In this document: positions 1-64,000 of the stretch, one piece after another
Numbering within the stretch: position 1 is the first letter of the stretch
Layout: each line of letters starts with the position of its first letter
DNA from: a virus
DNA: 64,000 nucleotides
Direction: 5' to 3' (one strand)
IMG/VR virus record: IMGVR_UViG_3300036792_000284
Span: 60,280-124,279 of that record
Notes under the pieces: generated by a model
Databases searched by the model: none
What the model saw: only the letters and a program-made list of their open reading frames with translations
What the model was told of the DNA's origin: nothing
Program-made: the position numbers and the translations under genes

Positions 1-463
1 GGTCAGCGTCCTGGTCGGTCCGCGGGGCGCTCAGGCCGTCCCAGCCGGCCCCGCCGCGGTTGTGCGCGCAGATGCACAGCGTGTTCTCGTCGTACCGCTC
101 CTGGGCCCACGCCGTGTAGGCCAGGACGTCGTCGGAGACGATGACGTCCTCCTCGCCGCACAGCACGAACCCGGGGCGGAAGTTGTCGAACAGCGTGTCG
201 ATCCCCTCGCCGAGCGCGCGGTGCATGCCGGGGCTGCCGTGGGCGGCGTCGCTGTCGAGGATGACGACGATGTTCCGCTCCAGCTTCTCCTCCGCCTCCC
301 GGATGACGTCCATCTGGTCGTCGTACCGGTGCGACCGGCCGAGCGCGACGGCGATCATCCGCAGGTCCCCGATCTCGGGCACGGCGGCCCAGGAGGACAG
401 CACCCGGCTCAGGTACTCAGGACGGCGGCACGCGGTGATGAGCAGGGCCGTGTCGGTCAGCAT
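1..463 (-). CDS. Glycosyltransferase-like protein, C-terminus off window
   Basis: Translation from the ATG at 463 gives 154 residues with no stop before the left edge. The opening (LLITACRRPEYLSRVLSSW) and the strand-turn-acid stretch IVVILDSDAAHG resemble GT-A fold sugar transferases of the GT2/GNT-I type. The start overlaps the stop of the GT17-like gene by 7 nt, so the two are probably translated together. Sugar donor and acceptor (protein, virion part, or modified base) cannot be told. The family call rests on fold-like motifs only. Confidence 0.6.
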   Translation of the reverse strand, partial: MLTDTALLITACRRPEYLSRVLSSWAAVPEIGDLRMIAVALGRSHRYDDQMDVIREAEEKLERNIVVILDSDAAHGSPGMHRALGEGIDTLFDNFRPGFVLCGEEDVIVSDDVLAYTAWAQERYDENTLCICAHNRGGAGWDGLSAPRTDQDAD

Positions 464-1272
464 GCGTTCTCCCTCGGACGGAACCAGATGGCGGGCGCCG
501 GGCCTTCCGGGCGCCGGCAGCGGTTAACCGGGTCCCAGGACTCCCAGATCCACTTCGGCCAGGTCTCGTCCGGGTCCACGTCGGTGGTGCCCGGGTACAC
601 CTCGCCGCCGGGGTTCACCCAGCCGTGCGCCCACATCTCGTACGCAATGCCCGGCTGAGTGCCGTCGCCGCAAATCTTCGGCACAGCCTCGGTATGGCTG
701 AACGACCGGACCTTGCGCCTAATCACGTCCGGGCCGCCGAGCCAACTGAGATGCCACCCGGCATGCTCGATCCGGGGGTAGCGCTCCCGAAGCTCGCGCA
801 CCGCGTTGAGGGAATGGACGGCGCCGCGGCGGGCCAGGGACGCCATCACCTGCCGGTTGCCGAGCCGGTCGACCGCGCCGTACAGCAGCTGCAGGTTGCA
901 CCCGAGAAACGGCTCCGGCTGGGCTTTCAGGGTCTCGTGGAAGAGCAGCTCGTCCACGTCGGCGACGATGACGACGTCATCCGGCGCCGAGCCCTCAAGC
1001 GCGCGCATGGCGAAGTCCCGCTGGTGGCGCTCCCGCACCCAGGGGTCGTTCGTCTCCGGCGGCTCGTTGTCCACCAGGTGGACGATGCGGTCGGCCCACG
1101 GCGCGAACCGCTCCTTGTTCTCCGCGTAGTACAGGGGCTTCGGCTGGCCGGTGAACGTCAGCGGGGCCTCCACCAGGATGTGCCGGTAGATGTCCGTGTC
1201 CTCGTACTCCCGCAGGTGGCACTCAAGGATGTCCAGCTCGTCGCGGATCATGAAGGTGTCCCACAGCTTCAC
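457..1272 (-). CDS. Family 17 glycosyltransferase-like protein
   Basis: A 271-residue protein whose first residues (KLWDTFMIRDELDILECHL) match the opening of GT17 enzymes, the beta-1,4-N-acetylglucosaminyltransferase family. The acidic motif VIVADVDELLF near residue 95 fits the metal and nucleotide-sugar site. I chose the GTG at 1272 because it gives the family N-terminus and overlaps the methyltransferase stop as GTGA. Its neighbours are a methyltransferase and a second glycosyltransferase, suggesting a small glycan- or base-decorating module; the acceptor is unknown. Confidence 0.8.
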   Translation of the reverse strand: MKLWDTFMIRDELDILECHLREYEDTDIYRHILVEAPLTFTGQPKPLYYAENKERFAPWADRIVHLVDNEPPETNDPWVRERHQRDFAMRALEGSAPDDVVIVADVDELLFHETLKAQPEPFLGCNLQLLYGAVDRLGNRQVMASLARRGAVHSLNAVRELRERYPRIEHAGWHLSWLGGPDVIRRKVRSFSHTEAVPKICGDGTQPGIAYEMWAHGWVNPGGEVYPGTTDVDPDETWPKWIWESWDPVNRCRRPEGPAPAIWFRPRENAC

Positions 1273-1817
1273 AGGACGACCCACCACAGCTTGTTGAACT
1301 GGACGTTGATCCGGTCGTCGGTGAACTGCTCTCGGACCCCGGCCGCCACCGTCGGGAAGTCCCAGTCGTCGCCGGCGAAGATGGCGCCGGGCACCGCGCG
1401 CGGCAGCAGCGCGGCGAGGTTGTCCGACACCTCCTGCGTGGTGTGCGCGGCGTCCAGGTGCAGGAACCGGATCGGCTTGTCCCACAGCTCGGCGAACTTC
1501 CGCCAGCCCATCTTCCAGGTGATGACGTTGCCGGCAGTGCCCTCGGCGATGTTGGCCTGGAAGATCCCGTAGTTGTCCCGCTTGACCAGCTCGGGGTTGA
1601 TGCCGATACCGGCCGCGGCCGACTCCGGGCCGTCGCCCTCCCAGTGGTCGACCACGTGCAGGAACGCCGGCACGATGGCGTTGGCGAGGGGGACGGCCGA
1701 CCAGCCCTGCCAGGTGCCGACCTCCACGACCTCGCCGGGCAGGTGGCTGGTGGACTGAGCCAGCCCGGCCAGAACAGCGATCTGGGCCGGGCTCATCCAC
1801 TGCTCGTCGAAATGCAC
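1269..1817 (-). CDS. Class I SAM methyltransferase, TylF/Methyltransf_24-like
   Basis: A 182-residue protein with a SAM-binding glycine motif (EVGTWQGWSAVPLA, near residue 32) and the later FLHLDAAHTTQEVSDNL and IFAGDDW segments typical of TylF-like O-methyltransferases and related small Rossmann methyltransferases. It starts with GTG two bases after the upstream stop and ends overlapping the GT17 gene, so it belongs to a sugar-decoration cassette. Substrate unknown. Confidence 0.75.
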   Translation of the reverse strand: MHFDEQWMSPAQIAVLAGLAQSTSHLPGEVVEVGTWQGWSAVPLANAIVPAFLHVVDHWEGDGPESAAAGIGINPELVKRDNYGIFQANIAEGTAGNVITWKMGWRKFAELWDKPIRFLHLDAAHTTQEVSDNLAALLPRAVPGAIFAGDDWDFPTVAAGVREQFTDDRINVQFNKLWWVVL

Positions 1818-1819
1818 GA

Positions 1820-2053
1820 CTACCCGGCGTCCGCGAGGGCCTGGCGGACCAGGGCGTCCTTGGCGTCGACCAGCCGCTGCAGCCCGATGGTCAGCTGCGG
1901 CCCGTCGCCGAGGATTTCGAGCAGCTCGTCCCGCAGGTCGCGGAACATGTAGGCCACCGCAGCGGGCGCACCGGCCGGAAGGTTGGGGTTCGGCTCAAGC
2001 CACAGGGCCTTCTCCTGCGTGGCCCCGTGACGGCCGGTCAGGTCGGTACTCAT
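1820..2053 (-). CDS. Small hypothetical protein, 77 aa
   Basis: The ATG at 2053 overlaps the dnaX stop as ATGA. The protein is acidic and mostly helical in its second half, ending in a helical pair (LTIGLQRLVDAKDALVRQAL). That ending loosely recalls the C-terminal hairpin of Acb2/Tad1-like cyclic-nucleotide sponge proteins, but the similarity is by eye and weak. It could equally be a replisome accessory, being coupled to dnaX. Confidence 0.75.
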   Translation of the reverse strand: MSTDLTGRHGATQEKALWLEPNPNLPAGAPAAVAYMFRDLRDELLEILGDGPQLTIGLQRLVDAKDALVRQALADAG

Positions 2054-3201
2054 GCGTGCTCCATGATGCTTTTCATCTCGGCGAGGGAGGCCGGGCCGGC
2101 CTGCTCCGGAGCGATCGGTGCCGGAGGTGGGCACAGACGGCGGCCGACCTCGGATATGGCCAGCGACAGGGCCGTCTCGCGGTCGTCCACCCGCACCTTG
2201 GTCTGCAGGTCCCACAGCACGTGCATCGCCGCCGACACCCGCCCCGCCCCGAGACGGCCGATAAGCTCCTGGCGGGCGGCGAGCGCCTGCCCCTGCGCGG
2301 CGACGTCTCCCCCGCAGGCCAGCACCAGCAGGTCCCGCAGGCACCGGACCAGCTCGCGGGTGACGTGCCCGGGGTCGCCGTGGGCCGACAGCGCCTCGTC
2401 CACCGCGGCGTACATGGCAGTGGCGTTGCCGTCGGCGGCGGCGGTCAGCAGCGCGGGTGCGAAGTCGGTCTCCCCGGTCAGCTCGCGCCACATCTCCAGG
2501 GAGCCGATGCCGACGCTGGCCACCTGGTCGAGCCGCACCACGGCGTCGCGCATCGCCCCGCCGCTCGCCTCGGCGATGGCGGTCAGCAGCGCGGGCTCGG
2601 TCGAGAATCCCTCGGCCTGGCAGATGTGCGCCAGCCGGTCGCGGATGACGGGCACCGTCAACGGGTCGAACCGGAACGGGCTGCAGCGGCTGCGCACCGG
2701 CCTCGGCACCTTCTCGAACTGCGTGGTGACCAGGATGAACACCACGCCCGGCGGCGGCTCCTCAAGGACCTTCAGGATGGACTCGAACGCGGCGTCGGAC
2801 AGGCCGTGCGCCTCATCGATGATGTAGACCTTGTACTTCCCGCCAACCGAGCCGTAGTAGGCCCGCTCGCGGATAGCGCGGATCTCCGCCACCGTGCCGT
2901 TGCTGGCCGCGTCCAGCTCCTCCACGTCCAGGCTGGTGCCGTCGTCCACCGCCCGGCAGCTCGTGCACGCGCAGCACGGCCACTCGGCCGCCTTGCCCGG
3001 CGGGGTCTCGCAGTTGAGTGCCTTGGCCACGATGCGAGCCATGGTCGTCTTGCCCGACCCCCACTTGCCGTAGAACAGCATCCCGCCGGGCACGGTCTGA
3101 CGCTTGCACATCAGGTACAGCAGCGCCACCGCCGGCCGCTGCCCGGCGACGTCGCCGAACATGGCCGGGCGGTACTTCTGGGCCAGTGCGCCCTCGCTCA
3201 T
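2050..3201 (-). CDS. dnaX: DNA polymerase III gamma/tau-like clamp-loader subunit
   Basis: 383 residues. It shows a P-loop GKWGSGKT (about 45-52), a cysteine cluster CCACTSC (76-82) like the DnaX zinc module, Walker B DEAH (129-132) and the arginine-finger SRC motif (171-173). It is shorter than host DnaX and lacks a long tau tail. It should act as the ATP-driven motor that opens and loads the sliding clamp encoded at 8228-9406, together with the delta-prime (23366) and delta (21887) homologues. Confidence 0.93.
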   Translation of the reverse strand: MSEGALAQKYRPAMFGDVAGQRPAVALLYLMCKRQTVPGGMLFYGKWGSGKTTMARIVAKALNCETPPGKAAEWPCCACTSCRAVDDGTSLDVEELDAASNGTVAEIRAIRERAYYGSVGGKYKVYIIDEAHGLSDAAFESILKVLEEPPPGVVFILVTTQFEKVPRPVRSRCSPFRFDPLTVPVIRDRLAHICQAEGFSTEPALLTAIAEASGGAMRDAVVRLDQVASVGIGSLEMWRELTGETDFAPALLTAAADGNATAMYAAVDEALSAHGDPGHVTRELVRCLRDLLVLACGGDVAAQGQALAARQELIGRLGAGRVSAAMHVLWDLQTKVRVDDRETALSLAISEVGRRLCPPPAPIAPEQAGPASLAEMKSIMEHA

Positions 3202-3455
3202 TCAGGCCTCCTCGTGATGGTGGTGCCGAGAAACACCGGGGCCGCGGCGGCAGGCTCCCGGACTTCGACAGGCAGACCGGCCGCGCAGACCGGACCCGGC
3301 TGCACCGCGCGGCGGTGCCCGAACTCGGCGCCGCAGTCCTCATCGCTACAGGCGAAATAGACGACGTCGCCGTCCTGCTCGGGCTCTGCCACCCCGCCGC
3401 ACTGCGGGCAGCTGGCGCTCTTCTCGAAAAACGCGGGCTCAGGCGGCCTGGTCAA
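3198..3455 (-). CDS. Zinc-ribbon protein, 85 aa
   Basis: Two cysteine pairs (CPQCGG near residue 16 and CSDEDCG near residue 36) form a likely single zinc ribbon followed by a proline/alanine-rich tail. The best start is the TTG at 3455, inside the end of the upstream gene; the stop overlaps the dnaX start as ATGA. Such ribbons often bind nucleic acid or mediate protein contacts, but no function can be assigned. Confidence 0.7.
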   Translation of the reverse strand: MTRPPEPAFFEKSASCPQCGGVAEPEQDGDVVYFACSDEDCGAEFGHRRAVQPGPVCAAGLPVEVREPAAAAPVFLGTTITRRPE

Positions 3456-3570
3456 CGGCCTGCTCTGGCTCCAGCTCGGCGGGCGCGGGGACCCGGGTGA
3501 ATCCAGGTCCCGCCCAGTTGTCGGTGTCGTCTGGCGCAGTCCCGAAAGGCTGGCCGTACTGGTGGGTCAT
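3439..3570 (-). CDS. Tiny acidic protein, 43 aa
   Basis: Short ORF opening MTHQYGQPFGTAPDDT. The ATG at 3570 overlaps the stop of the radical-SAM gene as ATGA, and its 3' end overlaps the TTG start of the zinc-ribbon gene by 17 nt. It is proline- and acid-rich, without cysteines or a membrane segment, so probably disordered. Coupling on both sides is the main evidence that it is translated. Confidence 0.6.
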   Translation of the reverse strand: MTHQYGQPFGTAPDDTDNWAGPGFTRVPAPAELEPEQAVDQAA

Positions 3571-6512
3571 TGTGCAGCCTGGGATATCCACAGGTCCCTC
3601 CACAGGGTGTGAAGATCGGGTACCTGTAATACGCCGACCCCCGCGAGCGCCGCGATTACCTTCCCTTCGGCTTCGTCAGCGCACCGCGGGCAGAACTGCC
3701 CGGGCCAGGGGACGTCCAGCAGGTTGGAGGGCACCGGGAGCCCGCACCCCTCGCAGGCCTGCGCGCCGCCGGAGAAGAACTCGCGCCGCCAGGCGGTGTA
3801 CCGGGCCGCCTCGATCGCGCTGGCCTTGCCCGTCAGCGCGGCGTAGGCCTGGTACGGCCCGAGGCTGCCGTGCAGCATCATGCGCAGCACCGTCCGCTGG
3901 CCGTCGCGGACCACCCAGAAGTCGGACACGTGCTCCTTGGCGTCGCCGGGCTTGGCGGTCGCTCCGGTGTAGAAGCTGTCCGCGCGAATCAGGACCGGCA
4001 CCTGCTCCGCCGCGTCCCACCACCGCAGCCGCCGGGCGAGCACCGCGGCGTCGTCGGCCACCTCCAGGTCCCACAGGCTCTGCGGGCGGGCCGGCAGCTT
4101 CGCCGCGGCCGGGAGCACCTGGTAGTTTCCGCCCCAGCGCAGCCACGGGTGCAGGTGGACGGCAGCTTTAATCAGGAACTCGCCGATGTCGCACTGGTCC
4201 GCCACGCGGGTCAGCCCGAACTCCACGTAGTCCGTCCCGGCGCTGCGCTCGCGGTACCCGGTGCCGCCGGAGGCCAGCCGCACCGACTGACTGGCGATGG
4301 CCGGGAACGGCTCCGCCTCCTGCCGCCGCGCGCGCTCGGCCATGGCCGGGGCTGCCCGGAAGGCGGCACGCCGGAAGGTGAACTCCAGCGACTCGTTGGT
4401 GACGAACCGGAACTTCTCCGGCCGCTCCACCCGCATCCGGACCACCTGCGCGACCGTGGAGTGGTCGAGCGGCTGCACCGGCTCGGCCGCCAGGTCGCGG
4501 TCCACGGCTTGGACGTAGGCTCGGCGCAGCTCCAGGTCCTTGCGGTCGCATGCCCCGCAGGCGGTGCCGCTGCACTGCTGGTCGCACCGCGGCACCCATT
4601 CGTTGCCGTGATACCCGCCGGTTATATCACTGTCATATGTCTCGGCGTCGGTGCCTTCCAGCAGCTCCACCATGTCGCGGTAAACCCGCCACATGAGGGA
4701 CTTCTTCACGCCGGTGTCGATCATCTCCCAACCGAGCAGGTCCTCGTAGAACCGCTCGCCGAAGATGTCGTCCAGCCCGTTGCGGAACCCGTGGCTGACC
4801 ATGGCGGCGTCCAGCCGCTCGCGCATGTCCTTCGGGAACCCGCCCCACGACGCGGTGCCGTAGCCCTCGATAACGTCCACGATGGCCTCGCCCGCGTCCC
4901 GGCTGGCCCGCTGGCACGCCTGGAAGAACGCCATCTTGGACGGCGACGCCTTGCTCCCGATCTTCACCCAGACCCGATGATGGACCATCAGCTCCTTGAA
5001 CGCCTCGGCCAGCATGTAGTCGGGCGGGGTGACGGCGAACCACTGCATCGGCGTCTGGGACTCGATCAGCAGCGGGGTCCAGGAGAAGATGATCTGCACG
5101 CCCTTGGCGGCCTCGCCGAACGAGTCGCGGATGTCGGCCAGCCGCTTGCCCAGGTCCACGACCCGCATCACGTCGGCGCGCTCCTCGCCCGGCCAGTTGC
5201 TGATGAAATACAGCTTGATCTTGCGGATGCCGGCCCGGATCGCCTGCGTGACCGCCTTGGCCACGTCGTCGTCAGAAGTGCCCTTGCCGGCCAGGTCGCG
5301 CATCAGCTGCGACCCGCCCTCTAGGCCGAAGGTGACGGACCTGGTGCCGGATACCTGCAGCAGCAGGGAGAAGTCGCCGTCGCTGGTGTAGTCGTCGATC
5401 CGCATGGACGACGCGTCCACCTTGTCGGTGACCTGTTCCAGCAGCGCCGCAATCAGTGCCTTCTTCCGGGTGTGCATCGGCGGGTCGGGGGCGACCAGGC
5501 TGATATCGACCGAACCCATGTTCCGGCGCCACTCCCGGGCGCGCGCCAGTGTGCGCTCTTCGCCCTCCTGGACATAGGGCTTGTTCACCCAGGAGATTTT
5601 GCAGAATGAGCACCAGGCCGGGCAGCCGCGGCCGATCTCGACATCCCCTGAGCCCATGCCCGGGTCGGAGAACAGCACCGGCGCCGACGTCATCAGGTTC
5701 GCCTGGCTGAGGTCGCGGACGCGCCGGGACCGGAAGCTCGTGCCGAGGCCGGGCAGCAGCGAACGGTAGCCCGCCACCATCTTGGTCGGCTCAGGCAGCC
5801 CGCGGTCCTCGTAGCGGTAGTCCACCGCGGTGAACCGCGGGAAGTACAGGTAATTAAACTCGCGGGCCAGTTTGGTATAACAAGACTCCCGCGCAGCGGT
5901 CCATGTTCCGTCCTGCTTAAACTGGGCGATCCGCTCGCACACCGCGGCAATGCCGGGGTTGCCCGGTTCGTCTTCGGCCTCGCCCAGCCACACGCAGTCG
6001 ACCACCGGAGCCATAAACTCCGGGGCGCACCAGGCCTGACCGCCGACCACGACCATCGGGTAATCCTCGGCGTGTCGCGTCCGGTCCTCCCAGCGCAGCG
6101 GGACGCCGCTCATGGTCAGGAACTTGCAGAAGTTCATGAACAGCACCGTGTAGCTGATGCTGGTGCCCACCACGTCGAAGTCGGCCATCTGGTGCCGCGA
6201 CTCGATGCCGAACACCGGCACCTGGGCCTTTTCCAGCAGATCCATGTCCCGCTGGGTGGCGGGCAGGTACCAGCGGTCGGCCAGGCAGTACGTCTCCGCC
6301 TTGTGGATCGCGTCGTACAGCGCCGGGACGGCCATGTTGCCGGCCGCCTGGCTGTAATCCCAGGACGCGGCCAGCAGCCAGCGCACCCGCGCCTCGTCCC
6401 ACGGGCGGCGGGCGGCGTTCGGCTCGGTGCCCAGCATCTGGGCCGGCCCGTCGAGCCGGTAGCTGTTCTCGTCCAGCCACCGGGCGATCGACTCAGGGCT
6501 CCGGCCGGGCAT
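3567..6512 (-). CDS. Very large radical-SAM enzyme with B12-binding-like N-terminus
   Basis: 981 residues, the longest protein here. Residues about 110-180 look like a cobalamin-binding Rossmann domain of B12-dependent radical-SAM enzymes (VVGTSISYTVL, VVVGGQAWCAP, DCVWLGEAED). The 4Fe-4S cluster motif CPAWCSFC provides cysteines at about 297, 301 and 304. A four-cysteine cluster lies near 640-660 and a zinc ribbon near 917-950. Overall order recalls uncharacterised B12-binding radical-SAM proteins. The reaction is unknown; RNA, base or cofactor modification are possible. It is coupled to genes on both sides. Confidence 0.85.
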   Translation of the reverse strand: MPGRSPESIARWLDENSYRLDGPAQMLGTEPNAARRPWDEARVRWLLAASWDYSQAAGNMAVPALYDAIHKAETYCLADRWYLPATQRDMDLLEKAQVPVFGIESRHQMADFDVVGTSISYTVLFMNFCKFLTMSGVPLRWEDRTRHAEDYPMVVVGGQAWCAPEFMAPVVDCVWLGEAEDEPGNPGIAAVCERIAQFKQDGTWTAARESCYTKLAREFNYLYFPRFTAVDYRYEDRGLPEPTKMVAGYRSLLPGLGTSFRSRRVRDLSQANLMTSAPVLFSDPGMGSGDVEIGRGCPAWCSFCKISWVNKPYVQEGEERTLARAREWRRNMGSVDISLVAPDPPMHTRKKALIAALLEQVTDKVDASSMRIDDYTSDGDFSLLLQVSGTRSVTFGLEGGSQLMRDLAGKGTSDDDVAKAVTQAIRAGIRKIKLYFISNWPGEERADVMRVVDLGKRLADIRDSFGEAAKGVQIIFSWTPLLIESQTPMQWFAVTPPDYMLAEAFKELMVHHRVWVKIGSKASPSKMAFFQACQRASRDAGEAIVDVIEGYGTASWGGFPKDMRERLDAAMVSHGFRNGLDDIFGERFYEDLLGWEMIDTGVKKSLMWRVYRDMVELLEGTDAETYDSDITGGYHGNEWVPRCDQQCSGTACGACDRKDLELRRAYVQAVDRDLAAEPVQPLDHSTVAQVVRMRVERPEKFRFVTNESLEFTFRRAAFRAAPAMAERARRQEAEPFPAIASQSVRLASGGTGYRERSAGTDYVEFGLTRVADQCDIGEFLIKAAVHLHPWLRWGGNYQVLPAAAKLPARPQSLWDLEVADDAAVLARRLRWWDAAEQVPVLIRADSFYTGATAKPGDAKEHVSDFWVVRDGQRTVLRMMLHGSLGPYQAYAALTGKASAIEAARYTAWRREFFSGGAQACEGCGLPVPSNLLDVPWPGQFCPRCADEAEGKVIAALAGVGVLQVPDLHTLWRDLWISQAAQ

Positions 6513-6982
6513 CAGCCAGTCCCGCCGGATTTCCGGAAAAGAGCTGCTACGACGGCAGGGTAGCTGTCGCCGGTCGCCTGGACCCAGGTTCGCATCTGGC
6601 AGTTCAGCGTGATGACCCAGCGCGGCACCTTGGCGACCGGCCCCCCGTCGGCGCGAACGGGAATCCTGTCGAACCCGTCCATGCGACGGCTCAGGCTAGC
6701 CCCCGGGATATCCGCGCTCCCGAACACCGTCAGCCCCGCCGGGCCGCGAAAACCGATGGTGACCCACTCCGGGGAGTCGATCCCGGCGGTGAACCGGGCC
6801 TCGTTGTGAGCACGCTGGTAATCCGTGTCCCCGTAATACCACAGCGGGCACCCGCTGCCACTCTCGTTGAAGACGACCCCGAGGCCTTCCTCAAAGGTGA
6901 ATGACCACGACGTGCGCTTCGGAGCCCCGGCGTGGTCGATGCGGTCCGCGACCCGGCGCAGCAGTGCGGCGACCCGTCTCAT
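6512..6982 (-). CDS. Hypothetical protein, 156 aa
   Basis: Starts at an ATG overlapping the stop of the SbcC C-half gene, and its stop overlaps the radical-SAM start (TGATG). Basic, with many tryptophans and tyrosines in the middle (PLWYYGDTDYQRAHNEA). No signal peptide, membrane helix or known motif seen. Its position between a recombination ATPase and the radical-SAM enzyme does not fix a role. Confidence 0.75.
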   Translation of the reverse strand: MRRVAALLRRVADRIDHAGAPKRTSWSFTFEEGLGVVFNESGSGCPLWYYGDTDYQRAHNEARFTAGIDSPEWVTIGFRGPAGLTVFGSADIPGASLSRRMDGFDRIPVRADGGPVAKVPRWVITLNCQMRTWVQATGDSYPAVVAALFRKSGGTG

Positions 6983-7650
6983 TCAGCTTCTCCCTCGAAC
7001 GCCTGCGTTACCCCGCCCGGGCCGAGCGCGAAGCGGACCTGCATGTCGGCGTACTCGGCATAAACCGGATCGTGGGTAATCATAACGACCTGCATGTCGG
7101 CCCGGTCGGCGATCTCGCGCAGGAACCGGGCCAGCGGCTGGCGGTAGACCGCCGACACGTGCGCGAACGACTCGTCCAGGAAGATGATCTTCCGCGCGGT
7201 CGGCGTGAGCAGGATCATGACCAGCCGGAGGATGGCGCCGACCACCACGACCATGCCGCCGCCGCGGGCGTCCATCACCGGCGTCTCGGTCACCGTGCCG
7301 TTGTAGTCGGACCGGATGACCGGCTCCAGCGTCGCCTGCCCGCCACTCTCGCCGGGTACCAGGCGGAAGGACAGGCTCTCGCCGAAGATGGACTGCAGGG
7401 CCTGCGTCGCCAGCTCCTCGAACTGGGCCCGCGCGCTCTCCTGCGCCTCCTCGCCGATCGAGGTCAGCAGCGCGGCCACCTTGGCGTGAAGGTCTACCTG
7501 CGCCGCGAGGCGCTCGATCTCGGCCTCGGCGGCCTGACCTGCGGTGGCTACCTGCTGTGCGCGCCCGGCCTGGCGGTCCAGGTCCCGGCGGCGCTGGCGG
7601 ACCTCGGCGGCGAGCGCGGCGACGTCAGTCAAGGACGGACCCACTGCCAC
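6979..7650 (-). CDS. sbcC: Rad50/SbcC-type ATPase, C-terminal half only
   Basis: About 223 residues: a coiled coil (15-90), then the C-terminal ATPase lobe of SMC/Rad50 proteins with a degenerate signature (ARGGGM, about 128-133), Walker B IIFLDE (155-160), D-loop and the H-loop ITHD (193-194). No Walker A or hook cysteines. The matching N-terminal half, ending in CxxC, is a separate gene at 12988-13968, so the ATPase is split near its zinc hook. The GTG at 7650 overlaps the 50-aa gene by 22 nt; an in-frame GTG slightly further in is also possible. Confidence 0.85.
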   Translation of the reverse strand: MAVGPSLTDVAALAAEVRQRRRDLDRQAGRAQQVATAGQAAEAEIERLAAQVDLHAKVAALLTSIGEEAQESARAQFEELATQALQSIFGESLSFRLVPGESGGQATLEPVIRSDYNGTVTETPVMDARGGGMVVVVGAILRLVMILLTPTARKIIFLDESFAHVSAVYRQPLARFLREIADRADMQVVMITHDPVYAEYADMQVRFALGPGGVTQAFEGEAE

Positions 7651-7781
7651 TCGGCCAGGTCCCCGGAGCGGCGGGACAGCCAGTCAGCGAAGTCTGACGG
7701 CGTGTCGAACGTGACCTTCCGCTCCCCGTCGGTGACGGCAGCTCTCTCGCCGGTCCGGAACGCCTCGTTGGTGATACTCAT
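7629..7781 (-). CDS. Small hypothetical protein, 50 aa
   Basis: The ATG at 7781 overlaps the preceding stop as TGATG. The protein is polar, with a tryptophan-rich end (WLSRRSGDLAEWQWVRP), and overlaps the start of the SbcC C-half gene by 22 nt, so it is probably co-translated with it. No motif recognised. Confidence 0.65.
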   Translation of the reverse strand: MSITNEAFRTGERAAVTDGERKVTFDTPSDFADWLSRRSGDLAEWQWVRP

Positions 7782-8227
7782 CAGGAAACCGCCGGCTCCT
7801 TGAGCAGGTGCATCTCCGTGGCGCGGTCACGTGCCAGCTCCTCGGCGAACAAGACCGGCTTCCCGTGCAGCACCGCGTAGACGATCTCTCCGGCCGTGGA
7901 GTCGCCGAAATAGCCGTCAGCGCTAGACACGACGTACACGTAGTCGGCGAGGTCAATCTTGCGCTTGTGCAGCTCGTCGAGCGTGATCTTCTCCTGCGAG
8001 TCGTGGCCCACGCCCTCCCCGTGACCGTGCTCGGCCTTGGCGTGAGGGTAGAACCCGACAGACAGGACGATCTGGCCCTGCATGGTCAGCTCGTAGTTCG
8101 CCCGCTGGAATTCGTCGTAGAAGCGCGTGGAGCCGCACAGGCACACTATGCGCGGGCGCTCGCCGCCGAAGTCGCGGACTAGGGCGTGGTGCTCTTCGCA
8201 GTCACCTGAGTAGTGCGGGTAGCTCAT
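7781..8227 (-). CDS. Nucleoside 2-deoxyribosyltransferase-like / DUF4406-type protein
   Basis: 148 residues with the family hallmarks: an opening strand and turn (IVCLCGSTRFYDEF, near residue 27), a middle stretch ending LHKRKIDLADYVYVVS and an acidic DGYFGDSTAGEIVYA segment that supplies the catalytic-type residues. Related proteins cleave or swap bases on deoxynucleosides or nucleotides. It directly follows the sliding-clamp gene. It may salvage nucleotides or work with the radical-SAM and methylase genes, which is inference. Confidence 0.75.
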   Translation of the reverse strand: MSYPHYSGDCEEHHALVRDFGGERPRIVCLCGSTRFYDEFQRANYELTMQGQIVLSVGFYPHAKAEHGHGEGVGHDSQEKITLDELHKRKIDLADYVYVVSSADGYFGDSTAGEIVYAVLHGKPVLFAEELARDRATEMHLLKEPAVS

Positions 8228-9406
8228 TTACTTTCCTTCCTTGTAACCGACCAGGCGTGACACCATCTGCGTGCAGATGCCCGTCACCCCGGCCGCCTTG
8301 TCTTCCAGCAGCAGGTGCGGCAGCGCCTTGCCGCGAGGCTTCCCGAGCCTGAACTCGCAGAACGGGCCCGGGTGGGCCGACAGCATGGCGCCCAGGAACG
8401 CAGCGTTGACCACCAGCCCGTGGTGGCCGCCGTCCCACGTCGCGGCGATGACCTCCTCGGCCCCGTTGTTGGCGGCGTCGCGGGACATGACGGTCAGCAC
8501 CGGCTTCGCCCCGGTGCTGTCGGCGATGAGCGCCACGGCGGACGTGCTCGCGTCGGAGTTGATCCGCACCCGGCGCAGCGCCCCGGCCAGCTCCGCCTTG
8601 TCGACGCCCAGCAGCATGTCGTTGCCTGCTGCGAGCCGCAGGAACGTGCTGTCGACGTCCGGGAACGCGTGGTTCATCTTGAGCATGGCCAGCGTGACCA
8701 CGCCGACCCGGAACACCACGTACGACCCGGAGTCGGCCACCGCCACGTCGTCCACCGGGTTTTTCAGCAGCTTCAGCAGGTCGTCGAGCACGCCGCCGGG
8801 GATGCACAGCGGCACCGGAAACCCGGGAACCGGGCACTGGGCGAACTGGCTGCTGTCGGCCGCGCGGGCATACATGACGCCGCCCGCCTCGGCGATGCTC
8901 ACCTGCCGGGACGACGGGCGCCCGTCGTCCTTGCCGACCGCGTGCTTGACCGTGTTCAGCGCCGCGAGCAGCTTCTCACGGCTGACAGGGGCGAACTGCG
9001 CGCCGGACAGGTCGGGCAGTTCGGTGTACCCGTTCGGGCTGAACAACTTCAGCGACCAGGTAGCCGACCCCGCGGTCACCAGGGCAGTCATGCCTTTCAC
9101 CGACACGGTAACGTCGCCGTCCGGCGCCTCGCCCAGCATCGCCTCCAGCTTCCTGGCCGGCAGGAGGACCTCGCCCTCGCTCTGGGCGGTCACCGCCGGG
9201 GTCTCGGCGAAGACAGCCTGCCGCTGGTCGCTGGCGGCCAGCATCAGCCGGCCGGGGCCCACGGTGACCTTGAAGCACCCGTTCGCCGGCAGCGTCGGCG
9301 ACGACGGGACGGCGGGCAGCGCCCACTTGGCCAACTGGGCCAGGTGCCCCGTGCGGACCGTGAACTCAAAGGCGCCGTAGTCGGTGCCGCCCTGCACTTC
9401 GCTCAC
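8228..9406 (-). CDS. dnaN: DNA polymerase III beta subunit (sliding clamp)
   Basis: 392 residues, close to the bacterial clamp length of about 370. Segments such as LLPARKLEAMLGEAP, LPDLSG and MLKMNHAFPDVDS follow the three-domain DnaN pattern. It starts at a GTG overlapping the upstream stop (GTGA). The protein should form the ring that tethers polymerase to DNA, loaded by the DnaX, delta-prime and delta homologues encoded in this window. Confidence 0.92.
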   Translation of the reverse strand: MSEVQGGTDYGAFEFTVRTGHLAQLAKWALPAVPSSPTLPANGCFKVTVGPGRLMLAASDQRQAVFAETPAVTAQSEGEVLLPARKLEAMLGEAPDGDVTVSVKGMTALVTAGSATWSLKLFSPNGYTELPDLSGAQFAPVSREKLLAALNTVKHAVGKDDGRPSSRQVSIAEAGGVMYARAADSSQFAQCPVPGFPVPLCIPGGVLDDLLKLLKNPVDDVAVADSGSYVVFRVGVVTLAMLKMNHAFPDVDSTFLRLAAGNDMLLGVDKAELAGALRRVRINSDASTSAVALIADSTGAKPVLTVMSRDAANNGAEEVIAATWDGGHHGLVVNAAFLGAMLSAHPGPFCEFRLGKPRGKALPHLLLEDKAAGVTGICTQMVSRLVGYKEGK

Positions 9407-9654
9407 TGCGTGCCTCCTGCTATTGCGAGCAGCCGCCGAACCTCGGCCGCCTCGGCTTCCATTTGCTGCCTCAGGTCCGCGAGCATCGTGCGCGCGGCCT
9501 GCACGGTGGTTACGCCGAACTCGGCCTGCAGGTCACCGCGGGCCGCCTCGGCCCTTGCCTGTGCCTGCACCAGCCCGGCCTCCGCGAGCGCGTGCCGCTG
9601 CGCCGCGGCGGTTACCTCGCCGCGCAGCTTCGCTACCGTCTCCTCGATGCCCAT
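9403..9654 (-). CDS. Coiled-coil protein, 83 aa
   Basis: Starts at ATG 9654, eight bases after the Cas4-like stop, and ends overlapping dnaN as GTGA. Almost the whole protein is alanine/glutamate/arginine helix with heptad spacing, so a coiled coil is expected. The start lies just after a GTAGTAG leader element seen before several other genes in the left half. Role unknown. Confidence 0.7.
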   Translation of the reverse strand: MGIEETVAKLRGEVTAAAQRHALAEAGLVQAQARAEAARGDLQAEFGVTTVQAARTMLADLRQQMEAEAAEVRRLLAIAGGTQ

Positions 9655-9662
9655 GACCGCTA

Positions 9663-10496
9663 CTACGCCGAGATCGCGGCGAGGGAGACCCGGCCGGGCC
9701 TGCGCTTGAACTTGGGGCAGACGCGCTGGACGTCGCACCAGGAGCAGCCCGCGTCATCCGCTTTTGGGGCGAGGCGGCCCGCCCAGATGTCGTGCGCCGT
9801 CTTGGTGATGCGGCTGGCCATCTGCCGCACCGCGGCGGCGTCCACCGTCACCGGGAGCACCGGCTGGGTGCACATCGGCTGGATGAGCCCGGTGATGACC
9901 GGGAGCTGCCCGTGCTCGGCCCGCACCGCCAGGGCGTAGAACGCCAGCTGGCCGAGCACCTTCTTGTAGTACTGGTCATCGCGGGTGGCCTTCAGGTCCC
10001 ACACCGCGTACCGGCCCTCCCCGTCGCGCACCTTCAGGTCCATCTCGCCGATGAGGGCAATCTCGCGCATCGACCCGTCGAAGTAGGGGACCGAGACGGG
10101 CACCTCGAACCGCACCGCGGGGTGGTAGTCAAACGGCAGCGCGTACTTGACCAGGATGGGCTCCAGGCGCACCACCAGGTCACGGCAGAACTGCAGGGTC
10201 TCCGCCTTGTCGTTGAGGCCCTTCCACCGGACGATGCCGTCCCCGGTGTCTTTGGCGATCTGCTCCGCCTCCTCGAACAGCAGATCAACCTGAGTGGCCA
10301 TCCACCCCGGCTCGGGGTTGTCCTGGTCCAGCCAGCGCCGCATGAGCAGGTCGACCACGTTGCCATGGAAGAAGTTGCGGATGTCCTGGTAAGGCGACCT
10401 GGCCTTACGCATCAGCGGATACTTGGCCGGGCACTCGTCGTGCGACCGCAGGTGCGACCAGGACAGACGCAACGGCGCGGCGCCAGAATCACTCAC
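9663..10496 (-). CDS. Cas4/RecB-like PD-(D/E)XK exonuclease
   Basis: 277 residues. The opening SWSHLRSHDECPAKY gives the first iron-sulphur cysteine; the nuclease core is GEMDLKVRD followed by YAVWDLKATR (D, then D-x-K); a C-terminal cluster CSWCDVQRVC completes the likely 4Fe-4S site. This is the Cas4-type exonuclease common in large actinophages. It has no CRISPR array nearby and sits among SbcD, RecA and RuvC-like genes, pointing to DNA-end processing. Start GTG overlaps the HAD stop. Confidence 0.9.
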   Translation of the reverse strand: MSDSGAAPLRLSWSHLRSHDECPAKYPLMRKARSPYQDIRNFFHGNVVDLLMRRWLDQDNPEPGWMATQVDLLFEEAEQIAKDTGDGIVRWKGLNDKAETLQFCRDLVVRLEPILVKYALPFDYHPAVRFEVPVSVPYFDGSMREIALIGEMDLKVRDGEGRYAVWDLKATRDDQYYKKVLGQLAFYALAVRAEHGQLPVITGLIQPMCTQPVLPVTVDAAAVRQMASRITKTAHDIWAGRLAPKADDAGCSWCDVQRVCPKFKRRPGRVSLAAISA

Positions 10497-11005
10497 AGGC
10501 CGCCGCCCCGGTTGTCGAACGGCGCCTGCTGGAACTTGTGCGCGTCCTCCGGGTAGAACGGGTTGACCCCGAGCGCGGGCACGCCGGTGCGCTCGTAGAT
10601 TTCCGTGGCGACAGCCGGGTGGTCCTCGTAGAACAGCACCGGCTCGATGCCGACCGACCTCAGGAACTCAATGTAGCTGACCTTGATGTCCGCGTTCGTG
10701 GCGAGCGGGTCAGTCCGCAGCACCAGCGCGTCGAACGGAATCCGGTGCCGGTCCAGCCAGGCCCGCGTGACCTGCTCAGCCGACACCTCGCTGCCCGAGC
10801 AGATGTTCACCTGATGGTGCGGGTAGTGCAGCCGGGCCGCCGCCACGGCGCCGGGGATGGGCGTGTCGCCCATCCGGGCCGCGCAGTACTTGGCCCAGCT
10901 AGACGACGGGTCGGCTTTCGGCGACAGGTGCCAGCGGTGCCTCGTGTCCGCCAGGGTGGAATCCAGGTCGAACAGTACGGCGGTCTTGTGGTTCTCGCGG
11001 CTCAA
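10493..11005 (-). CDS. HAD-family phosphatase, polynucleotide-kinase 3'-phosphatase-like
   Basis: 170 residues with HAD motif I VLFDLDSTLAD (near residue 9), motif II ICSGSEVS and a later FYEDHPAVA acidic motif. The layout resembles the phosphatase part of phage polynucleotide kinases; no kinase P-loop is present. The TTG start at 11005 overlaps the SbcD stop as TTGA. It likely removes phosphates from DNA or RNA ends, or from nucleotides, within the recombination operon. Confidence 0.8.
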   Translation of the reverse strand: MSRENHKTAVLFDLDSTLADTRHRWHLSPKADPSSSWAKYCAARMGDTPIPGAVAAARLHYPHHQVNICSGSEVSAEQVTRAWLDRHRIPFDALVLRTDPLATNADIKVSYIEFLRSVGIEPVLFYEDHPAVATEIYERTGVPALGVNPFYPEDAHKFQQAPFDNRGGGL

Positions 11006-11985
11006 CTCGCGCTCCCTTGCTGCATTAGCAGTTTCTCGGCCAGGTCGGCCACGCCAGGGTCCAGCCTGCGCGCGTGAATGTGCTCGACCACGGCCTCCAC
11101 GTTCAGTACCGCCAGCGTCGCGGCGCCGATCCCGGCCACGAAGCCGTCCAGGCTCTGCCGCGCGGCGGCCTTCTCCTCGTGCTCGCGGAGCCGGAACACC
11201 TCGGCGGCCGGCTTCGCCTTCAGCGGCACGAACTCGAACGCGCGCTCCGGCGGGGCGTCGGTGTCCCAGATGGCGACCCCGACCTGACGGTTGAGGTTGT
11301 GCTCGTCCAGGCTGCCGCGGCTGAGCGCGCCGAAGTTGCAGAACGTCACCCCGCCGTGCCGCCAGACGCCGTGCGGCTCGTGGATGTGGCCGTACAGCAG
11401 GTAGCCGGTGCCGCCCATCGCGTCGGCCCACCAGGACGCCGGAGTGAACTCGGCGCCCTCGTAGCCCGGCTCTTTGCCGGGCGGGTAGATGGGCGCGTGG
11501 GTGACCAGCAGCGAGCAGCCGTAGGTCTCCATCCGCCAGTCTTCGCACACAGCGCGGACACGCTCGGCGGTCCACTCCTGCTGCCAGGGGACCCCGTACA
11601 GGTCCAGCCGGCTGTCCTCGTCCGGGCCGCCCCAGCCTTCCAGGCGCTGCGCGCCGGCCAGGTACAGCACCCCCAGCGGCTGGGTGGCCTCGATCGAATC
11701 GAGCCGGTCGTGCTGGATGTCGTGGTTGCCGGGCACGATGAACAGCGGGCACGGGTAGGCCTGGATGACCCGGATCAGGTCCTGCACCACACCGTGGTCG
11801 GTGCGCCCCGGCGCCTTATGGTGCAAGACGTCTCCGGCCCAGACAACGGCGGTGACCTCGCGCGCGCGGGCCACCTCCACCGTCTGCCAGAGCAGGTCCC
11901 GCAGGTCGGGCCAGTAGCTGGCGGTGCAGCTAGACGGCGGGCGGCTGGAAGCGTGAATGTCGTTAACGGCGAGGATTAGTCCCAC
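11002..11985 (-). CDS. sbcD: SbcD/Mre11-like nuclease
   Basis: 327 residues of the calcineurin-like metallophosphoesterase fold: AVNDIHASS, VVWAGDVLHHKA, FIVPGNHDIQHD, LLVTHAP and LYGHIHEPHG, covering all five metal-binding motifs. The C-terminus is helical like the Rad50-binding end of Mre11. It lies between the N half (12988) and the C half (6979) of an SbcC-type ATPase, so it should form an SbcCD-like end-processing nuclease. GTG start after a GTAGTAA-type leader. Confidence 0.92.
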   Translation of the reverse strand: MGLILAVNDIHASSRPPSSCTASYWPDLRDLLWQTVEVARAREVTAVVWAGDVLHHKAPGRTDHGVVQDLIRVIQAYPCPLFIVPGNHDIQHDRLDSIEATQPLGVLYLAGAQRLEGWGGPDEDSRLDLYGVPWQQEWTAERVRAVCEDWRMETYGCSLLVTHAPIYPPGKEPGYEGAEFTPASWWADAMGGTGYLLYGHIHEPHGVWRHGGVTFCNFGALSRGSLDEHNLNRQVGVAIWDTDAPPERAFEFVPLKAKPAAEVFRLREHEEKAAARQSLDGFVAGIGAATLAVLNVEAVVEHIHARRLDPGVADLAEKLLMQQGSAS

Positions 11986-12000
11986 GCCAGTTACTACGAC

Positions 12001-12942
12001 CTAGGCGATGAGGGCAGTCCAGGTAGCTCTCCCGACCACGCCGTCCTGCGCGAGCCCGGCGTGCCGCTGCACAGCCACCACCGCGGCCCTGGTGGCCGGC
12101 CCGAAGTTGCCGTCGGCGGCAATAGCCGTAACCGCGCCAAGGCCGTTCCACCGGCCGTAGCCGGCTACCTCGTTCTGCAGGCGGTGCACGTACCAGGCCG
12201 CCGGCGCGCCGCTGTCCTTCGAGCCGCTCTGCAGGGTAGGCAGGTTGTTCACGAGGGTCTCCGTCCAGTTGTCGACAGGTACCGGGGGAGCATCGCCGGC
12301 CCACGCCTGTAGCGCGGCCAGGTCCCCGTTGAAGTAGTCAGCGTCGCCGCCGCCGACCCCCGTGGCCCCGTTCTGCCAGAACGTCCAGGTCTTCCACGGC
12401 GCCGGGACGATAGGGGCCTGCTCGTAGTAGGCCAGGAACAGCGGGTAGCCCGCGCACGCCCCGAGCAGGTTCTGCGCCATGGAGACGTCGGTGTAGAGCA
12501 TCACCCGGTGCTGGGCGCCGACCAGGGCCTGCACCTCGTTCAGGAACGCCAGGGCGGCCGGGCCCACCGGGGCCGCCAGCGGGTCACCCCAGATCCCGCA
12601 GTGCGTGCGGTCCGGAGCGCGCTCGGTGCCGTAGACCTCCCGCCCGTCGTCCCCGGCCGTGATCTCCACGTCCGCGATGAAGACGTCCCCGGCGACGATG
12701 CCGCCGTTCTCTTTCACCGTGGCGATGAAGAACTGCGCCTGCGCCACCGGGTCGTCGGCCGGGTGGAAGAAGTGGTAGGCGCCGCGGACCTTGCCCTCGG
12801 CCCGGAGGTTGAACCAGTTCGCCTTGAACGTCGAGTCCGACCAGTCGGTGCCCTCGGTGACCTTGGCGAACCCGAAAGAGTCGCCTGCCCACCCGGATAC
12901 CCGCTGGAAACTGCTCCGGTCCTCGCCAATGACGTTGGTCAC
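12001..12942 (-). CDS. Endolysin: GH25 lysozyme with peptidoglycan-binding domain
   Basis: 313 residues. Residues 1-205 are a GH25 muramidase: GEDRSSFQ, FGFAKVTEGTDW, AYHFFHP and the acidic FIADVEI motif. Residues 240-313 form a PG_binding_1 repeat (GNFGPATRAAVVAVQ, DGVVGRATW). There is no signal peptide, so release would need a holin. A lysis gene between sbcC-N and sbcD, inside a replication operon, is unusual; late genes normally hold it. GTG start with GGGAG upstream. Confidence 0.92.
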   Translation of the reverse strand: MTNVIGEDRSSFQRVSGWAGDSFGFAKVTEGTDWSDSTFKANWFNLRAEGKVRGAYHFFHPADDPVAQAQFFIATVKENGGIVAGDVFIADVEITAGDDGREVYGTERAPDRTHCGIWGDPLAAPVGPAALAFLNEVQALVGAQHRVMLYTDVSMAQNLLGACAGYPLFLAYYEQAPIVPAPWKTWTFWQNGATGVGGGDADYFNGDLAALQAWAGDAPPVPVDNWTETLVNNLPTLQSGSKDSGAPAAWYVHRLQNEVAGYGRWNGLGAVTAIAADGNFGPATRAAVVAVQRHAGLAQDGVVGRATWTALIA

Positions 12943-12987
12943 GCCGCTCTCCCGCCTGTCGCCTTGCAGCGCAGGGGGAATCGGCGG

Positions 12988-13968
12988 TTAGGCGACCTTC
13001 TGCCCGCAGGTGAAGCACTGGCCGGCGGCAGCCAGCGCGGCGTGGACGGCGGCCTCGGCCGCGTTCCCGTCCTGCACGGCACCGTCGGCCCGGGCGGCCT
13101 GCTCGGCCTGGTCGCGCTCGGCGCCCTGCAGCTGCGTGCCCAATTCTCGCAGCCGGGCTATCCGCGCTGCCAGGGCGTCCAGCCGCGCCAGCGACGGCGG
13201 GGCCTGGCGGGCGGCCTCGGCCCGGTTGTGCCCGGCCCGGGTCTCCAGCAGCTCCAGGCGGTCCGCCAGGGCCTCCAGCCGCTCCGCCTGCGCGGCCATC
13301 GCCTGCACCCGCCCCAGCGCCTCCTCGGCCGCGGCGGCGGCCTTGCGGCGGGCGCCCAGGCCGACGAACTGCTGTGCCTCGGCCAGCAGCGCGTCACGCC
13401 GGGTCCGGGCCCCGTCCAGGTCCCGGTCCAGTTGCTTGCGGCGGCGGTTCGCCTCGGCCGCCGCGCCGAAAACCAACGAAACGTTCGTCAAATCACCGAG
13501 GCGCCGCGCAATCTCTGTCCCGGGGGCGCTCAGCAGGTAGGGCGGGTCGAACTGCCGGGCGAAATTCAGCTTGTCCAGCCCGAGCAGCTCGGCCGCCTGC
13601 GGCGGCACCTGCCCGCCCAGCTTGGTGAACGTGCCGCCCGTCCAGCCGTAGCCGCCCGGCTGCGGAGTGGGCACTTCCTGCTGCACCTGGTACTCGTTCT
13701 TGCCGCGCGGCGAGTTCGACCGGGTGATACCGACGGCCCAGCCGCGCCCCCAGGTCGCCCCCAGGTCGCCTCCGGTCGCCACCGTGCACGAGTTCTCTCC
13801 GGCGGTGATGTAGGACGTCCCCTTGGCGTTGCGGGCCAGCAGCAGCGCGGCGCGGAACAGCGCGCTCTTGCCCGACCCGGTCGCCCCGGTGACGACGGTG
13901 ACCTTGCCCAGCGGGATGCGCAGCTTGCGCAGGCTCTGGAAGTTACTGACTTCGATGTGGCTCAGCAC
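12988..13968 (-). CDS. sbcC: Rad50/SbcC-type ATPase, N-terminal half ending at zinc hook
   Basis: 326 residues. The N-terminal ATPase lobe has Walker A GATGSGKS (28-35); a long coiled coil runs from about 175 to 310; the protein stops right after CFTCG (C318, C321), the CxxC of a Rad50 zinc hook. The other half of a normal Rad50 is missing here but exists as a separate gene at 6979-7650. The pair plus SbcD looks like a discontiguous SbcCD complex. GTG start overlapping the upstream TAG. Confidence 0.88.
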   Translation of the reverse strand: MLSHIEVSNFQSLRKLRIPLGKVTVVTGATGSGKSALFRAALLLARNAKGTSYITAGENSCTVATGGDLGATWGRGWAVGITRSNSPRGKNEYQVQQEVPTPQPGGYGWTGGTFTKLGGQVPPQAAELLGLDKLNFARQFDPPYLLSAPGTEIARRLGDLTNVSLVFGAAAEANRRRKQLDRDLDGARTRRDALLAEAQQFVGLGARRKAAAAAEEALGRVQAMAAQAERLEALADRLELLETRAGHNRAEAARQAPPSLARLDALAARIARLRELGTQLQGAERDQAEQAARADGAVQDGNAAEAAVHAALAAAGQCFTCGQKVA

Positions 13969-14147
13969 TAGATTTCCGTTCTGAACGAGAAGCCGGGGTA
14001 GGGCGCCGCCCATATGTGGGCGCACGACCCGCAGGTCTGCAGGGCCGGCTCCGGGGCGTCGTCCTCGGGGTCCTCCGGCTCCAGCCAGGTGCCTTCCTGC
14101 TCGGTCCCGCACGGGGGGCAGGCGATGACGGCCACCAGCACGTTCAC
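13968..14147 (-). CDS. Zinc-ribbon protein, 59 aa
   Basis: Two CxxC pairs (CPPCG near residue 10, CGSCAHIW near residue 41) separated by an acidic, proline-rich loop form one zinc ribbon. The GTG at 14147 follows a GAGAGGGG ribosome-binding site. It precedes the SbcC N-half, overlapping it by one base, which suggests joint translation. Function unknown. Confidence 0.75.
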   Translation of the reverse strand: MNVLVAVIACPPCGTEQEGTWLEPEDPEDDAPEPALQTCGSCAHIWAAPYPGFSFRTEI

Positions 14148-14170
14148 TGTGCCCCTCTCTCGAAATGGTG

Positions 14171-14208
14171 CGGCGGGGCCCAGGGCGCTAAGCACCTGGC
14201 GCCCCGCC
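14171..14208 (-). terminator. Candidate hairpin terminator after the DUF932-like gene
   Basis: An inverted repeat with CGGCGGGG and CCCCGCCG outer arms and a CAGG/CCTG inner stem (one bulge) lies eight bases past the stop at 14216. There is no clear T-run, so termination is inferred from the stem alone. Confidence 0.4.
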
Positions 14209-14215
14209 GGATCTG

Positions 14216-15385
14216 TCAGGAGGCCTCCGGGGCCTCCCAGTCCTTGTCGAGCAGCCGGCGGCAGCCGTTCGGCAGCTGGCCGCGGCACATGCCGCCGCCC
14301 TGGTGCACGATGTGGCCCGCCAGGTCGTGCAGGCTGCGCACCTCGCGCCAGGTCGCCCCGTCCAGGTTGGCCGCCTCGGCCGCCGCGTGGGCGAGGTCGT
14401 GCATCGTCGGCTCCCGCGGCTGGCCCTCCACCGCCGAGATGATCCGCAGCTTGAGGTCCTTGGCCACCGGGCGCTCGCGCCAGAGCTGGTCCAGCACCCG
14501 GCTGTAGTCGCCGTCCACCTCGGTCTCGGTGAGCACCTGCAGGCCCCGGAACGCGTCGTCCGGGCCGTCGAGGATCTCCTGTGCCGACTCGGCCGCCCAG
14601 CCGTACACGTCGTCGGGATTGCTGCCCCGGCGGTTGAACCCGCCGGCCGCGTGCTCCACGTCGGTGACCCCCGCCGTGGTGGCAAGCCGGAGCATGTAGC
14701 CGGACAGGATCGTCTGCTTGAGCCCGACCTGGCTGTTGGACACCTCGATGCCGTAGCACCAGGCGTCATCGTCGGTTCCCGTCCCGGTGACGACCTGCTG
14801 CACGGCCGGGACCACGACGCGGAAGCTGGTGTGCTCCCGGTCATGGAAGAACTTGTAGTCCACCAGCGCGCCGTCCGCGGCGGCATGGCCGAACTTCGCC
14901 CGGATCGAGAGCAGGACGATGTCCAGCAGCCGCACGTTGGAGAACGGGACGATCGTGGCCCGGCACTGGCCGACCGCCAGCGGAACCGGGGCGCCCGTTA
15001 CGCTCTCACCCTCGCCCGCGGTGAGCAGCTTCAGCTCGCTCTCGGCCAGCCCCTCGCGCAGCGCCCAGGTCACCAGGTCCGACAGCCGCTCGGGCGGGAT
15101 GAACTCCTGGTACCTCTGGTTGACCTTGGCGGTAGAGCCCAGTTGCCGGGCCGCCTGCCGGGTCATCTGGAACACCTGCCCGTCCGGCAGGGTCACCCAC
15201 ACCGGGGCAGCCTCGGTCATCTCGACCTCAGTCCAGCCCTTGCCGTAGACGACCTCGATGCCCTCGGTCCGCGTCCAGAACGTGGTGCCGTCGATGGGCT
15301 CGGTCTCTGCCAGCCGCCCCCTGGCCTCGCTCACGGTGAGCATGCCGACGGCTCCACCGTCGAACGGCACTGCGGTGTAATCCAC
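14216..15385 (-). CDS. DUF932-like protein, 389 aa
   Basis: A soluble protein whose middle (VVPAVQQVV, then GIEVSNSQVGLKQTIL) resembles the conserved N-S-x-V-G segment of DUF932/YfjQ-type phage and plasmid proteins. It follows recA with a strong GAGGAGG ribosome-binding site and a GTG start. A second, clearer DUF932 member is at 48168-49238. Family members are often found beside recombination genes, but their biochemistry is not established. Confidence 0.6.
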   Translation of the reverse strand: MDYTAVPFDGGAVGMLTVSEARGRLAETEPIDGTTFWTRTEGIEVVYGKGWTEVEMTEAAPVWVTLPDGQVFQMTRQAARQLGSTAKVNQRYQEFIPPERLSDLVTWALREGLAESELKLLTAGEGESVTGAPVPLAVGQCRATIVPFSNVRLLDIVLLSIRAKFGHAAADGALVDYKFFHDREHTSFRVVVPAVQQVVTGTGTDDDAWCYGIEVSNSQVGLKQTILSGYMLRLATTAGVTDVEHAAGGFNRRGSNPDDVYGWAAESAQEILDGPDDAFRGLQVLTETEVDGDYSRVLDQLWRERPVAKDLKLRIISAVEGQPREPTMHDLAHAAAEAANLDGATWREVRSLHDLAGHIVHQGGGMCRGQLPNGCRRLLDKDWEAPEAS

Positions 15386-15416
15386 GCCAGCCTCCTCGCG
15401 TAGTCCTGCCTACCTA

Positions 15417-16478
15417 CTACGTCCCGGCGAAAAGGTCGTCGTCGGCCGGGAGCTGCGTCAGCGCCGAAGCGGCCGGCTTGTCGGCCACGGGGATGTTGAG
15501 CTTGGACTCGATCTCCTTGGCCACGTCCGGGTTGGCCACCAGGTGCAGGCGGGTCTTCTCCTTGCCCTGGCCGAGTTGCTCGCCGCCGTAGGTGTACCAG
15601 GACCCGGCCTTGCGGACGACGCCCTGCTCCACGCCGAGGTCGATGATCTCTGCCGCCCGGGAAATGCCCTGGCCGTAGATGATGTCGAACTCGGCGGTCT
15701 TGAAGGGCGGCGACATCTTGTTCTTCACGACCTTGACCCGCGTGCGGTTGCCGTAGGGGTCGCCGCCGTCCTTCAGCGTCTCGATCCGCCGCACGTCCAG
15801 CCGCACCGACGCGTAGAACTTCAGCGCCTTGCCGCCGGTGGTGGTCTCGGGAGAGCCGAACATGATGCCGACCTTCTCCCGCAGCTGGTTGATGAAGATC
15901 ATGGTCGTCTTGGTGGTATTCAACGTGCCGGTGAGCTTGCGCAGCGCCTGGGACATCAGCCGGGCCTGCAGGCCGACGTGGCTGTCCCCCATCTCGCCCT
16001 CGATCTCAGCCCGCGGCACCAGGGCGGCCACCGAGTCGATGACCACGATGGCGATATCCCCGGAGCGGACCAGCATGTCCGCGATCTCCAGGGCCTGCTC
16101 GCCGGTGTCCGGCTGGGAAACCAGCAGGGCGTCGGTATCCACGCCGAGAATGGCCGCATACTCCGGGTCCAGCGCGTGCTCCGCGTCGATGAACGCGGCG
16201 ATGCCGCCGGCCTTCTGGGCTTCCGCCACCCCGTGCAGGGCGAGGGTTGTCTTGCCGCTGGACTCCGGGCCGTAGATTTCGACCACCCGGCCGCGGGGGT
16301 AGCCGCCGATGCCGAGGGCCGCGTTCAGGGTGATCGAGCCCGTGTCGAACACCTCGGTCGGGACGCGCGTCTCGTCGCCCAGGCGCATGAGAGCGCCCTT
16401 GCCGAACTGCCGCTCGATCTGCAGGAGTGTTGCCGCCAGCCCCGCGGGGCTGGGTGACTTGCTGGACACCTTAGGCAC
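15417..16478 (-). CDS. recA: RecA recombinase
   Basis: 353 residues, a full-length bacterial RecA. Seen: Walker [13 protein letters not shown], the [13 protein letters not shown] segment, Walker [19 protein letters not shown]1 region [17 protein letters not shown], and [21 protein letters not shown] (L2). It catalyses strand exchange on ssDNA. The last residues, [10 protein letters not shown], share the DDDLF motif with the tail repeats of the ssDNA-binding protein at 17055. The GTG start overlaps the RuvC-like stop by 8 nt. Confidence 0.95.
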
Positions 16479-17058
16479 TGAGTGCCTCCTTCTTGAGCGC
16501 CGGCCAGGCGATAGCCGGGTGCGCCGGCTTGCCCTTCTTGGCCGGCACGATGTCGGTCAGCACGGCACGCTGGTCTGCCGGCATCTTCACCAGCGGGAAC
16601 CCAGCCCAGTCCGCGCCCATGGCGGCCAGGGTCAGCGCGTCAGCGGTGTCGTTGCCGGTGATCCCGGCGTCAGGGAACCTCTTGAGGGCGGCGATCAGGC
16701 AGTCCTCTTTGCTCGCGTTAGCCCGGCCGGTGATGAACTTGGCCCGCTGGAACGGGCTAATGACGACATACGGCACCTTGAGCTGCCACAGCCGGTGCGT
16801 GAGCACGCCGAACAGCCCGGCCAGGTCCAGCAGCGACCGGCCTTTAGCGCCCATGGCCAGCCCTTCCACAACCGCGAAGTCGCAGCTGGCAGCGGTGACT
16901 TCCACGTTGTCGAGCAGCCACTGCATGCGCTCGTGCCCGAGCCCGAGCCGTGCCCCCGGGCGCCACCTGTGCAGCTCCACCGCGGAGCCCGGATCGGAAC
17001 TAACCCGGGCTCCGCCGAAAGAGGTCAGCGACTGATCGAGACCTAGGACGGTGGTCAC
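16471..17058 (-). CDS. ruvC: RuvC-like Holliday junction resolvase
   Basis: 195 residues of the RNase H-like resolvase fold: first acidic strand [12 protein letters not shown] (D7), second acidic strand FAVVEGLA (E), and the late pair [11 protein letters not shown] (two D). The C-terminal extension is basic. With the RecA it is coupled to, it should cut recombination or replication intermediates. GTG start overlaps the ssDNA-binding gene stop. Confidence 0.85.
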
Positions 17059-18272
17059 TGCAAGTCGTCGAGCCCGTTGAGGATGTCCTTGAACGACTGG
17101 GCACCGGGCGTGGCGCCGTTCGCGCCCACTGCGGCCGGGACCGGAGCCGCCGGGGTGTCGTCGCTGCCGAAGAGGTCGTCATTGGCGACAGGGGCCGGCG
17201 CCGGAGTTGCGACCGCCGCAGCCGGAGTGTCGTCGCTGCCGAAGAGGTCGTCATCGGCGACAGGGGCCGGCGCCGGGGCGGCTGTCCGCTCAGGCGAGGC
17301 GAACTCGTCCAGGTCGTCCAGCGGCCCAGGTCGGTCCGGGTCACCCAGCAGGTCGTCCAGGCCGCCGTCCAGGCTCAGGGCCTGCTCGCCGGTGGACAGG
17401 TAGCCGTTTCCGGTCTTGCTCGGCGCTGGGCTCTTGCCCCAGTTCACAGCCTGGTGCCAGCGCGCCTCCGCGTCGCGGATGTCCCGGTCTATCCAGTCCC
17501 GGGTCGACGTCCGGCCGCAGGCGGCCTGCAGCTGCTCCTCGGTCGGCCGGTTCTCCACGACGCCCCACAGGCCCTGGATGACCGCCTTGACCGCGCGGCC
17601 GGCGTCCGAGTCGTGGCGCCAGGCACTTGGCATCGGCCAAATCTTGTCGATCTTCTGGTAGCCGTTCTCATTGGAGACGCAGATGTCGCACATTTGCAGC
17701 TTGACCGCGGCAGCGTCCTCCAGGTTCAAGAGCGCCGCCATCTGGCGCCGGATGCCGTCCACCTGCTCCCAGGACCACTGGGAGAGAGCCCAGACGAAAA
17801 TCTCGGCGTTGGGCGGGTTCCGCAGCTTCCCGTCAGGCTCGCCCTTCTTCTGGGTCGCGTACCGGATGACCGGGACGGCGTACCGCTGCTGCGGCCTCAG
17901 GTCCCGGGCGTCCGCAATGCCGGCGTCGAGCATCCGCTTGACGCCCGCGCACGCCGGGCAGCCGTCGGCGTCCAGCTCCTGCGTCGCGATGACGTCCGGG
18001 TCCCCGAGGCAGATCGGGGCGCCGATAAAGCCGCCCTCTTCCATGTCAAAGACGAGCCTGACCGCGCCCCTGACCTTCTTCTCCACCTGCAGCGGCTTCC
18101 CGTCATCCGCGAAGACGGGCGCCTTGATGTTGTGCCTGAACTCCATCCAGGCATAGTCCTGGTTCGGAATCCAGAGCCGGTGGCCTTCGTGCCGCTCCAG
18201 CTTCAGTTGCTCGAACCTGTCGACCTGGTTGCCCTCGCGGAACGCGCCGGCAGCGAGCGATACTCTCGGCAT
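17055..18272 (-). CDS. Single-stranded DNA-binding protein with repeated acidic tail
   Basis: 405 residues. The first 230 resemble a phage ssDNA-binding core, with one cysteine pair (GCPACAG), a CDICVSNENGYQKIDK segment and conserved aromatics. The C-terminal third is low-complexity and acidic, with two near-identical copies of APVxDDDLFGSDDTPAA plus further DDLLGD and DDLDE stretches. SSB proteins use acidic tails to recruit partners; RecA here ends in a similar DDDLF. Coupled to ruvC-like and recA. The ssDNA role is inferred from context and architecture. The ATG follows AGGAGA. Confidence 0.65.
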   Translation of the reverse strand: MPRVSLAAGAFREGNQVDRFEQLKLERHEGHRLWIPNQDYAWMEFRHNIKAPVFADDGKPLQVEKKVRGAVRLVFDMEEGGFIGAPICLGDPDVIATQELDADGCPACAGVKRMLDAGIADARDLRPQQRYAVPVIRYATQKKGEPDGKLRNPPNAEIFVWALSQWSWEQVDGIRRQMAALLNLEDAAAVKLQMCDICVSNENGYQKIDKIWPMPSAWRHDSDAGRAVKAVIQGLWGVVENRPTEEQLQAACGRTSTRDWIDRDIRDAEARWHQAVNWGKSPAPSKTGNGYLSTGEQALSLDGGLDDLLGDPDRPGPLDDLDEFASPERTAAPAPAPVADDDLFGSDDTPAAAVATPAPAPVANDDLFGSDDTPAAPVPAAVGANGATPGAQSFKDILNGLDDLQ

Positions 18273-18327
18273 TTGCTGTCTCCTGACTTGTAGCCCTGCC
18301 CACTAATACGCCCGGCCGCCGACATTC

Positions 18328-18531
18328 CTAGTGATCAGACACGAGCCTGATTGCCTGCGTCTCGGGGTTGAACTCGATGCGGTCGACCTTGTACCACCAG
18401 CGCTCCACCGGGTCGGGGATCTGCAGTTCGCACGCCCCGAACTCGTTCTGGATGCGCTCGATCTCCTCGATGGCTTCCGTTGAATTCACGACCGTCCTTC
18501 CAACCAGCGAATTTGGCGGAGGGATCGTCAC
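18328..18531 (-). CDS. Hypothetical protein, 67 aa
   Basis: I chose the GTG at 18531 because it overlaps the upstream stop as GTGA, the pattern used throughout; a longer GTG start at 18552 is possible. The protein is acidic with a VERWWYKVDRIEF segment near its end that looks like a small beta domain. No family recognised. Confidence 0.7.
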   Translation of the reverse strand: MTIPPPNSLVGRTVVNSTEAIEEIERIQNEFGACELQIPDPVERWWYKVDRIEFNPETQAIRLVSDH

Positions 18532-19037
18532 GTCTCCAGGGACGACTTCCACGGGAAGTAGTGCTCCAGCGCGGTCAGCAGCTCGCGCCGGATGTCACGC
18601 AGGCCGAAGAACATGCCGTCCATGGCGTCCTCGGCCTCCTCCACCAGGTCCAGCACCCGCTCGGCGGCAAGCTGGGCACGGCGCTTCGGGGAGGCCTTCA
18701 CCCGGGCCAGCACCTCGCGGTCCCGGACGCTCTCGTACTCCCGGGTGACCGCACGGCCCGACAGCCGGGCCAGCTCCGTGTCGTACACCTCGTCAGCCTC
18801 GGCACGCAGCCGCCGGGCCGTGCGTTGCGCCTTGCGCTTGTACCCGGCCATCTCCCGCTTGAGTTCCTCGGCCCGGTCCAGCCGCGCGCGCAGGTCGTCG
18901 CGAAGGGCCTCGTGCACCTCCGACGGGTCCGCGTCCGCCGCGGGGACGTCGAAATCGCGCAGCCCGGCCATCTCCCGCAGTAGCACGGCGCACGCGTCCT
19001 CGATCGACTGCTCGCGGTCGTCGAGAACCTCGTTCAT
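18528..19037 (-). CDS. Coiled-coil protein, 169 aa
   Basis: Rich in Glu, Arg, Leu and Ala with heptad spacing over most of its length; it ends in an aromatic cap (MFFGLRDIRR, HYFPW). It starts with ATG overlapping the upstream stop and lies between polA and the ssDNA-binding gene, so it may be a replisome or recombination accessory. No catalytic motif seen. Confidence 0.75.
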   Translation of the reverse strand: MNEVLDDREQSIEDACAVLLREMAGLRDFDVPAADADPSEVHEALRDDLRARLDRAEELKREMAGYKRKAQRTARRLRAEADEVYDTELARLSGRAVTREYESVRDREVLARVKASPKRRAQLAAERVLDLVEEAEDAMDGMFFGLRDIRRELLTALEHYFPWKSSLET

Positions 19038-19363
19038 TCGGCCGGTGCCGCTGCGGCCTCCGGCGGCACCGGCCGCGGGGCGTACTTGTCCAGCAGGTTT
19101 TCACGCGCGGCACGCGCCGCGCTCGCGGCAGCGGCGTGCTGCCCCCGCTGCTCGGGCTCTGCTTTAGCCAGCGAGAAGTGGACGAACCACTTCCCCTCGG
19201 CGTCCATGATCCGGCCCACGTCGGTGGTGGTCATACGCAGACGGACCTGCTCGGGGTCGGCCACGCCGCGCTCGAAGAGCATCCGGAGGATGTCCGTCTC
19301 CTGCACCGCGATGTCCCACTTGTTCTTGCCGTAGTCGGTAGCCCAGCCAATTCGGATTTCCAT
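19034..19363 (-). CDS. Hypothetical protein, 109 aa
   Basis: Starts at ATG 19363, directly after a GTAGTAACAGGC leader that begins at the polA stop. The first 80 residues are a compact mixed domain (IGWATDYGKNKWDIAV, DVGRIMDAEGKWFVHFSL) and the rest is an alanine/proline-rich tail. Coupled to the coiled-coil gene. Not recognised. Confidence 0.75.
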   Translation of the reverse strand: MEIRIGWATDYGKNKWDIAVQETDILRMLFERGVADPEQVRLRMTTTDVGRIMDAEGKWFVHFSLAKAEPEQRGQHAAAASAARAARENLLDKYAPRPVPPEAAAAPAE

Positions 19364-19371
19364 GCCTGTTA

Positions 19372-21837
19372 CTACAGCTCAGCGGCGGCGGTCAGCGCAG
19401 CGGCGTCAGCCACGTCGTAGTGCACCGCCGCGCCGCCGAGGATGACCGCGACGCGGGCCTCGTGGGCCGGCGTCAGCCCGCAGGTGAAGCCGACCGTGAG
19501 CGAGCCCTCCGGCAGCTGCAGCTCCACCGAATTCCCTCCGGGGAGGGACTTCATGAACCGGGCCAGTTCGGCCACCTGCTCGCGTGACGGGGCCTGCCGG
19601 AGCACGACGACCACCGCCCGGGGCGCCTCGGCCCCCGGCTCCGCAGGCGGCACGACCTTGCAGCGCGGGCACTTGTCCTTCTTGCCGAGCACGACCTGGC
19701 CGTCTTCGGTGTGGATGTCCTTCACCGAGCCCCAGGACCTGCCCAGGTGCCATTCGGCGACCATCTCCGGCCACGCCGCACCCGGCCCGGTGACCGGGTA
19801 GACGACCGCGGGCTGCAGCACGGCTATGACCGTCGCCGGCGGCACGTCCTCGCGCGCCTCGAACTCAAGCGCGTCGTGGACGTTCATGAACATGCGCACC
19901 CGGTCGTCCAGCCCGGCCGCCTGCAGGGCCTTCACCGCGCGGATCATGGAAATTTTGACGTACTCGCCGGTCGCCGGGCCCTGGATGACCGCGTTGCCCG
20001 CGGTGCGCTCCTCCGCGGCCCGTACTTTCGGGTTGTCGCTGCGAATGTCGTGCAAGGTGACGCGGCGCCCGAACTTGGTGATGACGTACCCGTCGCGCTT
20101 CGCCTTCGCGATGACCCGGCGCCGGAACGGCTGCATGTGCGGGTAGGCGGCCTGGTACTGCCGGTCCAGCTCCTGGGCCTCCTCCTCGCTGATGCCGAGC
20201 TGCTCGGCGAGCGCCCTGATGCCCTGGCCGTAGATGGCCGCGAAGTTCCTGGTCTTTCCCCGCTTGCGCGCCTCCTCGGTCACCTGCTCAACCGCGATCT
20301 GCAGCATCAGCGCGGCGGTGCGGCTGTGCACGTCCTCGCCCCGGGCGAACGATTCCAGCAGCGCCGTCTCGCCGGCCTCGGCTGCCATCACCCGCAGCTC
20401 GATCTGGCTGTAGTCGAACCCGATGACGTACCAGCCCAGCTCTGTCGGCTCGGGCAGGTCGGTGCAGCCTGCCTCCTCCAGCACGTGGTCCCACCACGGG
20501 CGGTAACCCGGCTCCGCCGCCACGATGGCGTCGCGGAAGTTGAAATCGAACGTCGTGCCGTCGCGCAGCTCGAAGTGGTACTTGCCCGGGCTCTGCTGGT
20601 AGTTGGGCGTCTCGCAGGAGAACCGGCCGGCGATGGTGCCGTGCTGCATCAGGGTCGGATGCGCCCGGCCGTCGGCGGCCCAGGAGTACTTGTCCTCGTA
20701 GATGCTCAGGAAGTTGGTGTGCAGCGTAGTCAGCCGGGCCCAGCCCATGTACTTCCGGACCACGGGGTAGTCCTTGGCCAGGCCGGGCAGCGCGTTCTTG
20801 GCGTCTACGCTGGGCTTCCCGCCGGGCGTCCGGTGCAGCACCGGCATGCCGCACTTGTTGTAGAGCAGGTCGGCGAACTGGGCACTGGAGTTGAAGTTGA
20901 AGTCCGGCGGCAGCATCTCGCCGGTAATCTCCCCGAAGTCCTCGACAATCTCCGCCAGCAGCCGGCCGGAGAACTCCTGCACCTCCGCCGCCTTGGCGCG
21001 CAGCAGGTTCCAGTCGTACCGGACCCCGTTGTCGGACATCGAGCAGACGATGGGCAGCGTGGCCATCTCTACCTTGTAGATGAACGCCTGCGGGCCGGCC
21101 ACCACCTTCGGCCAGCGGTCCAGGTGGTGGCGCAGCGCCCATACCGCGTCCTCGCACGCGTAGGCGATGACCTCCGGGTCAGTCGGGTCGAAGACGCCGA
21201 ACCGGACCGTCTTGCCCTCCTGCCGGGTCGGCACCCGGCCGAGCAGGCGGCCGAGCAGGCTGTCCGATCCGTTGATCAGCTCGCGCATCTTGTGGCCGTA
21301 GTTGTCGAACGTGGCCGCCTTGAGGCCGTGGCTCTTGTTCTTGCCCTCGGCGAAGCTCTCCAGCAGGCCGTCCGACCGGATCGGGTAGTACCCGTGCGCC
21401 TCGCGGACCTGCTTGCCGAACAGCGGGTGGTCCCACAGCAGCCGCAGGAACCACCGCGACAGCCAGCGCAGTTCAGCAGGCGCGCCCCACGGCACCCCGA
21501 GCGGCAGGCCCTGGTCGTCGGTCACGTGGAGCAGGGCCCACATCCAGGCCGCGACCGGCTTGTTATCGACGTTGGGGCCGGAGTCAAACGCCAGGGGGAT
21601 CATCCGGCCCCAGGCCAGGGAGTTGGTGAACTGGACGGAGACGACGTAGTTCTCCTCCGGATGCAGCGCGGCGCCCTCCCGGCTCTCCCCGTAGTAGCCG
21701 GTCTCGACGTCGAACCCGAACGGCAGCTTCGCGTCGGCGACCGCCTGCAGCCGGTCCCGGATCTCGTCCAGGTCAGTCAACAGGTCGTAGCTGGGCGCCG
21801 TCTCAGGGGCTTCAAGTACCGCAGCCGTCACAGCCAT
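19372..21837 (-). CDS. polA: DNA polymerase I-family replicative polymerase
   Basis: 821 residues. A 3'-5' exonuclease domain (FGFDVETG, D43 and E45; YACED, Y226 and D230) precedes a family A polymerase: motif A FDYSQIE (D475), O-helix RGKTRNFAAIYG (K528, F532, Y536), motif C VHDALEFE (H653, D654). There is no 5' nuclease domain. The usual HDE of motif C reads HDA. After the fingers-palm end (about 700) come CPRC (723-726) and a 70-residue domain resembling the C-terminal region of DnaE. ATG preceded by GAGGAGGAG. Confidence 0.93.
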   Translation of the reverse strand: MAVTAAVLEAPETAPSYDLLTDLDEIRDRLQAVADAKLPFGFDVETGYYGESREGAALHPEENYVVSVQFTNSLAWGRMIPLAFDSGPNVDNKPVAAWMWALLHVTDDQGLPLGVPWGAPAELRWLSRWFLRLLWDHPLFGKQVREAHGYYPIRSDGLLESFAEGKNKSHGLKAATFDNYGHKMRELINGSDSLLGRLLGRVPTRQEGKTVRFGVFDPTDPEVIAYACEDAVWALRHHLDRWPKVVAGPQAFIYKVEMATLPIVCSMSDNGVRYDWNLLRAKAAEVQEFSGRLLAEIVEDFGEITGEMLPPDFNFNSSAQFADLLYNKCGMPVLHRTPGGKPSVDAKNALPGLAKDYPVVRKYMGWARLTTLHTNFLSIYEDKYSWAADGRAHPTLMQHGTIAGRFSCETPNYQQSPGKYHFELRDGTTFDFNFRDAIVAAEPGYRPWWDHVLEEAGCTDLPEPTELGWYVIGFDYSQIELRVMAAEAGETALLESFARGEDVHSRTAALMLQIAVEQVTEEARKRGKTRNFAAIYGQGIRALAEQLGISEEEAQELDRQYQAAYPHMQPFRRRVIAKAKRDGYVITKFGRRVTLHDIRSDNPKVRAAEERTAGNAVIQGPATGEYVKISMIRAVKALQAAGLDDRVRMFMNVHDALEFEAREDVPPATVIAVLQPAVVYPVTGPGAAWPEMVAEWHLGRSWGSVKDIHTEDGQVVLGKKDKCPRCKVVPPAEPGAEAPRAVVVVLRQAPSREQVAELARFMKSLPGGNSVELQLPEGSLTVGFTCGLTPAHEARVAVILGGAAVHYDVADAAALTAAAEL

Positions 21838-21886
21838 CTCCTCCTCGGGGGAACAAGCACCGCATAGCCGTATACGGCAGTCCCGC

Positions 21887-22825
21887 TCACCAGCCCGCGA
21901 CCAGGGACTCCGCCACGCCGTCGCGGGCGCCGGACCGCCAGGCAGAATCTGCCTGCGCCAGCCGCTGGCGGCAGCGGCGCACGCGGTCGGCGTCGTAGCT
22001 CCGGGCGTACCGGGCCACCTGGCTGGCCACGAACCGGCTGACGTCCTGGCCGGCTACCGCCTCGTGCAGCGAGAGCCCGGCCCGCAGTCCCGCGCCGACC
22101 TGCTCGACGGCGGCCAGCCGCACGGTCAGCAGGCCGATGACCGCGCCCAGCTCGCCGGGCCCGACCCGGCCGGCCGCCGCCATCGCCGCCCGCCTGCTCC
22201 CGGCCATCAGGTGGTCAGCCAGCTCGCCGCCGGGCTCGGCCGGGCAGGTCACCGCGGCCGAGGGAGCCACCGGCTTCAGCCCGGCCAGCCGGGCCTGCTC
22301 GCACGCCTGCCAGGCCCGCTCCAGGCTCCCGCAGCGGGCCAGCACGTCATGCGCGAAGCCGGCCGACGCGCCCGGCCACCAGGAGGCGACCAGGGCCACC
22401 CGGTCCTCCAGTTTCGACGGCTCGCAGCACCGGATCATCTGGCCCGACTTCGCGGACTTCAGCGTGACCAGGTGCGGGGCGAGCGCCCCGTCCTCCTGCG
22501 CGAAGTCACCGTCGCCGGAGACGAACACCACGTAGGCGGTCGCCAGGGCCTCCTCCCCGGTAAGCAGGTCCATGTCGGAGGTGTTCTTCAGCTTCTCCGC
22601 GCCGTAGACCACGGCCCTCCGGCCGCCGCCCGGCGGGACCGACAGCAGGTGGTTCCAGATGTCCTGCTCGGGGACGTCCCCGGCGAACAGCGCCACGCAC
22701 TGGTCCGCCGCCGCGCCCTCACGGTGCGCGGCCACCACGTCCCGCACGAGCACCGGCTCGGGGCCGCACACCCACGTGACCCGGCGGACAGGCCTGCTCC
22801 GGCTCCACTGCAAATACGTAGCCAT
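21887..22825 (-). CDS. holA: Clamp-loader delta subunit-like protein
   Basis: 312 residues from ATG 22825. The first domain follows the delta pattern: a strand-turn without a P-loop (VTWVCGPEPVLVRDVV), then PGGGRRAVVYGAEKLKN and AYVVFVSGD; the C-terminal half is helical as in the collar domain. A divergent delta is typically hard to detect, but the position next to delta-prime and polA supports it. It should be the wrench that opens the clamp. Confidence 0.7.
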   Translation of the reverse strand: MATYLQWSRSRPVRRVTWVCGPEPVLVRDVVAAHREGAAADQCVALFAGDVPEQDIWNHLLSVPPGGGRRAVVYGAEKLKNTSDMDLLTGEEALATAYVVFVSGDGDFAQEDGALAPHLVTLKSAKSGQMIRCCEPSKLEDRVALVASWWPGASAGFAHDVLARCGSLERAWQACEQARLAGLKPVAPSAAVTCPAEPGGELADHLMAGSRRAAMAAAGRVGPGELGAVIGLLTVRLAAVEQVGAGLRAGLSLHEAVAGQDVSRFVASQVARYARSYDADRVRRCRQRLAQADSAWRSGARDGVAESLVAGW

Positions 22826-22830
22826 GCCTT

Positions 22831-23316
22831 CTAATGCGTGCGAGGGCGCAGCATCCCCGTCTGAGCGGCCAGCTGGCGGATCATCTCGGGCGAGTAGCGG
22901 CCTCCTTCGGCCAGCTGCATGCGCTGGGTCGCCTGGCCGGCCCCGGCCAGCTCCTCCGCAATCTGCATCTCGAACCGCAGGCGTGCCAGCATCGCCCACC
23001 GCGGCCCCTCCGGGCCGGCGAACGACGAGATCGAGTCGATGAGACTGTTGATCCGGGCATGCACCAGGTAGAGCGGGTCCGGGGAGGTGCCCTGCCGGGC
23101 CAGCTCCTCGAACCTCGCCTGGTTGGCGGCTACCGCCTGCTCGAACTGCGCCTGCAGCACGTCCAGGGAGGGCATCACCGCGGGCTGGGCCACCTGACCC
23201 TGCTGGACGTTAGGGCCCGGCTGGAAACTGCCCGCCGGGTGCTGCGGCGGGGGCGTGCTGTCGCCGGGCTGCACGCGGCGGGTCTTGCGGGGCTGGCCGT
23301 TGGGCTGCGAGGTCAC
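22831..23316 (-). CDS. Hypothetical protein between clamp-loader genes, 161 aa
   Basis: A proline/glutamine-rich, probably disordered N-terminus (about 1-45) leads to a helical domain (LQAQFEQAVAANQARFEEL, RWAMLARLRFEMQIAEEL). The GTG start follows AAGGAG. Lying between delta-prime and delta, it may be a replisome bridging protein; no family recognised. Confidence 0.75.
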   Translation of the reverse strand: MTSQPNGQPRKTRRVQPGDSTPPPQHPAGSFQPGPNVQQGQVAQPAVMPSLDVLQAQFEQAVAANQARFEELARQGTSPDPLYLVHARINSLIDSISSFAGPEGPRWAMLARLRFEMQIAEELAGAGQATQRMQLAEGGRYSPEMIRQLAAQTGMLRPRTH

Positions 23317-23365
23317 GGGGGCTCCTTACGACGGGGGCGCAGTAACGCCTCAATCGCCCCGCCAA

Positions 23366-24025
23366 TCACTCCTGGCAGAAAACCCGGTCCAGCGCTACCA
23401 CCGCGCCGAGGCGGGCGCCGGGGTAGCGGGCCAGCTCGGCCAGCAACCGCAGCGCCTGGTCCCGGCTGACACCCGGCGCGAAGTCCGGGTCGAACACCTG
23501 CCACCGGCCGGTGGCGGCCTCAGCCGCCCACGCCGACAGGAGCCGGGCGTGGGCGGGCAGCCAGGTCCGGGCGGTCTGAGCAAGCAGGCCCGGCCGCCTC
23601 GCGCGTGCTGCCTTGATGGCCGCGCCGACGGCGGTCACGTCCTTCGGGTCCGGCTGCTCGACCTCCTGCGCCTGCCCGAGCACTAGCGTGCGGCATCGGG
23701 ACAGCACGGTCGGCAGCGGGCGCCGCTCCGCGGCGAGGATGAACCGGGTGTCCGCCGACGGCTTTTCCAGGACCTTCAGGAGCATGTTCTGCACCTGGGC
23801 ACTCGCGTTCGCCAGGTTCAGCGCGATGATCCGGAGCCCCCGCAGCGGGGCCATCCCCGCCTCGGCCCAGACCTCCCGGGCAGCGGCGGCGTCCAGCTCC
23901 CACCGGAACGCCCAGCCGTGGTCGGTGCACGCCTGGAACACCAGGGCCGCGGCGCCGGGGCCGACCACCAGGGTGGCCGGAGGCAGCTCGCCCGCCAACG
24001 CGGCGCGTACCTGCTCAGGAGTCAC
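23366..24025 (-). CDS. holB: Clamp-loader delta-prime subunit-like protein
   Basis: 219 residues. The diagnostic stretch QNMLLKVLEKPSADTRFIL followed by LPTVLSRCRTL matches the delta-prime/gamma sensor-1 and SRC arginine-finger region. The P-loop is missing, as is usual for delta-prime. The GTG at 24025 overlaps the upstream stop by 11 nt; a longer start is possible. With DnaX and delta it gives a complete clamp-loader set. Confidence 0.82.
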   Translation of the reverse strand: MTPEQVRAALAGELPPATLVVGPGAAALVFQACTDHGWAFRWELDAAAAREVWAEAGMAPLRGLRIIALNLANASAQVQNMLLKVLEKPSADTRFILAAERRPLPTVLSRCRTLVLGQAQEVEQPDPKDVTAVGAAIKAARARRPGLLAQTARTWLPAHARLLSAWAAEAATGRWQVFDPDFAPGVSRDQALRLLAELARYPGARLGAVVALDRVFCQE

Positions 24026-24458
24026 GCTTCCCCACCTCGATCCAGACGTCATACTCGGTCCCGATCCAGTCCATGCTGGTGTACTTCTCTACGTGCAGGT
24101 CCACCGTGACCGGGCCCCGCCAGCCGTAGGTAAACCAGCCACCGCGGTCAGTGCCGTTGACCTCGACGCTCCCGTAGCGGAGGCCGAGCACGTAGCCGGG
24201 GTAGACCTCGAACTCGCCGGTCAGCAGGTCCTGGCCGTCCGGGCACAGGTCATCGACACCGGCCGGGCACTTGCGGCAGTGCAACCACGTCCCGTCGTCC
24301 GGGTCGATGTGCAGGTACCAGTCGTGGCCGGGGCACCGGTTGACGAACAGCGCCCGCCAGGCCTCGCCCTCCAGGTCGGGCCCGTACCGCCAGAGGCGGT
24401 CGTGCTCGGCGACTTCCTCGTCCGACAGGATGCGCCACTCCAGCTTCGCGGCCTTCAT
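24015..24458 (-). CDS. Hypothetical protein with cysteine/histidine cluster, 147 aa
   Basis: The middle of the protein holds NRCPGHDWYLH, HCRKCPAG and DLCPDG, a likely zinc site, followed by a beta-rich C-terminal half (LGLRYGSVEVNG, WIEVGKRDS). The ATG at 24458 overlaps the upstream stop. It is coupled to delta-prime. Function unknown. Confidence 0.75.
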   Translation of the reverse strand: MKAAKLEWRILSDEEVAEHDRLWRYGPDLEGEAWRALFVNRCPGHDWYLHIDPDDGTWLHCRKCPAGVDDLCPDGQDLLTGEFEVYPGYVLGLRYGSVEVNGTDRGGWFTYGWRGPVTVDLHVEKYTSMDWIGTEYDVWIEVGKRDS

Positions 24459-25651
24459 GCCGCCGCCAGCAGCCGGACCGCCTCCAGGGCAGCCTCCACC
24501 TTGTCCCCGTCAAACCCGGACAGCCGGGTGATGACCGACTCCAGCTCCGCCCACAGGGCTGCGCTGGGGGTCTCGGTCACAGCCTCAACCACAGGCTCGG
24601 CCACAGGAGCGTCCGCAGGGACGTCTTCGACCAGGCGCTCCAGGCCGTAGATCAGGGCCTGCTTGACCCGGCCGAAGTGCCCCTCGGCGTGCCGGCGGGG
24701 CGGCACGCGCAGGTGCGGGTACTGCTGCATGACCGCCTCGGCGAACCCGAGGTACCAGGTCTTGCCCGCCCCGGCCAGCCGGTGCCCGGCGTCCTTGAAC
24801 GCCGGCAGCACCCGGTTGCCGCGCGAGTTCTTCAGCGCGGTCGCCGCCGCGCGGACCTCGTCCAGCGACAGCAGCAGCCCGCCCAGCTCGACGCCGCCGG
24901 AGGCCATGGCGCGCAGCTCCTCGAACCAGGCCGCCGTCTCCGGCTCGCACGCGGTCATCGGCACGAAGTCGGGCACGACAGGCGCGGGCGCCGGGGCCTC
25001 GACGGGCCGGTGGCTGGTGACCTCGCGCAGCGTGTCTTTCAGCTCGGCGAACCACGCCTCGGCCTCCTCCGCGCTCATGCCGAACTGGCGGCGCACCGCG
25101 GCAGCCGAAACGCTCTTGCCGTCGGCGGACCGCTCCGCCAGCGCGTCGAACAGGGGAAGGACGGGCAGGCCGCTGGGGCCCGGGTCGCGGGCCGCCAGCT
25201 CCTCACGCAGCCAGTCCATCGCGTCGCTGCCGGCCAGTGACGGGTACTCGTCACTGGTGCCCAGGTAGTCGACTACGCGGGTGCTCTGCGCGCCGCCCTC
25301 CTCGTGCGCGCCGGCCGCGTTGTCCAGCACCAGCAGCTCGCGCCCGTTGCGGCGGGTGAGCGTCTCGCGCAGGCCGCGGCAGTACAGCGGCACCTTGGCC
25401 ATGATGAACGCCTTGAACCGCACCGGCTGGCCGGTGTAGTCGCTGATGCGGCCTGACTCGTACTGAGCCATCGCATCGTTTTTCACGAACTGCTGAAAGA
25501 TGTACTGCAGCCCGTCGTCTACGTCCTCGCGGCGCGCGGCGGGACCCAGGTGCCGCCACACGATCCGCCTGATTTCGTCGCCGTACTCCAGGAACAAGTC
25601 CCCGTAATCTGTCGGCGCGGTGAATGCAGCAGCCGAACACGAAGAAGCCAC
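24455..25651 (-). CDS. Sigma-factor-like protein (ECF region-2-like N-terminus)
   Basis: 398 residues. Residues about 15-105 read like sigma-70 region 2: DVDDGLQYIFQQF, then FKAFIMAKVPLYCRGLRETL with arginines in the promoter-melting helix. A helix-turn-helix-like stretch (SAAAVRRQFGMSAEEAEAWF) near 190 could be region 4. The rest is helical and alanine-rich, without match. Its promoter carries the phage-wide palindrome. It may redirect host RNA polymerase, or be a derived sigma-like DNA-binding protein. Confidence 0.5.
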   Translation of the reverse strand: MASSCSAAAFTAPTDYGDLFLEYGDEIRRIVWRHLGPAARREDVDDGLQYIFQQFVKNDAMAQYESGRISDYTGQPVRFKAFIMAKVPLYCRGLRETLTRRNGRELLVLDNAAGAHEEGGAQSTRVVDYLGTSDEYPSLAGSDAMDWLREELAARDPGPSGLPVLPLFDALAERSADGKSVSAAAVRRQFGMSAEEAEAWFAELKDTLREVTSHRPVEAPAPAPVVPDFVPMTACEPETAAWFEELRAMASGGVELGGLLLSLDEVRAAATALKNSRGNRVLPAFKDAGHRLAGAGKTWYLGFAEAVMQQYPHLRVPPRRHAEGHFGRVKQALIYGLERLVEDVPADAPVAEPVVEAVTETPSAALWAELESVITRLSGFDGDKVEAALEAVRLLAAA

Positions 25652-25690
25652 AAAGAACTCCCCACGAAACCTAACCTCACCAGTAGGTCG

Positions 25691-25720
25691 AGAGTAGTCC
25701 TCTGCTTAACTCCCGTCAAG
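25691..25720 (-). promoter_or_regulatory. Promoter with hybrid palindrome for the sigma-like gene
   Basis: On the minus strand TTGACG, 17 bp and TACTCT form a good -35/-10 pair. The -35 lies in the imperfect palindrome CTTGACGGGAGTTAAG (25705-25720), one arm of the GTCAAG type and one of the GTTAAG type. Confidence 0.65.
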
Positions 25721-25748
25721 TTGATCTACGGATAATCCGGCAGAAGGG

Positions 25749-26063
25749 CTACCACACCGCGGCATACTGCTCGCGGGCCTTCTGCAGGGAGCCGGTGCCG
25801 ACCGTGATCCGCGAGCCAGGGACATCCGATGAGCCCGTCTCGTCGGTCTCCTGCAGCAGCACGCCGCGCCGGCCGAGGTTGGTGCTCAGCAGCGAACGGA
25901 ACGCCGCACCGTCTGGATTATCAGGAAGCTGGACCGGCAGCTCGAACCGGCCGCGGTCGAACGTCACGGTCACGCCGTCCTGCTGCACGGTGCCGGACAC
26001 CTCCTCGGCCACGCGCCACTTCCGGCCGCTGAACAGCTCGTCCCACATGCCGGTCGTGCTCAC
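25749..26063 (-). CDS. Hypothetical protein, 104 aa
   Basis: GTG start abutting the upstream TAG. It looks like a compact beta-rich domain (VSGTVQQDGVTVTFDRGRF) followed by a helical end. No cysteines, membrane segments or known motifs. Last gene before the promoter region of the sigma-like gene. Confidence 0.75.
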   Translation of the reverse strand: MSTTGMWDELFSGRKWRVAEEVSGTVQQDGVTVTFDRGRFELPVQLPDNPDGAAFRSLLSTNLGRRGVLLQETDETGSSDVPGSRITVGTGSLQKAREQYAAVW

Positions 26064-26333
26064 CTAGTCCTCCAGCGGGTCCTTTACCTGGAACCGGGCG
26101 ACAGACGCCGCCCTGCGGCCCTGGGTATCGGCGATCCGGAGTTTGAGGTCGGCCTCGTGCTCAGCCGGGCGGTCATCGCGGCGCCAGCGCTGGTACTCCT
26201 CAGCGGCGCCGAGCGCGGCGGCGGGGTCCTTCTGGTACAGCGCCGCCCAGTCCGCGCACATAATCACATGCAGGACGATCGGCTTCAGTTCGCCGGTCTT
26301 CCGGCAGCCCGCACAGCGCCCCTGCTCCCTCAT
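26064..26333 (-). CDS. Zinc-knuckle protein, 89 aa, actinophage-type
   Basis: Opens with CAGCRKTGELKPIVLHVIMC, a short zinc knuckle with a third cysteine, then a charged helical tail. The arrangement resembles small proteins I associate with actinophage replication regions, whose function is undefined. The ATG follows a GTAGCAGCAGGC leader of the left-half type. Confidence 0.75.
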   Translation of the reverse strand: MREQGRCAGCRKTGELKPIVLHVIMCADWAALYQKDPAAALGAAEEYQRWRRDDRPAEHEADLKLRIADTQGRRAASVARFQVKDPLED

Positions 26334-26348
26334 GCCTGCTGCTACGCC

Positions 26349-26585
26349 TTACCCGAGAAGGAAGGCGAGCGTCCCGGCCCGCGCGCGCCGTTCCTGCTCT
26401 CCGTCGATGTGCCTGCACAGGCCGTCGGAGCGCGCCTGGTAGCGGAAACCGCGGCAGCTGCACATCCAGGTGCCGTCGGCGAGCCGGCTGACCCGGTAGA
26501 TGAGTTCCGGGTCGCGGGCGGAGGGCACCTCGGCCTCGAACGCCGTCTCCGGTGCCCCCGGGTCCGCGGAGACGGAAACCCTCAT
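26349..26585 (-). CDS. SWIM zinc-finger-like protein, 78 aa
   Basis: The segment CSCRGFRYQARSDGLCRHI fits the SWIM motif C-x-C-xn-C-x-H, which binds DNA or proteins. A preceding beta part (ELIYRVSRLADGTWM) fits the usual SWIM layout. The stop lies 15 bp before the next gene. A second SWIM-like protein is at 61889-62389. Confidence 0.7.
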   Translation of the reverse strand: MRVSVSADPGAPETAFEAEVPSARDPELIYRVSRLADGTWMCSCRGFRYQARSDGLCRHIDGEQERRARAGTLAFLLG

Positions 26586-26872
26586 GTGAGGGCTTCTGCC
26601 ACGACAGTGAACGAGCCGGTCAGCTCCGGCGCCGGGCCGGGCACGTACGCCACCTGCCCGCTGCCTGCTTCTCCCGTGAAGTGGCCGAGCAGCCCGGGCA
26701 CGGTGACGTTGACGACCGGCGGCACCGCCGCGCGCTCGATGTCCGCGCGGTGCACCACATTCAGGCAGTGCCTCGCGGTCACCCGGTCCGGCCAGTTGTC
26801 CTGCACGTGGTCGAACGCCGGGGCCGCGTCGTCAGGCGGCCACGGCACGCTCGTGTCCAGAGGATGGGACAT
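26582..26872 (-). CDS. Hypothetical protein, 96 aa
   Basis: ATG start; stop overlaps the SWIM gene as ATGA. A proline-rich N-terminus leads into a beta-rich C-terminal half (VNVTVPGLLGHF, TGSFTVVAEAL). Not recognised. Confidence 0.7.
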   Translation of the reverse strand: MSHPLDTSVPWPPDDAAPAFDHVQDNWPDRVTARHCLNVVHRADIERAAVPPVVNVTVPGLLGHFTGEAGSGQVAYVPGPAPELTGSFTVVAEALT

Positions 26873-26881
26873 GCCCGCACC

Positions 26882-27169
26882 TTACCTGGCAGCAACCTCG
26901 GCGTCCGGCTGCTCGTCATACCCGGCCGCCGCGCGCTGGGTCTTGACCAGTTCCGCCACTTCCTTGGTGCTCACCACGTAGAGCGCCGGACGCCCACCCG
27001 CCCCGCGGATTTTGTGGATCGTCTTCCACTTGCCTTCCTTCTTCATCTGGAAGAGCCTCTGCCTCGTCGCGGACAGGTCCTCCCCGGCCGCGGGCAGGGA
27101 CACCCAGCCTTCCAGCTCCGGAACGTCGTCATCGAAGTCGTCCGGCACCCGCACATTACTTGAAGCCAT
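26882..27169 (-). CDS. Helix-turn-helix DNA-binding protein, 95 aa
   Basis: The core reads GWVSLPAAGEDLSATRQRLFQMKKEGKW, a winged or MerR-like helix-turn-helix, followed by a wing (ALYVVSTKEVAEL). Acidic at both ends. Directly upstream lies a perfect CTTAAC-N4-GTTAAG palindrome at 27224-27239, which it might recognise; that link is a guess. A candidate regulator of the replication genes. Confidence 0.75.
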   Translation of the reverse strand: MASSNVRVPDDFDDDVPELEGWVSLPAAGEDLSATRQRLFQMKKEGKWKTIHKIRGAGGRPALYVVSTKEVAELVKTQRAAAGYDEQPDAEVAAR

Positions 27170-27223
27170 CAGTCGCCCTCCGTCTGCCCGTCAGGGCATA
27201 AGTTTCCTGTCTCCAAGACACAG

Positions 27224-27239
27224 CTTAACCTGAGTTAAG
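27224..27239. promoter_or_regulatory. CTTAAC-N4-GTTAAG palindrome
   Basis: A 16-bp element with perfect 6-bp arms in front of the helix-turn-helix gene, the same geometry as the CTTGAC-N4-GTCAAG operators with one substitution per arm. No convincing -10 box at the usual distance, so it may be an operator rather than a promoter. Confidence 0.5.
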
Positions 27240-27779
27240 TCACTTTGCCAAGTGCGGGTTCAGGACGCGCCTCATAGCCACCTTGCACCCCGTCAGCCAC
27301 TTGTCGCAGTCCTCCTCCGTCTGCACCCTGGGCAGCAGGCCGAGGCACTGCGACAGCTTCCCCGCCACGGCAGCGTCGTACTGCCGGGTCCGCCAGTCCG
27401 GGCAGTACGTCTCGCACCAGGTGCGCAGGGCTGTGGCCAGGTCGTCCCGGGCCGGCTCCGGGCGCCGCGAGGCATCCACCCACAGGCGCCCGTAGTCGTC
27501 GACCTCGTAGCCGATCCGCTTCAGCGCCGCACGGGCGGCGTCCTCCGGCTCCATCTGCCATTTCTCGGCCAGCAGGGTCACGGTGGTGAAGTAGCGCTGC
27601 TCGCCGAAGCACCACCCGTGGTCGGAGTACACGCGCAGCGCGTCCCGCTCTTCGCACGCCGGGCAGGTCGCCTTCATGCCGCGCTCGCGCGCCGCGTCGG
27701 GCAGCTTCACCCACTGCAGCGCCAGGGTGAACGCAACCTGCTCGTTGGCGGTGGCAACGGCCGACTTCGGGCGCTGCAT
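27240..27779 (-). CDS. Primase-type zinc-ribbon protein
   Basis: 179 residues. The stretch CPACEERDALRVYSDHGWC supplies the C-x2-C…H-x2-C zinc ribbon of DnaG/CHC2-type primases and is followed by the usual YFTTVTLLAEKW helix. No TOPRIM domain is present, so it may be a primase fragment or a helicase-associated zinc protein. The ATG overlaps the dnaB stop (TGATG), supporting a primosome role. Confidence 0.6.
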   Translation of the reverse strand: MQRPKSAVATANEQVAFTLALQWVKLPDAARERGMKATCPACEERDALRVYSDHGWCFGEQRYFTTVTLLAEKWQMEPEDAARAALKRIGYEVDDYGRLWVDASRRPEPARDDLATALRTWCETYCPDWRTRQYDAAVAGKLSQCLGLLPRVQTEEDCDKWLTGCKVAMRRVLNPHLAK

Positions 27780-29239
27780 CAGAGGTCCAGGTCGGGATAG
27801 TCCTCCGCCGCCACGTCGTCCCGGTCGGAAAAGTGGCTGTTGGCGAAGTCGGCGGTCAGCGGGAACTTCGCGCCCCGGGGCCCGTCGCGGTACTTCAGCA
27901 CCTTCGCCGTCAGCGCGACGGCCCGGCCGTGGGATTCGTCTTCCCCGGCGGCCATGAGGCCCAGCACCATGCCCGGGGTCCGGCCGGCCTCGATCGTCTC
28001 CGACAGGTCTTCCAGCCGGTACTCGCCGCTGCTGCGCATCGAGCCGATGCCCTCTTTGTTGACCTGCCACGGCGAGATGACCGGCACGCCCCGGCCGTGC
28101 AGGAACGACTGAGCCCAGCGCTGCGTCCCCTTGAGGATGCCGCCCTGGCTCTCGTTCAGCCGGGAGTCCCGCGTCCGCCTCTCCGGGTCAAGCAGTTGCA
28201 GGTAGTCGATGATGACCAGGTCCGGAGCTACCTGGCGCGAGATCGCGGCGGCGCGCGCGGTCAGCACCGACAGCGTGCACGTCTCGGGCATCTGCACGAC
28301 GTGCAGCATCCCGTAGCCGCCGTTTTTCAGGTCGTCGACCACGGCGGCCAGCGCGCGCTCCCCCTCCTCGCCCAGGCGGCCCGACCGGATGAGGCGGGTG
28401 TCGAGGCCGCGCGGCAGGCCGAACTTCGGGTGCCGCGAGTGCCGGGCCACCAGCTTGATCCGCACCGCGTTGCGGTGCTGCTCGGTGGTGAAGATGACAA
28501 CGTTCTTGCCCTGGTTCACCGCGTTGTGCCAGGCACACTGCACGCACAGGCTCGACTTGCCGGCGGTCATGGCCGCGGCGACGAGCCCCAGCTCCCCGTT
28601 GCCGATGCCGCCGTCCAGGTGGTCGTCCAGCGTAGGGATGCCGAACTCGATGCCGGGCACCCGCCCGGACTTCCGCTGCTCTTTCACCGCCGCGTAGACG
28701 GCCAGGATGTCGTCGCCCTCGGCCCGGACGTCGCCCTCCGGGCTGTCCTGGGCGCCGCCGGCGCGCTCGGCGACGGCGAACGCGGCCACCACGTACGCAC
28801 GTGCCTCGGCGTGCCCGACAAGGGGTTCTCCGGTGTGCTCGTCGCGCACCTCCTCGCCCGGCCGCGGGTTCATGATCCGCATGGCGACCGCCATCGCGTC
28901 GCCGGTGGCACGCTCGGCCGCCAAGTCGCGCAGCTGGGCGACCGAGTGAAGGAACTCGTGCCGCTCGGGGGCCGCCGCGGCCAGCGCATCGTAGGCCTCG
29001 CCGAACATCTGCACGGTGCCCGGCTTCTTGCCGCGCAGCAGGTCCCCGAGCGCGGCCCGGGTCATGATGCCCTCGTTGGCGTCGGCGTAGCGGATCAGCA
29101 GGAGGAAGAGCCGCTGCTGCACCGTGTCGGTGAAGTGCTCCGGGCCCAGCCGGGACGCCGCGTAGTCCAGCGCCCGCGTGGACCCGCCGGCGGCCACGAC
29201 CGCCGACAGCACGGTCTTGCCGTGAGCTACCGCGTCCAT
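27779..29239 (-). CDS. dnaB: DnaB-like replicative helicase
   Basis: 486 residues. An N-terminal helical domain (1-180) precedes the RecA-like motor: degenerate Walker A AAMTAGKSSL, IFTTEQHRNAVRIKLVAR, Walker B LVIIDYLQLLDPE and the arginine-finger segment VLKYRDGPRG. It unwinds DNA at the fork ahead of the Pol I-family polymerase. Flanked by the primase-type zinc protein and a DNA methylase. Confidence 0.92.
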   Translation of the reverse strand: MDAVAHGKTVLSAVVAAGGSTRALDYAASRLGPEHFTDTVQQRLFLLLIRYADANEGIMTRAALGDLLRGKKPGTVQMFGEAYDALAAAAPERHEFLHSVAQLRDLAAERATGDAMAVAMRIMNPRPGEEVRDEHTGEPLVGHAEARAYVVAAFAVAERAGGAQDSPEGDVRAEGDDILAVYAAVKEQRKSGRVPGIEFGIPTLDDHLDGGIGNGELGLVAAAMTAGKSSLCVQCAWHNAVNQGKNVVIFTTEQHRNAVRIKLVARHSRHPKFGLPRGLDTRLIRSGRLGEEGERALAAVVDDLKNGGYGMLHVVQMPETCTLSVLTARAAAISRQVAPDLVIIDYLQLLDPERRTRDSRLNESQGGILKGTQRWAQSFLHGRGVPVISPWQVNKEGIGSMRSSGEYRLEDLSETIEAGRTPGMVLGLMAAGEDESHGRAVALTAKVLKYRDGPRGAKFPLTADFANSHFSDRDDVAAEDYPDLDL

Positions 29240-29908
29240 CTACGCCGCCTCCGCGCTCAGGTAGGCCGCCGCGTGCGCGGCCACGTAGGCGGTCATGTAA
29301 CCGGGCGCGGCCTCCATCAGCATCTCGCGCGGTACGTACCGGGCCACGTCCATCAGCTCACGGGCCCGCCCGATGGGGGCGACATGCCCGGCCAGCGACA
29401 TCACCGTGCCGGGCACCCAGTGCCCGGCCTTGCTGGCCCGCATGGTGTGGTCCCGGTGCCGCATCGGCGGGATGGCCAGCCCGTTGCCGGCCTCGAACCC
29501 GCGGTGGCGGTACAGCTCGTAGCCGAAAGTCCACGCGCACAGCCAGGTGGGGTCCAGCAGCGGCGAGCCCTCCACGTTCTCGATGACGTAGGGCACGCCC
29601 GCCTCGATGAGCCGGGGCCGCATCGGGGTGATGAGGTCCGGGTACTCCAGGTTGAGTCCCGGGCGGCAGCGGAGCATCTTGCTCCACCGCTGGCACGGGG
29701 CGCCGAGGTGCACGAAGTCGTACGCGCGCAGCTCCTCGATGCTCACCGTCAGCATGTCCCGGCACTGGAACTCGCCCGGGTAGTACTCGCCGACGTCCGG
29801 GTTGTTGTCGACGCCGGTCATCTTGAATCCGGCCTTGATGTAGCCGTCTGTGGAAATGCCTACCCCGGAGCCGAGGTCCAGGCCCCGCCAGCCCGCCCAG
29901 ACGGCCAT
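29240..29908 (-). CDS. Compact C5-cytosine DNA methyltransferase-like protein
   Basis: 222 residues with motif I DLGSGVGISTDGYIKAGF, motif IV LGAPCQRWS (the catalytic cysteine in PCQ), motif VI VIENVEG and YRHRGFE as the later arginine motif. It is shorter than classical Dcm enzymes and has little room for a target-recognition domain, as in other phage methylases. It could protect phage DNA or mark bases for further change. ATG start overlaps the upstream gene by 49 nt. Confidence 0.8.
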   Translation of the reverse strand: MAVWAGWRGLDLGSGVGISTDGYIKAGFKMTGVDNNPDVGEYYPGEFQCRDMLTVSIEELRAYDFVHLGAPCQRWSKMLRCRPGLNLEYPDLITPMRPRLIEAGVPYVIENVEGSPLLDPTWLCAWTFGYELYRHRGFEAGNGLAIPPMRHRDHTMRASKAGHWVPGTVMSLAGHVAPIGRARELMDVARYVPREMLMEAAPGYMTAYVAAHAAAYLSAEAA

Positions 29909-30450
29909 AACTCCGCCTGGCGGAAGGCCCTGACGTCCTGGCCAGGCTCGAACGCAACCTGGTTACCGGCGATTCCGGTTAGAAGGATCTTCATGCCTAC
30001 TGCTACGTCCGGGATGCCGGCCACCGTCTCGTACCTGATGACGGTCTCGGTGCTCGCGACGCGGAACGCCTGACCGCCGACGGCCACCATGTCGTCTTTC
30101 TCCACCATGTCGGCCCGGCAGTTAGTCCACTGCCGGCCGTGCCGGTCCAGGTCGAACCGCGGGCGCCGAAACGGCGGGGGGATGACCCGGCGGGTGGCGG
30201 GCATCTTCGGCAGGTGCTCGCCGTCGAACGTGGTGCGCCGGGCCGCCTCGGCCGGGCTAATGGCCACCAGGTCCTCGGCGTGCACCGGAGACGTGGCAGC
30301 GGCAGTCTGGGCGGCGACCTGCTCCAGGGCGGCGCCGCTCATGAACGCCTCCATGGGCGGCGCCGGGCGCTTGCCTGCGTAGAAGGCGTCTACGTCACGC
30401 CCGAGAGACTCGGGGATCTCCAGAATGTGGCCCGGCTTGTCGTCGCTCAC
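29860..30450 (-). CDS. Hypothetical protein, 196 aa
   Basis: The GTG at 30450 gives MSDDKPGHILEIPES. The middle is basic (PPPFRRPRFDLDRHGRQW). In frame near 30000 is a GTAGCAGTAGGC-ATG element like the leaders before other left-half genes, so a short C-terminal form starting MKILLTGIAG may also be made. No family recognised. Confidence 0.65.
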   Translation of the reverse strand: MSDDKPGHILEIPESLGRDVDAFYAGKRPAPPMEAFMSGAALEQVAAQTAAATSPVHAEDLVAISPAEAARRTTFDGEHLPKMPATRRVIPPPFRRPRFDLDRHGRQWTNCRADMVEKDDMVAVGGQAFRVASTETVIRYETVAGIPDVAVGMKILLTGIAGNQVAFEPGQDVRAFRQAELWPSGRAGGAWTSAPG

Positions 30451-30865
30451 TGCTCGCCCTCCCGTGGTCGGCTGCACGATCGGCGGCGAGGACGACGCGG
30501 CCCTTCCGGGTGCGGACGACCAGCCCGCACCCGGAGCACTTCCCCTTTTTCCAGATCCATGCGAACCGGCCGGCCGCAGACAGCACCTTATTGCCGTCGC
30601 AGTCCCAATGCGGGAAATACGGGCCAAAAGGACCTATCCGCCCGCAGTAACACACCCGGTACTCCGGGCTCAGCTCGTAACACCCGTGCAGCGTGATGCC
30701 GATGCTGGCGCCGTGCTCGGCCGGGCACTCGTGCCGCACCACCCGCCAGAACGGCAGCACGTACTCGTCAGGCGGGCTGGCCTCGTTCAGGAGATCGAGC
30801 GCCGCCTGCCGGGCCTCGCGGAACGCGCGCCCGGCCTGCTTCTCAGCCGACGTGAGCGCCGTCAA
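30395..30865 (-). CDS. Cysteine-containing hypothetical protein, 156 aa
   Basis: TTG start overlapping the upstream stop (TTGA). The centre carries HECPAEHG, YRVCYCG and KCSGCGLVV, likely a zinc-binding fold, with a basic tail. Overlaps the next gene by 56 nt. Function unknown. Confidence 0.65.
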   Translation of the reverse strand: MTALTSAEKQAGRAFREARQAALDLLNEASPPDEYVLPFWRVVRHECPAEHGASIGITLHGCYELSPEYRVCYCGRIGPFGPYFPHWDCDGNKVLSAAGRFAWIWKKGKCSGCGLVVRTRKGRVVLAADRAADHGRASSERRQAGPHSGDPRVSRA

Positions 30866-31173
30866 AGGGGACGCTGCATCTCTGCCAGCAGCTCAGCGTC
30901 AACCGGCCCCTCCAGAACCTCGCCACCGTAGTGCCGGCTGCGCGCATTGGCCTCGGCGAACGTCATAGCGAACTGGTAGTACGCCTCGCGCGGCTGGTCC
31001 GCCATAACGTGCTCTACAGTCTCACGCGCGCTCTTGCGGGCATCATTCGCAGCCTTTTCGGCGAAGTACTCAACCACCTCGTCCGGGGTCCCGTCCCAGC
31101 ACACCCACGTGTCGGAGTAACTGCTGAAAACTGCCAGCTTGCCATCCGGCTGCTTAATCACCTGGTAGGCCAT
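30862..31173 (-). CDS. Hypothetical protein, 103 aa
   Basis: Opens with a small beta domain (MAYQVIKQPDGKLAVFSS, WVCWDGTPDEV) then a long amphipathic helix. The ATG at 31173 overlaps the sigma-factor stop by 16 nt. It may be a partner of the sigma factor, judged only from coupling. Confidence 0.75.
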   Translation of the reverse strand: MAYQVIKQPDGKLAVFSSYSDTWVCWDGTPDEVVEYFAEKAANDARKSARETVEHVMADQPREAYYQFAMTFAEANARSRHYGGEVLEGPVDAELLAEMQRPL

Positions 31174-31865
31174 AAGGCCACCACCTTCACCATCGCCTCG
31201 TGTATCTCCAAGACCGCCCCCTGGTGGAGCCGGGCGGCCTCGTCAGTTGATACGCCGGCGTAGCTGGCCAGCTCGGCCAAGGGCATCCCGTGGTAGAAGT
31301 GCAGCGCCAGCACGACCCGGGCCGCCTCCCCGAGACGTCGCACGACGCCGGACACCGCGGCCAGCACCTCCGACACCACCGCCTGGCCCTCCACGTCGTC
31401 CTCGCCGGCGACGTCGTGCGGCTCGGCGTCGATGCTCACCGGGCGGGCGGCCACCGCGGCCAGGGTGTCGCGCACCTCGGCGAGGCTCAGCCCGCTCGCC
31501 TTCGCCAGCTGGGCCTCGGTCAGCCCCCGGTCCTGCCCGGCCTCCCGCAGCGCCTTCACCTTGCCCCGGGCGCTGCGCGTCACCCAGTCCTGGGACCGCA
31601 GGTGGTCCAGGATCGAGCCGCGCATGCGCCGGGTGCAGTAGACGCGGAAGTACTCGAACCGCTCCGGGTCGTAGCCGTGCTCGGCGCAGAACACCGGCCA
31701 GCGGTGCGCGGCGGCGGCCAGCCCGGACAGCGCCAGCGCCTCCAGCTCGTCCATCTCCAGCGCGTGCGGGGCCCGCTGCCACACCCGGTAGGCCTCGGCG
31801 CGAGCGGACGGCACAATCTCCGTCGTCATCTCGGCAATCTTCGCCTTGAAAGCAGCGTCATCCAT
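31158..31865 (-). CDS. FliA/WhiG-type RNA polymerase sigma factor
   Basis: 235 residues. Region 2 ends in YFRVYCTRRMRGSILDHLR followed by SQDWVTRSAR, the signature of the FliA/WhiG/SigF class. Region 3 (GLTEAQLAKASGLSLAEV) and region 4 helix-turn-helix (MPLAELASYAGVSTDEAARL) are also visible. It should direct RNA polymerase to phage promoters, probably a later class since the palindrome promoters here look sigma-A-like. No anti-sigma gene seen next to it. Confidence 0.85.
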   Translation of the reverse strand: MDDAAFKAKIAEMTTEIVPSARAEAYRVWQRAPHALEMDELEALALSGLAAAAHRWPVFCAEHGYDPERFEYFRVYCTRRMRGSILDHLRSQDWVTRSARGKVKALREAGQDRGLTEAQLAKASGLSLAEVRDTLAAVAARPVSIDAEPHDVAGEDDVEGQAVVSEVLAAVSGVVRRLGEAARVVLALHFYHGMPLAELASYAGVSTDEAARLHQGAVLEIHEAMVKVVALWPTR

Positions 31866-32019
31866 CCTGCTCGACCTCCTGGCGGGCCGGGCGGATAACC
31901 TCGTCCGCCATCACCAGGGGGATGCCGCAGTAGTTCGCGACCTGTTCGTCTGTCCAGTCACCGTGCACTCGCAGCACTTTTTTGGCAGCGAGGAACCACT
32001 CAACTCTTGAGGAGGCCAT
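31858..32019 (-). CDS. Small helical protein, 53 aa
   Basis: ATG start; overlaps the sigma gene by 8 nt. Sequence suggests a short helix-turn-helix (WTDEQVANYCGIPLVMADEVI). It may modulate the sigma factor it is coupled to, which is inference only. Confidence 0.65.
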   Translation of the reverse strand: MASSRVEWFLAAKKVLRVHGDWTDEQVANYCGIPLVMADEVIRPARQEVEQDG

Positions 32020-32086
32020 GCCCGCGTGATCGTCACGCATCACCAGACTGCGCGAGGCCGCGGTGATGACGGCGCAATCAGGCCTA

Positions 32087-32119
32087 GGGCCCCGGGAAAG
32101 GAGGCATAACCCGGGGCCC
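32087..32119 (-). terminator. Hairpin after the SNF2-like gene
   Basis: Perfect 10-bp arms GGGCCCCGGG/CCCGGGGCCC around a 13-nt loop in the 155-bp gap between the SNF2-like helicase and the sigma operon. No T-run follows, so it may slow or stop transcription only partly. Confidence 0.55.
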
Positions 32120-32174
32120 GCCAGACCATGGCAAGAACCACGGTACCCGCGCAAACGGCGGGAAACTATCTCAG

Positions 32175-33887
32175 CTAGGACGGCTCGGCGTCGAGCTTGC
32201 CGGTGGCGACCAGGCGCATCAGCTGCCACGGGCTCAGCGAGGTGAACATGCCCTCCTCCTCGTCCCACACCACCTCGGCCATCGCCGCCTCGCGCCGCAG
32301 CATCGGCAGGAACGCCTCCTCCACCGTGTTGCGGGCCAGCAGGTGGTGGAAGTACACGCTCGGGTACGGGCTGCCCTGGCGGGCCACCCGGCCCGCCAGC
32401 TGCGTCATCCGGGCCGGGTTGGGGATGGTGTCGGCGGCGATGAGGTGCCGGGCCACCTGCAGGTTGAGGCTGGCCTCGATGGTGGTGGTGCCGACCAGCA
32501 CCCGGCAGGCCGGGTCCTCGCGGAACCGCTCCAGCCGGCGGCGGCGCTCCCGCTTGTCGGTCTCCCCCGACCACATCAGCACGTGGTCGATGCCCGCGTC
32601 CTGCAGCCGGGCCGACATGGCCGCTACGTTCTGCTTGAAGTAGATGAAGCAGACCGCCTTCTCCTCCGACAGGTCGCCGGTGATCCGGTCCATCGCCCAG
32701 TCCAGCTTCACCGAGTCGTCGGCGTCCGCGCCGGAGTCGAGGGCGGCGAGGCCGCTGCAAATCTGCCGGGCACGGGTGAACGCCGCGCCGGCCTCGGCCG
32801 TGGAGACCCGCGCGCCGGCGTCGCTCAGCCGCCGCAGGATGCCCCTGCTCAGCTCCGCGTAGCGGGCCCGCTGCTTCGGGCTCAGGTCCAGGAACACCGG
32901 GTCGTAGACGACCTGGGGCATCTCCACGTCGTCCACGTCGGCTGCGCCGCGGCGCAGCACCAGCGGCCAGATCGCCTCGCGGAACTCCCTGACCAGCCGG
33001 GGGTTGGCGACGATGCCGGCGTCCACCGCGACGCGCTTGCGCATCCGGGTGCGGCCCGTCTTGTCCTGCGGGTCCTTGACGACGATCCACTTCATCGCCT
33101 GGGCGACGTACCGCGACTTCACCCGCTCGATCGTGCCGAGCCGGTACCGGCCGCCGACCGGCTCCAGGAACGACCACAGCTCTTCCAGCCGCTTCTGCAG
33201 CGGGGTGGCGTGCAGCCCGTGCACCCGGGAGCACTTGGCGGCCAGCCGGTTGACGGCCCGGGCCGTCTCGGTGGTGTGGTTGCGCATCGGGTCGATGTCG
33301 TCGTAGATCAAGATGCCGACCGGGAAGCGGTCGAGCAGGTCCACGTCGCCCTCGCGCTGCATCTTCTTGCCGTGCGCGCCGCCCAGCGTGCGGTCGCCGA
33401 CGACCGCGATCTCCCAGTTGCCCATGTAGCCGCGGGTGCGCTGGTTCCTGTCGCCGTCGGCCACGTAGAACGAGATGCCGGGCAGCACGCGCTTCAGCTC
33501 GTTGCCCCACGGGTCCCAGGTGGCGGCCGACTTGCAGACGATGACCGCCCGGTTGTGCAGGCCCAGCTCCCCGGTCTCCTTGCACATCGCGAGCAGGAGC
33601 AGGGCCGTGGCCGTCTTGCCCAGCCCGACGGCGTCGGTCAGCAGGCCCGGCAGCCCCAGGTACATCCAGGCCGCCCCCACCCGCTGGTGCTTGCGCGGCT
33701 TGATGCCGCACCGGCGGCAGAAGATGAGCAGGTCGGGCGCGTGCTCCGCGCACGGCTCGCTGTTGAACCATTTCAGGTCCGGCCAGTCGTCGATGTCCGG
33801 CAGCCCCCTGATCCGGGCGGCGGCAGCGGCGCGGACGGCGCGGGACAGCCGGGCGGCGTCGGGCAGGTCAGTATCGAGCAGGGCCAC
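32175..33887 (-). CDS. SNF2/DEAD-type superfamily 2 helicase
   Basis: 570 residues. Motif I DAVGLGKTATAL (about 84-95), motif II as YDDID, motif III LHATPLQ, and the C-terminal lobe with VLVGTTTIEASLNLQ, and motif VI AGRVARQGS. A small cysteine group (FCRRCG) precedes motif I. Likely an ATP-driven DNA translocase or annealing helicase for recombination or replication restart. GTG start after a GTAGTAGAGGC leader. Confidence 0.88.
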   Translation of the reverse strand: MALLDTDLPDAARLSRAVRAAAAARIRGLPDIDDWPDLKWFNSEPCAEHAPDLLIFCRRCGIKPRKHQRVGAAWMYLGLPGLLTDAVGLGKTATALLLLAMCKETGELGLHNRAVIVCKSAATWDPWGNELKRVLPGISFYVADGDRNQRTRGYMGNWEIAVVGDRTLGGAHGKKMQREGDVDLLDRFPVGILIYDDIDPMRNHTTETARAVNRLAAKCSRVHGLHATPLQKRLEELWSFLEPVGGRYRLGTIERVKSRYVAQAMKWIVVKDPQDKTGRTRMRKRVAVDAGIVANPRLVREFREAIWPLVLRRGAADVDDVEMPQVVYDPVFLDLSPKQRARYAELSRGILRRLSDAGARVSTAEAGAAFTRARQICSGLAALDSGADADDSVKLDWAMDRITGDLSEEKAVCFIYFKQNVAAMSARLQDAGIDHVLMWSGETDKRERRRRLERFREDPACRVLVGTTTIEASLNLQVARHLIAADTIPNPARMTQLAGRVARQGSPYPSVYFHHLLARNTVEEAFLPMLRREAAMAEVVWDEEEGMFTSLSPWQLMRLVATGKLDAEPS

Positions 33888-33894
33888 GCCTCTA

Positions 33895-34134
33895 CTACGC
33901 CCGGCGGCGCCACCAGCGCCGCGCGACCAGGAGCCTGGTCTGGTCGTCGGTCAGGTCCCGGATGGCGCCGGTCTGCCGCCGGGTGAGGCCCACGATCTGG
34001 GTGGTCTGCTCGGCAGTCTGCCGGTCCACGTGCCGCTTCACGTGGCGGACGCCCAGCCAGACCGACACCGCGATGCCCGGCCAGGACACGATGATGCCCG
34101 AGAGGGTCAGCTCCCAGAAGGTAAAACCGTCCAC
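33895..34134 (-). CDS. Single-pass membrane protein, 79 aa
   Basis: One hydrophobic helix (LSGIIVSWPGIAVSVWLGV, about 10-28) followed by a basic cytoplasmic tail with a probable coiled coil and RRWWRRR end. Could be a holin-like or anchoring protein; the endolysin is far away at 12 kb. GTG start. Confidence 0.65.
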   Translation of the reverse strand: MDGFTFWELTLSGIIVSWPGIAVSVWLGVRHVKRHVDRQTAEQTTQIVGLTRRQTGAIRDLTDDQTRLLVARRWWRRRA

Positions 34135-34138
34135 GTAG

Positions 34139-34495
34139 CTAGCTCACCCGCGGAGGCGCAGCGGCGTGCTCGTGCCCCGTCGCATGCTTGTAGAGGTCGG
34201 CCATAATCTGGTGGGCGGCCTCGACGGCCCTCCTGCGCTTGCGGTCCTGCCGGACCAGGTGCAGCGTCCCGCCCGCGGCGATGCACGCCCCGATGTCACT
34301 GGTCACGTTCGTGTAGTTGCCGCCGATAAGCTCGGCCGACTGCGGCACGTGCACCCCGGCCAGCGGCAGGACGATGAGGTAGGCGCCCAGGGCCAGCAGC
34401 CACAGCACGTGCACGCGGCTGGACAGCGCGCGCGGGATGTAGGACAGGGCCTTGTCGAGCCGGCTTTCCGGCTCGGCCAGTTCAGGGGCGCTCAC
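34139..34495 (-). CDS. Membrane protein, 118 aa
   Basis: A hydrophobic helix (VLWLLALGAYLIVLPLAGV, near 30-48) and a weaker second one (SDIGACIAAGGTLHLV) with a basic C-terminus. GTG start. Size and layout would fit a class II holin, but no diagnostic motif exists. Confidence 0.65.
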   Translation of the reverse strand: MSAPELAEPESRLDKALSYIPRALSSRVHVLWLLALGAYLIVLPLAGVHVPQSAELIGGNYTNVTSDIGACIAAGGTLHLVRQDRKRRRAVEAAHQIMADLYKHATGHEHAAAPPRVS

Positions 34496-34511
34496 GGCGG
34501 GGCAATCGTCA

Positions 34512-34826
34512 CTAGCACCCGGGCCCGGCCATGTACTCGCGGTGCAGCCGCCCGATAAGTTCGCGGTGCGGCCTCCTCCCGCACAGGTCCGGGTGGTGGT
34601 GCCGGCAGAGCCGGAACGTGCCCCCCGCGGCCGGGAAGCGGCCGATCCGCAGGCACTTCCACGAGTCGTGGCAGGTGTGCCGGAGGTACCAGGTCACCGT
34701 GAACACGGTGAGCCCGACGAAGAACGACCCGGACACCCCCGACCAGAAGTCGTAGGGCACCCAGACGCCGTACGGGGCTCCGTAGTCGCACCCGAAAAAG
34801 TGGACGAGCCAGTGGACGAGGGCCAC
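34512..34826 (-). CDS. Membrane protein with His/Cys tail, 104 aa
   Basis: One membrane helix (GSFFVGLTVFTVTWYL, near 33-48) is followed by a cysteine- and histidine-rich tail (CHDSWKC, CRHHHPDLCG) that may bind metal. GTG start. Next to other small membrane proteins. Function unknown. Confidence 0.65.
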   Translation of the reverse strand: MALVHWLVHFFGCDYGAPYGVWVPYDFWSGVSGSFFVGLTVFTVTWYLRHTCHDSWKCLRIGRFPAAGGTFRLCRHHHPDLCGRRPHRELIGRLHREYMAGPGC

Positions 34827-34839
34827 GGCGTGGCAATCG

Positions 34840-35268
34840 TCACCCGGTGACGATGCCGGCGGCCACGCACAGGCCCGCTGCCGCCGCGGTGATGCCGTAC
34901 GACAGTGCCCACGCCCGCCAGCCGCTGTCCGCCCTTATCACAGCGACGACAGCGCACAGAGCGGCTGCGGCGAGGCCACTCGCAAGAAGAGCCGTGCGTC
35001 CCGCTGCAACAGCGAACGGAAGCGCAACAAGGACGGACCCGACAGTGGTGGCGAGTCCGCAAACTGCAGCCCCGCCGAGACCGTCACCGGGATCGGACTG
35101 GTAGCGGCCGGACGCCATGCCGGGGAACGCCGCCAGGCCGCCGGACAGCCCGGCCAGCCACACGGCCAGGTGGGGCTGGTGCGCGATGTAAAGGGCGAGA
35201 GACAGCCCGATGCCGGTCGTCGTCCCGTCGGCCAGCCCCATGATCGCAGCGGCACGGGGGACCTTCAC
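34840..35268 (-). CDS. Multi-pass membrane protein, VIT/CCC1-like
   Basis: 142 residues with four or five hydrophobic segments. The opening GLADGTTTGIGLSLALYIA and the following GLAAFPGMASGRYQS resemble the first helices of VIT1/CCC1 iron/manganese transporters, though shorter. GTG start overlaps the upstream stop. Whether it moves metal or only shares the fold is unknown. Confidence 0.65.
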   Translation of the reverse strand: MKVPRAAAIMGLADGTTTGIGLSLALYIAHQPHLAVWLAGLSGGLAAFPGMASGRYQSDPGDGLGGAAVCGLATTVGSVLVALPFAVAAGRTALLASGLAAAALCAVVAVIRADSGWRAWALSYGITAAAAGLCVAAGIVTG

Positions 35269-35546
35269 TCGCCGGCGACGCCGAACACGCCCCGGATGCT
35301 GGCCAGCAGCTTGCTCAGCTCGGCCTCCAGCGCGGCGACCGCCTCGGGCCCGTACTTCGCCACGAGGGCGAGGATGTCGGCCTTGGAGGTGCCGAGAACG
35401 CTGAGGACCTTGTCTTCGGCGGCCTTGGCCTCGGCGAGCAGCGTCCTGGCCTCGGTCAGCGCCGCTCCGTCGATCTTCGCGACCTCGGCTTCCACGTCGT
35501 GGAGAACCTTCTCGACAGCGCCTTCAAGGTTAGTGAACAGGGACAT
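35265..35546 (-). CDS. Helical hypothetical protein, 93 aa
   Basis: Entirely helical by composition (VEKVLHDVEAEVAKIDGAAL, LAKYGPEAVAALEAELSKLL type repeats). ATG after a strong AAAGGAGG site. In phages such proteins often accompany lysis or membrane genes; here it precedes the membrane cluster. Confidence 0.7.
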   Translation of the reverse strand: MSLFTNLEGAVEKVLHDVEAEVAKIDGAALTEARTLLAEAKAAEDKVLSVLGTSKADILALVAKYGPEAVAALEAELSKLLASIRGVFGVAGE

Positions 35547-35581
35547 GGGGGCCTCCTTTGCTCCGGCGGGAGAATCGGCCC

Positions 35582-36325
35582 TCAGGCCGCCTGGCCGCCA
35601 GCCGCCAGCACGTCGGCGTCCCAGACCTGCACGCCCGCCCGGTAACTGCCCGCGGCGGTCAGCTCGGCGACCGCCCCGTTCTCGGTGAACGCCTGCCCGG
35701 CGTCCACGTGGTTGGCCGGGCGGGCGTACCGGCCGGGTGCTGCAGGGGCGAAAACCTCCCGGCAGGCGGGCGAGGCAAACCGGCAGGCGCCCGTCCCGCA
35801 GGCCGTCTCGGCGTCACACGTGAACTTGCCCGCCGCGGCCCCGCAGGCGGCCACAGCGCGGGTCACGGCGGCCCGGACGGAGGACCGGACCCCCGCGGCG
35901 TACGCGCGCTCACGCAGGCTCACCGCCTCGCGGGCGATGGCCACCGCGTACCGCTCGTCGTCGCGGAACGCCGCCAGGGCCGCAGCGACCTCCGCCGCGC
36001 GGGCACCGGCCAGCGCCTGCATAACGCTTTCAATGAAAGCGTTCTTGGTGACGTGCCGGCCGGCGGCCCCGGCCCGGCCGGTCTTCGGCGCCCGGCGCGC
36101 GGCGGTGATGTACGGTGATGCGGCGGCGAAGTAATCGCACCCGGCCAGCCGGTGCCCGGCGGCGCGCAGCACCGGCGCGATGGCCGACGTGCGGCTGGCG
36201 GCGAGGATGTCCACCGCCCGCAGGCCCTCGGCGTAGGTCACGCGGGTCCCGCCGACGGCAATTTCCCGCGCTGACAACGATGGCCAGGGGTTCCTGAGGT
36301 TGGAATACTGCAGTTCGTCAGGCAC
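35582..36325 (-). CDS. Hypothetical protein, 247 aa
   Basis: Alanine-rich, mostly helical, with a cysteine group in the second half (CGAAAG, CDAETACGTGAC, PACREVF) that may be a metal site or disulphides. GTG start at 36325 overlaps the end of a candidate 74-aa ORF. Not recognised. Confidence 0.7.
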   Translation of the reverse strand: MPDELQYSNLRNPWPSLSAREIAVGGTRVTYAEGLRAVDILAASRTSAIAPVLRAAGHRLAGCDYFAAASPYITAARRAPKTGRAGAAGRHVTKNAFIESVMQALAGARAAEVAAALAAFRDDERYAVAIAREAVSLRERAYAAGVRSSVRAAVTRAVAACGAAAGKFTCDAETACGTGACRFASPACREVFAPAAPGRYARPANHVDAGQAFTENGAVAELTAAGSYRAGVQVWDADVLAAGGQAA

Positions 36326-36542
36326 ACTGGACTCGCATGCGATAAACGGCGCGCCAGGTGCGGTGGCGCTTGCATCGACATGACAGGGACCCCGTCCGGT
36401 TCCCCGCTACCAGCCTCACCAGTCGGCAGCCAGTCCGGGCGGGGTCCCTACTAATCTCCGCCCGAAAGGCCCAGCACGGCGCGCTCGCGGGAACACGCAA
36501 GGCCAGCCGTCGACCGCGGAAAGCGGGACTGGCTGGCCTCAT
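36318..36542 (-). CDS. Candidate Arg/Cys-rich protein, 74 aa
   Basis: The ATG at 36542 follows a near-ideal AGGAGG-CACCA spacing, and the stop overlaps the next start by 8 nt. The product would be very basic with four cysteines. Against it: the third-position GC looks lower than in neighbours and the reading frame runs through two strong hairpins, so the region may instead be structured RNA. Confidence 0.4.
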   Translation of the reverse strand: MRPASPAFRGRRLALRVPASAPCWAFRAEISRDPARTGCRLVRLVAGNRTGSLSCRCKRHRTWRAVYRMRVQCA

Positions 36543-36681
36543 TGGTGCCTCCTGCAGCATACGCGGAGGCAGGCCGGGGGCGCCTGTCCTCCGCCGGTAG
36601 ATCGCCGGTGCGGACTGGGCCTCTCGGGCTCTGCCGCTGAGATTAGGCCCTGCGGCAGAGCCCGTCAATATCACTGGGCTA
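36326..36681. other. Structured 356-bp gap with three hairpins
   Basis: Three inverted repeats lie here: 15-bp arms at 36385-36399 and 36435-36449 (one wobble), GGCCAGCC/GGCTGGCC around 36501-36538 with an inner stem, and a perfect 13-bp stem at 36625-36664. The last is a likely terminator for the basic-protein gene. The others could be RNA structures, an origin element, or lie within the candidate 74-aa ORF. Confidence 0.55.
36625..36664 (-). terminator. Hairpin after the basic-protein gene
   Basis: Perfect arms CGGGCTCTGCCGC/GCGGCAGAGCCCG with a 14-nt loop, 18 bp past the stop at 36682. No strong T-run. Confidence 0.55.
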
Positions 36682-37296
36682 CTAGGACCTCGTGCGGCTC
36701 GCGCGCTTGGGAGCGGGCTTGCGGACGCGGGTCTTGTCGGCCACGGTCCCGAACCCGTGCACCCCCCTCGCCGGGACCGGCACCCGGGTCCTGGCGGCCA
36801 TGGCGGTGTTCCCGGCAGTGCGCTTGCCGAAGTTCCAGCCGTGCGGGCCACGGCGGCTGCGCAGCCGCGACGGAACGGACCTGACCAGGGCGGCAGCGGC
36901 CTTGGCCCGGCCCGCGAGCCAGACGGCGCTCTGCTTGGTCTTCCTGCGGGCCGTCTCGGCCGCCTGGGACCGCGCCGCCGCGGTCTGGATGCGCTTCTGC
37001 ATCTGGTGGACGATCTCGCGCACGAGCTGCTGCTGCACGCGCAGGTCGCGCGACTCCAGCAGTTGCCGCAGCAGGGACCGGGACTCCGGGCCGAGGACGA
37101 CGCGCTGCCCGGCGGCCATCCGGTCGGTGTCACCGGGCAGGCTGGCCGCGCGGTCGTGCAGGTTGACGGCGGAGTCGATCTGCCGCACGTGGGCGGCCAG
37201 GACGCTGGCCCGCTTCGGCAGGAACCGGGGCTTCAGCAGTTGCTTGACCAGGTGCCGGGCGTGCCTCGGCAGCCGGCGGCGGTGGGGGTGGTCCAT
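36682..37296 (-). CDS. Basic protein, 204 aa
   Basis: Strongly positive: RRRLPRHARHLVKQLLKPRF at the start, helical middle (QLVREIVHQMQKRIQTAAAR) and an R/K/P tail. No cysteines or membrane helix. It follows the VirD4/TraG-like ATPase, with the ATG only four bases from that stop, so it may bind DNA for that motor. This is inference. Confidence 0.7.
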   Translation of the reverse strand: MDHPHRRRLPRHARHLVKQLLKPRFLPKRASVLAAHVRQIDSAVNLHDRAASLPGDTDRMAAGQRVVLGPESRSLLRQLLESRDLRVQQQLVREIVHQMQKRIQTAAARSQAAETARRKTKQSAVWLAGRAKAAAALVRSVPSRLRSRRGPHGWNFGKRTAGNTAMAARTRVPVPARGVHGFGTVADKTRVRKPAPKRASRTRS

Positions 37297-37300
37297 TCAG

Positions 37301-39007
37301 TCACTCCTCAGTAGTGTCTTGCGGGGCGGCCGGGGGGCCGTCCACGATGGTGACCGGGCGGTAGCCCGGGTGGTTCCACACCGGCCTGATCCTGACCTGC
37401 ACCGGCTTGCAGTTGCGGTGCATCACCAGGGCGTGCATGTCCTGCAGCAGCCGCAGCCGCTCGGGCGGGTAGACGCGCTCCGGGCGCCGGGCCTTGCCGC
37501 GGCCCTCGCGCTCCCAGGTCTCGCGCTCGCCGCAGACGACCGACACGCGCTCCAGCTCTCCCGGGCTGGTCATGCCGCCCGCGAAGACCTTGGTGGAGAA
37601 CAGCGTCATGATGGTCTCCTGGTCCTCCGCGCCGCCCCACGCCGACAGCTGGGACAGCGCCTGCAGGCCCGCGATGACCGTGATGTTGTAGCCGGCGGTG
37701 ACCGCGCACCAGCGCTTGAAGTCGATCCGCGCGGTGGTCGCCGCCTCGTCGGCCGCGATGGTCAGCGGGACCGGCAGCCGGCCGCCGCTCTGCTCGGCCA
37801 GGACCCGGGCCTGCTCCATGAACTCGCTCACGAACGCGGAGAAGAACGGGGTGAGCGAGCCGTAGGCGCGCTCGGAGCCGATCAGGTAGACCGTGCCGGG
37901 CCGCTCGGCGCGCAGGAACGCGGGGATGTCCAGCCCCCCGCCCGGCTCCGGGCAGGCCACGGCGGACAGCACCCGGGAGTTCAGCCAGCCGAGCGCGGCC
38001 TTCGCCGAGGCGACGGCGCTGTTCAGCAGCTCCGGGCCCTCGTCGATCATCGCTTCGAGGGCGTCCGCCCAGCCGGGCGCGGCCTTTTCCCCGCGCAGCG
38101 CCTTGGCCAGCCGCTCGTCATCGGGGCAGCGGACCCAGGCCAGCACGTCCAGCATGCTGGCGCCGGTGAGGGCGGCGGCGTGCAGCACCCACTGCAGCAG
38201 CTCGGTACCGCGCTGCTCGTGCCAGACGTCCTTGCCGGAGCTGTCGCGCGGGGAGGCCTGCATGAAGTCGCCGGCCCGGCGGATCGCCACCTCGGAGTCC
38301 GCGCAGCCGGCGACCGGGGACCACGCGAAGTTGGTGCCGGGCCCGTAGCCGTCGGCGTCGAGCACCAGCACCTCGCCGCGGTCCTCGCGGGCCAGGACGG
38401 TGTGCCGGTACTGGTCGCCGCGCGAGGAGGTGGCGAGCACCGTGCCGGGCGCCTCCAGCACCGCGGTGGAGATCCAGGCCGTCTTAATGGACTGCGGGAC
38501 GCCGGCAACCAGGATGGTCTCCGCGCGGGAGACCGCCACCCGCTGCGCGGGCCGGTGCACCGTGGTGCCCAGCGCGATAGCGGCCTGCTGCGCAGGCAGG
38601 GCCGGGGCCAGCCGGGCCATCTTCTTCACCGCGGCCGACGGGGACAGCGCCCGGCGCACGTCGAACGGGGTGGCCTCGCCCTGGTACTTGCGCCGCCTGC
38701 GGCGGGCCGCCCGGCCGCCGGCGAAGTGCCACGTCAGGCCCTCCGACGCGCGCTGGACGCCGTGCGCCAGGCACGCGCCGACGACGAGCAGGTCCAGGTC
38801 GACCGGAACCTTGGCGGCGACGCAGACGACGGCGCCTGCACCGGAGGCCAGCGCGTAGCCGCCGCCGAACCGGATGAGCCCGCGCCCGGCGGCGACCAGG
38901 TGCTCCGCCAGCACCGGGTCGCGCGGCACCAGCTTGCCCGGCCGCGCCGGGGCGTCGCTCTTGAGGTCGGGGCCGGAGACCACCGTCATCCGGCTCAGCA
39001 CGGTCAC
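37301..39007 (-). CDS. VirD4/TraG-like coupling-protein ATPase
   Basis: 568 residues. A hydrophobic stretch (about 50-82) may be two membrane helices. The motor domain has a degenerate P-loop VAGVPQSIKTAW (168-179), TNFAWSPVAGCADSEVAIRRA typical of type IV coupling proteins, Walker B PLTIAADEAATT and a LQALSQL-type motif III. Coupling proteins pump DNA in conjugation; one in an apparent phage genome is unexpected. The P-loop has lost its GKT glycine. GTG start overlaps the upstream stop. Confidence 0.75.
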   Translation of the reverse strand: MTVLSRMTVVSGPDLKSDAPARPGKLVPRDPVLAEHLVAAGRGLIRFGGGYALASGAGAVVCVAAKVPVDLDLLVVGACLAHGVQRASEGLTWHFAGGRAARRRRRKYQGEATPFDVRRALSPSAAVKKMARLAPALPAQQAAIALGTTVHRPAQRVAVSRAETILVAGVPQSIKTAWISTAVLEAPGTVLATSSRGDQYRHTVLAREDRGEVLVLDADGYGPGTNFAWSPVAGCADSEVAIRRAGDFMQASPRDSSGKDVWHEQRGTELLQWVLHAAALTGASMLDVLAWVRCPDDERLAKALRGEKAAPGWADALEAMIDEGPELLNSAVASAKAALGWLNSRVLSAVACPEPGGGLDIPAFLRAERPGTVYLIGSERAYGSLTPFFSAFVSEFMEQARVLAEQSGGRLPVPLTIAADEAATTARIDFKRWCAVTAGYNITVIAGLQALSQLSAWGGAEDQETIMTLFSTKVFAGGMTSPGELERVSVVCGERETWEREGRGKARRPERVYPPERLRLLQDMHALVMHRNCKPVQVRIRPVWNHPGYRPVTIVDGPPAAPQDTTEE

Positions 39008-39174
39008 CGGGACCGCCGGGTGCGCTGCGCGCGGTTCCGGCGGTGGGCCCGGCCGCGGTCGTCGTCGGGGACGCCCCAGAACTCCTGGTGCCGCTGAAGG
39101 CGCTGAGCGGCCAGCCGCTGGGCGCGGTTACGGTTGCCTGCCTCGCGCGAGCGCTCTTCGCGGTTGTCTGCCAT
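39004..39174 (-). CDS. Arg-rich protein, 56 aa
   Basis: MADNREERSREAGNRNRAQR and a similarly basic C-terminus; no other features. ATG after GAGAGGC; stop overlaps the coupling-protein start as GTGA. First gene of the unit driven by the promoter at 39209-39238. Confidence 0.65.
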   Translation of the reverse strand: MADNREERSREAGNRNRAQRLAAQRLQRHQEFWGVPDDDRGRAHRRNRAQRTRRSR

Positions 39175-39208
39175 GTGCCTCTCCCAGACTTGGATGTCAC
39201 TTGACCCA

Positions 39209-39238
39209 AGTCTAGGGAGTTACTTGACAAGAGTCAAG
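39209..39238 (-). promoter_or_regulatory. Double-palindrome promoter of the coupling-protein operon
   Basis: Minus strand TTGACT, 17 bp, TAGACT. The -35 is inside CTTGACAAGAGTCAAG (39223-39238), and the -10 inside a second, imperfect copy, CTTGACCCAAGTCTAG (39200-39215), so one regulator could cover both boxes. Confidence 0.75.
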
Positions 39239-39652
39239 TCAGAGAGTGCTATTTCCTGCCGGCTCGCGGTCCGCCGGGGCAGCGACCGCCTGCAGCAGCA
39301 GTACCTGGGAGGTTCCGACGGTCACCGGGTGCCCGGTCTGCGTCACGTGGTCGCCGGCCCGCGCCCCCTGGTCGCTCAGCGCCTCCGGCGTGGTGTCCTC
39401 CACGACCTCGGAGAACCCGCAGCCCTGGCACTCGGTGACCGAGGGCAGCCGCGTGAACGTCCGCCGCACGTTCTGCTTGCGGGCGCGCCAGGAGACCACC
39501 CAGTCCGGCAGGTGCTCCGGGCAGAACGCCTCGGAGCCGTCCCGGCGGTGGAACCAGCCTGCGTCTTTCGCCCGGATCGAGGCGAACTTGTCGCCCGGGT
39601 GCGTCACGGTGCAGCCGTTGGCGCTGCAGCGGACCGGGGGGACACGGCTCAT
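39239..39652 (-). CDS. Cysteine-containing hypothetical protein, 137 aa
   Basis: From the ATG at 39652 (ATGA overlap). Cysteines in CSANGC, FCPEHL and CQGCG suggest a zinc site; the C-terminus is beta-rich. The stop codon touches the palindrome of the next promoter. Not recognised. Confidence 0.7.
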   Translation of the reverse strand: MSRVPPVRCSANGCTVTHPGDKFASIRAKDAGWFHRRDGSEAFCPEHLPDWVVSWRARKQNVRRTFTRLPSVTECQGCGFSEVVEDTTPEALSDQGARAGDHVTQTGHPVTVGTSQVLLLQAVAAPADREPAGNSTL

Positions 39653-39969
39653 TTCGGCGGCTTCCGCCGCGGCACGTCGACCATGTGCCACTCCATGACC
39701 GCCGGCTTGCCTTTCACGTCCTCAACCCACCGGCCGTAGGAGTGCTCGGCGCAGTGGTACCACGGGACGCGGCGCTTGATGCCGTGCATCACCGCGATGA
39801 CGGCAGGCTGCCCGCAGGCGTGCTTCATGTCGCCGCCGCGCCAGCGGCACGGCTTGCCGTCCGGGGCCGGGGCCCAGTCGTGCGGGTCGGCGGGGACCGC
39901 CTCCCACCGGGTGCCCGGCTCAGGGTCGTGCGGCGGGGCGGGGCGGGCGAACGCGGTTCCGTTACTCAA
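39649..39969 (-). CDS. Hypothetical protein, 106 aa
   Basis: TTG start with an ideal AGGAGGAAAC ribosome-binding site. The centre (PCRWRGGDMKHACGQPA, WYHCAEHSYGRW) may bind zinc. Coupled to the next gene. Function unknown. Confidence 0.7.
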   Translation of the reverse strand: MSNGTAFARPAPPHDPEPGTRWEAVPADPHDWAPAPDGKPCRWRGGDMKHACGQPAVIAVMHGIKRRVPWYHCAEHSYGRWVEDVKGKPAVMEWHMVDVPRRKPPK

Positions 39970-39983
39970 GTTTCCTCCTGTTG

Positions 39984-40021
39984 CTTGACTGAAGTCTAGC
40001 GAGGACGTTTCCCCTCGTCAA
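39984..40021 (-). promoter_or_regulatory. Promoter with palindrome over the -10
   Basis: Minus strand TTGACG, 17 bp, TAGACT; the -10 lies in CTTGACTGAAGTCTAG (39984-39999). The TAG of the upstream gene's stop codon is the first half of the -10. Confidence 0.65.
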
Positions 40022-40385
40022 CAGCGGCCTCCCGGCCGACCACCGCCAGCTTCAGCCGCTCCAGCGGCACGCCGCAGCGCGGGCAGCTCAGCTGCTCCCC
40101 GCCCGGCACGTCGTCCCACCACGCCGTCCCGCCGTGCTCACCGCACCGCTCGCAGTGCAGCAGCGTGAACACCTCGCGCCGGCCGGCCACGCGGCGGGCC
40201 TTCTCCGTCTCCGCGCACGCCTTCGCCGACATGGCGGTCAGGTGGTCGTGCACGCAGGACCAGACCGGCGCGATGTCCGGCTTCCAGCGCAGCGCCCCGC
40301 GGTAGGCTGCCGTGCCGCGCCTGATGTGCACGTAGCCGGCGCGCAGGTCCTTCGGGTCGCGGGCCGGGGGCGGTCCGCCGGTCAC
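39996..40385 (-). CDS. Zinc-ribbon protein, 129 aa
   Basis: GTG start overlapping the upstream stop. The C-terminal half has CERCGEHGG and CPRCGVPLERL, a classic zinc ribbon; the N-terminal part is helical and basic. Its last codons and stop form the next promoter. Confidence 0.7.
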   Translation of the reverse strand: MTGGPPPARDPKDLRAGYVHIRRGTAAYRGALRWKPDIAPVWSCVHDHLTAMSAKACAETEKARRVAGRREVFTLLHCERCGEHGGTAWWDDVPGGEQLSCPRCGVPLERLKLAVVGREAAVDEGKRPR

Positions 40386-40699
40386 GACAGCCGGTCCGGG
40401 AACAAGGCGGACTCGATGGCAGCCCGGCGGCCGAGCACGGCCGGCCAGTTCGGCGCCTGGATGGAGCCGGACGTTCCCCGGGTGAGCATCTGGCCGTTCC
40501 TGGCCGCCTGCTGGTCGCCGCCGGAGTAGTCGATGCGGACGCAGGTCATCCCCCCGCCCGGCAGATGCACCCGGCGCCACTCGTACAGGCCCTGGCTGTC
40601 GCCGTAGGCGAGTTCGCCGGCGGGAGTCTCCGCGAACCACTTGGCGCCGCTGCGCTTGAACACCAGCGGCACCGAGCGGGACAGGATGTCGTCAGCCAC
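40382..40699 (-). CDS. Hypothetical protein, 105 aa
   Basis: GTG start at 40699, overlapping the upstream gene by 8 nt. A beta-rich N-terminal half (VPLVFKRSGAKWFAETPAG) and a small helical end. No known motif. Confidence 0.7.
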   Translation of the reverse strand: MADDILSRSVPLVFKRSGAKWFAETPAGELAYGDSQGLYEWRRVHLPGGGMTCVRIDYSGGDQQAARNGQMLTRGTSGSIQAPNWPAVLGRRAAIESALFPDRLS

Positions 40700-40901
40700 G
40701 GGGCACCACGGCGGCCACTGCTGCCTGCAGCAGGTCGATAACGTGCTGCAGGGCGGCCTGGTCCGCGGAGTAGCCGGCGTACCCGGGCCTGCCGGCCAGC
40801 TCCGCCTTGACGCCGGCCAGGTAGCCGCAGACCCCCAGGGGGTGCAGCTCTTCTGGCCGCTTCCGCAGCGGCTCCCTGTCATACCCCGGCCCCATGCCCA
40901 T
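40692..40901 (-). CDS. Hypothetical protein, 69 aa
   Basis: ATG preceded by GAAGGGCAGGCACAC, the start-associated leader typical of the right half. Glycine-rich start, helical end (LQHVIDLLQAAVAAVV). First gene of a three-gene unit. Confidence 0.7.
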   Translation of the reverse strand: MGMGPGYDREPLRKRPEELHPLGVCGYLAGVKAELAGRPGYAGYSADQAALQHVIDLLQAAVAAVVPRG

Positions 40902-40930
40902 GTGTGCCTGCCCTTCGCCTTGAAGACGAG

Positions 40931-40964
40931 ACTGCCCCGCCAGATGAAAGCATAGCGGGGCAGT
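40931..40964 (-). terminator. Hairpin overlapping a promoter -10
   Basis: Perfect 10-bp arms ACTGCCCCGC/GCGGGGCAGT with a 14-nt loop that contains the -10 of the next promoter. It can end transcripts from upstream while the promoter restarts within it. Confidence 0.5.
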
Positions 40965-40981
40965 TTACTTGAGTCAAGTAA
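40949..40981 (-). promoter_or_regulatory. Promoter with short palindrome
   Basis: Minus strand TTGACT, 17 bp, TATGCT. The -35 is within the 17-bp palindrome TTACTTGAGTCAAGTAA, in which the two half-sites overlap instead of being 4 bp apart. Confidence 0.7.
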
Positions 40982-40983
40982 CT

Positions 40984-41223
40984 CTAGGGGAAGGCGGGGG
41001 CACTGGCCCTGCAGTAGATGCCGTGTATCAGGGCGTCGGCGTCCCCGCCGAGGCGGGTCACCTCCGCCTTCAGCTCGGCGGCCACCGCCAGGGCGCCGGC
41101 GTACGTCAGGCCCGGGGCCTCGGCGGCCTGCTCCAGCACCTCGCCGTACATGCCGGCCTCGTAGGCGGTCAGGCCGGCCAGCGCGGTCAGCAGGGCCTCG
41201 GATGTCTTCAGGCGCGGAGCCAC
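40984..41223 (-). CDS. Alanine-rich helical protein, 79 aa
   Basis: GTG start with GGGAGG at good distance. Almost all helix (LLTALAGLTAYEAGMYGEVL). A nested hairpin (8-bp GGCCAGGG/CCCTGGCC arms around 41268-41320, inner CAAATC/GATTTG) lies upstream and may be regulatory. Unknown function. Confidence 0.65.
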   Translation of the reverse strand: MAPRLKTSEALLTALAGLTAYEAGMYGEVLEQAAEAPGLTYAGALAVAAELKAEVTRLGGDADALIHGIYCRASAPAFP

Positions 41224-41347
41224 GGGTACCTCCCGGTGTCGTCCGGATCGAGGGGACAGCCGGCCCGGCGGCCAGGGAGGCAAATCAAGCGACTCGATTT
41301 GTTAACCCTCAACCCTGGCCAAAGACAAGCTTTTATACGCCTAACGC

Positions 41348-41617
41348 TCATGATGTTGATCCGTCATCCATCAGCACGTCCCAGGAGCTGGCCCCCGCGG
41401 GCGCCGGCAGGCCTTCCCCGGCCAGCCGCAGTGCCGTCTCCGCGACCAGCCGCAGCGCCGCGGTGAGCGACGCAGAGCCCTGCTGGCCTGCGGAAAGGCG
41501 CATCTCCAGGCCCTCTCTCAGCAACTGGGACATGGGCACGCCCTCAGCCGCCGCGGCCTTGCGGAGACGCTCGTCGGTCTCCGGGTCGAGGTGCAGGAGG
41601 TACCCGCCTTTGCCCAT
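41348..41617 (-). CDS. Ribbon-helix-helix DNA-binding protein, 89 aa
   Basis: The N-terminal 45 residues (GYLLHLDPETDERLRKAAAA then VPMSQLLREGLEM) form a CopG/Arc-type ribbon-helix-helix; the rest is an alanine-rich helical tail. The upstream region 41624-41672 has inverted and direct repeats suited to an RHH operator, so autoregulation is likely. A candidate regulator for the early genes. Confidence 0.8.
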   Translation of the reverse strand: MGKGGYLLHLDPETDERLRKAAAAEGVPMSQLLREGLEMRLSAGQQGSASLTAALRLVAETALRLAGEGLPAPAGASSWDVLMDDGSTS

Positions 41618-41623
41618 GGCACC

Positions 41624-41672
41624 AAGCTAGCAGGGGTGCTATATATATGCAAGCTAGCTATCACCCCTATAT
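41624..41672 (-). promoter_or_regulatory. Candidate operator of the RHH gene
   Basis: An AT-rich island with AGGGGTG…CACCCCT inverted arms, two GCTAGCTTG direct repeats and a central TATATATA. Such mixed repeats are typical of RHH operators. The -35/-10 boxes cannot be fixed with confidence. Confidence 0.5.
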
Positions 41673-41675
41673 AAC

Positions 41676-42182
41676 TTATGACTCTGCGTTGCCCGGCCGC
41701 CACGACATGGCGTCAATCCACGGGTAAGTATCAACTTCCGCTTGAGACTCCGGCAAGGTACGCCCGAGGTGATCTGGAATCAGTCCCGGAAGATTCTGCC
41801 CAGATTCTTCACCGCAGAACAAGGCCAGTGTTTCTGGCGGCAGGTACCCGCTCACCTCGACGGTGCGCCCGGCCAGCCCCCCGACGAACTCCGCCGCGTC
41901 CTCGATGTCGCGGGCCTGTTCGTCGGCGAACCGGAAGGAGAACCCGCTTACCTCCACCCTGACAGGTCCGGAGCGCTGCCCGAACTGGGTCATGTGCAAG
42001 ACGGCCCTGGAGGCTGTAACCGGGACCGGGTCCTCAGGCGAGCTGCACACGCAGCCGAAGCGGATCTCCGGAACCATGGCATCAGGCGAGCCGCACGGGC
42101 ACCACACGGCGCCGACATGGCCCGGAGGGACAGTCATCCGGTTGCCGCAGGCGGGGCAGGCGTAGTCGGCGGTGGGGGCCAC
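41676..42182 (-). CDS. Zinc-finger hypothetical protein, 168 aa
   Basis: GTG start. Cysteine pairs CPACGN and CPCGSP near the N-terminus make a zinc ribbon; the C-terminal domain is mixed (VRVEVSGFSFRFADEQARDI). Upstream of, and divergent in type from, the RHH gene. Not recognised. Confidence 0.65.
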   Translation of the reverse strand: MAPTADYACPACGNRMTVPPGHVGAVWCPCGSPDAMVPEIRFGCVCSSPEDPVPVTASRAVLHMTQFGQRSGPVRVEVSGFSFRFADEQARDIEDAAEFVGGLAGRTVEVSGYLPPETLALFCGEESGQNLPGLIPDHLGRTLPESQAEVDTYPWIDAMSWRPGNAES

Positions 42183-42209
42183 GGCTCAAGCCTAGACAGG
42201 CGGGCGGGC

Positions 42210-42249
42210 GAGGGCGGCGCCTTAATGAGCACCGAACGGCGCCGCCCTC
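42210..42249. terminator. 12-bp hairpin
   Basis: Perfect arms GAGGGCGGCGCC/GGCGCCGCCCTC with a 16-nt loop, just upstream of the zinc-finger gene. It may be a terminator for leftward transcripts or an untranslated-leader structure. Confidence 0.45.
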
Positions 42250-42605
42250 GCTATATCCCGCGCGGTGGGCGCCGCCTGGTCGAAGGGCGGCACGCGGGGG
42301 AGCAGAAACCGAGGCTCCGTTTGCGGCGGCGTGCCTCCAGGCCCTGCGCGGCCCACGCTAGCAGGGCAGCTGCGCTGCGCGCAGGCGGAAAAGATTTATC
42401 AGTCGCGGGCGGACTACCAGCCGCGGCGGTCCGGTGGAACGGGACTCCGGATATATATGTCCCCGGCCGTTCGGCGGGACCCGGATATATATAAATTTGC
42501 CGCGGCGGTCCGGCACACACCTAAGCACCCGCGGAGGCGAGCCTCTGACCTACCCGGATGGGACCCGGACGACGCGGCCCCGCCGCGCGCGGGCCCGCCA
42601 GCATG
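42250..42605. other. Non-coding region with AT islands and direct repeats
   Basis: No credible gene. It holds two copies of GCCGCGGCGGTCCGG (42420-42434, 42499-42513) flanking two GGATATATAT islands (42449-42458, 42483-42492). Short AT islands in such GC-rich DNA suggest promoters, an operator array or a melting site. Confidence 0.5.
42420..42513. repeat. 15-bp direct repeat flanking two TATATA islands
   Basis: GCCGCGGCGGTCCGG occurs at both ends, 79 bp apart; between them GGGACTCCGGATATATAT and GGGACCCGGATATATAT are near copies. Confidence 0.7.
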
Positions 42606-42608
42606 CCG

Positions 42609-42636
42609 GCGGGGCGCCCCGGGCGAGGCGCCCCGC
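42609..42636 (-). terminator. Hairpin terminator after the 80-aa gene
   Basis: Arms GCGGGGCGCC/GGCGCCCCGC with an 8-nt loop, eight bases past the stop at 42644. Confidence 0.6.
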
Positions 42637-42643
42637 CCGCGGG

Positions 42644-42886
42644 CTAGGCCCTGGCCTCCCGCACTATGGCTTTGCACATCCACGGCATCCCGTGACCGTC
42701 CGCGTCCACATAGAGCAAGTCACACGCCCCGTAGCGCGCGCCCACGCTGGCCTCCCGCACTATGGCCAGGGCCTCACTGTCGTTAGGCGCCCCGGTAACC
42801 AGCGTTACCAGGTCATCCCCCGTCATGGCTTCACGCGCGCGCGAGTCACCCGCGCGCGCCGCTGCTAGCTTCTGCTGTGCTGTCAT
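42644..42886 (-). CDS. Hypothetical protein, 80 aa, leaderless
   Basis: MTAQQKLAAARAGD…; it contains AIVREASVGA and AIVREARA, an internal repeat also visible in the DNA. The ATG is 7 bases from the -10 TACGAT, so the mRNA should begin at the start codon. It is transcribed away from the plus-strand gene at 42945 by a shared palindrome. Function unknown. Confidence 0.7.
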   Translation of the reverse strand: MTAQQKLAAARAGDSRAREAMTGDDLVTLVTGAPNDSEALAIVREASVGARYGACDLLYVDADGHGMPWMCKAIVREARA

Positions 42887-42892
42887 AGGCCC

Positions 42893-42938
42893 ATCGTAGG
42901 CGCGTGGCTTGACTCTGGTCAAGTGCCTACCCTACGGT
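42893..42938. promoter_or_regulatory. Divergent leaderless promoter pair sharing one palindrome
   Basis: CTTGACTCTGGTCAAG (42908-42923) supplies a -35 in each direction. Minus: TTGACC, 18 bp, TACGAT, ATG 7 bases on. Plus: TTGACT, 18 bp, TACGGT, ATG 7 bases on. Both mRNAs would start at the AUG. Confidence 0.8.
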
Positions 42939-42944
42939 GGGCCC

Positions 42945-43178
42945 ATGACTAAAGCACAAGCGCGCCGCATGGCTGCAGCAAACGCACGCCTGATGGGCCC
43001 TAGGGTGCCGGGTGGCACGTACCGCAGCGCGTGGAGCGACGAGACGTACACGGTAGAGGCCATGTGGTGCACCGTCGGCGACGCGTGGCCATGGGTACGC
43101 ATACGTACCGCAGCTGGCGAGGTACGCCAGCACTGTACGCCATGGGACGCGCGCGACATCGTGGTTAACCTCCCCTAG
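42945..43178 (+). CDS. Only plus-strand gene: hypothetical protein, 77 aa
   Basis: Starts at ATG 42945 just past its -10, so probably leaderless. MTKAQARRMAAANARLMG is a basic helix; the rest is a beta-rich domain with aromatic residues (AMWCTVGDAWPWVRIRT). It is followed by a 16-bp-arm terminator. Its opposite orientation and divergent promoter hint at a regulatory gene, but no DNA-binding motif is clear. Confidence 0.75.
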   Translation: MTKAQARRMAAANARLMGPRVPGGTYRSAWSDETYTVEAMWCTVGDAWPWVRIRTAAGEVRQHCTPWDARDIVVNLP

Positions 43179-43191
43179 CCGAGCAACGCCC

Positions 43192-43225
43192 ATAGGGCCC
43201 GCACCGATGTCGGTGCGGGCCCTAT
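43192..43225. terminator. Perfect 16-bp-arm hairpin after the plus-strand gene
   Basis: ATAGGGCCCGCACCGA and its exact complement separated by TG, 13 bp past the stop. Works in both directions by symmetry. Confidence 0.75.
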
Positions 43226-43229
43226 TCAT

Positions 43230-43301
43230 GCCTGGAGGCCTGGAGGCCTGGAGGCCTGGAGGCCTGGAGGCCTGGAGGCCTGGAGGCCTGGAGGCCTGGA
43301 G
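43230..43301. repeat. Nine tandem copies of GCCTGGAG
   Basis: An exact 8-bp unit repeated nine times, placed between two terminator hairpins at the meeting point of convergent genes. Extra single copies occur at 43348 and 43878-43893. Confidence 0.95.
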
Positions 43302-43309
43302 GCATGGCT

Positions 43310-43339
43310 AGGGCCCGCTAGGACGTCCTAGCGGGCCCT
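43310..43339. terminator. Perfect 30-bp palindrome terminator
   Basis: AGGGCCCGCTAGGAC followed at once by its complement, 15 bp after the stop of the minus gene at 43355. Mirror partner of the hairpin at 43192. Confidence 0.7.
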
Positions 43340-43354
43340 GGAGGCGCCTGGAGG

Positions 43355-43762
43355 CTACGGAGCGATGCGCGCCACGCGGTAGCCGTAGTCAGTGAGCTTG
43401 ACCGTAAGCGCGTCGCCGACTACGCGCGCCGTCCGGCCGGAGTCTGCCTCGCTCACGATGCGCTGTACCTCGCCAGCGGTCCGGCCTAGGGCCCGCAGCA
43501 TGAGGGTTAGCGGTCCGTAGGCATACCACGTGTGGTGAACGTTGCTGGCGCCGGCGGTACCGCAGCGGTACGCGCTAACCCGCTTACCATCGATGTCTGC
43601 CTCATAGCAGACCTGCCATTCTTCAGCGTCATGCTGCAGCGTGGCGAGGTACGCCTCCACGCTAGTCGCCGGCATCGTGCGGACGTCGACATCGCGTGCT
43701 GTCTCGCCCGGTATCCATGACCGTACGGTTACCTCTGACTCTAGAACTAGGGTGCCGCTCAT
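43355..43762 (-). CDS. Hypothetical protein, 135 aa
   Basis: ATG 43762 with leader GAGCAGGCACCCA. Mixed alpha/beta composition; ends in ALTVKLTDYGYRVARIAP. No motif recognised. Single-gene unit: own promoter at 43800-43830, own terminator. Confidence 0.75.
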   Translation of the reverse strand: MSGTLVLESEVTVRSWIPGETARDVDVRTMPATSVEAYLATLQHDAEEWQVCYEADIDGKRVSAYRCGTAGASNVHHTWYAYGPLTLMLRALGRTAGEVQRIVSEADSGRTARVVGDALTVKLTDYGYRVARIAP

Positions 43763-43799
43763 TGGGTGCCTGCTCTCCGTTGCTCGGAATGATGAAACC

Positions 43800-43830
43800 A
43801 GCATAGGCATATGGCTTGACTCTGGTCAAG
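43800..43830 (-). promoter_or_regulatory. Palindrome promoter for 43355-43762
   Basis: TTGACC, 18 bp, TATGCT; operator CTTGACTCTGGTCAAG at 43815-43830. Confidence 0.8.
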
Positions 43831-43840
43831 ACACGCCTAT

Positions 43841-43865
43841 GCCCGGTAGGGGTTACCTACCGGGC
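43841..43865 (-). terminator. Hairpin between units
   Basis: GCCCGGTAGG/CCTACCGGGC, 5-nt loop, lying between the stop at 43899 and the next promoter. Confidence 0.65.
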
Positions 43866-43898
43866 GAGGCGCACGGGCCCTGGAGGCCTGGAGGGTGC

Positions 43899-44195
43899 CT
43901 ACATCACGTCAAGCGGGATGTGCCTCCACGCGTTCGCGCGCTCTGCCGCAGCCTCCCCGGGGAACGTGTCCCCTTCCGGTACCGCGTAGGCGTGCGCGTG
44001 GATGTCCGCCGCGGGAATGGTGCCCAGAGGGTTTACGACGTCCGCGGCGATGCGCGCCGCGTGCTCTTCCGACACGATGCCCTGCACACGGGAGTCTAGG
44101 TAAAACGTGGGCGTGCCGCGGGACCCCTCCCACGTGACGCCGTGACGGTCGGTTTCATGAGTGAGCACTCGCACGTGTACGGCGTAGAGGGTCAT
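43899..44195 (-). CDS. Hypothetical protein, 98 aa
   Basis: ATG overlaps the upstream stop (ATGA). Beta-rich start (MTLYAVHVRVLTHETDRHG), then helices. Second gene of a two-gene unit. Not recognised. Confidence 0.75.
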   Translation of the reverse strand: MTLYAVHVRVLTHETDRHGVTWEGSRGTPTFYLDSRVQGIVSEEHAARIAADVVNPLGTIPAADIHAHAYAVPEGDTFPGEAAAERANAWRHIPLDVM

Positions 44196-44380
44196 GACTG
44201 GTCATCCCCTGCAAGCAGGTAGGCGCCGGCAGGAACACCGAACGCGATGCGGAGGATCTGCGCGTGCGGCGCGAACATGTCCGCCAGACAGTAGGAGTCG
44301 CTCATTTCGTCAAGCGCTGCTGCTAGTACCTCGCTCACCCGCGCGCGGTCTGCGGGTGTGAATTCCTGCCTGTCTTCCAT
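44192..44380 (-). CDS. Hypothetical protein, 62 aa
   Basis: ATG 44380 after AAAGGCAGGTACG. Helical and acidic (PADRARVSEVLAAALDEM). First gene of the unit from the promoter at 44410. Confidence 0.7.
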   Translation of the reverse strand: MEDRQEFTPADRARVSEVLAAALDEMSDSYCLADMFAPHAQILRIAFGVPAGAYLLAGDDQS

Positions 44381-44409
44381 CGTACCTGCCTTTGTTCGTC
44401 GGTAACCCC

Positions 44410-44440
44410 ACCGTACGCCCATGGCTTGACTCTGGTCAAG
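44410..44440 (-). promoter_or_regulatory. Palindrome promoter for 44192-44380
   Basis: TTGACC, 18 bp, TACGGT; operator CTTGACTCTGGTCAAG at 44425-44440. Confidence 0.8.
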
Positions 44441-44833
44441 CGTGGCTACGGTCCGTCGGCGAGGCGCGGTCTAGGGTGCTAGCGCTAGCAAGCATGCTGC
44501 TAGCGGGCATATTTGGCTGTTTTTCACAGTGTGTAACCAGAGTCGGGTACCCGGCCCGTGGGCACTTGAGACTTTGATATACGGAGAGTGAGAATTTGGG
44601 TGCTTGCAAGCCCTGCAGCTACCTGCCTAGCGGCTACGGGGCGCCTCGCCGACGGGTAGGGACCCGTTAGGCGGCTACAGGCCTAACGGTCCGGAGAGCG
44701 ACGCTGCGCGGTTTAGGTACGGGTACGCGCGGTAGGGCCTGTTATGCGCTCTCCGTTGCTCTGCGGACCGTATGGGAGGGTATACGGCGAGGCTTGCAGA
44801 TACGGATTTCCCGCCGTCCGCCATTACCGCCTA

Positions 44834-44943
44834 CCCGCATCACCGTAACCAGGCACACAAGCGAGGCGCCCCGCGGTAACCTGCCCGCGGGGCGCCTCGG
44901 AAGATGGAACGTGCCTACCGTAACCCCGCATCACAGTGACCAG
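44834..44943. repeat. 19-bp imperfect direct repeat
   Basis: CCCGCATCACCGTAACCAG at 44834-44852 recurs at 44925-44943 with two changes. Confidence 0.85.
44862..44899 (-). terminator. Strong hairpin, 14-bp arms
   Basis: CGAGGCGCCCCGCG and its complement around a 10-nt loop, about 80 bp past the stop at 44981. One arm and the loop also belong to the longer inverted repeat, so two folds compete. Confidence 0.6.
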
Positions 44944-44962
44944 CGGGCAGGTTACCGCGGGG
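44869..44962. repeat. 20-bp perfect inverted repeat, 54-bp spacer
   Basis: CCCCGCGGTAACCTGCCCGC at 44869-44888 and its exact complement at 44943-44962. In the minus-strand RNA the upstream arm is made first and could block the terminator stem. Confidence 0.9.
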
Positions 44963-44980
44963 TCGCTCGGTTCGGGGTCG

Positions 44981-45310
44981 CTAGACGGTATAGATCCAAC
45001 GGACAACTAGGTCGGAGTCACTGCTGGCCGCGTAGGCCCCATCGGCGATCCTCTCAGCCGGCGCCGCGCGCGTGAAAAGGTGCAGCGCGTTGGCTAGCGA
45101 GTAGTCGTTAACCGTTGCCTGGGGCACCCAGTGAAAGACACCGTAGAGGCCAGTCTCTGTGTAGAACGCGCCTCCGCAGTAACCGCAGCGCTTACGGGTA
45201 GGCTTCCCGCTCCCCTCTGTGTGACTGCCCGCTATGGTGCCCGCGGAGATGCAGCGGTAGCGGGTAGCGCGTCCCGCGGGCACCTTTGCGGGTAGCTGTA
45301 CCTCGCTCAT
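44981..45310 (-). CDS. Hypothetical protein, 109 aa
   Basis: ATG overlaps the upstream stop. Opens MSEVQLPAKVPAG, nearly the same start as its upstream neighbour (MSEVQRYAKVPAQ), so the 5' ends were duplicated. A CGYCGG pair may bind zinc. Last gene of a three-gene unit. Confidence 0.75.
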   Translation of the reverse strand: MSEVQLPAKVPAGRATRYRCISAGTIAGSHTEGSGKPTRKRCGYCGGAFYTETGLYGVFHWVPQATVNDYSLANALHLFTRAAPAERIADGAYAASSDSDLVVRWIYTV

Positions 45311-45708
45311 GACTGCCTCTGCCCCGTCCTACGGCCGGTAACTACCCGCTCCATGCCGATAGCGTGCTCGAATGCGGTATCCGGGGCACCCCCGCCGCTT
45401 GTGGTGCACGTAGACAGGCGCGCCTCGCCGTCAAGTACGGTCACGATGTAGGACACGTGGTCCCCTGTTACCGGATTCGGTACGGCGATATGCAGAGCCT
45501 GGTTATCCGCATCCCAATAGAACGCCGGCGGGACGTCCGCGCGCGACGCCATGGCCGTCAGCTGGGCGCCTAGGCTTTCAAGCGCTGCAGCGATGCTTGT
45601 TCCTCTGCCCTGCAGACTGCCCGCGGTTGCCGTGTGCTCGGACGTTCGCTGCCATCCCGCCCGGCCTGTCTGCGCGGGAACTTTCGCGTAACGCTGTACC
45701 TCGCTCAT
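45307..45708 (-). CDS. Hypothetical protein, 133 aa
   Basis: Start duplicated in the next gene. The body is beta-rich (AFYWDADNQALHIAVPNP, VSYIVTVLDGEARL). ATG overlaps the upstream stop. Not recognised. Confidence 0.75.
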   Translation of the reverse strand: MSEVQRYAKVPAQTGRAGWQRTSEHTATAGSLQGRGTSIAAALESLGAQLTAMASRADVPPAFYWDADNQALHIAVPNPVTGDHVSYIVTVLDGEARLSTCTTSGGGAPDTAFEHAIGMERVVTGRRTGQRQS

Positions 45709-46091
45709 GACTGGCCGCGCGCTAGGCCTAGCAGGTATGCACGCGTGTCCGCGGCCAGGGCCAGCGCTTCCGGCGTGCCCGCGATGCACGCGCCTGCAGT
45801 GCAGTACGTGTGCGGGTGCTCTTCTGGTCCGCACGGGTCGTTTACGGTGCTTGCGCAGTAGTAGTAACCCGCGCGCGCTTGGTCACAGTGACGGGCCCGC
45901 GTGGCTGCCTTAGTCACGGCGTCGCCATCGTGTTCCGTGAACTTGATGCCGTTAGCCGCGCATGCGTTGCGGTAGGCGAGGCTCTGCGCCTCGGTTAGGA
46001 CACGGTCCGGGAATGGTCCCCGCGGCGTGGAGGCGCGCGGCGTGCTCTCCATGATGCCCGCGTCATGTTCCGGGTAGTACGCGTCGCTCAT
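45705..46091 (-). CDS. Cysteine-rich hypothetical protein, 128 aa
   Basis: ATG 46091 with leader AAAGGCAGGCACCCA. Cysteines are spread (NACAANG, HCDQAR, YYYCAS, DPCGPEEH, YCTAGAC), suggesting metal binding. First gene of the unit. Confidence 0.75.
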   Translation of the reverse strand: MSDAYYPEHDAGIMESTPRASTPRGPFPDRVLTEAQSLAYRNACAANGIKFTEHDGDAVTKAATRARHCDQARAGYYYCASTVNDPCGPEEHPHTYCTAGACIAGTPEALALAADTRAYLLGLARGQS

Positions 46092-46126
46092 TGGGTGCCT
46101 GCCTTTGCTCGGTTGCTGTTGCCTGC

Positions 46127-46157
46127 AGCGTACGCGTATGGCTTGACTCTGGTCAAG
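46127..46157 (-). promoter_or_regulatory. Palindrome promoter for 45705-46091
   Basis: TTGACC, 18 bp, TACGCT; operator CTTGACTCTGGTCAAG at 46142-46157. Confidence 0.8.
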
Positions 46158-46188
46158 CGTGGCTAGCTGCCTGGCACACGGCAGCAAA

Positions 46189-46231
46189 AAAGCGGGCCCG
46201 TTCATCTTTCATCAATGAACGGGCCCGCTTT
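46189..46231 (-). terminator. Canonical rho-independent terminator
   Basis: Perfect 17-bp arms (AAAGCGGGCCCGTTCAT and complement) with a 9-nt loop, followed on the minus strand by six T. Confidence 0.9.
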
Positions 46232-46259
46232 CGCGTCTGCTGTCACAGCGTACCGCGTG

Positions 46260-46616
46260 CTAGTGCCTGCCGTACCGGGCCCGCGGGTTACCGACGTGGC
46301 TTGATTCTTGTGCGAACCGTGCCGCGTCGATACCGCTCATGCCGTGCATGAGCAAGGCAGCGAGCAAGCGCGCCGCACCCTCCGCGCGCTCCCGCACGCC
46401 GGCGAGGCGTTCGCGCGCGACGATGGCGCGCGCCTCTGCGGGGCTAATGCCGGCCTCGCACCACTCGCACATGAGATCCGGACCGCTCCCGCCCACGTAC
46501 CGGCCGTGGCCGCAGTAGCCGCCGTAGTCGCGGAACTCAGGGTCGTTTGAGTCGTCGCGGTCGTCCGCCATCCCGCCCGGTCCGTACACGTCCGAATAGG
46601 TCGCGTAGTCGCTCAT
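46260..46616 (-). CDS. Hypothetical protein, 118 aa
   Basis: ATG 46616 with AAAGGCAGGCACCAA. An acidic N-terminus, a small zinc-like centre (GYCGHGRY, MCEWCEAG) and a helical end. Coupled to the upstream gene and followed by the terminator at 46189. Confidence 0.75.
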   Translation of the reverse strand: MSDYATYSDVYGPGGMADDRDDSNDPEFRDYGGYCGHGRYVGGSGPDLMCEWCEAGISPAEARAIVARERLAGVRERAEGAARLLAALLMHGMSGIDAARFAQESSHVGNPRARYGRH

Positions 46617-46822
46617 TTGGTGCCTGCCTTTGCTGCGGTCCGGACGTGCTTGATAGTTGCCATGATGGCCGCGCGGGAGGGTGCCGCGCAGTTGGCGCCG
46701 GCCCATGCCTCTAGGCCGTCCGCCTCTGCCAGCAGGTCAAGCGCGCGCCGCGTTGCGCCGGCATGCGCGGCTGTTTTGGCTAGCGCAACTACCGCCGCCG
46801 TCCTGTCGTTGCGAAACTGCAT
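46613..46822 (-). CDS. Helical protein, 69 aa
   Basis: ATG 46822 after AAAAGGGCAGGCACA. Alanine-rich helical repeat-like sequence. Middle gene of the unit from the promoter at 47037. Confidence 0.7.
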   Translation of the reverse strand: MQFRNDRTAAVVALAKTAAHAGATRRALDLLAEADGLEAWAGANCAAPSRAAIMATIKHVRTAAKAGTK

Positions 46823-46850
46823 TGTGCCTGCCCTTTTCTAGGTTGTCGTT

Positions 46851-47006
46851 TTACAGCTCGTGGCCGCACATCGGGACCGCGCAACAGCCGCACGGCGGGA
46901 TTACCGCCCGCGCGCACGGGCCGACGGGATGCCCTAGCGGGTAGAGGTACAGCTCCGGCGCAACGTGCGCGCCGATGATGACAGGTGGAGTCTGCAGCTG
47001 AGTCAC
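46851..47006 (-). CDS. Hypothetical protein, 51 aa
   Basis: GTG start with an ideal AAGGAGG-TTCCC site in place of the usual leader element. Hydrophobic, ends in PPCGCCAVPMCGHEL, possibly a metal-binding tail. First gene of its unit. Confidence 0.7.
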   Translation of the reverse strand: MTQLQTPPVIIGAHVAPELYLYPLGHPVGPCARAVIPPCGCCAVPMCGHEL

Positions 47007-47036
47007 GGGAACCTCCTTAGCCGGTTGCCTACGGCC

Positions 47037-47067
47037 AGCATACGCATATGGCTTGACTCTGGTCAAG
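47037..47067 (-). promoter_or_regulatory. Palindrome promoter for 46851-47006
   Basis: TTGACC, 18 bp, TATGCT; operator CTTGACTCTGGTCAAG at 47052-47067. Confidence 0.8.
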
Positions 47068-47072
47068 ACACA

Positions 47073-47104
47073 GCTAGCCCGCGGGGACCTGCCCGCGGGC
47101 TAGC
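47073..47104 (-). terminator. Hairpin between units
   Basis: GCTAGCCCGCGGG/CCCGCGGGCTAGC, 6-nt loop, 6 bp from the next operator. Confidence 0.65.
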
Positions 47105-47126
47105 GAATTTTCACAGAATTGGACGG

Positions 47127-47324
47127 TTAGAAGCCTCGCCACGGCGCGGTAGCCGGCCAGGTCCAAACAGCCTCGCCGGCCCGGTAGGCGCGCAGCGCGC
47201 TAGCCTGCCTCTCTACCTCCGCGGCGCGGTTGTGCAGCTGCAGGTCCCCGCGCGCGTCCGCGGCGGATACCTCGCCGTTGACAATGGCCAGGGCGATGCG
47301 CTCGGCGTGCTCGGCATGGGTCAT
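47127..47324 (-). CDS. Helical protein, 65 aa
   Basis: ATG 47324 shortly after the upstream stop, with AGGTGA upstream. Charged helical body (HAERIALAIVNGEVSAADAR) and a tryptophan-containing end. Last of three genes. Confidence 0.7.
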   Translation of the reverse strand: MTHAEHAERIALAIVNGEVSAADARGDLQLHNRAAEVERQASALRAYRAGEAVWTWPATAPWRGF

Positions 47325-47331
47325 GATGCCG

Positions 47332-47532
47332 TCACCTGCAGCTTTCGGCGTAGTACCGCTTGACCGTCCGAGGGTCGCGGAGGCAGGCACGGGCGATTTC
47401 AGCCCACGGCGCCCCGTTGTCTCTGGCCGCGCGGATAGCCGCAACTAGGCGCGGTTTCATCGCTGCGCGCATCCCATCGTGAGCGTAGACACGTCCGGCC
47501 GCGCGCAGCGTGCTCCACTCTTCATCGGTCAT
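47332..47532 (-). CDS. Helix-turn-helix-like protein, 66 aa
   Basis: The end reads GAPWAEIARACLRDPRTVKRY, a resolvase/Hin-type helix-turn-helix; the start is a helical charged part. ATG overlaps the upstream stop. A possible regulator of the small-gene units. Confidence 0.7.
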   Translation of the reverse strand: MTDEEWSTLRAAGRVYAHDGMRAAMKPRLVAAIRAARDNGAPWAEIARACLRDPRTVKRYYAESCR

Positions 47533-47780
47533 GACGTGCCCGCGGCGATGAAAGCGCGGAGCGCGCGCTCGGCCTGCTGCAGCGTGGCGTATGTGCCGCA
47601 CGCGGCCGGGTGACGTATGCGCATCCCCGGGACCGTGGCCGCCGTGGGGTCGCATGAGTACAGGTACAGGCCGGCGCCCGGTCCGTCCCATTGCACGTGC
47701 ATTGCGTCAGTGCCCGGCAACGGGCCCCAATAGGTGACGCCGAACGCCACAGGGTGGCGCGGCGGTAGCTGAGTCTGCAT
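47529..47780 (-). CDS. Hypothetical protein, 83 aa
   Basis: ATG 47780 with GAAGGGCAGGCACCCT. Beta-rich, glycine/proline-containing (FGVTYWGPLPGTDAMHVQW). First gene of the unit. Confidence 0.75.
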   Translation of the reverse strand: MQTQLPPRHPVAFGVTYWGPLPGTDAMHVQWDGPGAGLYLYSCDPTAATVPGMRIRHPAACGTYATLQQAERALRAFIAAGTS

Positions 47781-47808
47781 AGGGTGCCTGCCCTTCTAGG
47801 TTGCTCAC

Positions 47809-47839
47809 AGCGTACGCGTATGGCTTGACTCTGGTCAAG
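47809..47839 (-). promoter_or_regulatory. Palindrome promoter for 47529-47780
   Basis: TTGACC, 18 bp, TACGCT; operator CTTGACTCTGGTCAAG at 47824-47839. Confidence 0.8.
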
Positions 47840-47845
47840 ACATGA

Positions 47846-47882
47846 ACTAGCCCCGGTAGCGGGCGAGGCTACCGGGGCTAGT
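47846..47882 (-). terminator. Hairpin between units
   Basis: ACTAGCCCCGGTAGC and its exact complement, 7-nt loop. Confidence 0.7.
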
Positions 47883-47892
47883 CCGACGGAGG

Positions 47893-48078
47893 TTAGCGGT
47901 TGGCGCGGCGGGAGGCGCGCGACGCCTTGCGCGACGCCTTGCGCCGACGCGATGCCTGCCAGGTCCGCGGCTCACGCTGCCAGACAGGCGAGGCAGCAAG
48001 CGTGCTGACACTCGCGGGGGACATATCCGCAATGGGCATGCTCACAGTGTTGAGACACATAACCCTGTTAGTTTCCAT
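47893..48078 (-). CDS. Basic-tailed protein, 61 aa, leaderless
   Basis: ATG lies 8 bases after the -10 TATGCT, with no leader element or ribosome-binding site, so the mRNA is probably leaderless. The C-terminal third is a run of Arg/Lys/Ser/Ala suited to nucleic-acid binding. Single-gene unit. Confidence 0.65.
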   Translation of the reverse strand: METNRVMCLNTVSMPIADMSPASVSTLAASPVWQREPRTWQASRRRKASRKASRASRRANR

Positions 48079-48085
48079 ACCCGCC

Positions 48086-48115
48086 AGCATAGGTGAGCGC
48101 TTGACTTGAGTCAAC
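48086..48115 (-). promoter_or_regulatory. Leaderless palindrome promoter
   Basis: TTGACT, 17 bp, TATGCT, then ATG 8 bases on. Operator CTTGACTTGAGTCAAC, with one end base changed. Confidence 0.75.
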
Positions 48116-48118
48116 ACA

Positions 48119-48156
48119 GCGAGGCACCTCGGGGGATACCTCCCGGGGCGCCTCGC
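48119..48156 (-). terminator. Hairpin after the DUF932 gene
   Basis: GCGAGGC/GCCTCGC outer arms extended to about 15 bp with one mismatch and one wobble, 12 bp past the stop at 48168. Confidence 0.6.
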
Positions 48157-48167
48157 TGCCTGGCAGG

Positions 48168-49238
48168 CTAGACCGTGACCAGCTTACGGTCTAGCACCCT
48201 GGCCAGGACGTCAAGCGCGTTCGCGTCCTCGCCCGCGGTCTTGCCGGTCACCATGTTGAGGAGGTTGCGCTCCATGCGACCCCCGCCGGCGCCGGCCGCG
48301 CCGGTAACCTTGCGCTGCCAGGTCCGGTACGTGTTGTCAAGCTGCAGCACGCCGAACGCGGTTCCCGCCCACGGCTTCACCTTGGGGTCGTGGTTCCACA
48401 TCGCCTCGAACGTGTCGCGGACCTTAACCGCGTTCGTGTACTTGATTCCGCCCGTGCTGCTCTTGGGGTCGCGCGGGGGAACCGGCGCCATCTCGTCAAG
48501 CCACGCCGTGAAGTCTTTCGACGTGACATCGATCGCCTGCAGGTCCGCGGCGGCGTGGGCGAAGTCGTCGCCGGCCTGGTACACCAGCCCTAGCGCGTTG
48601 CGCACCTCGGAGATACGCCCCGCCGAATTGCGCGAGTGCTTCACCTTGAGTTTTGTAAGCGCGCTGCCGAGTGCCGCAGACAGCGTGTTGTCGCAAACGA
48701 CACCCTCCACGCCAGTTGCGTACGTGCTCGCCAGCGAACCGTCGACGGAGGTAGCCGCGACGATGTACGGCGCGAATCCGTACCCGCCCACTTCCAGCCC
48801 GCTTCCCGCTAGCTTCGCTTGCAGGAATGCGACTCCGCGCTTACGGAGCAGGCCGACGGACGCGACGCCCAGTTCTCCGCGCGACGTGTCGAGAATGGCC
48901 GCGATCTGGTCCGCGGTCCACTTCTGGTACCCGTGCACCTGGTAGCCGCTCTTGAACACGCCGAGAATGTCACCCGTGTCAGGGGTGACGATGGCCTGTC
49001 GCTCCGGGTCCTCCGTCACCTGGCGGTTGCCGTCGGCATCCTCGAACTGCGCGAAGATTTTAGCCGAGACGAAAGGCACGTCCAGAATGCGGCGCACCTC
49101 CGCCTCCGGTACGGGCCCGTCAAAGTGTGACCCGTCGGTCATGTACTCGCCCGACGCCGCCCACCAGGCCGGCCCGCGCTCGTCGGTGTACCCGATGCGG
49201 ATATTTGCCTGTAGCCATTCGAGAGATTCGCGGCTCAT
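48168..49238 (-). CDS. DUF932 phage/plasmid-like protein, 356 aa
   Basis: Matches the DUF932/TIGR03299 layout: VFKSGYQVHGYQKW near residue 95, then FAPYIVAATSVDGSLA, VCDNTLSAAL and a C-terminal LLNMVTGKTAG helix. Members occur in phages and plasmids near recombination genes; their activity is not established. ATG with GAAGGGCAGGCACCCA. Another, diverged member is at 14216. Confidence 0.85.
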   Translation of the reverse strand: MSRESLEWLQANIRIGYTDERGPAWWAASGEYMTDGSHFDGPVPEAEVRRILDVPFVSAKIFAQFEDADGNRQVTEDPERQAIVTPDTGDILGVFKSGYQVHGYQKWTADQIAAILDTSRGELGVASVGLLRKRGVAFLQAKLAGSGLEVGGYGFAPYIVAATSVDGSLASTYATGVEGVVCDNTLSAALGSALTKLKVKHSRNSAGRISEVRNALGLVYQAGDDFAHAAADLQAIDVTSKDFTAWLDEMAPVPPRDPKSSTGGIKYTNAVKVRDTFEAMWNHDPKVKPWAGTAFGVLQLDNTYRTWQRKVTGAAGAGGGRMERNLLNMVTGKTAGEDANALDVLARVLDRKLVTV

Positions 49239-49278
49239 TGGGTGCCTGCCCTTCCGTCCGCCCGGGGTGCCCCGGGCT

Positions 49279-49317
49279 CTTAACTACAGTTAAGCCTAGC
49301 TGAGCTGTATCTGTCAA
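49279..49317 (-). promoter_or_regulatory. Promoter with CTTAAC palindrome over the -10
   Basis: TTGACA, 18 bp, TTAACT. The palindrome CTTAACTACAGTTAAG (49279-49294) covers the -10 instead of the -35. Same element type as at 27224. Confidence 0.55.
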
Positions 49318-50693
49318 GTACTTGCAGAGACAGATCCGTCAGGATTGCGCACGGGCGCGACCAGGTAAGCGACGCGCGTACGGTCCGCGCGCTCGAATCC
49401 GGCTACCTCCATGCCCGGGGTCGACGCCTCGCGCCAGGTGAGCACCTGCCCGGCGTCGTGCAGGACCGCGGCGCGCGCGTCGGCGCGCGTGGCGTAGCGG
49501 GTCCCTAGATCCTGCGGGGCGTGCATCTCCCGCGTCCCGTACGGCTGCACACGGCGCGACACGCGAAACGGGCCGGGGTCGCGTGTAATGGCAGGCATGG
49601 CCGCAATAACGGCGATCTGCGACTCTGCAGTATCCGGCGCCCCTGCAGGCGTAGCCGGAGGCAGGGCGGCCGGGCAGTCGGAGCACTGCGCCGGCGTGCC
49701 GCGCCGCGAAGGATGCCGGCATGCCCCGCTAGCGGCAGCCATGCGCGCGCGCAGCGATCCGGGGTCGGGCTCCGACCCCGGATCGCCCGTGGCCGCCTGC
49801 AGTCGCTCGGCGCGCTGGTCACTCGCGGCTACAAATTCCGCGTGCGTGGCGGGCCCGCTACCCGTGATGATGTAGCGCAACGGCTCAGCATCACTGATAT
49901 TCGATTTATGCCGAGTTATCAGGCGCACGCGTTCGTCGTCCTTGGCCAGCTGGATAACGAACGCTAGCCGTACCGAGTTAAGCAGGCCCGCACTGCCGGC
50001 CACCTTGCCGTCTTTGGTCAGGTGGTGCAGCACCGCTAGCGCCACGTTCGCGCGGCGTGCGAACCTGCCGAGCGCAACCATGGTGCGCGTCGCGCCCTGC
50101 CTGCTGTCGATCGTGTAACCGTCGGATAGCACCGCAGACAGTGAGTCGGCAACGACCAATGCAACCGGGGGCCCGCCGATGGCGTTTAGTTTCTTGATTT
50201 CCGTCAGGATGGCCGGGCAGTCTTTCGGCAAGGTGACGGGGGAGTCGTCGCGCCACACACTCAGATCGTGAATGTAGCGGACGGCGCCCGCCTCGCCGGC
50301 CAGTTCGGGGTCTAGCCCGAACTCAGCGACCGCTACGGCGATAGCCGCGCGAAAGCGGGGCGCCAAATCCTCGAATTGGTCGTCTTCGCCCGGGCCGGAG
50401 ATCCACACCACGCGGCCGGGGTCGCGCCTGATGGCCTGGTCCTCGTTGGCGAACGGCAAACCGAGCACGACGCGCGCGGCATGCGCGCAAAACAACATGC
50501 CCTTACCCGTCCCGCCGGCTGCCACGTAAACCGTAACGGACCCTACCGGGATGTAATCCGGCTGCAGCCAGCGCCGCTCAATGTACGGAATATGCGAGTA
50601 GGAAACGGCCGCTAGGTCGTCCCCGTCCTCCGGGGGGTCCAGCAGGAGATCAGGGGAGGCGTAGACGAGACGCTCCTCCGTCGGTTGTGTCAT
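49314..50693 (-). CDS. RepA/AAA_25-type ATPase, 459 aa
   Basis: A RecA-fold ATPase: Walker A VAAGGTGKGML (about 57-67), Walker B VALVVADSLSAVL, RQGATRTMVALGRFARRANVAL and the sensor-type LAVLHHLTK segment, as in plasmid RepA helicases and related primase-helicase loaders. After about 300 comes a long Pro/Ala-rich linker and a C-terminal domain of unknown type. It may be a second helicase or a recombination mediator. ATG with GGTGAGG. Confidence 0.8.
   Translation of the reverse strand: MTQPTEERLVYASPDLLLDPPEDGDDLAAVSYSHIPYIERRWLQPDYIPVGSVTVYVAAGGTGKGMLFCAHAARVVLGLPFANEDQAIRRDPGRVVWISGPGEDDQFEDLAPRFRAAIAVAVAEFGLDPELAGEAGAVRYIHDLSVWRDDSPVTLPKDCPAILTEIKKLNAIGGPPVALVVADSLSAVLSDGYTIDSRQGATRTMVALGRFARRANVALAVLHHLTKDGKVAGSAGLLNSVRLAFVIQLAKDDERVRLITRHKSNISDAEPLRYIITGSGPATHAEFVAASDQRAERLQAATGDPGSEPDPGSLRARMAAASGACRHPSRRGTPAQCSDCPAALPPATPAGAPDTAESQIAVIAAMPAITRDPGPFRVSRRVQPYGTREMHAPQDLGTRYATRADARAAVLHDAGQVLTWREASTPGMEVAGFERADRTRVAYLVAPVRNPDGSVSAST
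49754..49786. repeat. Perfect 15-bp hairpin inside the RepA-like gene
   Basis: GCGATCCGGGGTCGG, GCT, then the exact complement, in the linker-coding part of the gene. Confidence 0.9.
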
Positions 50694-50769
50694 GATGCCT
50701 CACCTGTATGTGTTGGGTTGATGGATAGCTAGCCAGGGCATCCCGGGCACGGGAGCGCGTCGCGCTGTG

Positions 50770-50800
50770 AACTTACCCGGTTGCCTTGACTCTGGTCAAG
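50770..50800 (-). promoter_or_regulatory. Palindrome promoter inside the end of the upstream gene
   Basis: TTGACC, 18 bp, TAAGTT; operator CTTGACTCTGGTCAAG at 50785-50800. The -10 starts with the TAA stop codon of the upstream gene. Confidence 0.75.
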
Positions 50801-51369
50801 CGCGAAACCTCCGCGCTTAGTGACATGTGGTTGTGAAACTCTGCCTGGCCGGGAGGCAGCAGGAGGTCACCCGCGCGCAGCAGCACGGCCATAGGCGCCC
50901 CGGTGGCGATGTAGAGCGCGGCGGCGTCGGTCGGCGCCCCGGCTAGCTGGTCTGTCAGCTCGTGCGCCTGGACGTCTAGCAGGTGCGCAGCGCAATACAG
51001 GCGCCCGCGGTGCGCGCTCTCGGCGTCGCGGTGGCAGCTGTCACAGGTCCCGATCGCGACGCGCAGCGCTTCAACCGGCATCGTCTTGCGCTTGCGGTAC
51101 TCGTCAAAGACCGTAGCCACGCGCGAGAGCCGACGGTTAGCCTCGCCGGCTGCTTTCTTGATGGCGACGTCACGCCGCAGCACTTCGGCATCGAACTTGC
51201 CGCGCCACATGACCAGCATCCCGTAGTCCGCCGACGCGTCGGCGATGTGCCGCTCGAACTCGCGCCGGCTCTCCGCGTTGCCGCGCTCCATCCACTGCCG
51301 CTCGCACCGTGCGAGGAACGCGGCCAGCTCGGCCCGCTCCGCGTCGTTGTCGAGTGAGTCTCTGCTCAC
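50773..51369 (-). CDS. Hypothetical protein with Cys cluster, 198 aa
   Basis: GTG 51369 overlaps the upstream TAG. Long helical N-terminal two thirds, then CDSCHRDAESAHRGRLYC, a possible zinc site. The last residues LTRVKATG are coded by the next operator and its stop is part of the next -10. Confidence 0.7.
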   Translation of the reverse strand: MSRDSLDNDAERAELAAFLARCERQWMERGNAESRREFERHIADASADYGMLVMWRGKFDAEVLRRDVAIKKAAGEANRRLSRVATVFDEYRKRKTMPVEALRVAIGTCDSCHRDAESAHRGRLYCAAHLLDVQAHELTDQLAGAPTDAAALYIATGAPMAVLLRAGDLLLPPGQAEFHNHMSLSAEVSRLTRVKATG

Positions 51370-51527
51370 TACTTCCACCCCTCCCGCTCCGCTTGCGCGC
51401 GGACGTCGGCCGGCGTGCGGAGATCGACCTTCGGCGCGTGGTCGAACATGGCCTCGAACTGCTCTTGTGAGTGCAGCATCCCTTCCGGGGTGTTGCTCAC
51501 CTGCCCGGTAACGGTCGCGGTGCTCAT
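51369..51527 (-). CDS. Hypothetical protein, 52 aa
   Basis: Starts MSTATVTGQVSN, close to the start of the gene upstream (MSTATATVVITT). ATG with GAAGGGCAGGCACCCA. Acidic, helical end. First gene of a two-gene unit. Confidence 0.7.
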   Translation of the reverse strand: MSTATVTGQVSNTPEGMLHSQEQFEAMFDHAPKVDLRTPADVRAQAEREGWK

Positions 51528-51559
51528 TGGGTGCCTGCCCTTCGGTTGTGCTTGACTCA

Positions 51560-51589
51560 AGACTAAGCGATGCCTTGACTTGAGTCAAG
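51560..51589 (-). promoter_or_regulatory. Palindrome promoter for 51369-51527
   Basis: TTGACT, 17 bp, TAGTCT; operator CTTGACTTGAGTCAAG at 51574-51589. A partial second copy (CTTGACTCAAGACTAAG, from 51551) covers the -10. Confidence 0.8.
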
Positions 51590-51590
51590 C

Positions 51591-51815
51591 CTATGACCAG
51601 GCGAACGCGGCCAGAGCTGCAGCGATGCGCGCGGCGTTCGCCGTTTCGTCGTGGTCGTGCGCCTCGGCCAGCCGGCGCGCTACGTGCTTAGCGGAGGTGT
51701 ACTCGCTCACATAGGAGCAGTTCGGCGAGGTGCACCGGACGAAAAACCCATACGCGTCGAGCACCACCTCACAGTTAGCGGTGGTGATGACCACGGTTGC
51801 CGTTGCCGTGCTCAT
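51591..51815 (-). CDS. Zinc-finger-like protein, 74 aa
   Basis: CTSPNCSYVS plus HVARRLAEAHDHDE gives a C…C…H…H pattern like a small zinc finger. ATG overlaps the upstream stop. Third gene of its unit. Confidence 0.7.
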   Translation of the reverse strand: MSTATATVVITTANCEVVLDAYGFFVRCTSPNCSYVSEYTSAKHVARRLAEAHDHDETANAARIAAALAAFAWS

Positions 51816-52033
51816 GACGCGCTTACCGCCTCTTGCTCAGCAGCCCACGCGCGCAGCTCGCCCGGCAGGGCGCGCGCCTCGCCGTCGTCGTACACGGGGT
51901 CTGCCTCGCAATGGCCGGCAACTTCGCGGGCCGCGCGTGGCCGGTCTGCCGGCGCCGCGCACATCAGATCGGACGCGCAGCCCGCGTGACCGTCATCCTC
52001 TAGCCACATGGCCAGCTGGTGGATAGTCATCAT
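51812..52033 (-). CDS. Hypothetical protein, 73 aa
   Basis: Two adjacent ATG codons; the outer one overlaps the upstream stop as ATGATGA. Acidic, helical, with a few cysteines (GCASDLMC). Not recognised. Confidence 0.7.
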   Translation of the reverse strand: MMTIHQLAMWLEDDGHAGCASDLMCAAPADRPRAAREVAGHCEADPVYDDGEARALPGELRAWAAEQEAVSAS

Positions 52034-52503
52034 GACGTCGCTACCGCCTTGGCCGCGTCGGGGTTGTCCGCCCACGCCTGCGCGTCAGGGAATGCGGACA
52101 GGGGGATAGAGCCGGCCGACGATCGGCGCTGTACCGCGGTGTACGCCTCGCCGTCGACCAGGTACCACGCCTCGCCGTCCTTGCCCGCGAACATCACGCC
52201 GGCCATGCCCGCGGGTACGCCTTCCTTCCAGTCGCCGAACGCGGAGCGCGCGAACATCTCGCCCGCGGCCATCGATGCCTTGCGCGCGTCGTCCTGCGCT
52301 TGGCTCTGCGCGGCTCCGTCGCGGCACCTGTCGCCGTGCACCCCGCGCAGCCCGCCCAGCCGCGCATAGCACGGCGAGCACAACGCCGGCGCCGGGCAGT
52401 AGGGAAGCCCGCTCACCTTGTACGCACAGGGGCGCTTGACCGCACCCGGAGAGCTGCAGGCGTCGCATACCAGCCCGCCGCCTCTTGCGTAGCAGTAACC
52501 CAT
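52030..52503 (-). CDS. Cysteine-rich protein, 157 aa
   Basis: The N-terminal 60 residues carry eight cysteines (CYARGG, CDACSSPG, PCAYK, CSPCYARLGG, RCRDG), probably two zinc knuckles. The rest is a compact domain (AGKDGEAWYLVDGEAYTAV). ATG after AAAGGCAGGCACGG. First gene of the unit. Confidence 0.75.
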   Translation of the reverse strand: MGYCYARGGGLVCDACSSPGAVKRPCAYKVSGLPYCPAPALCSPCYARLGGLRGVHGDRCRDGAAQSQAQDDARKASMAAGEMFARSAFGDWKEGVPAGMAGVMFAGKDGEAWYLVDGEAYTAVQRRSSAGSIPLSAFPDAQAWADNPDAAKAVATS

Positions 52504-52539
52504 GATCCGTGCCTGCCTTTCGTTGCCTGACTTGTGACC

Positions 52540-52569
52540 AGCCTAAGGCATGGCTTGACTTGAGTCAAG
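52540..52569 (-). promoter_or_regulatory. Palindrome promoter for 52030-52503
   Basis: TTGACT, 17 bp, TAGGCT; operator CTTGACTTGAGTCAAG at 52554-52569. Confidence 0.8.
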
Positions 52570-52573
52570 CAAA

Positions 52574-52611
52574 GAGCTAGCCCGCTCCGCGGTCACGGAG
52601 CGGGCTAGCTC
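52574..52611 (-). terminator. Hairpin, 16-bp arms
   Basis: GAGCTAGCCCGCTCCG and its exact complement, 6-nt loop, between the stop at 52625 and the next operator. Confidence 0.75.
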
Positions 52612-52624
52612 AGGGGGGTACAGC

Positions 52625-52816
52625 TCAGCCAGGCAGGAACCGCGTACCTACCTGCTCAGGCTGGTAAGCGGGGTCCGGGTCTGTCCCGATCCTCACCCCG
52701 CCAGCCGAGACGATCCGCCTGAAACGCTTACGCGCGTCGGCTAGCGCCTGCTCAGGGGTCACCCACCCGCCCAGCTCGCTGCGCCAGACGTAGCCTGCCG
52801 GCCATTCGAAAGCCAT
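52625..52816 (-). CDS. Hypothetical protein, 63 aa
   Basis: ATG with GGGGAG upstream. Short beta start (WPAGYVWRSELGGWV) and basic helix (ARKRFRRIV). Second gene of the unit from 53633. Confidence 0.7.
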   Translation of the reverse strand: MAFEWPAGYVWRSELGGWVTPEQALADARKRFRRIVSAGGVRIGTDPDPAYQPEQVGTRFLPG

Positions 52817-52828
52817 GACTCCCCTACC

Positions 52829-53596
52829 TCAGCTCAGCGAAGCGGAGACGTACCGCTCAGCCTCTGCCCGCTCGCGCTCGGCGCGCGCCGCGTCGTCGCG
52901 CGTCTTGAACGTGCGGTCATTCGGCTCCCCCGGCCCGCTGCCCTCCGCGCACACGATGCGCCATTTGCTGTCGGCGTAGTTGCGGCTCACGCAGCCGCAC
53001 GCCCCGGAGGCGTACCGGACATTGGTCACGTACCAGCCGCCGTGACGCCACGGGGCATAGCTCGGGGTCCAGGTGTCCCCCCGGGCCTTGCGCTGCGCTG
53101 CGTCTTTGTACCCCAGGGTGCGGCACTCGTCCAGCGTGGCCGCGAACATGTCGTTTAGCATGCCCTCGAAGTACTCCCGGCCGCCTCCCCGCTTGCCGGT
53201 GAGGATGTAATGCCAGGAGATCGACTCAAACGCTACGTGCATCAGCGCGGGCCGGCCCTTGAACGTGGTAGGCCGTGACTTGACCGCCAGCCATTCGTCG
53301 GAGCATTCGCCCTGCTGGATGAAGCACAGCACCTGGCCGCTGCCGTCCTCCAGCGCGAACGCGGAACCGTTTGAGTAGTTGCCGAACGACAGCCAGCGCC
53401 GCAGCTCGTCACGCGAGGCGCACATGCGCACCTTGGCGCCCTCGAAAGGCGGGTCGTACGCGTCGCGAATCCAGGTGTTACGGGCGGCCACCTCGTCCCA
53501 CAGCGCGGCCAGCTGCGGCGGGACCGGCCGCGGGTCGGTCAGGGGGAGGCTGAACAGCTCTTCCCAGTTCTCAGTTTCGGTAGTGCTCGTCTTCAC
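52829..53596 (-). CDS. Hypothetical protein, 255 aa
   Basis: One of the longer small-gene-region products. GTG with GAAGGGCAGGCACCCC. Mixed domain (YSNGSAFALEDGSGQVL, SWHYILTGKRGGGREYFEG), CGCVSRN pair, and a charged helical tail. No known family. Confidence 0.8.
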   Translation of the reverse strand: MKTSTTETENWEELFSLPLTDPRPVPPQLAALWDEVAARNTWIRDAYDPPFEGAKVRMCASRDELRRWLSFGNYSNGSAFALEDGSGQVLCFIQQGECSDEWLAVKSRPTTFKGRPALMHVAFESISWHYILTGKRGGGREYFEGMLNDMFAATLDECRTLGYKDAAQRKARGDTWTPSYAPWRHGGWYVTNVRYASGACGCVSRNYADSKWRIVCAEGSGPGEPNDRTFKTRDDAARAERERAEAERYVSASLS

Positions 53597-53632
53597 GGGG
53601 TGCCTGCCCTTCGCTCGGTTGCCTGCAGCGCC

Positions 53633-53662
53633 AGCCTAAGGCATGGCTTGACTCAAGTCAAG
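53633..53662 (-). promoter_or_regulatory. Palindrome promoter for 52829-53596
   Basis: TTGACT, 17 bp, TAGGCT; operator CTTGACTCAAGTCAAG at 53647-53662. Confidence 0.8.
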
Positions 53663-53717
53663 CATTCCACGCACAGCGGGTGAGCCGTCGGAACCGCGCC
53701 CGCTACGCGTGGAATGC
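53662..53717 (-). terminator. Long hairpin abutting the operator
   Basis: GCATTCCACGC/GCGTGGAATGC outer arms and AGCGGG/CCCGCT inner arms; the last operator base is the first arm base. Confidence 0.6.
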
Positions 53718-53722
53718 CCGCC

Positions 53723-54112
53723 TCATGCCGGGATTTCCTCGCCGGCCCGGCGCATGTCTTCCGGCATGCTGTGGCAGATGCGGGCGGGGCTGCCAGTGAA
53801 GCAGCAGTGACCGTCATGCAGCCGGACGGGATAGCGCCAGCACTGGCACCGCTCGCCCGCGTCTTCCACGATGGCGGGCTCCAGCTGCGGCAGCCGCTGC
53901 AGCCAGGCCATGAGCGCCAGCTCACGCCGGCGCCGCACGTCGGCGGCCCGCCTCCGGTCCTGGCCGGGCTGCGCCTCGCCGCTCGGCTCGATCGTGACCG
54001 TGCCGTCGGGCTGCACGGCTCCCGTCACCCACCCGGGCAGGAACCGGGTCCACCATTCCTGGCTGCGCGGGAAGTCCGGCGCGTCGATCTTGCCCTGGTC
54101 AATGGTGATCAT
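53723..54112 (-). CDS. Hypothetical protein, 129 aa
   Basis: ATG overlaps the upstream stop. Beta-rich start, basic middle (DRRRAADVRRRRELALMAWL) and a CQCW, CCFTG, CHSM cysteine set. Not recognised. Confidence 0.75.
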   Translation of the reverse strand: MITIDQGKIDAPDFPRSQEWWTRFLPGWVTGAVQPDGTVTIEPSGEAQPGQDRRRAADVRRRRELALMAWLQRLPQLEPAIVEDAGERCQCWRYPVRLHDGHCCFTGSPARICHSMPEDMRRAGEEIPA

Positions 54113-54321
54113 GCCGCGCCGCCGACCAGCCAGCCGCGGCTGTCCCACGTGCGCCCGCACGGGCACGGGTAGGTCTCCCCGCTGGCGTAGTCAACCCCGT
54201 CGACCGAGGCGCCGCACGGGCACTGGAACCGGCCTAGCGCCGACTGGCCGGCCGGCGCGGACGGGTCACGCAGCCATGCGAGTTTGGCTGTGCTGGTGGT
54301 TACGCTTAGCTTGCTGCTCAT
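54109..54321 (-). CDS. Zinc-ribbon protein, 70 aa
   Basis: CPCGASVDG and CPCGRTWDS form a clear ribbon at 34-60. ATG with AAAGGCAGGCACACG. First gene of its unit. Confidence 0.75.
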   Translation of the reverse strand: MSSKLSVTTSTAKLAWLRDPSAPAGQSALGRFQCPCGASVDGVDYASGETYPCPCGRTWDSRGWLVGGAA

Positions 54322-54354
54322 CGTGTGCCTGCCTTTGCTCGGTTGCCTGCAGCC

Positions 54355-54384
54355 AGCCTAGGGCATGGCTTGACTTGAGTCAAG
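54355..54384 (-). promoter_or_regulatory. Palindrome promoter inside an upstream gene end
   Basis: TTGACT, 17 bp, TAGGCT; operator CTTGACTTGAGTCAAG at 54369-54384. The TAG of the -10 is also the stop codon at 54358. Confidence 0.8.
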
Positions 54385-54630
54385 AGATGGCGGGCTGCCG
54401 GCTCCCGGCCGCAGCAGGGCCAGCGCCTGCCGCTCGAACTCCCCGCAGGCCGCCGTGCCTGCTCCCAGCGTGCGCGCGTAGCGCACCAGCCCCGCCGCGG
54501 CCTCCTCCCGGGACACCACCCGCGCGCAGTCGTTTTCGACGTCATACACCACGCGCGGGCCGGGGCACCCGGCAGCGGCGAACACAGGGTCGTGACCTTC
54601 CCCGTAACGGTCGCAGCAGACGGGGGTCAT
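54358..54630 (-). CDS. Hypothetical protein, 90 aa
   Basis: ATG overlaps the upstream stop. VCCDRYGEGHD at the start may bind metal; helical end. The last residues LDSSQAMP are coded by the next operator and its TAG is the next -10. Confidence 0.7.
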   Translation of the reverse strand: MTPVCCDRYGEGHDPVFAAAGCPGPRVVYDVENDCARVVSREEAAAGLVRYARTLGAGTAACGEFERQALALLRPGAGSPPSLDSSQAMP

Positions 54631-55142
54631 TCCGTCCACCCCGCGGCCAGCCAGGGGCGCCACGCGCCGGCGGGAGTGCCGGGCTCGTGGGCCGGACTGT
54701 CCGGCTCGGCGTCGAGGTAAGCCCCGGTGTACGGGTCCCCCCCGCCCCAGAACGCGTCCGAGACCACGGCGCCCCGGGGGTGGACGATATGCCACTCGCC
54801 GGAAAAATCCGGCGCGTACGGCCCGTGGCCGCCGCGCTCCATACTGTCCGCCGCGCGGCGCAGCTCGGCCGCGATTTCCGCGCAGGTGAGCACCTGGCCG
54901 GCCTCGCCCGGGCGGACACTCACCGTGAAGGTATACACGGGGACGTTCTCCGCGGCCTCGCGGCCGGACGTCACCCGCTCGGGCGGCGGCGTGCGCAGCG
55001 TTTCCGCCAGTTTCGGCATGTCCGGGGTGTCGTCGTCGCCGGCGTCTCCCCAGTCGGCCGGGGTCACCTCGAAGTAGTCTTCCCCGTCCGGGTCCTCGTC
55101 TGTCTCGTGCGTGTGCGTCCGACTCTCCGGCCAGTCGTTCAT
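54627..55142 (-). CDS. Acidic hypothetical protein, 171 aa
   Basis: ATG with GAAGGGCGGGCACCTG. Very acidic first 45 residues, then a mixed domain (VYTFTVSVRPGEAGQVL, GEWHIVHPRGAVVSDAF). DNA mimicry is possible for such acidic proteins but unproven. Confidence 0.75.
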   Translation of the reverse strand: MNDWPESRTHTHETDEDPDGEDYFEVTPADWGDAGDDDTPDMPKLAETLRTPPPERVTSGREAAENVPVYTFTVSVRPGEAGQVLTCAEIAAELRRAADSMERGGHGPYAPDFSGEWHIVHPRGAVVSDAFWGGGDPYTGAYLDAEPDSPAHEPGTPAGAWRPWLAAGWTE

Positions 55143-55181
55143 CAGGTGCCCGCCCTTCGGTTGTCTCGGTTGCCTGCTTGC

Positions 55182-55211
55182 AGGGTAGTGCATGGCTTGA
55201 CTTGAGTCAAG
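55182..55211 (-). promoter_or_regulatory. Palindrome promoter for 54627-55142
   Basis: TTGACT, 17 bp, TACCCT; operator CTTGACTTGAGTCAAG at 55196-55211. Confidence 0.8.
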
Positions 55212-55221
55212 AAACGAAAGC

Positions 55222-55689
55222 TTACCCCTTGACTAGCACCGCGAAGCTGTTGATGCCCACCCGCACCCCGTTCGTCCGCTTGCCTTTCGGCAGCAGGGCG
55301 GAGATGCGCCCGGTGGCTTCGGCCTGCTGCGGCTTAGCCTCCGGCACCAGCCGCGCATCCTCGTACTCGTGCCAGGTGCCTGAACGGTCGGCCCGGTAGA
55401 GGATCACCCGGGCGAAGCGGGTCACCTTGTCTACGGAGGTAAGCGAGCGGTACCCGTCTGCCAGCCAGCCGGCGATGCGCGCATCCATCTCGCGCTGGCG
55501 GTACAGCCCTTGAAGGAGGTAGATGGCAGTGTCCTCACGCTCACCCGCGATACCGGGGATCTTGCCCTTGAAAAAAGCGTTGTACGGGAATCCCTCGGCT
55601 TTGATGGCCTCCGCACGCAGCTGGGTGAACTCAGACAGCCATTCGGCCACCTGCTCTAGATCGTTGTAGTCCTTATTCCAGGTAAACAT
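55222..55689 (-). CDS. Hypothetical protein, 155 aa
   Basis: ATG with GAAGGGCAGGCACCT. Helical first half with many aromatics (FTWNKDYNDLEQVAEWL), beta second half. Second gene of the unit from 56237, although it carries its own leader element. Confidence 0.75.
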   Translation of the reverse strand: MFTWNKDYNDLEQVAEWLSEFTQLRAEAIKAEGFPYNAFFKGKIPGIAGEREDTAIYLLQGLYRQREMDARIAGWLADGYRSLTSVDKVTRFARVILYRADRSGTWHEYEDARLVPEAKPQQAEATGRISALLPKGKRTNGVRVGINSFAVLVKG

Positions 55690-55716
55690 AGGTGCCTGCC
55701 CTTCGGTTGACTGCTC

Positions 55717-56205
55717 TTACTCGCTCAGAAAGGCCGCGAGCTGGCCGGGTGTGAGGATGTGGGCCCATGGCACGGGCGCATAGTCCCGCGAGAGCATCGC
55801 CAGCCGCGCCGACATCGACACCGTGACCCGCGTGCCGTCCACGGCCACCAGACCGTGAGCACGCAGCCAGCCCGACGCGGCCGGCGGAATCGAGTTGACG
55901 TAGCCGGCCTTAATGCGCCCCGTCTCAGGCTGAAGCTCGGCCGGCCGGATACCGATCAGCCGCAGGTCATTGCGCACAGTGGCCGTAATGCTCCCTGCAT
56001 GGCGGAAAGGCCGGTAGACAACCCAGTGGCGCCCCTTGCCGGGCACCTCGCGAGAGATGTTCGCGCCGCCGTCCGGCGTGACCTCCACCTGGTAGCCGCG
56101 CCTGGCCGCAGTGACCAGAGAGCGCATGACGTCCGCGTCGGAGCCGGCGCCTTCGGAAACTGTCCCGTCGGTGCTGGTAACGGTCATGAAGTAGGAGAAA
56201 TCCAC
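55717..56205 (-). CDS. Hypothetical protein, 162 aa
   Basis: GTG with GAAGGCAGGCATCCC. N-terminal small beta-alpha domain (FSYFMTVTSTDGTVSEG), C-terminal helices with AARRGYQVEV. Not recognised. Confidence 0.75.
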   Translation of the reverse strand: MDFSYFMTVTSTDGTVSEGAGSDADVMRSLVTAARRGYQVEVTPDGGANISREVPGKGRHWVVYRPFRHAGSITATVRNDLRLIGIRPAELQPETGRIKAGYVNSIPPAASGWLRAHGLVAVDGTRVTVSMSARLAMLSRDYAPVPWAHILTPGQLAAFLSE

Positions 56206-56236
56206 GGGATGCCTGCCTTCCGGTTGTCTAAGCATC

Positions 56237-56266
56237 ACCGTAATGCATGGCTTGACTTGAGTCAAG
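56237..56266 (-). promoter_or_regulatory. Palindrome promoter for 55717-56205
   Basis: TTGACT, 17 bp, TACGGT; operator CTTGACTTGAGTCAAG at 56251-56266. Confidence 0.8.
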
Positions 56267-56271
56267 AAACA

Positions 56272-56306
56272 AGTTAGCCCGCCCCGGGGTGCGAGGCGGG
56301 CTAACT
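56272..56306 (-). terminator. Hairpin after the 27-aa gene
   Basis: AGTTAGCCCGCC/GGCGGGCTAACT, 11-nt loop. Confidence 0.7.
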
Positions 56307-63096: not shown

Positions 63097-63467
63097 CGCG
63101 TCTCCAGCCAGCCCGCCGGCCACCAGGACGCGTAGCCGTCGTCCAGGGCCACGAACACGTAAGGCCCATCGTTACCGATGAACCAGGGCACCAGGCCCGG
63201 CGTCGGCTGCCACTTGACGAAGCTCTCCGGCTCGCCTGCAGCCACTACGCCCGGCTGGCCCCGGCGCCAGTACACCCGTGGCCCCAGCCACACCTGTGTA
63301 CCGAACGGGAACCGCTGCTCTAGCTCGGGCAGCAGGTCGCAGACCTCGAACGGCAGGCCCGGCAGCAGCTCATCCAGCTCAGCGGCGAAAGAGGCTGCCT
63401 CCTCCCGCGTGAACCCGGCCGACATGCTCCGCGGCTCGCGCCGGGTCACGGCGTAGGTCCCGCTCAT
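63093..63467 (-). CDS. Hypothetical protein, 124 aa
   Basis: ATG overlaps the upstream stop. Helical start, aromatic beta-rich end (VPWFIGNDGPYVFVALDDG). Unknown. Confidence 0.75.
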   Translation of the reverse strand: MSGTYAVTRREPRSMSAGFTREEAASFAAELDELLPGLPFEVCDLLPELEQRFPFGTQVWLGPRVYWRRGQPGVVAAGEPESFVKWQPTPGLVPWFIGNDGPYVFVALDDGYASWWPAGWLETR

Positions 63468-63787
63468 GCGCCCGCCTCCCGGTGCTTGTCGACCGCGGCG
63501 CTCATGCCGTTGATCAGGTCTTCTACCTGCCGAGCATCCCTGCCCTTCATGGAGTCCCGCTGCCGGGACAGCTTGCTGCCGTCCACGTTGCGGTAGTCCC
63601 ACAGTTCATGCGGGTCGATCCGGCCCGCCAGCCGGCGCGGGAACGGGAGGACGAACACGAACCCGGCAATGATCCGGGGCCGGTCAGCGCGGCTGACCTC
63701 GTACATCACCAGGCCGCGCTCTAGCTGGTCCAGCCCCTCCGCCTTGGTCACCGCGTACGCCTGGACAACAGGCGCGGTCCTGCTCAC
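63464..63787 (-). CDS. Hypothetical protein, 107 aa
   Basis: GTG overlaps the upstream stop. Beta-rich (MYEVSRADRPRIIAGFVFVL) then a basic, charged helical end. Unknown. Confidence 0.75.
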   Translation of the reverse strand: MSRTAPVVQAYAVTKAEGLDQLERGLVMYEVSRADRPRIIAGFVFVLPFPRRLAGRIDPHELWDYRNVDGSKLSRQRDSMKGRDARQVEDLINGMSAAVDKHREAGA

Positions 63788-64000
63788 GCCAGCTCCCCGG
63801 CGTCCCCGTGGCAGATGACGCAGCGCTCGCCGTAGAAGCACCCGCCGTCCGGACAGGCGGCCTTGTGCGCCGCCGCGCCGGCCGCGCGCCAGTCGTCGCC
63901 GGCGGCCAGGTCGGGCCGGGCCTCCTGCCAGAGCGCGAACGCGTCGTCTACGTGGCAGTCGAACAGGGTGATGCCCCACTGCGCGATGTGGCGCACCCAG
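63784..64000 (-). CDS. Cysteine-containing protein, start uncertain at window edge
   Basis: A GTG at 63996 gives 70 residues (RHIAQWGITLFDCHVDDAF, then CPDGGCFYGERCVICHG, a likely zinc site). The frame stays open to the window edge, so the true start may lie beyond. Stop overlaps the next gene. Confidence 0.6.
   Translation of the reverse strand, partial: WVRHIAQWGITLFDCHVDDAFALWQEARPDLAAGDDWRAAGAAAHKAACPDGGCFYGERCVICHGDAGELA

Follow-up and report, generated by a model that had tools for sequence, protein, structure and literature searches.

A phage Pol I-type DNA polymerase that very likely ends in a relative of the tau-binding domain of DnaE

Results

The family A DNA polymerase (Pol I) encoded in the stretch of viral DNA analysed here very likely ends in a relative of the C-terminal, tau-binding domain of DnaE, the replicative polymerase subunit of bacteria, as judged from profile alignments of the sequences and from predicted folds. 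This stretch, referred to as the window, comprises 64,000 nucleotides of a 124,279-base virus record (IMGVR_UViG_3300036792_000284). Table 1 lists the polymerase gene, its parts and the replication genes of the window.

Table 1 Replication features of the window and the parts of Pol I (positions are those of the window)
Feature	Position	Strand	Evidence or remark
DnaX-type clamp loader ATPase, 383 aa	2050..3201	minus	PF13177 1.6e-32; DNAX_ATPase_lid 2.4e-8; PHROG 5846 clamp loader 2.6e-63
DnaX C-terminal peptide (PASLAEMKSIMEHA), proposed docking tail for the Pol I C-terminal domain	2053..2094	minus	tail motif in 29/29
DnaN-type sliding clamp, 392 aa	8228..9406	minus	PF00712 2.7e-12; PHROG 947 processivity factor 4.5e-38
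Family A DNA polymerase, 821 aa	19372..21837	minus	ORF, Pfam, PHROG, motifs
Extreme C-terminal tail of Pol I, residues 809-821	19375..19413	minus	conservation in relatives
DnaE-type C-terminal (tau-binding-type) domain, residues 739-808 (very likely)	19414..19623	minus	hhalign, AlphaFold, Foldseek/VIA
Variable linker, residues 706-738	19624..19722	minus	length and sequence differ among relatives
CPRC within the linker, residues 723-726	19660-19671	minus	
Exonuclease and polymerase core, residues 1-705	19723..21837	minus	PF00476, PHROG 17, core tree
Probable delta-like loader subunit, immediately upstream of Pol I	21887..22999	minus	weak: PF21694 E=0.37; start codon uncertain
Small loader AAA+ subunit (delta'-like)	23366..24052	minus	PF13177 1.8e-7; PHROG 5846 2.6e-5
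DnaB-type replicative helicase	27779..29239	minus	PF03796 2.3e-15; PHROG 19 3.5e-43

A conserved domain follows the family A core

Within the 821-aa protein, the DNA_pol_A family (PF00476) matched residues 294-665 (7.4e-75) and PHROG 17 residues 212-712, and the polymerase core ends near residue 705, in line with an earlier note on this DNA that had put the normal end of the polymerase at about residue 700. Motifs A, B and C of the polymerase are intact (GFDYSQIELR, 473-482; KTRNFAAIYG, 528-537; NVHDALEF, 652-659). The protein resembles the phage family A replicases of PHROG 17 in its core and in its 3′-5′ exonuclease-like N-terminal half, with no room for a 5′-3′ exonuclease. Close relatives of this Pol I in viral contigs are 70-72% identical to it, and dozens of distant ones range down to ~30%. 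One relative (L075; IMGVR_UViG_3300047576_000104) has an interrupted Pol I gene (3477-7086), in which an 883-aa frame with intein/homing-endonuclease-like sequence is followed by a frame that ends in the DnaE-like domain.

The features that the earlier note had named beyond the core, i.e. CPRC and three segments placed in the order seen in Pol III alpha, are all present, the segments being VVVVLRQAPSREQVAELARFM (residues 742-762), LPGGNSVELQLPEGS (765-779) and GLTPAHEARVAVILGG (787-802). A profile of the C-terminal segment identified a domain of ~70 residues in 33 distinct Pol I sequences of phages. In each of them it lies at or close to the polymerase C-terminus, behind a linker of varying length. 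Its conservation in so many distinct polymerases behind a linker of variable length argues that the segment is not a product of chance. Carriers include the isolated Microbacterium phage Magritte, whose Pol I (gp69) shares the entire architecture, C-terminal domain included. Distant phage Pol I proteins (e.g. L017 and L018) stop after the core, and two clades (L037/L042 and L041/L049) are devoid of the domain. In a further relative (L043), the C-terminal segment is divergent (EYYLEFLTPPTGEQWSRAKDII...) and has the appearance of a domain copy that has drifted, its profile score not being clear.

CPRC is kept in close relatives only and belongs to the linker, not the domain; a role as half a zinc site was set aside because of this confinement. 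At the other end, most relatives share a conserved [LIM]x[LF] as the last residues of the polymerase tail. A search of the window polymerase and its linker for a canonical clamp-binding motif of the QxxLF type returned none.

Profile comparison matches the domain to the end of DnaE

Single-sequence and HMMER searches of Pfam, PHROGs, NCBIfam and PDB sequences did not recognise the domain, and tblastn of the domain in phages gave nothing usable. The top HMMER-level matches (DUF3247 and AbyA5) scored weakly, differed from one member to another and were rejected as its identity. The relationship to DnaE was seen by profile-profile and fold comparison only. This blindness of HMMER accords with the literature, in which the DnaE C-terminal domain is described as poorly conserved and as requiring HMM-HMM comparison (PMC3919608).

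The DnaE set was drawn from 80 bacterial genomes together with E. coli, plasmid and phage copies, of which the last 130 residues were compared; exclusion of one bad frame left 84 DnaE tails. When the 33 phage domains were aligned to these tails with hhalign, the DnaE C-terminal domain was matched with a probability of 84-91%, P-values of 1e-6 to 7e-6 and scores of 31-34.6 (84%, 7e-6 and 32.5 in the first run), which bears out the profile comparison proposed in the earlier note. The alignment was single and collinear, with 59-68 columns in the final ~75 DnaE residues. Of the 80-column windows that spanned the full length of DnaE, the C-terminal one scored 33.5, while those not overlapping the C-terminal domain reached 15.5 at most. 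Controls likewise stayed low: 300 column shuffles gave scores of up to 19.1 (mean 9.6, s.d. 2.0), reversed columns 10.0, windows of the PolA core 14.5 and windows of DnaX 17.5. The match persisted when DnaE was restricted to non-actinobacterial sequences (P = 2.4e-5) and when the phages were restricted to the divergent ones (P = 4.7e-5) or to the close ones. Actinobacterial DnaE alone gave a weaker, local alignment (29 columns, P = 1.5e-4), and with the window protein as query and E. coli as template, 68 columns were aligned (P = 2.5e-6).

Predicted folds lead to the same domain

An AlphaFold2 model of the domain, computed with 24 sequences (model 1; pLDDT 81.9), showed a beta-alpha-beta-beta-alpha-beta arrangement, and the same fold was predicted from the divergent phages alone, with the window protein and its close relatives excluded (model 2; pLDDT 87.7). 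For model 1, the first five PDB matches in Foldseek were all Thermus DnaE (probability 0.97-1.00, with moderate E-values of 0.004-0.05), the next unrelated match having a probability of 0.07; for model 2, the first six were all DnaE (probability up to 0.99; next unrelated, 0.11). VIA-align agreed, with DnaE in the first five rows for model 1 (Z 7.8-5.3, rmsd 3.0-4.7 over 73-79 residues; matched ranges Taq 1126-1215 and E. coli 1079-1160), followed by KaiB (Z 4.4), and again in the first five rows for model 2 (Z 7.4-5.0; next row, 2.8). We regarded the fold-search rows for KaiB, HMA and homeodomains as generic. Z-scores below 8 are weak on their own, and the assignment rests on the agreement of rank, gap, matched range and profile alignment. 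Structure prediction, suggested earlier as a check that might expose an unrelated fold, instead led to the C-terminal domain of DnaE as the top match for both models.

That a small beta-alpha-beta-beta-alpha-beta domain came to resemble the DnaE C-terminal domain by convergence, with no common descent, appears very improbable. Small size, a common fold type (as the KaiB and HMA rows illustrate) and the absence of DnaE from HMMER-level searches would fit such an origin, but the profile score lies far above the shuffles and every other window, DnaE ranks first in both fold searches, separated by a gap from the other matches, and both domains are placed exactly at the C-terminus.

The likeness is confined to the tau-binding part of the DnaE tail

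The range matched in E. coli alpha (1079-1160) is its tau-binding domain (PMC4703070), and bacterial replicases of the DnaE1 and DnaE3 groups have been described as carrying the C-terminal domain (PMC3919608). The phage domain shares with its DnaE counterparts (E. coli 1079-1160, Taq 1126-1215) the fold, the collinear profile and the extreme C-terminal position, and both occur together with a loader of the DnaX type and a DnaN clamp. It differs in sitting, behind a variable linker and without OB, PHP or HhH domains, on a polymerase of family A instead of family C, and its partner is probably a short DnaX tail and not tau domain V. This narrows the proposal of the earlier note, which had pointed to contacts of the DnaE C-terminal region with tau and ssDNA: the tau-binding-type domain is retained, whereas the OB domain, to which ssDNA binding is ascribed, is absent. 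With a linker of only ~33 residues between core and domain in the window protein, there is no room for an OB domain, and since just the second of the two DnaE tail domains is present in the phage protein, the ssDNA part of the remark does not carry over.

In E. coli alpha, the substitutions L1097/8S, Y1119A and L1128S disrupt the contact to tau and leave polymerase activity intact (PMC11869525). At the positions of these hydrophobic tau-contact residues (L1097/L1098, Y1119 and L1128), the window protein has Q754, V755, L775 and L780, respectively, and position 775 is often Thr across the wider phage family.

Pol I is encoded alongside a clamp and a clamp loader

The DnaX-type loader to which the earlier note had linked the polymerase is indeed encoded in the window, as identified by Pfam and PHROG matches (Table 1). 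Its PF13177 and lid (PF22608) matches exceed the respective cut-offs, domain III (PF12169, 6e-4) stays under its own, and the protein is without a tau-sized C-terminal region. The probable delta-like gene next to Pol I has an ASCE ATPase gene as its syntenic counterpart in phage Magritte. Among related records, the DnaN clamp was found in 26 of 26 and DnaX in 25 of 25; four further records without a DnaX match are all shorter than 105 kb, are probably fragments and are uninformative here. PF07733, the Pol III alpha catalytic domain, was found neither in this record nor in any of the 26 related ones. Given this presence of clamp and DnaX and absence of DnaE, Pol I is very probably the replicase of these phages. 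Where Pol I is only distantly related, a DnaX match was obtained in 3 of 25 phages.

Two other genes on the minus strand of the window may be recorded here. Between the DnaX and clamp genes lies that of a 981-aa radical SAM protein with a PF19864 N-terminal domain (3567-6512), and a 568-aa protein (37301-39007) matches TraG/TraD conjugation coupling ATPases (PF12696, 7.5e-13), which is unusual in a phage record.

A short DnaX tail co-occurs with the polymerase domain

At ~357-394 aa, the DnaX proteins of these phages are too short to contain tau domains IV-V. Phage DnaX and E. coli tau both combine a DnaX ATPase core with a C-terminal tail, which in tau contacts the polymerase tail; the phage tails, however, are unlike those of bacterial DnaX, and a PSSM test gave no support for their homology to bacterial LLxxxLGAKxI tails. 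All 29 domain-bearing phages whose DnaX was read have a linker followed by a short C-terminal peptide, most commonly of the form hydrophobic-[ST]-hydrophobic-x-[DEQ]-[MLI] (LSLADM, LTLAQM; ASLAEM in the window). The motif is missing from three of the four relatives without the Pol I domain (G018 retains one) and from all three distant DnaX proteins, and the loose pattern turns up in 8.7% of shuffled tails. Co-occurrence of domain and tail has a Fisher P of 3.6e-6, an optimistic value as it ignores relatedness and the motif was defined on the same tails; a stricter pattern, present in 21 of 29 domain-bearing phages, gives P = 0.008. In the core tree, the four relatives without the domain form two separate clades nested among the carriers, a distribution that reads as two losses. 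We treat the co-occurrence of domain and DnaX tail as suggestive.

Discussion

The reading we favour, and consider reasonably likely, is that Pol I with its DnaE-like domain works together with the DnaN clamp and DnaX-type loader encoded by the phage itself, with the DnaX tail peptide as docking partner. The short linker and C-terminal peptide of phage DnaX would stand in for full-length tau, the peptide binding the DnaE-like domain much as E. coli tau holds the alpha tail with its 23 C-terminal residues. We think it somewhat likely that the DnaX tail docks on the domain. Tethered to the loader in this way, the polymerase could be reused from one primer to the next and stay coupled to the fork. 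A clamp contact might conceivably be made by its conserved [LIM]x[LF] end; the clamp motifs of Pol II and Pol IV in E. coli are C-terminal.

Two other roles for a DnaE-related domain were weighed. It could dock on the DnaX (tau) of the host and thereby recruit the phage polymerase to the host loader or replisome; in its favour, the DnaE C-terminal domain is known to bind tau (PMC3919608), and the C-terminus of host DnaX is long and tau-like. We regard this as unlikely, since the phages carry a DnaX and a clamp of their own and presence of the domain follows the tail of that phage DnaX. Alternatively, the domain may have changed its role, for instance to contact SSB or a primase, and bind no DnaX. 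DnaE3 of B. subtilis, which has the same domain, needs SSB to be retained at the fork (PMC3919608), and DDDLF motifs are found on the phage SSB-like protein and RecA; this role would leave the co-occurrence with the DnaX tail unexplained, and we deem it improbable. As to these motifs, the SSB-like protein (17055-18272, minus strand) has two DDDLFGSDDTPAA repeats near its C-terminus, and the C-terminal end of RecA (15417-16478, minus strand) shares the DDDLF motif, which is possibly a common clamp-binding-like peptide.

Actinobacterial PolA2 (APEX) is described as the first among bacterial family A polymerases to have a clamp motif, a QxxLF in a dead exonuclease domain, and no DnaE-type domain has been described for it (PMC12926913). 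Both PolA2 and the window protein are family A polymerases tied to the DnaN clamp system, and the window protein lacks QxxLF.

We found no publication on a Pol I bearing a DnaE C-terminal domain; subscription journals lay largely outside the search, and novelty is therefore provisional. The Magritte genome note does not comment on its polymerase. Swapping of DNA polymerases has been reported in phages, with no mention of such a connector (PMC11348598). The actinophages Weasels2, Paradiddles and Stormageddon (L153, L154 and L152; 133-136 kb), similar in genome size, use a polymerase of the DnaE type, in contrast to the Pol I of Magritte and the window phage; this is a possible case of polymerase swapping.

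Polymerase families A and C are unrelated. A DnaE domain on a Pol I-type replicase, encoded beside a phage clamp and loader and with no DnaE, suggests a concrete route by which the polymerase of a replisome may be exchanged for an unrelated one. Tentatively, and with the odds somewhat against it, the DnaE-type domain and the DnaX tail may form a transplantable connector between polymerase and loader, an ancestor having swapped the DnaE catalytic body for a family A polymerase while keeping the docking domain. If so, these phages would possess a complete holoenzyme of the Pol III style in which Pol I serves as the engine, and this would explain how phages can swap unrelated polymerases. The proposed docking pair is small, a domain of ~75 residues and a tail of ~14, and is testable in the isolated phage Magritte.
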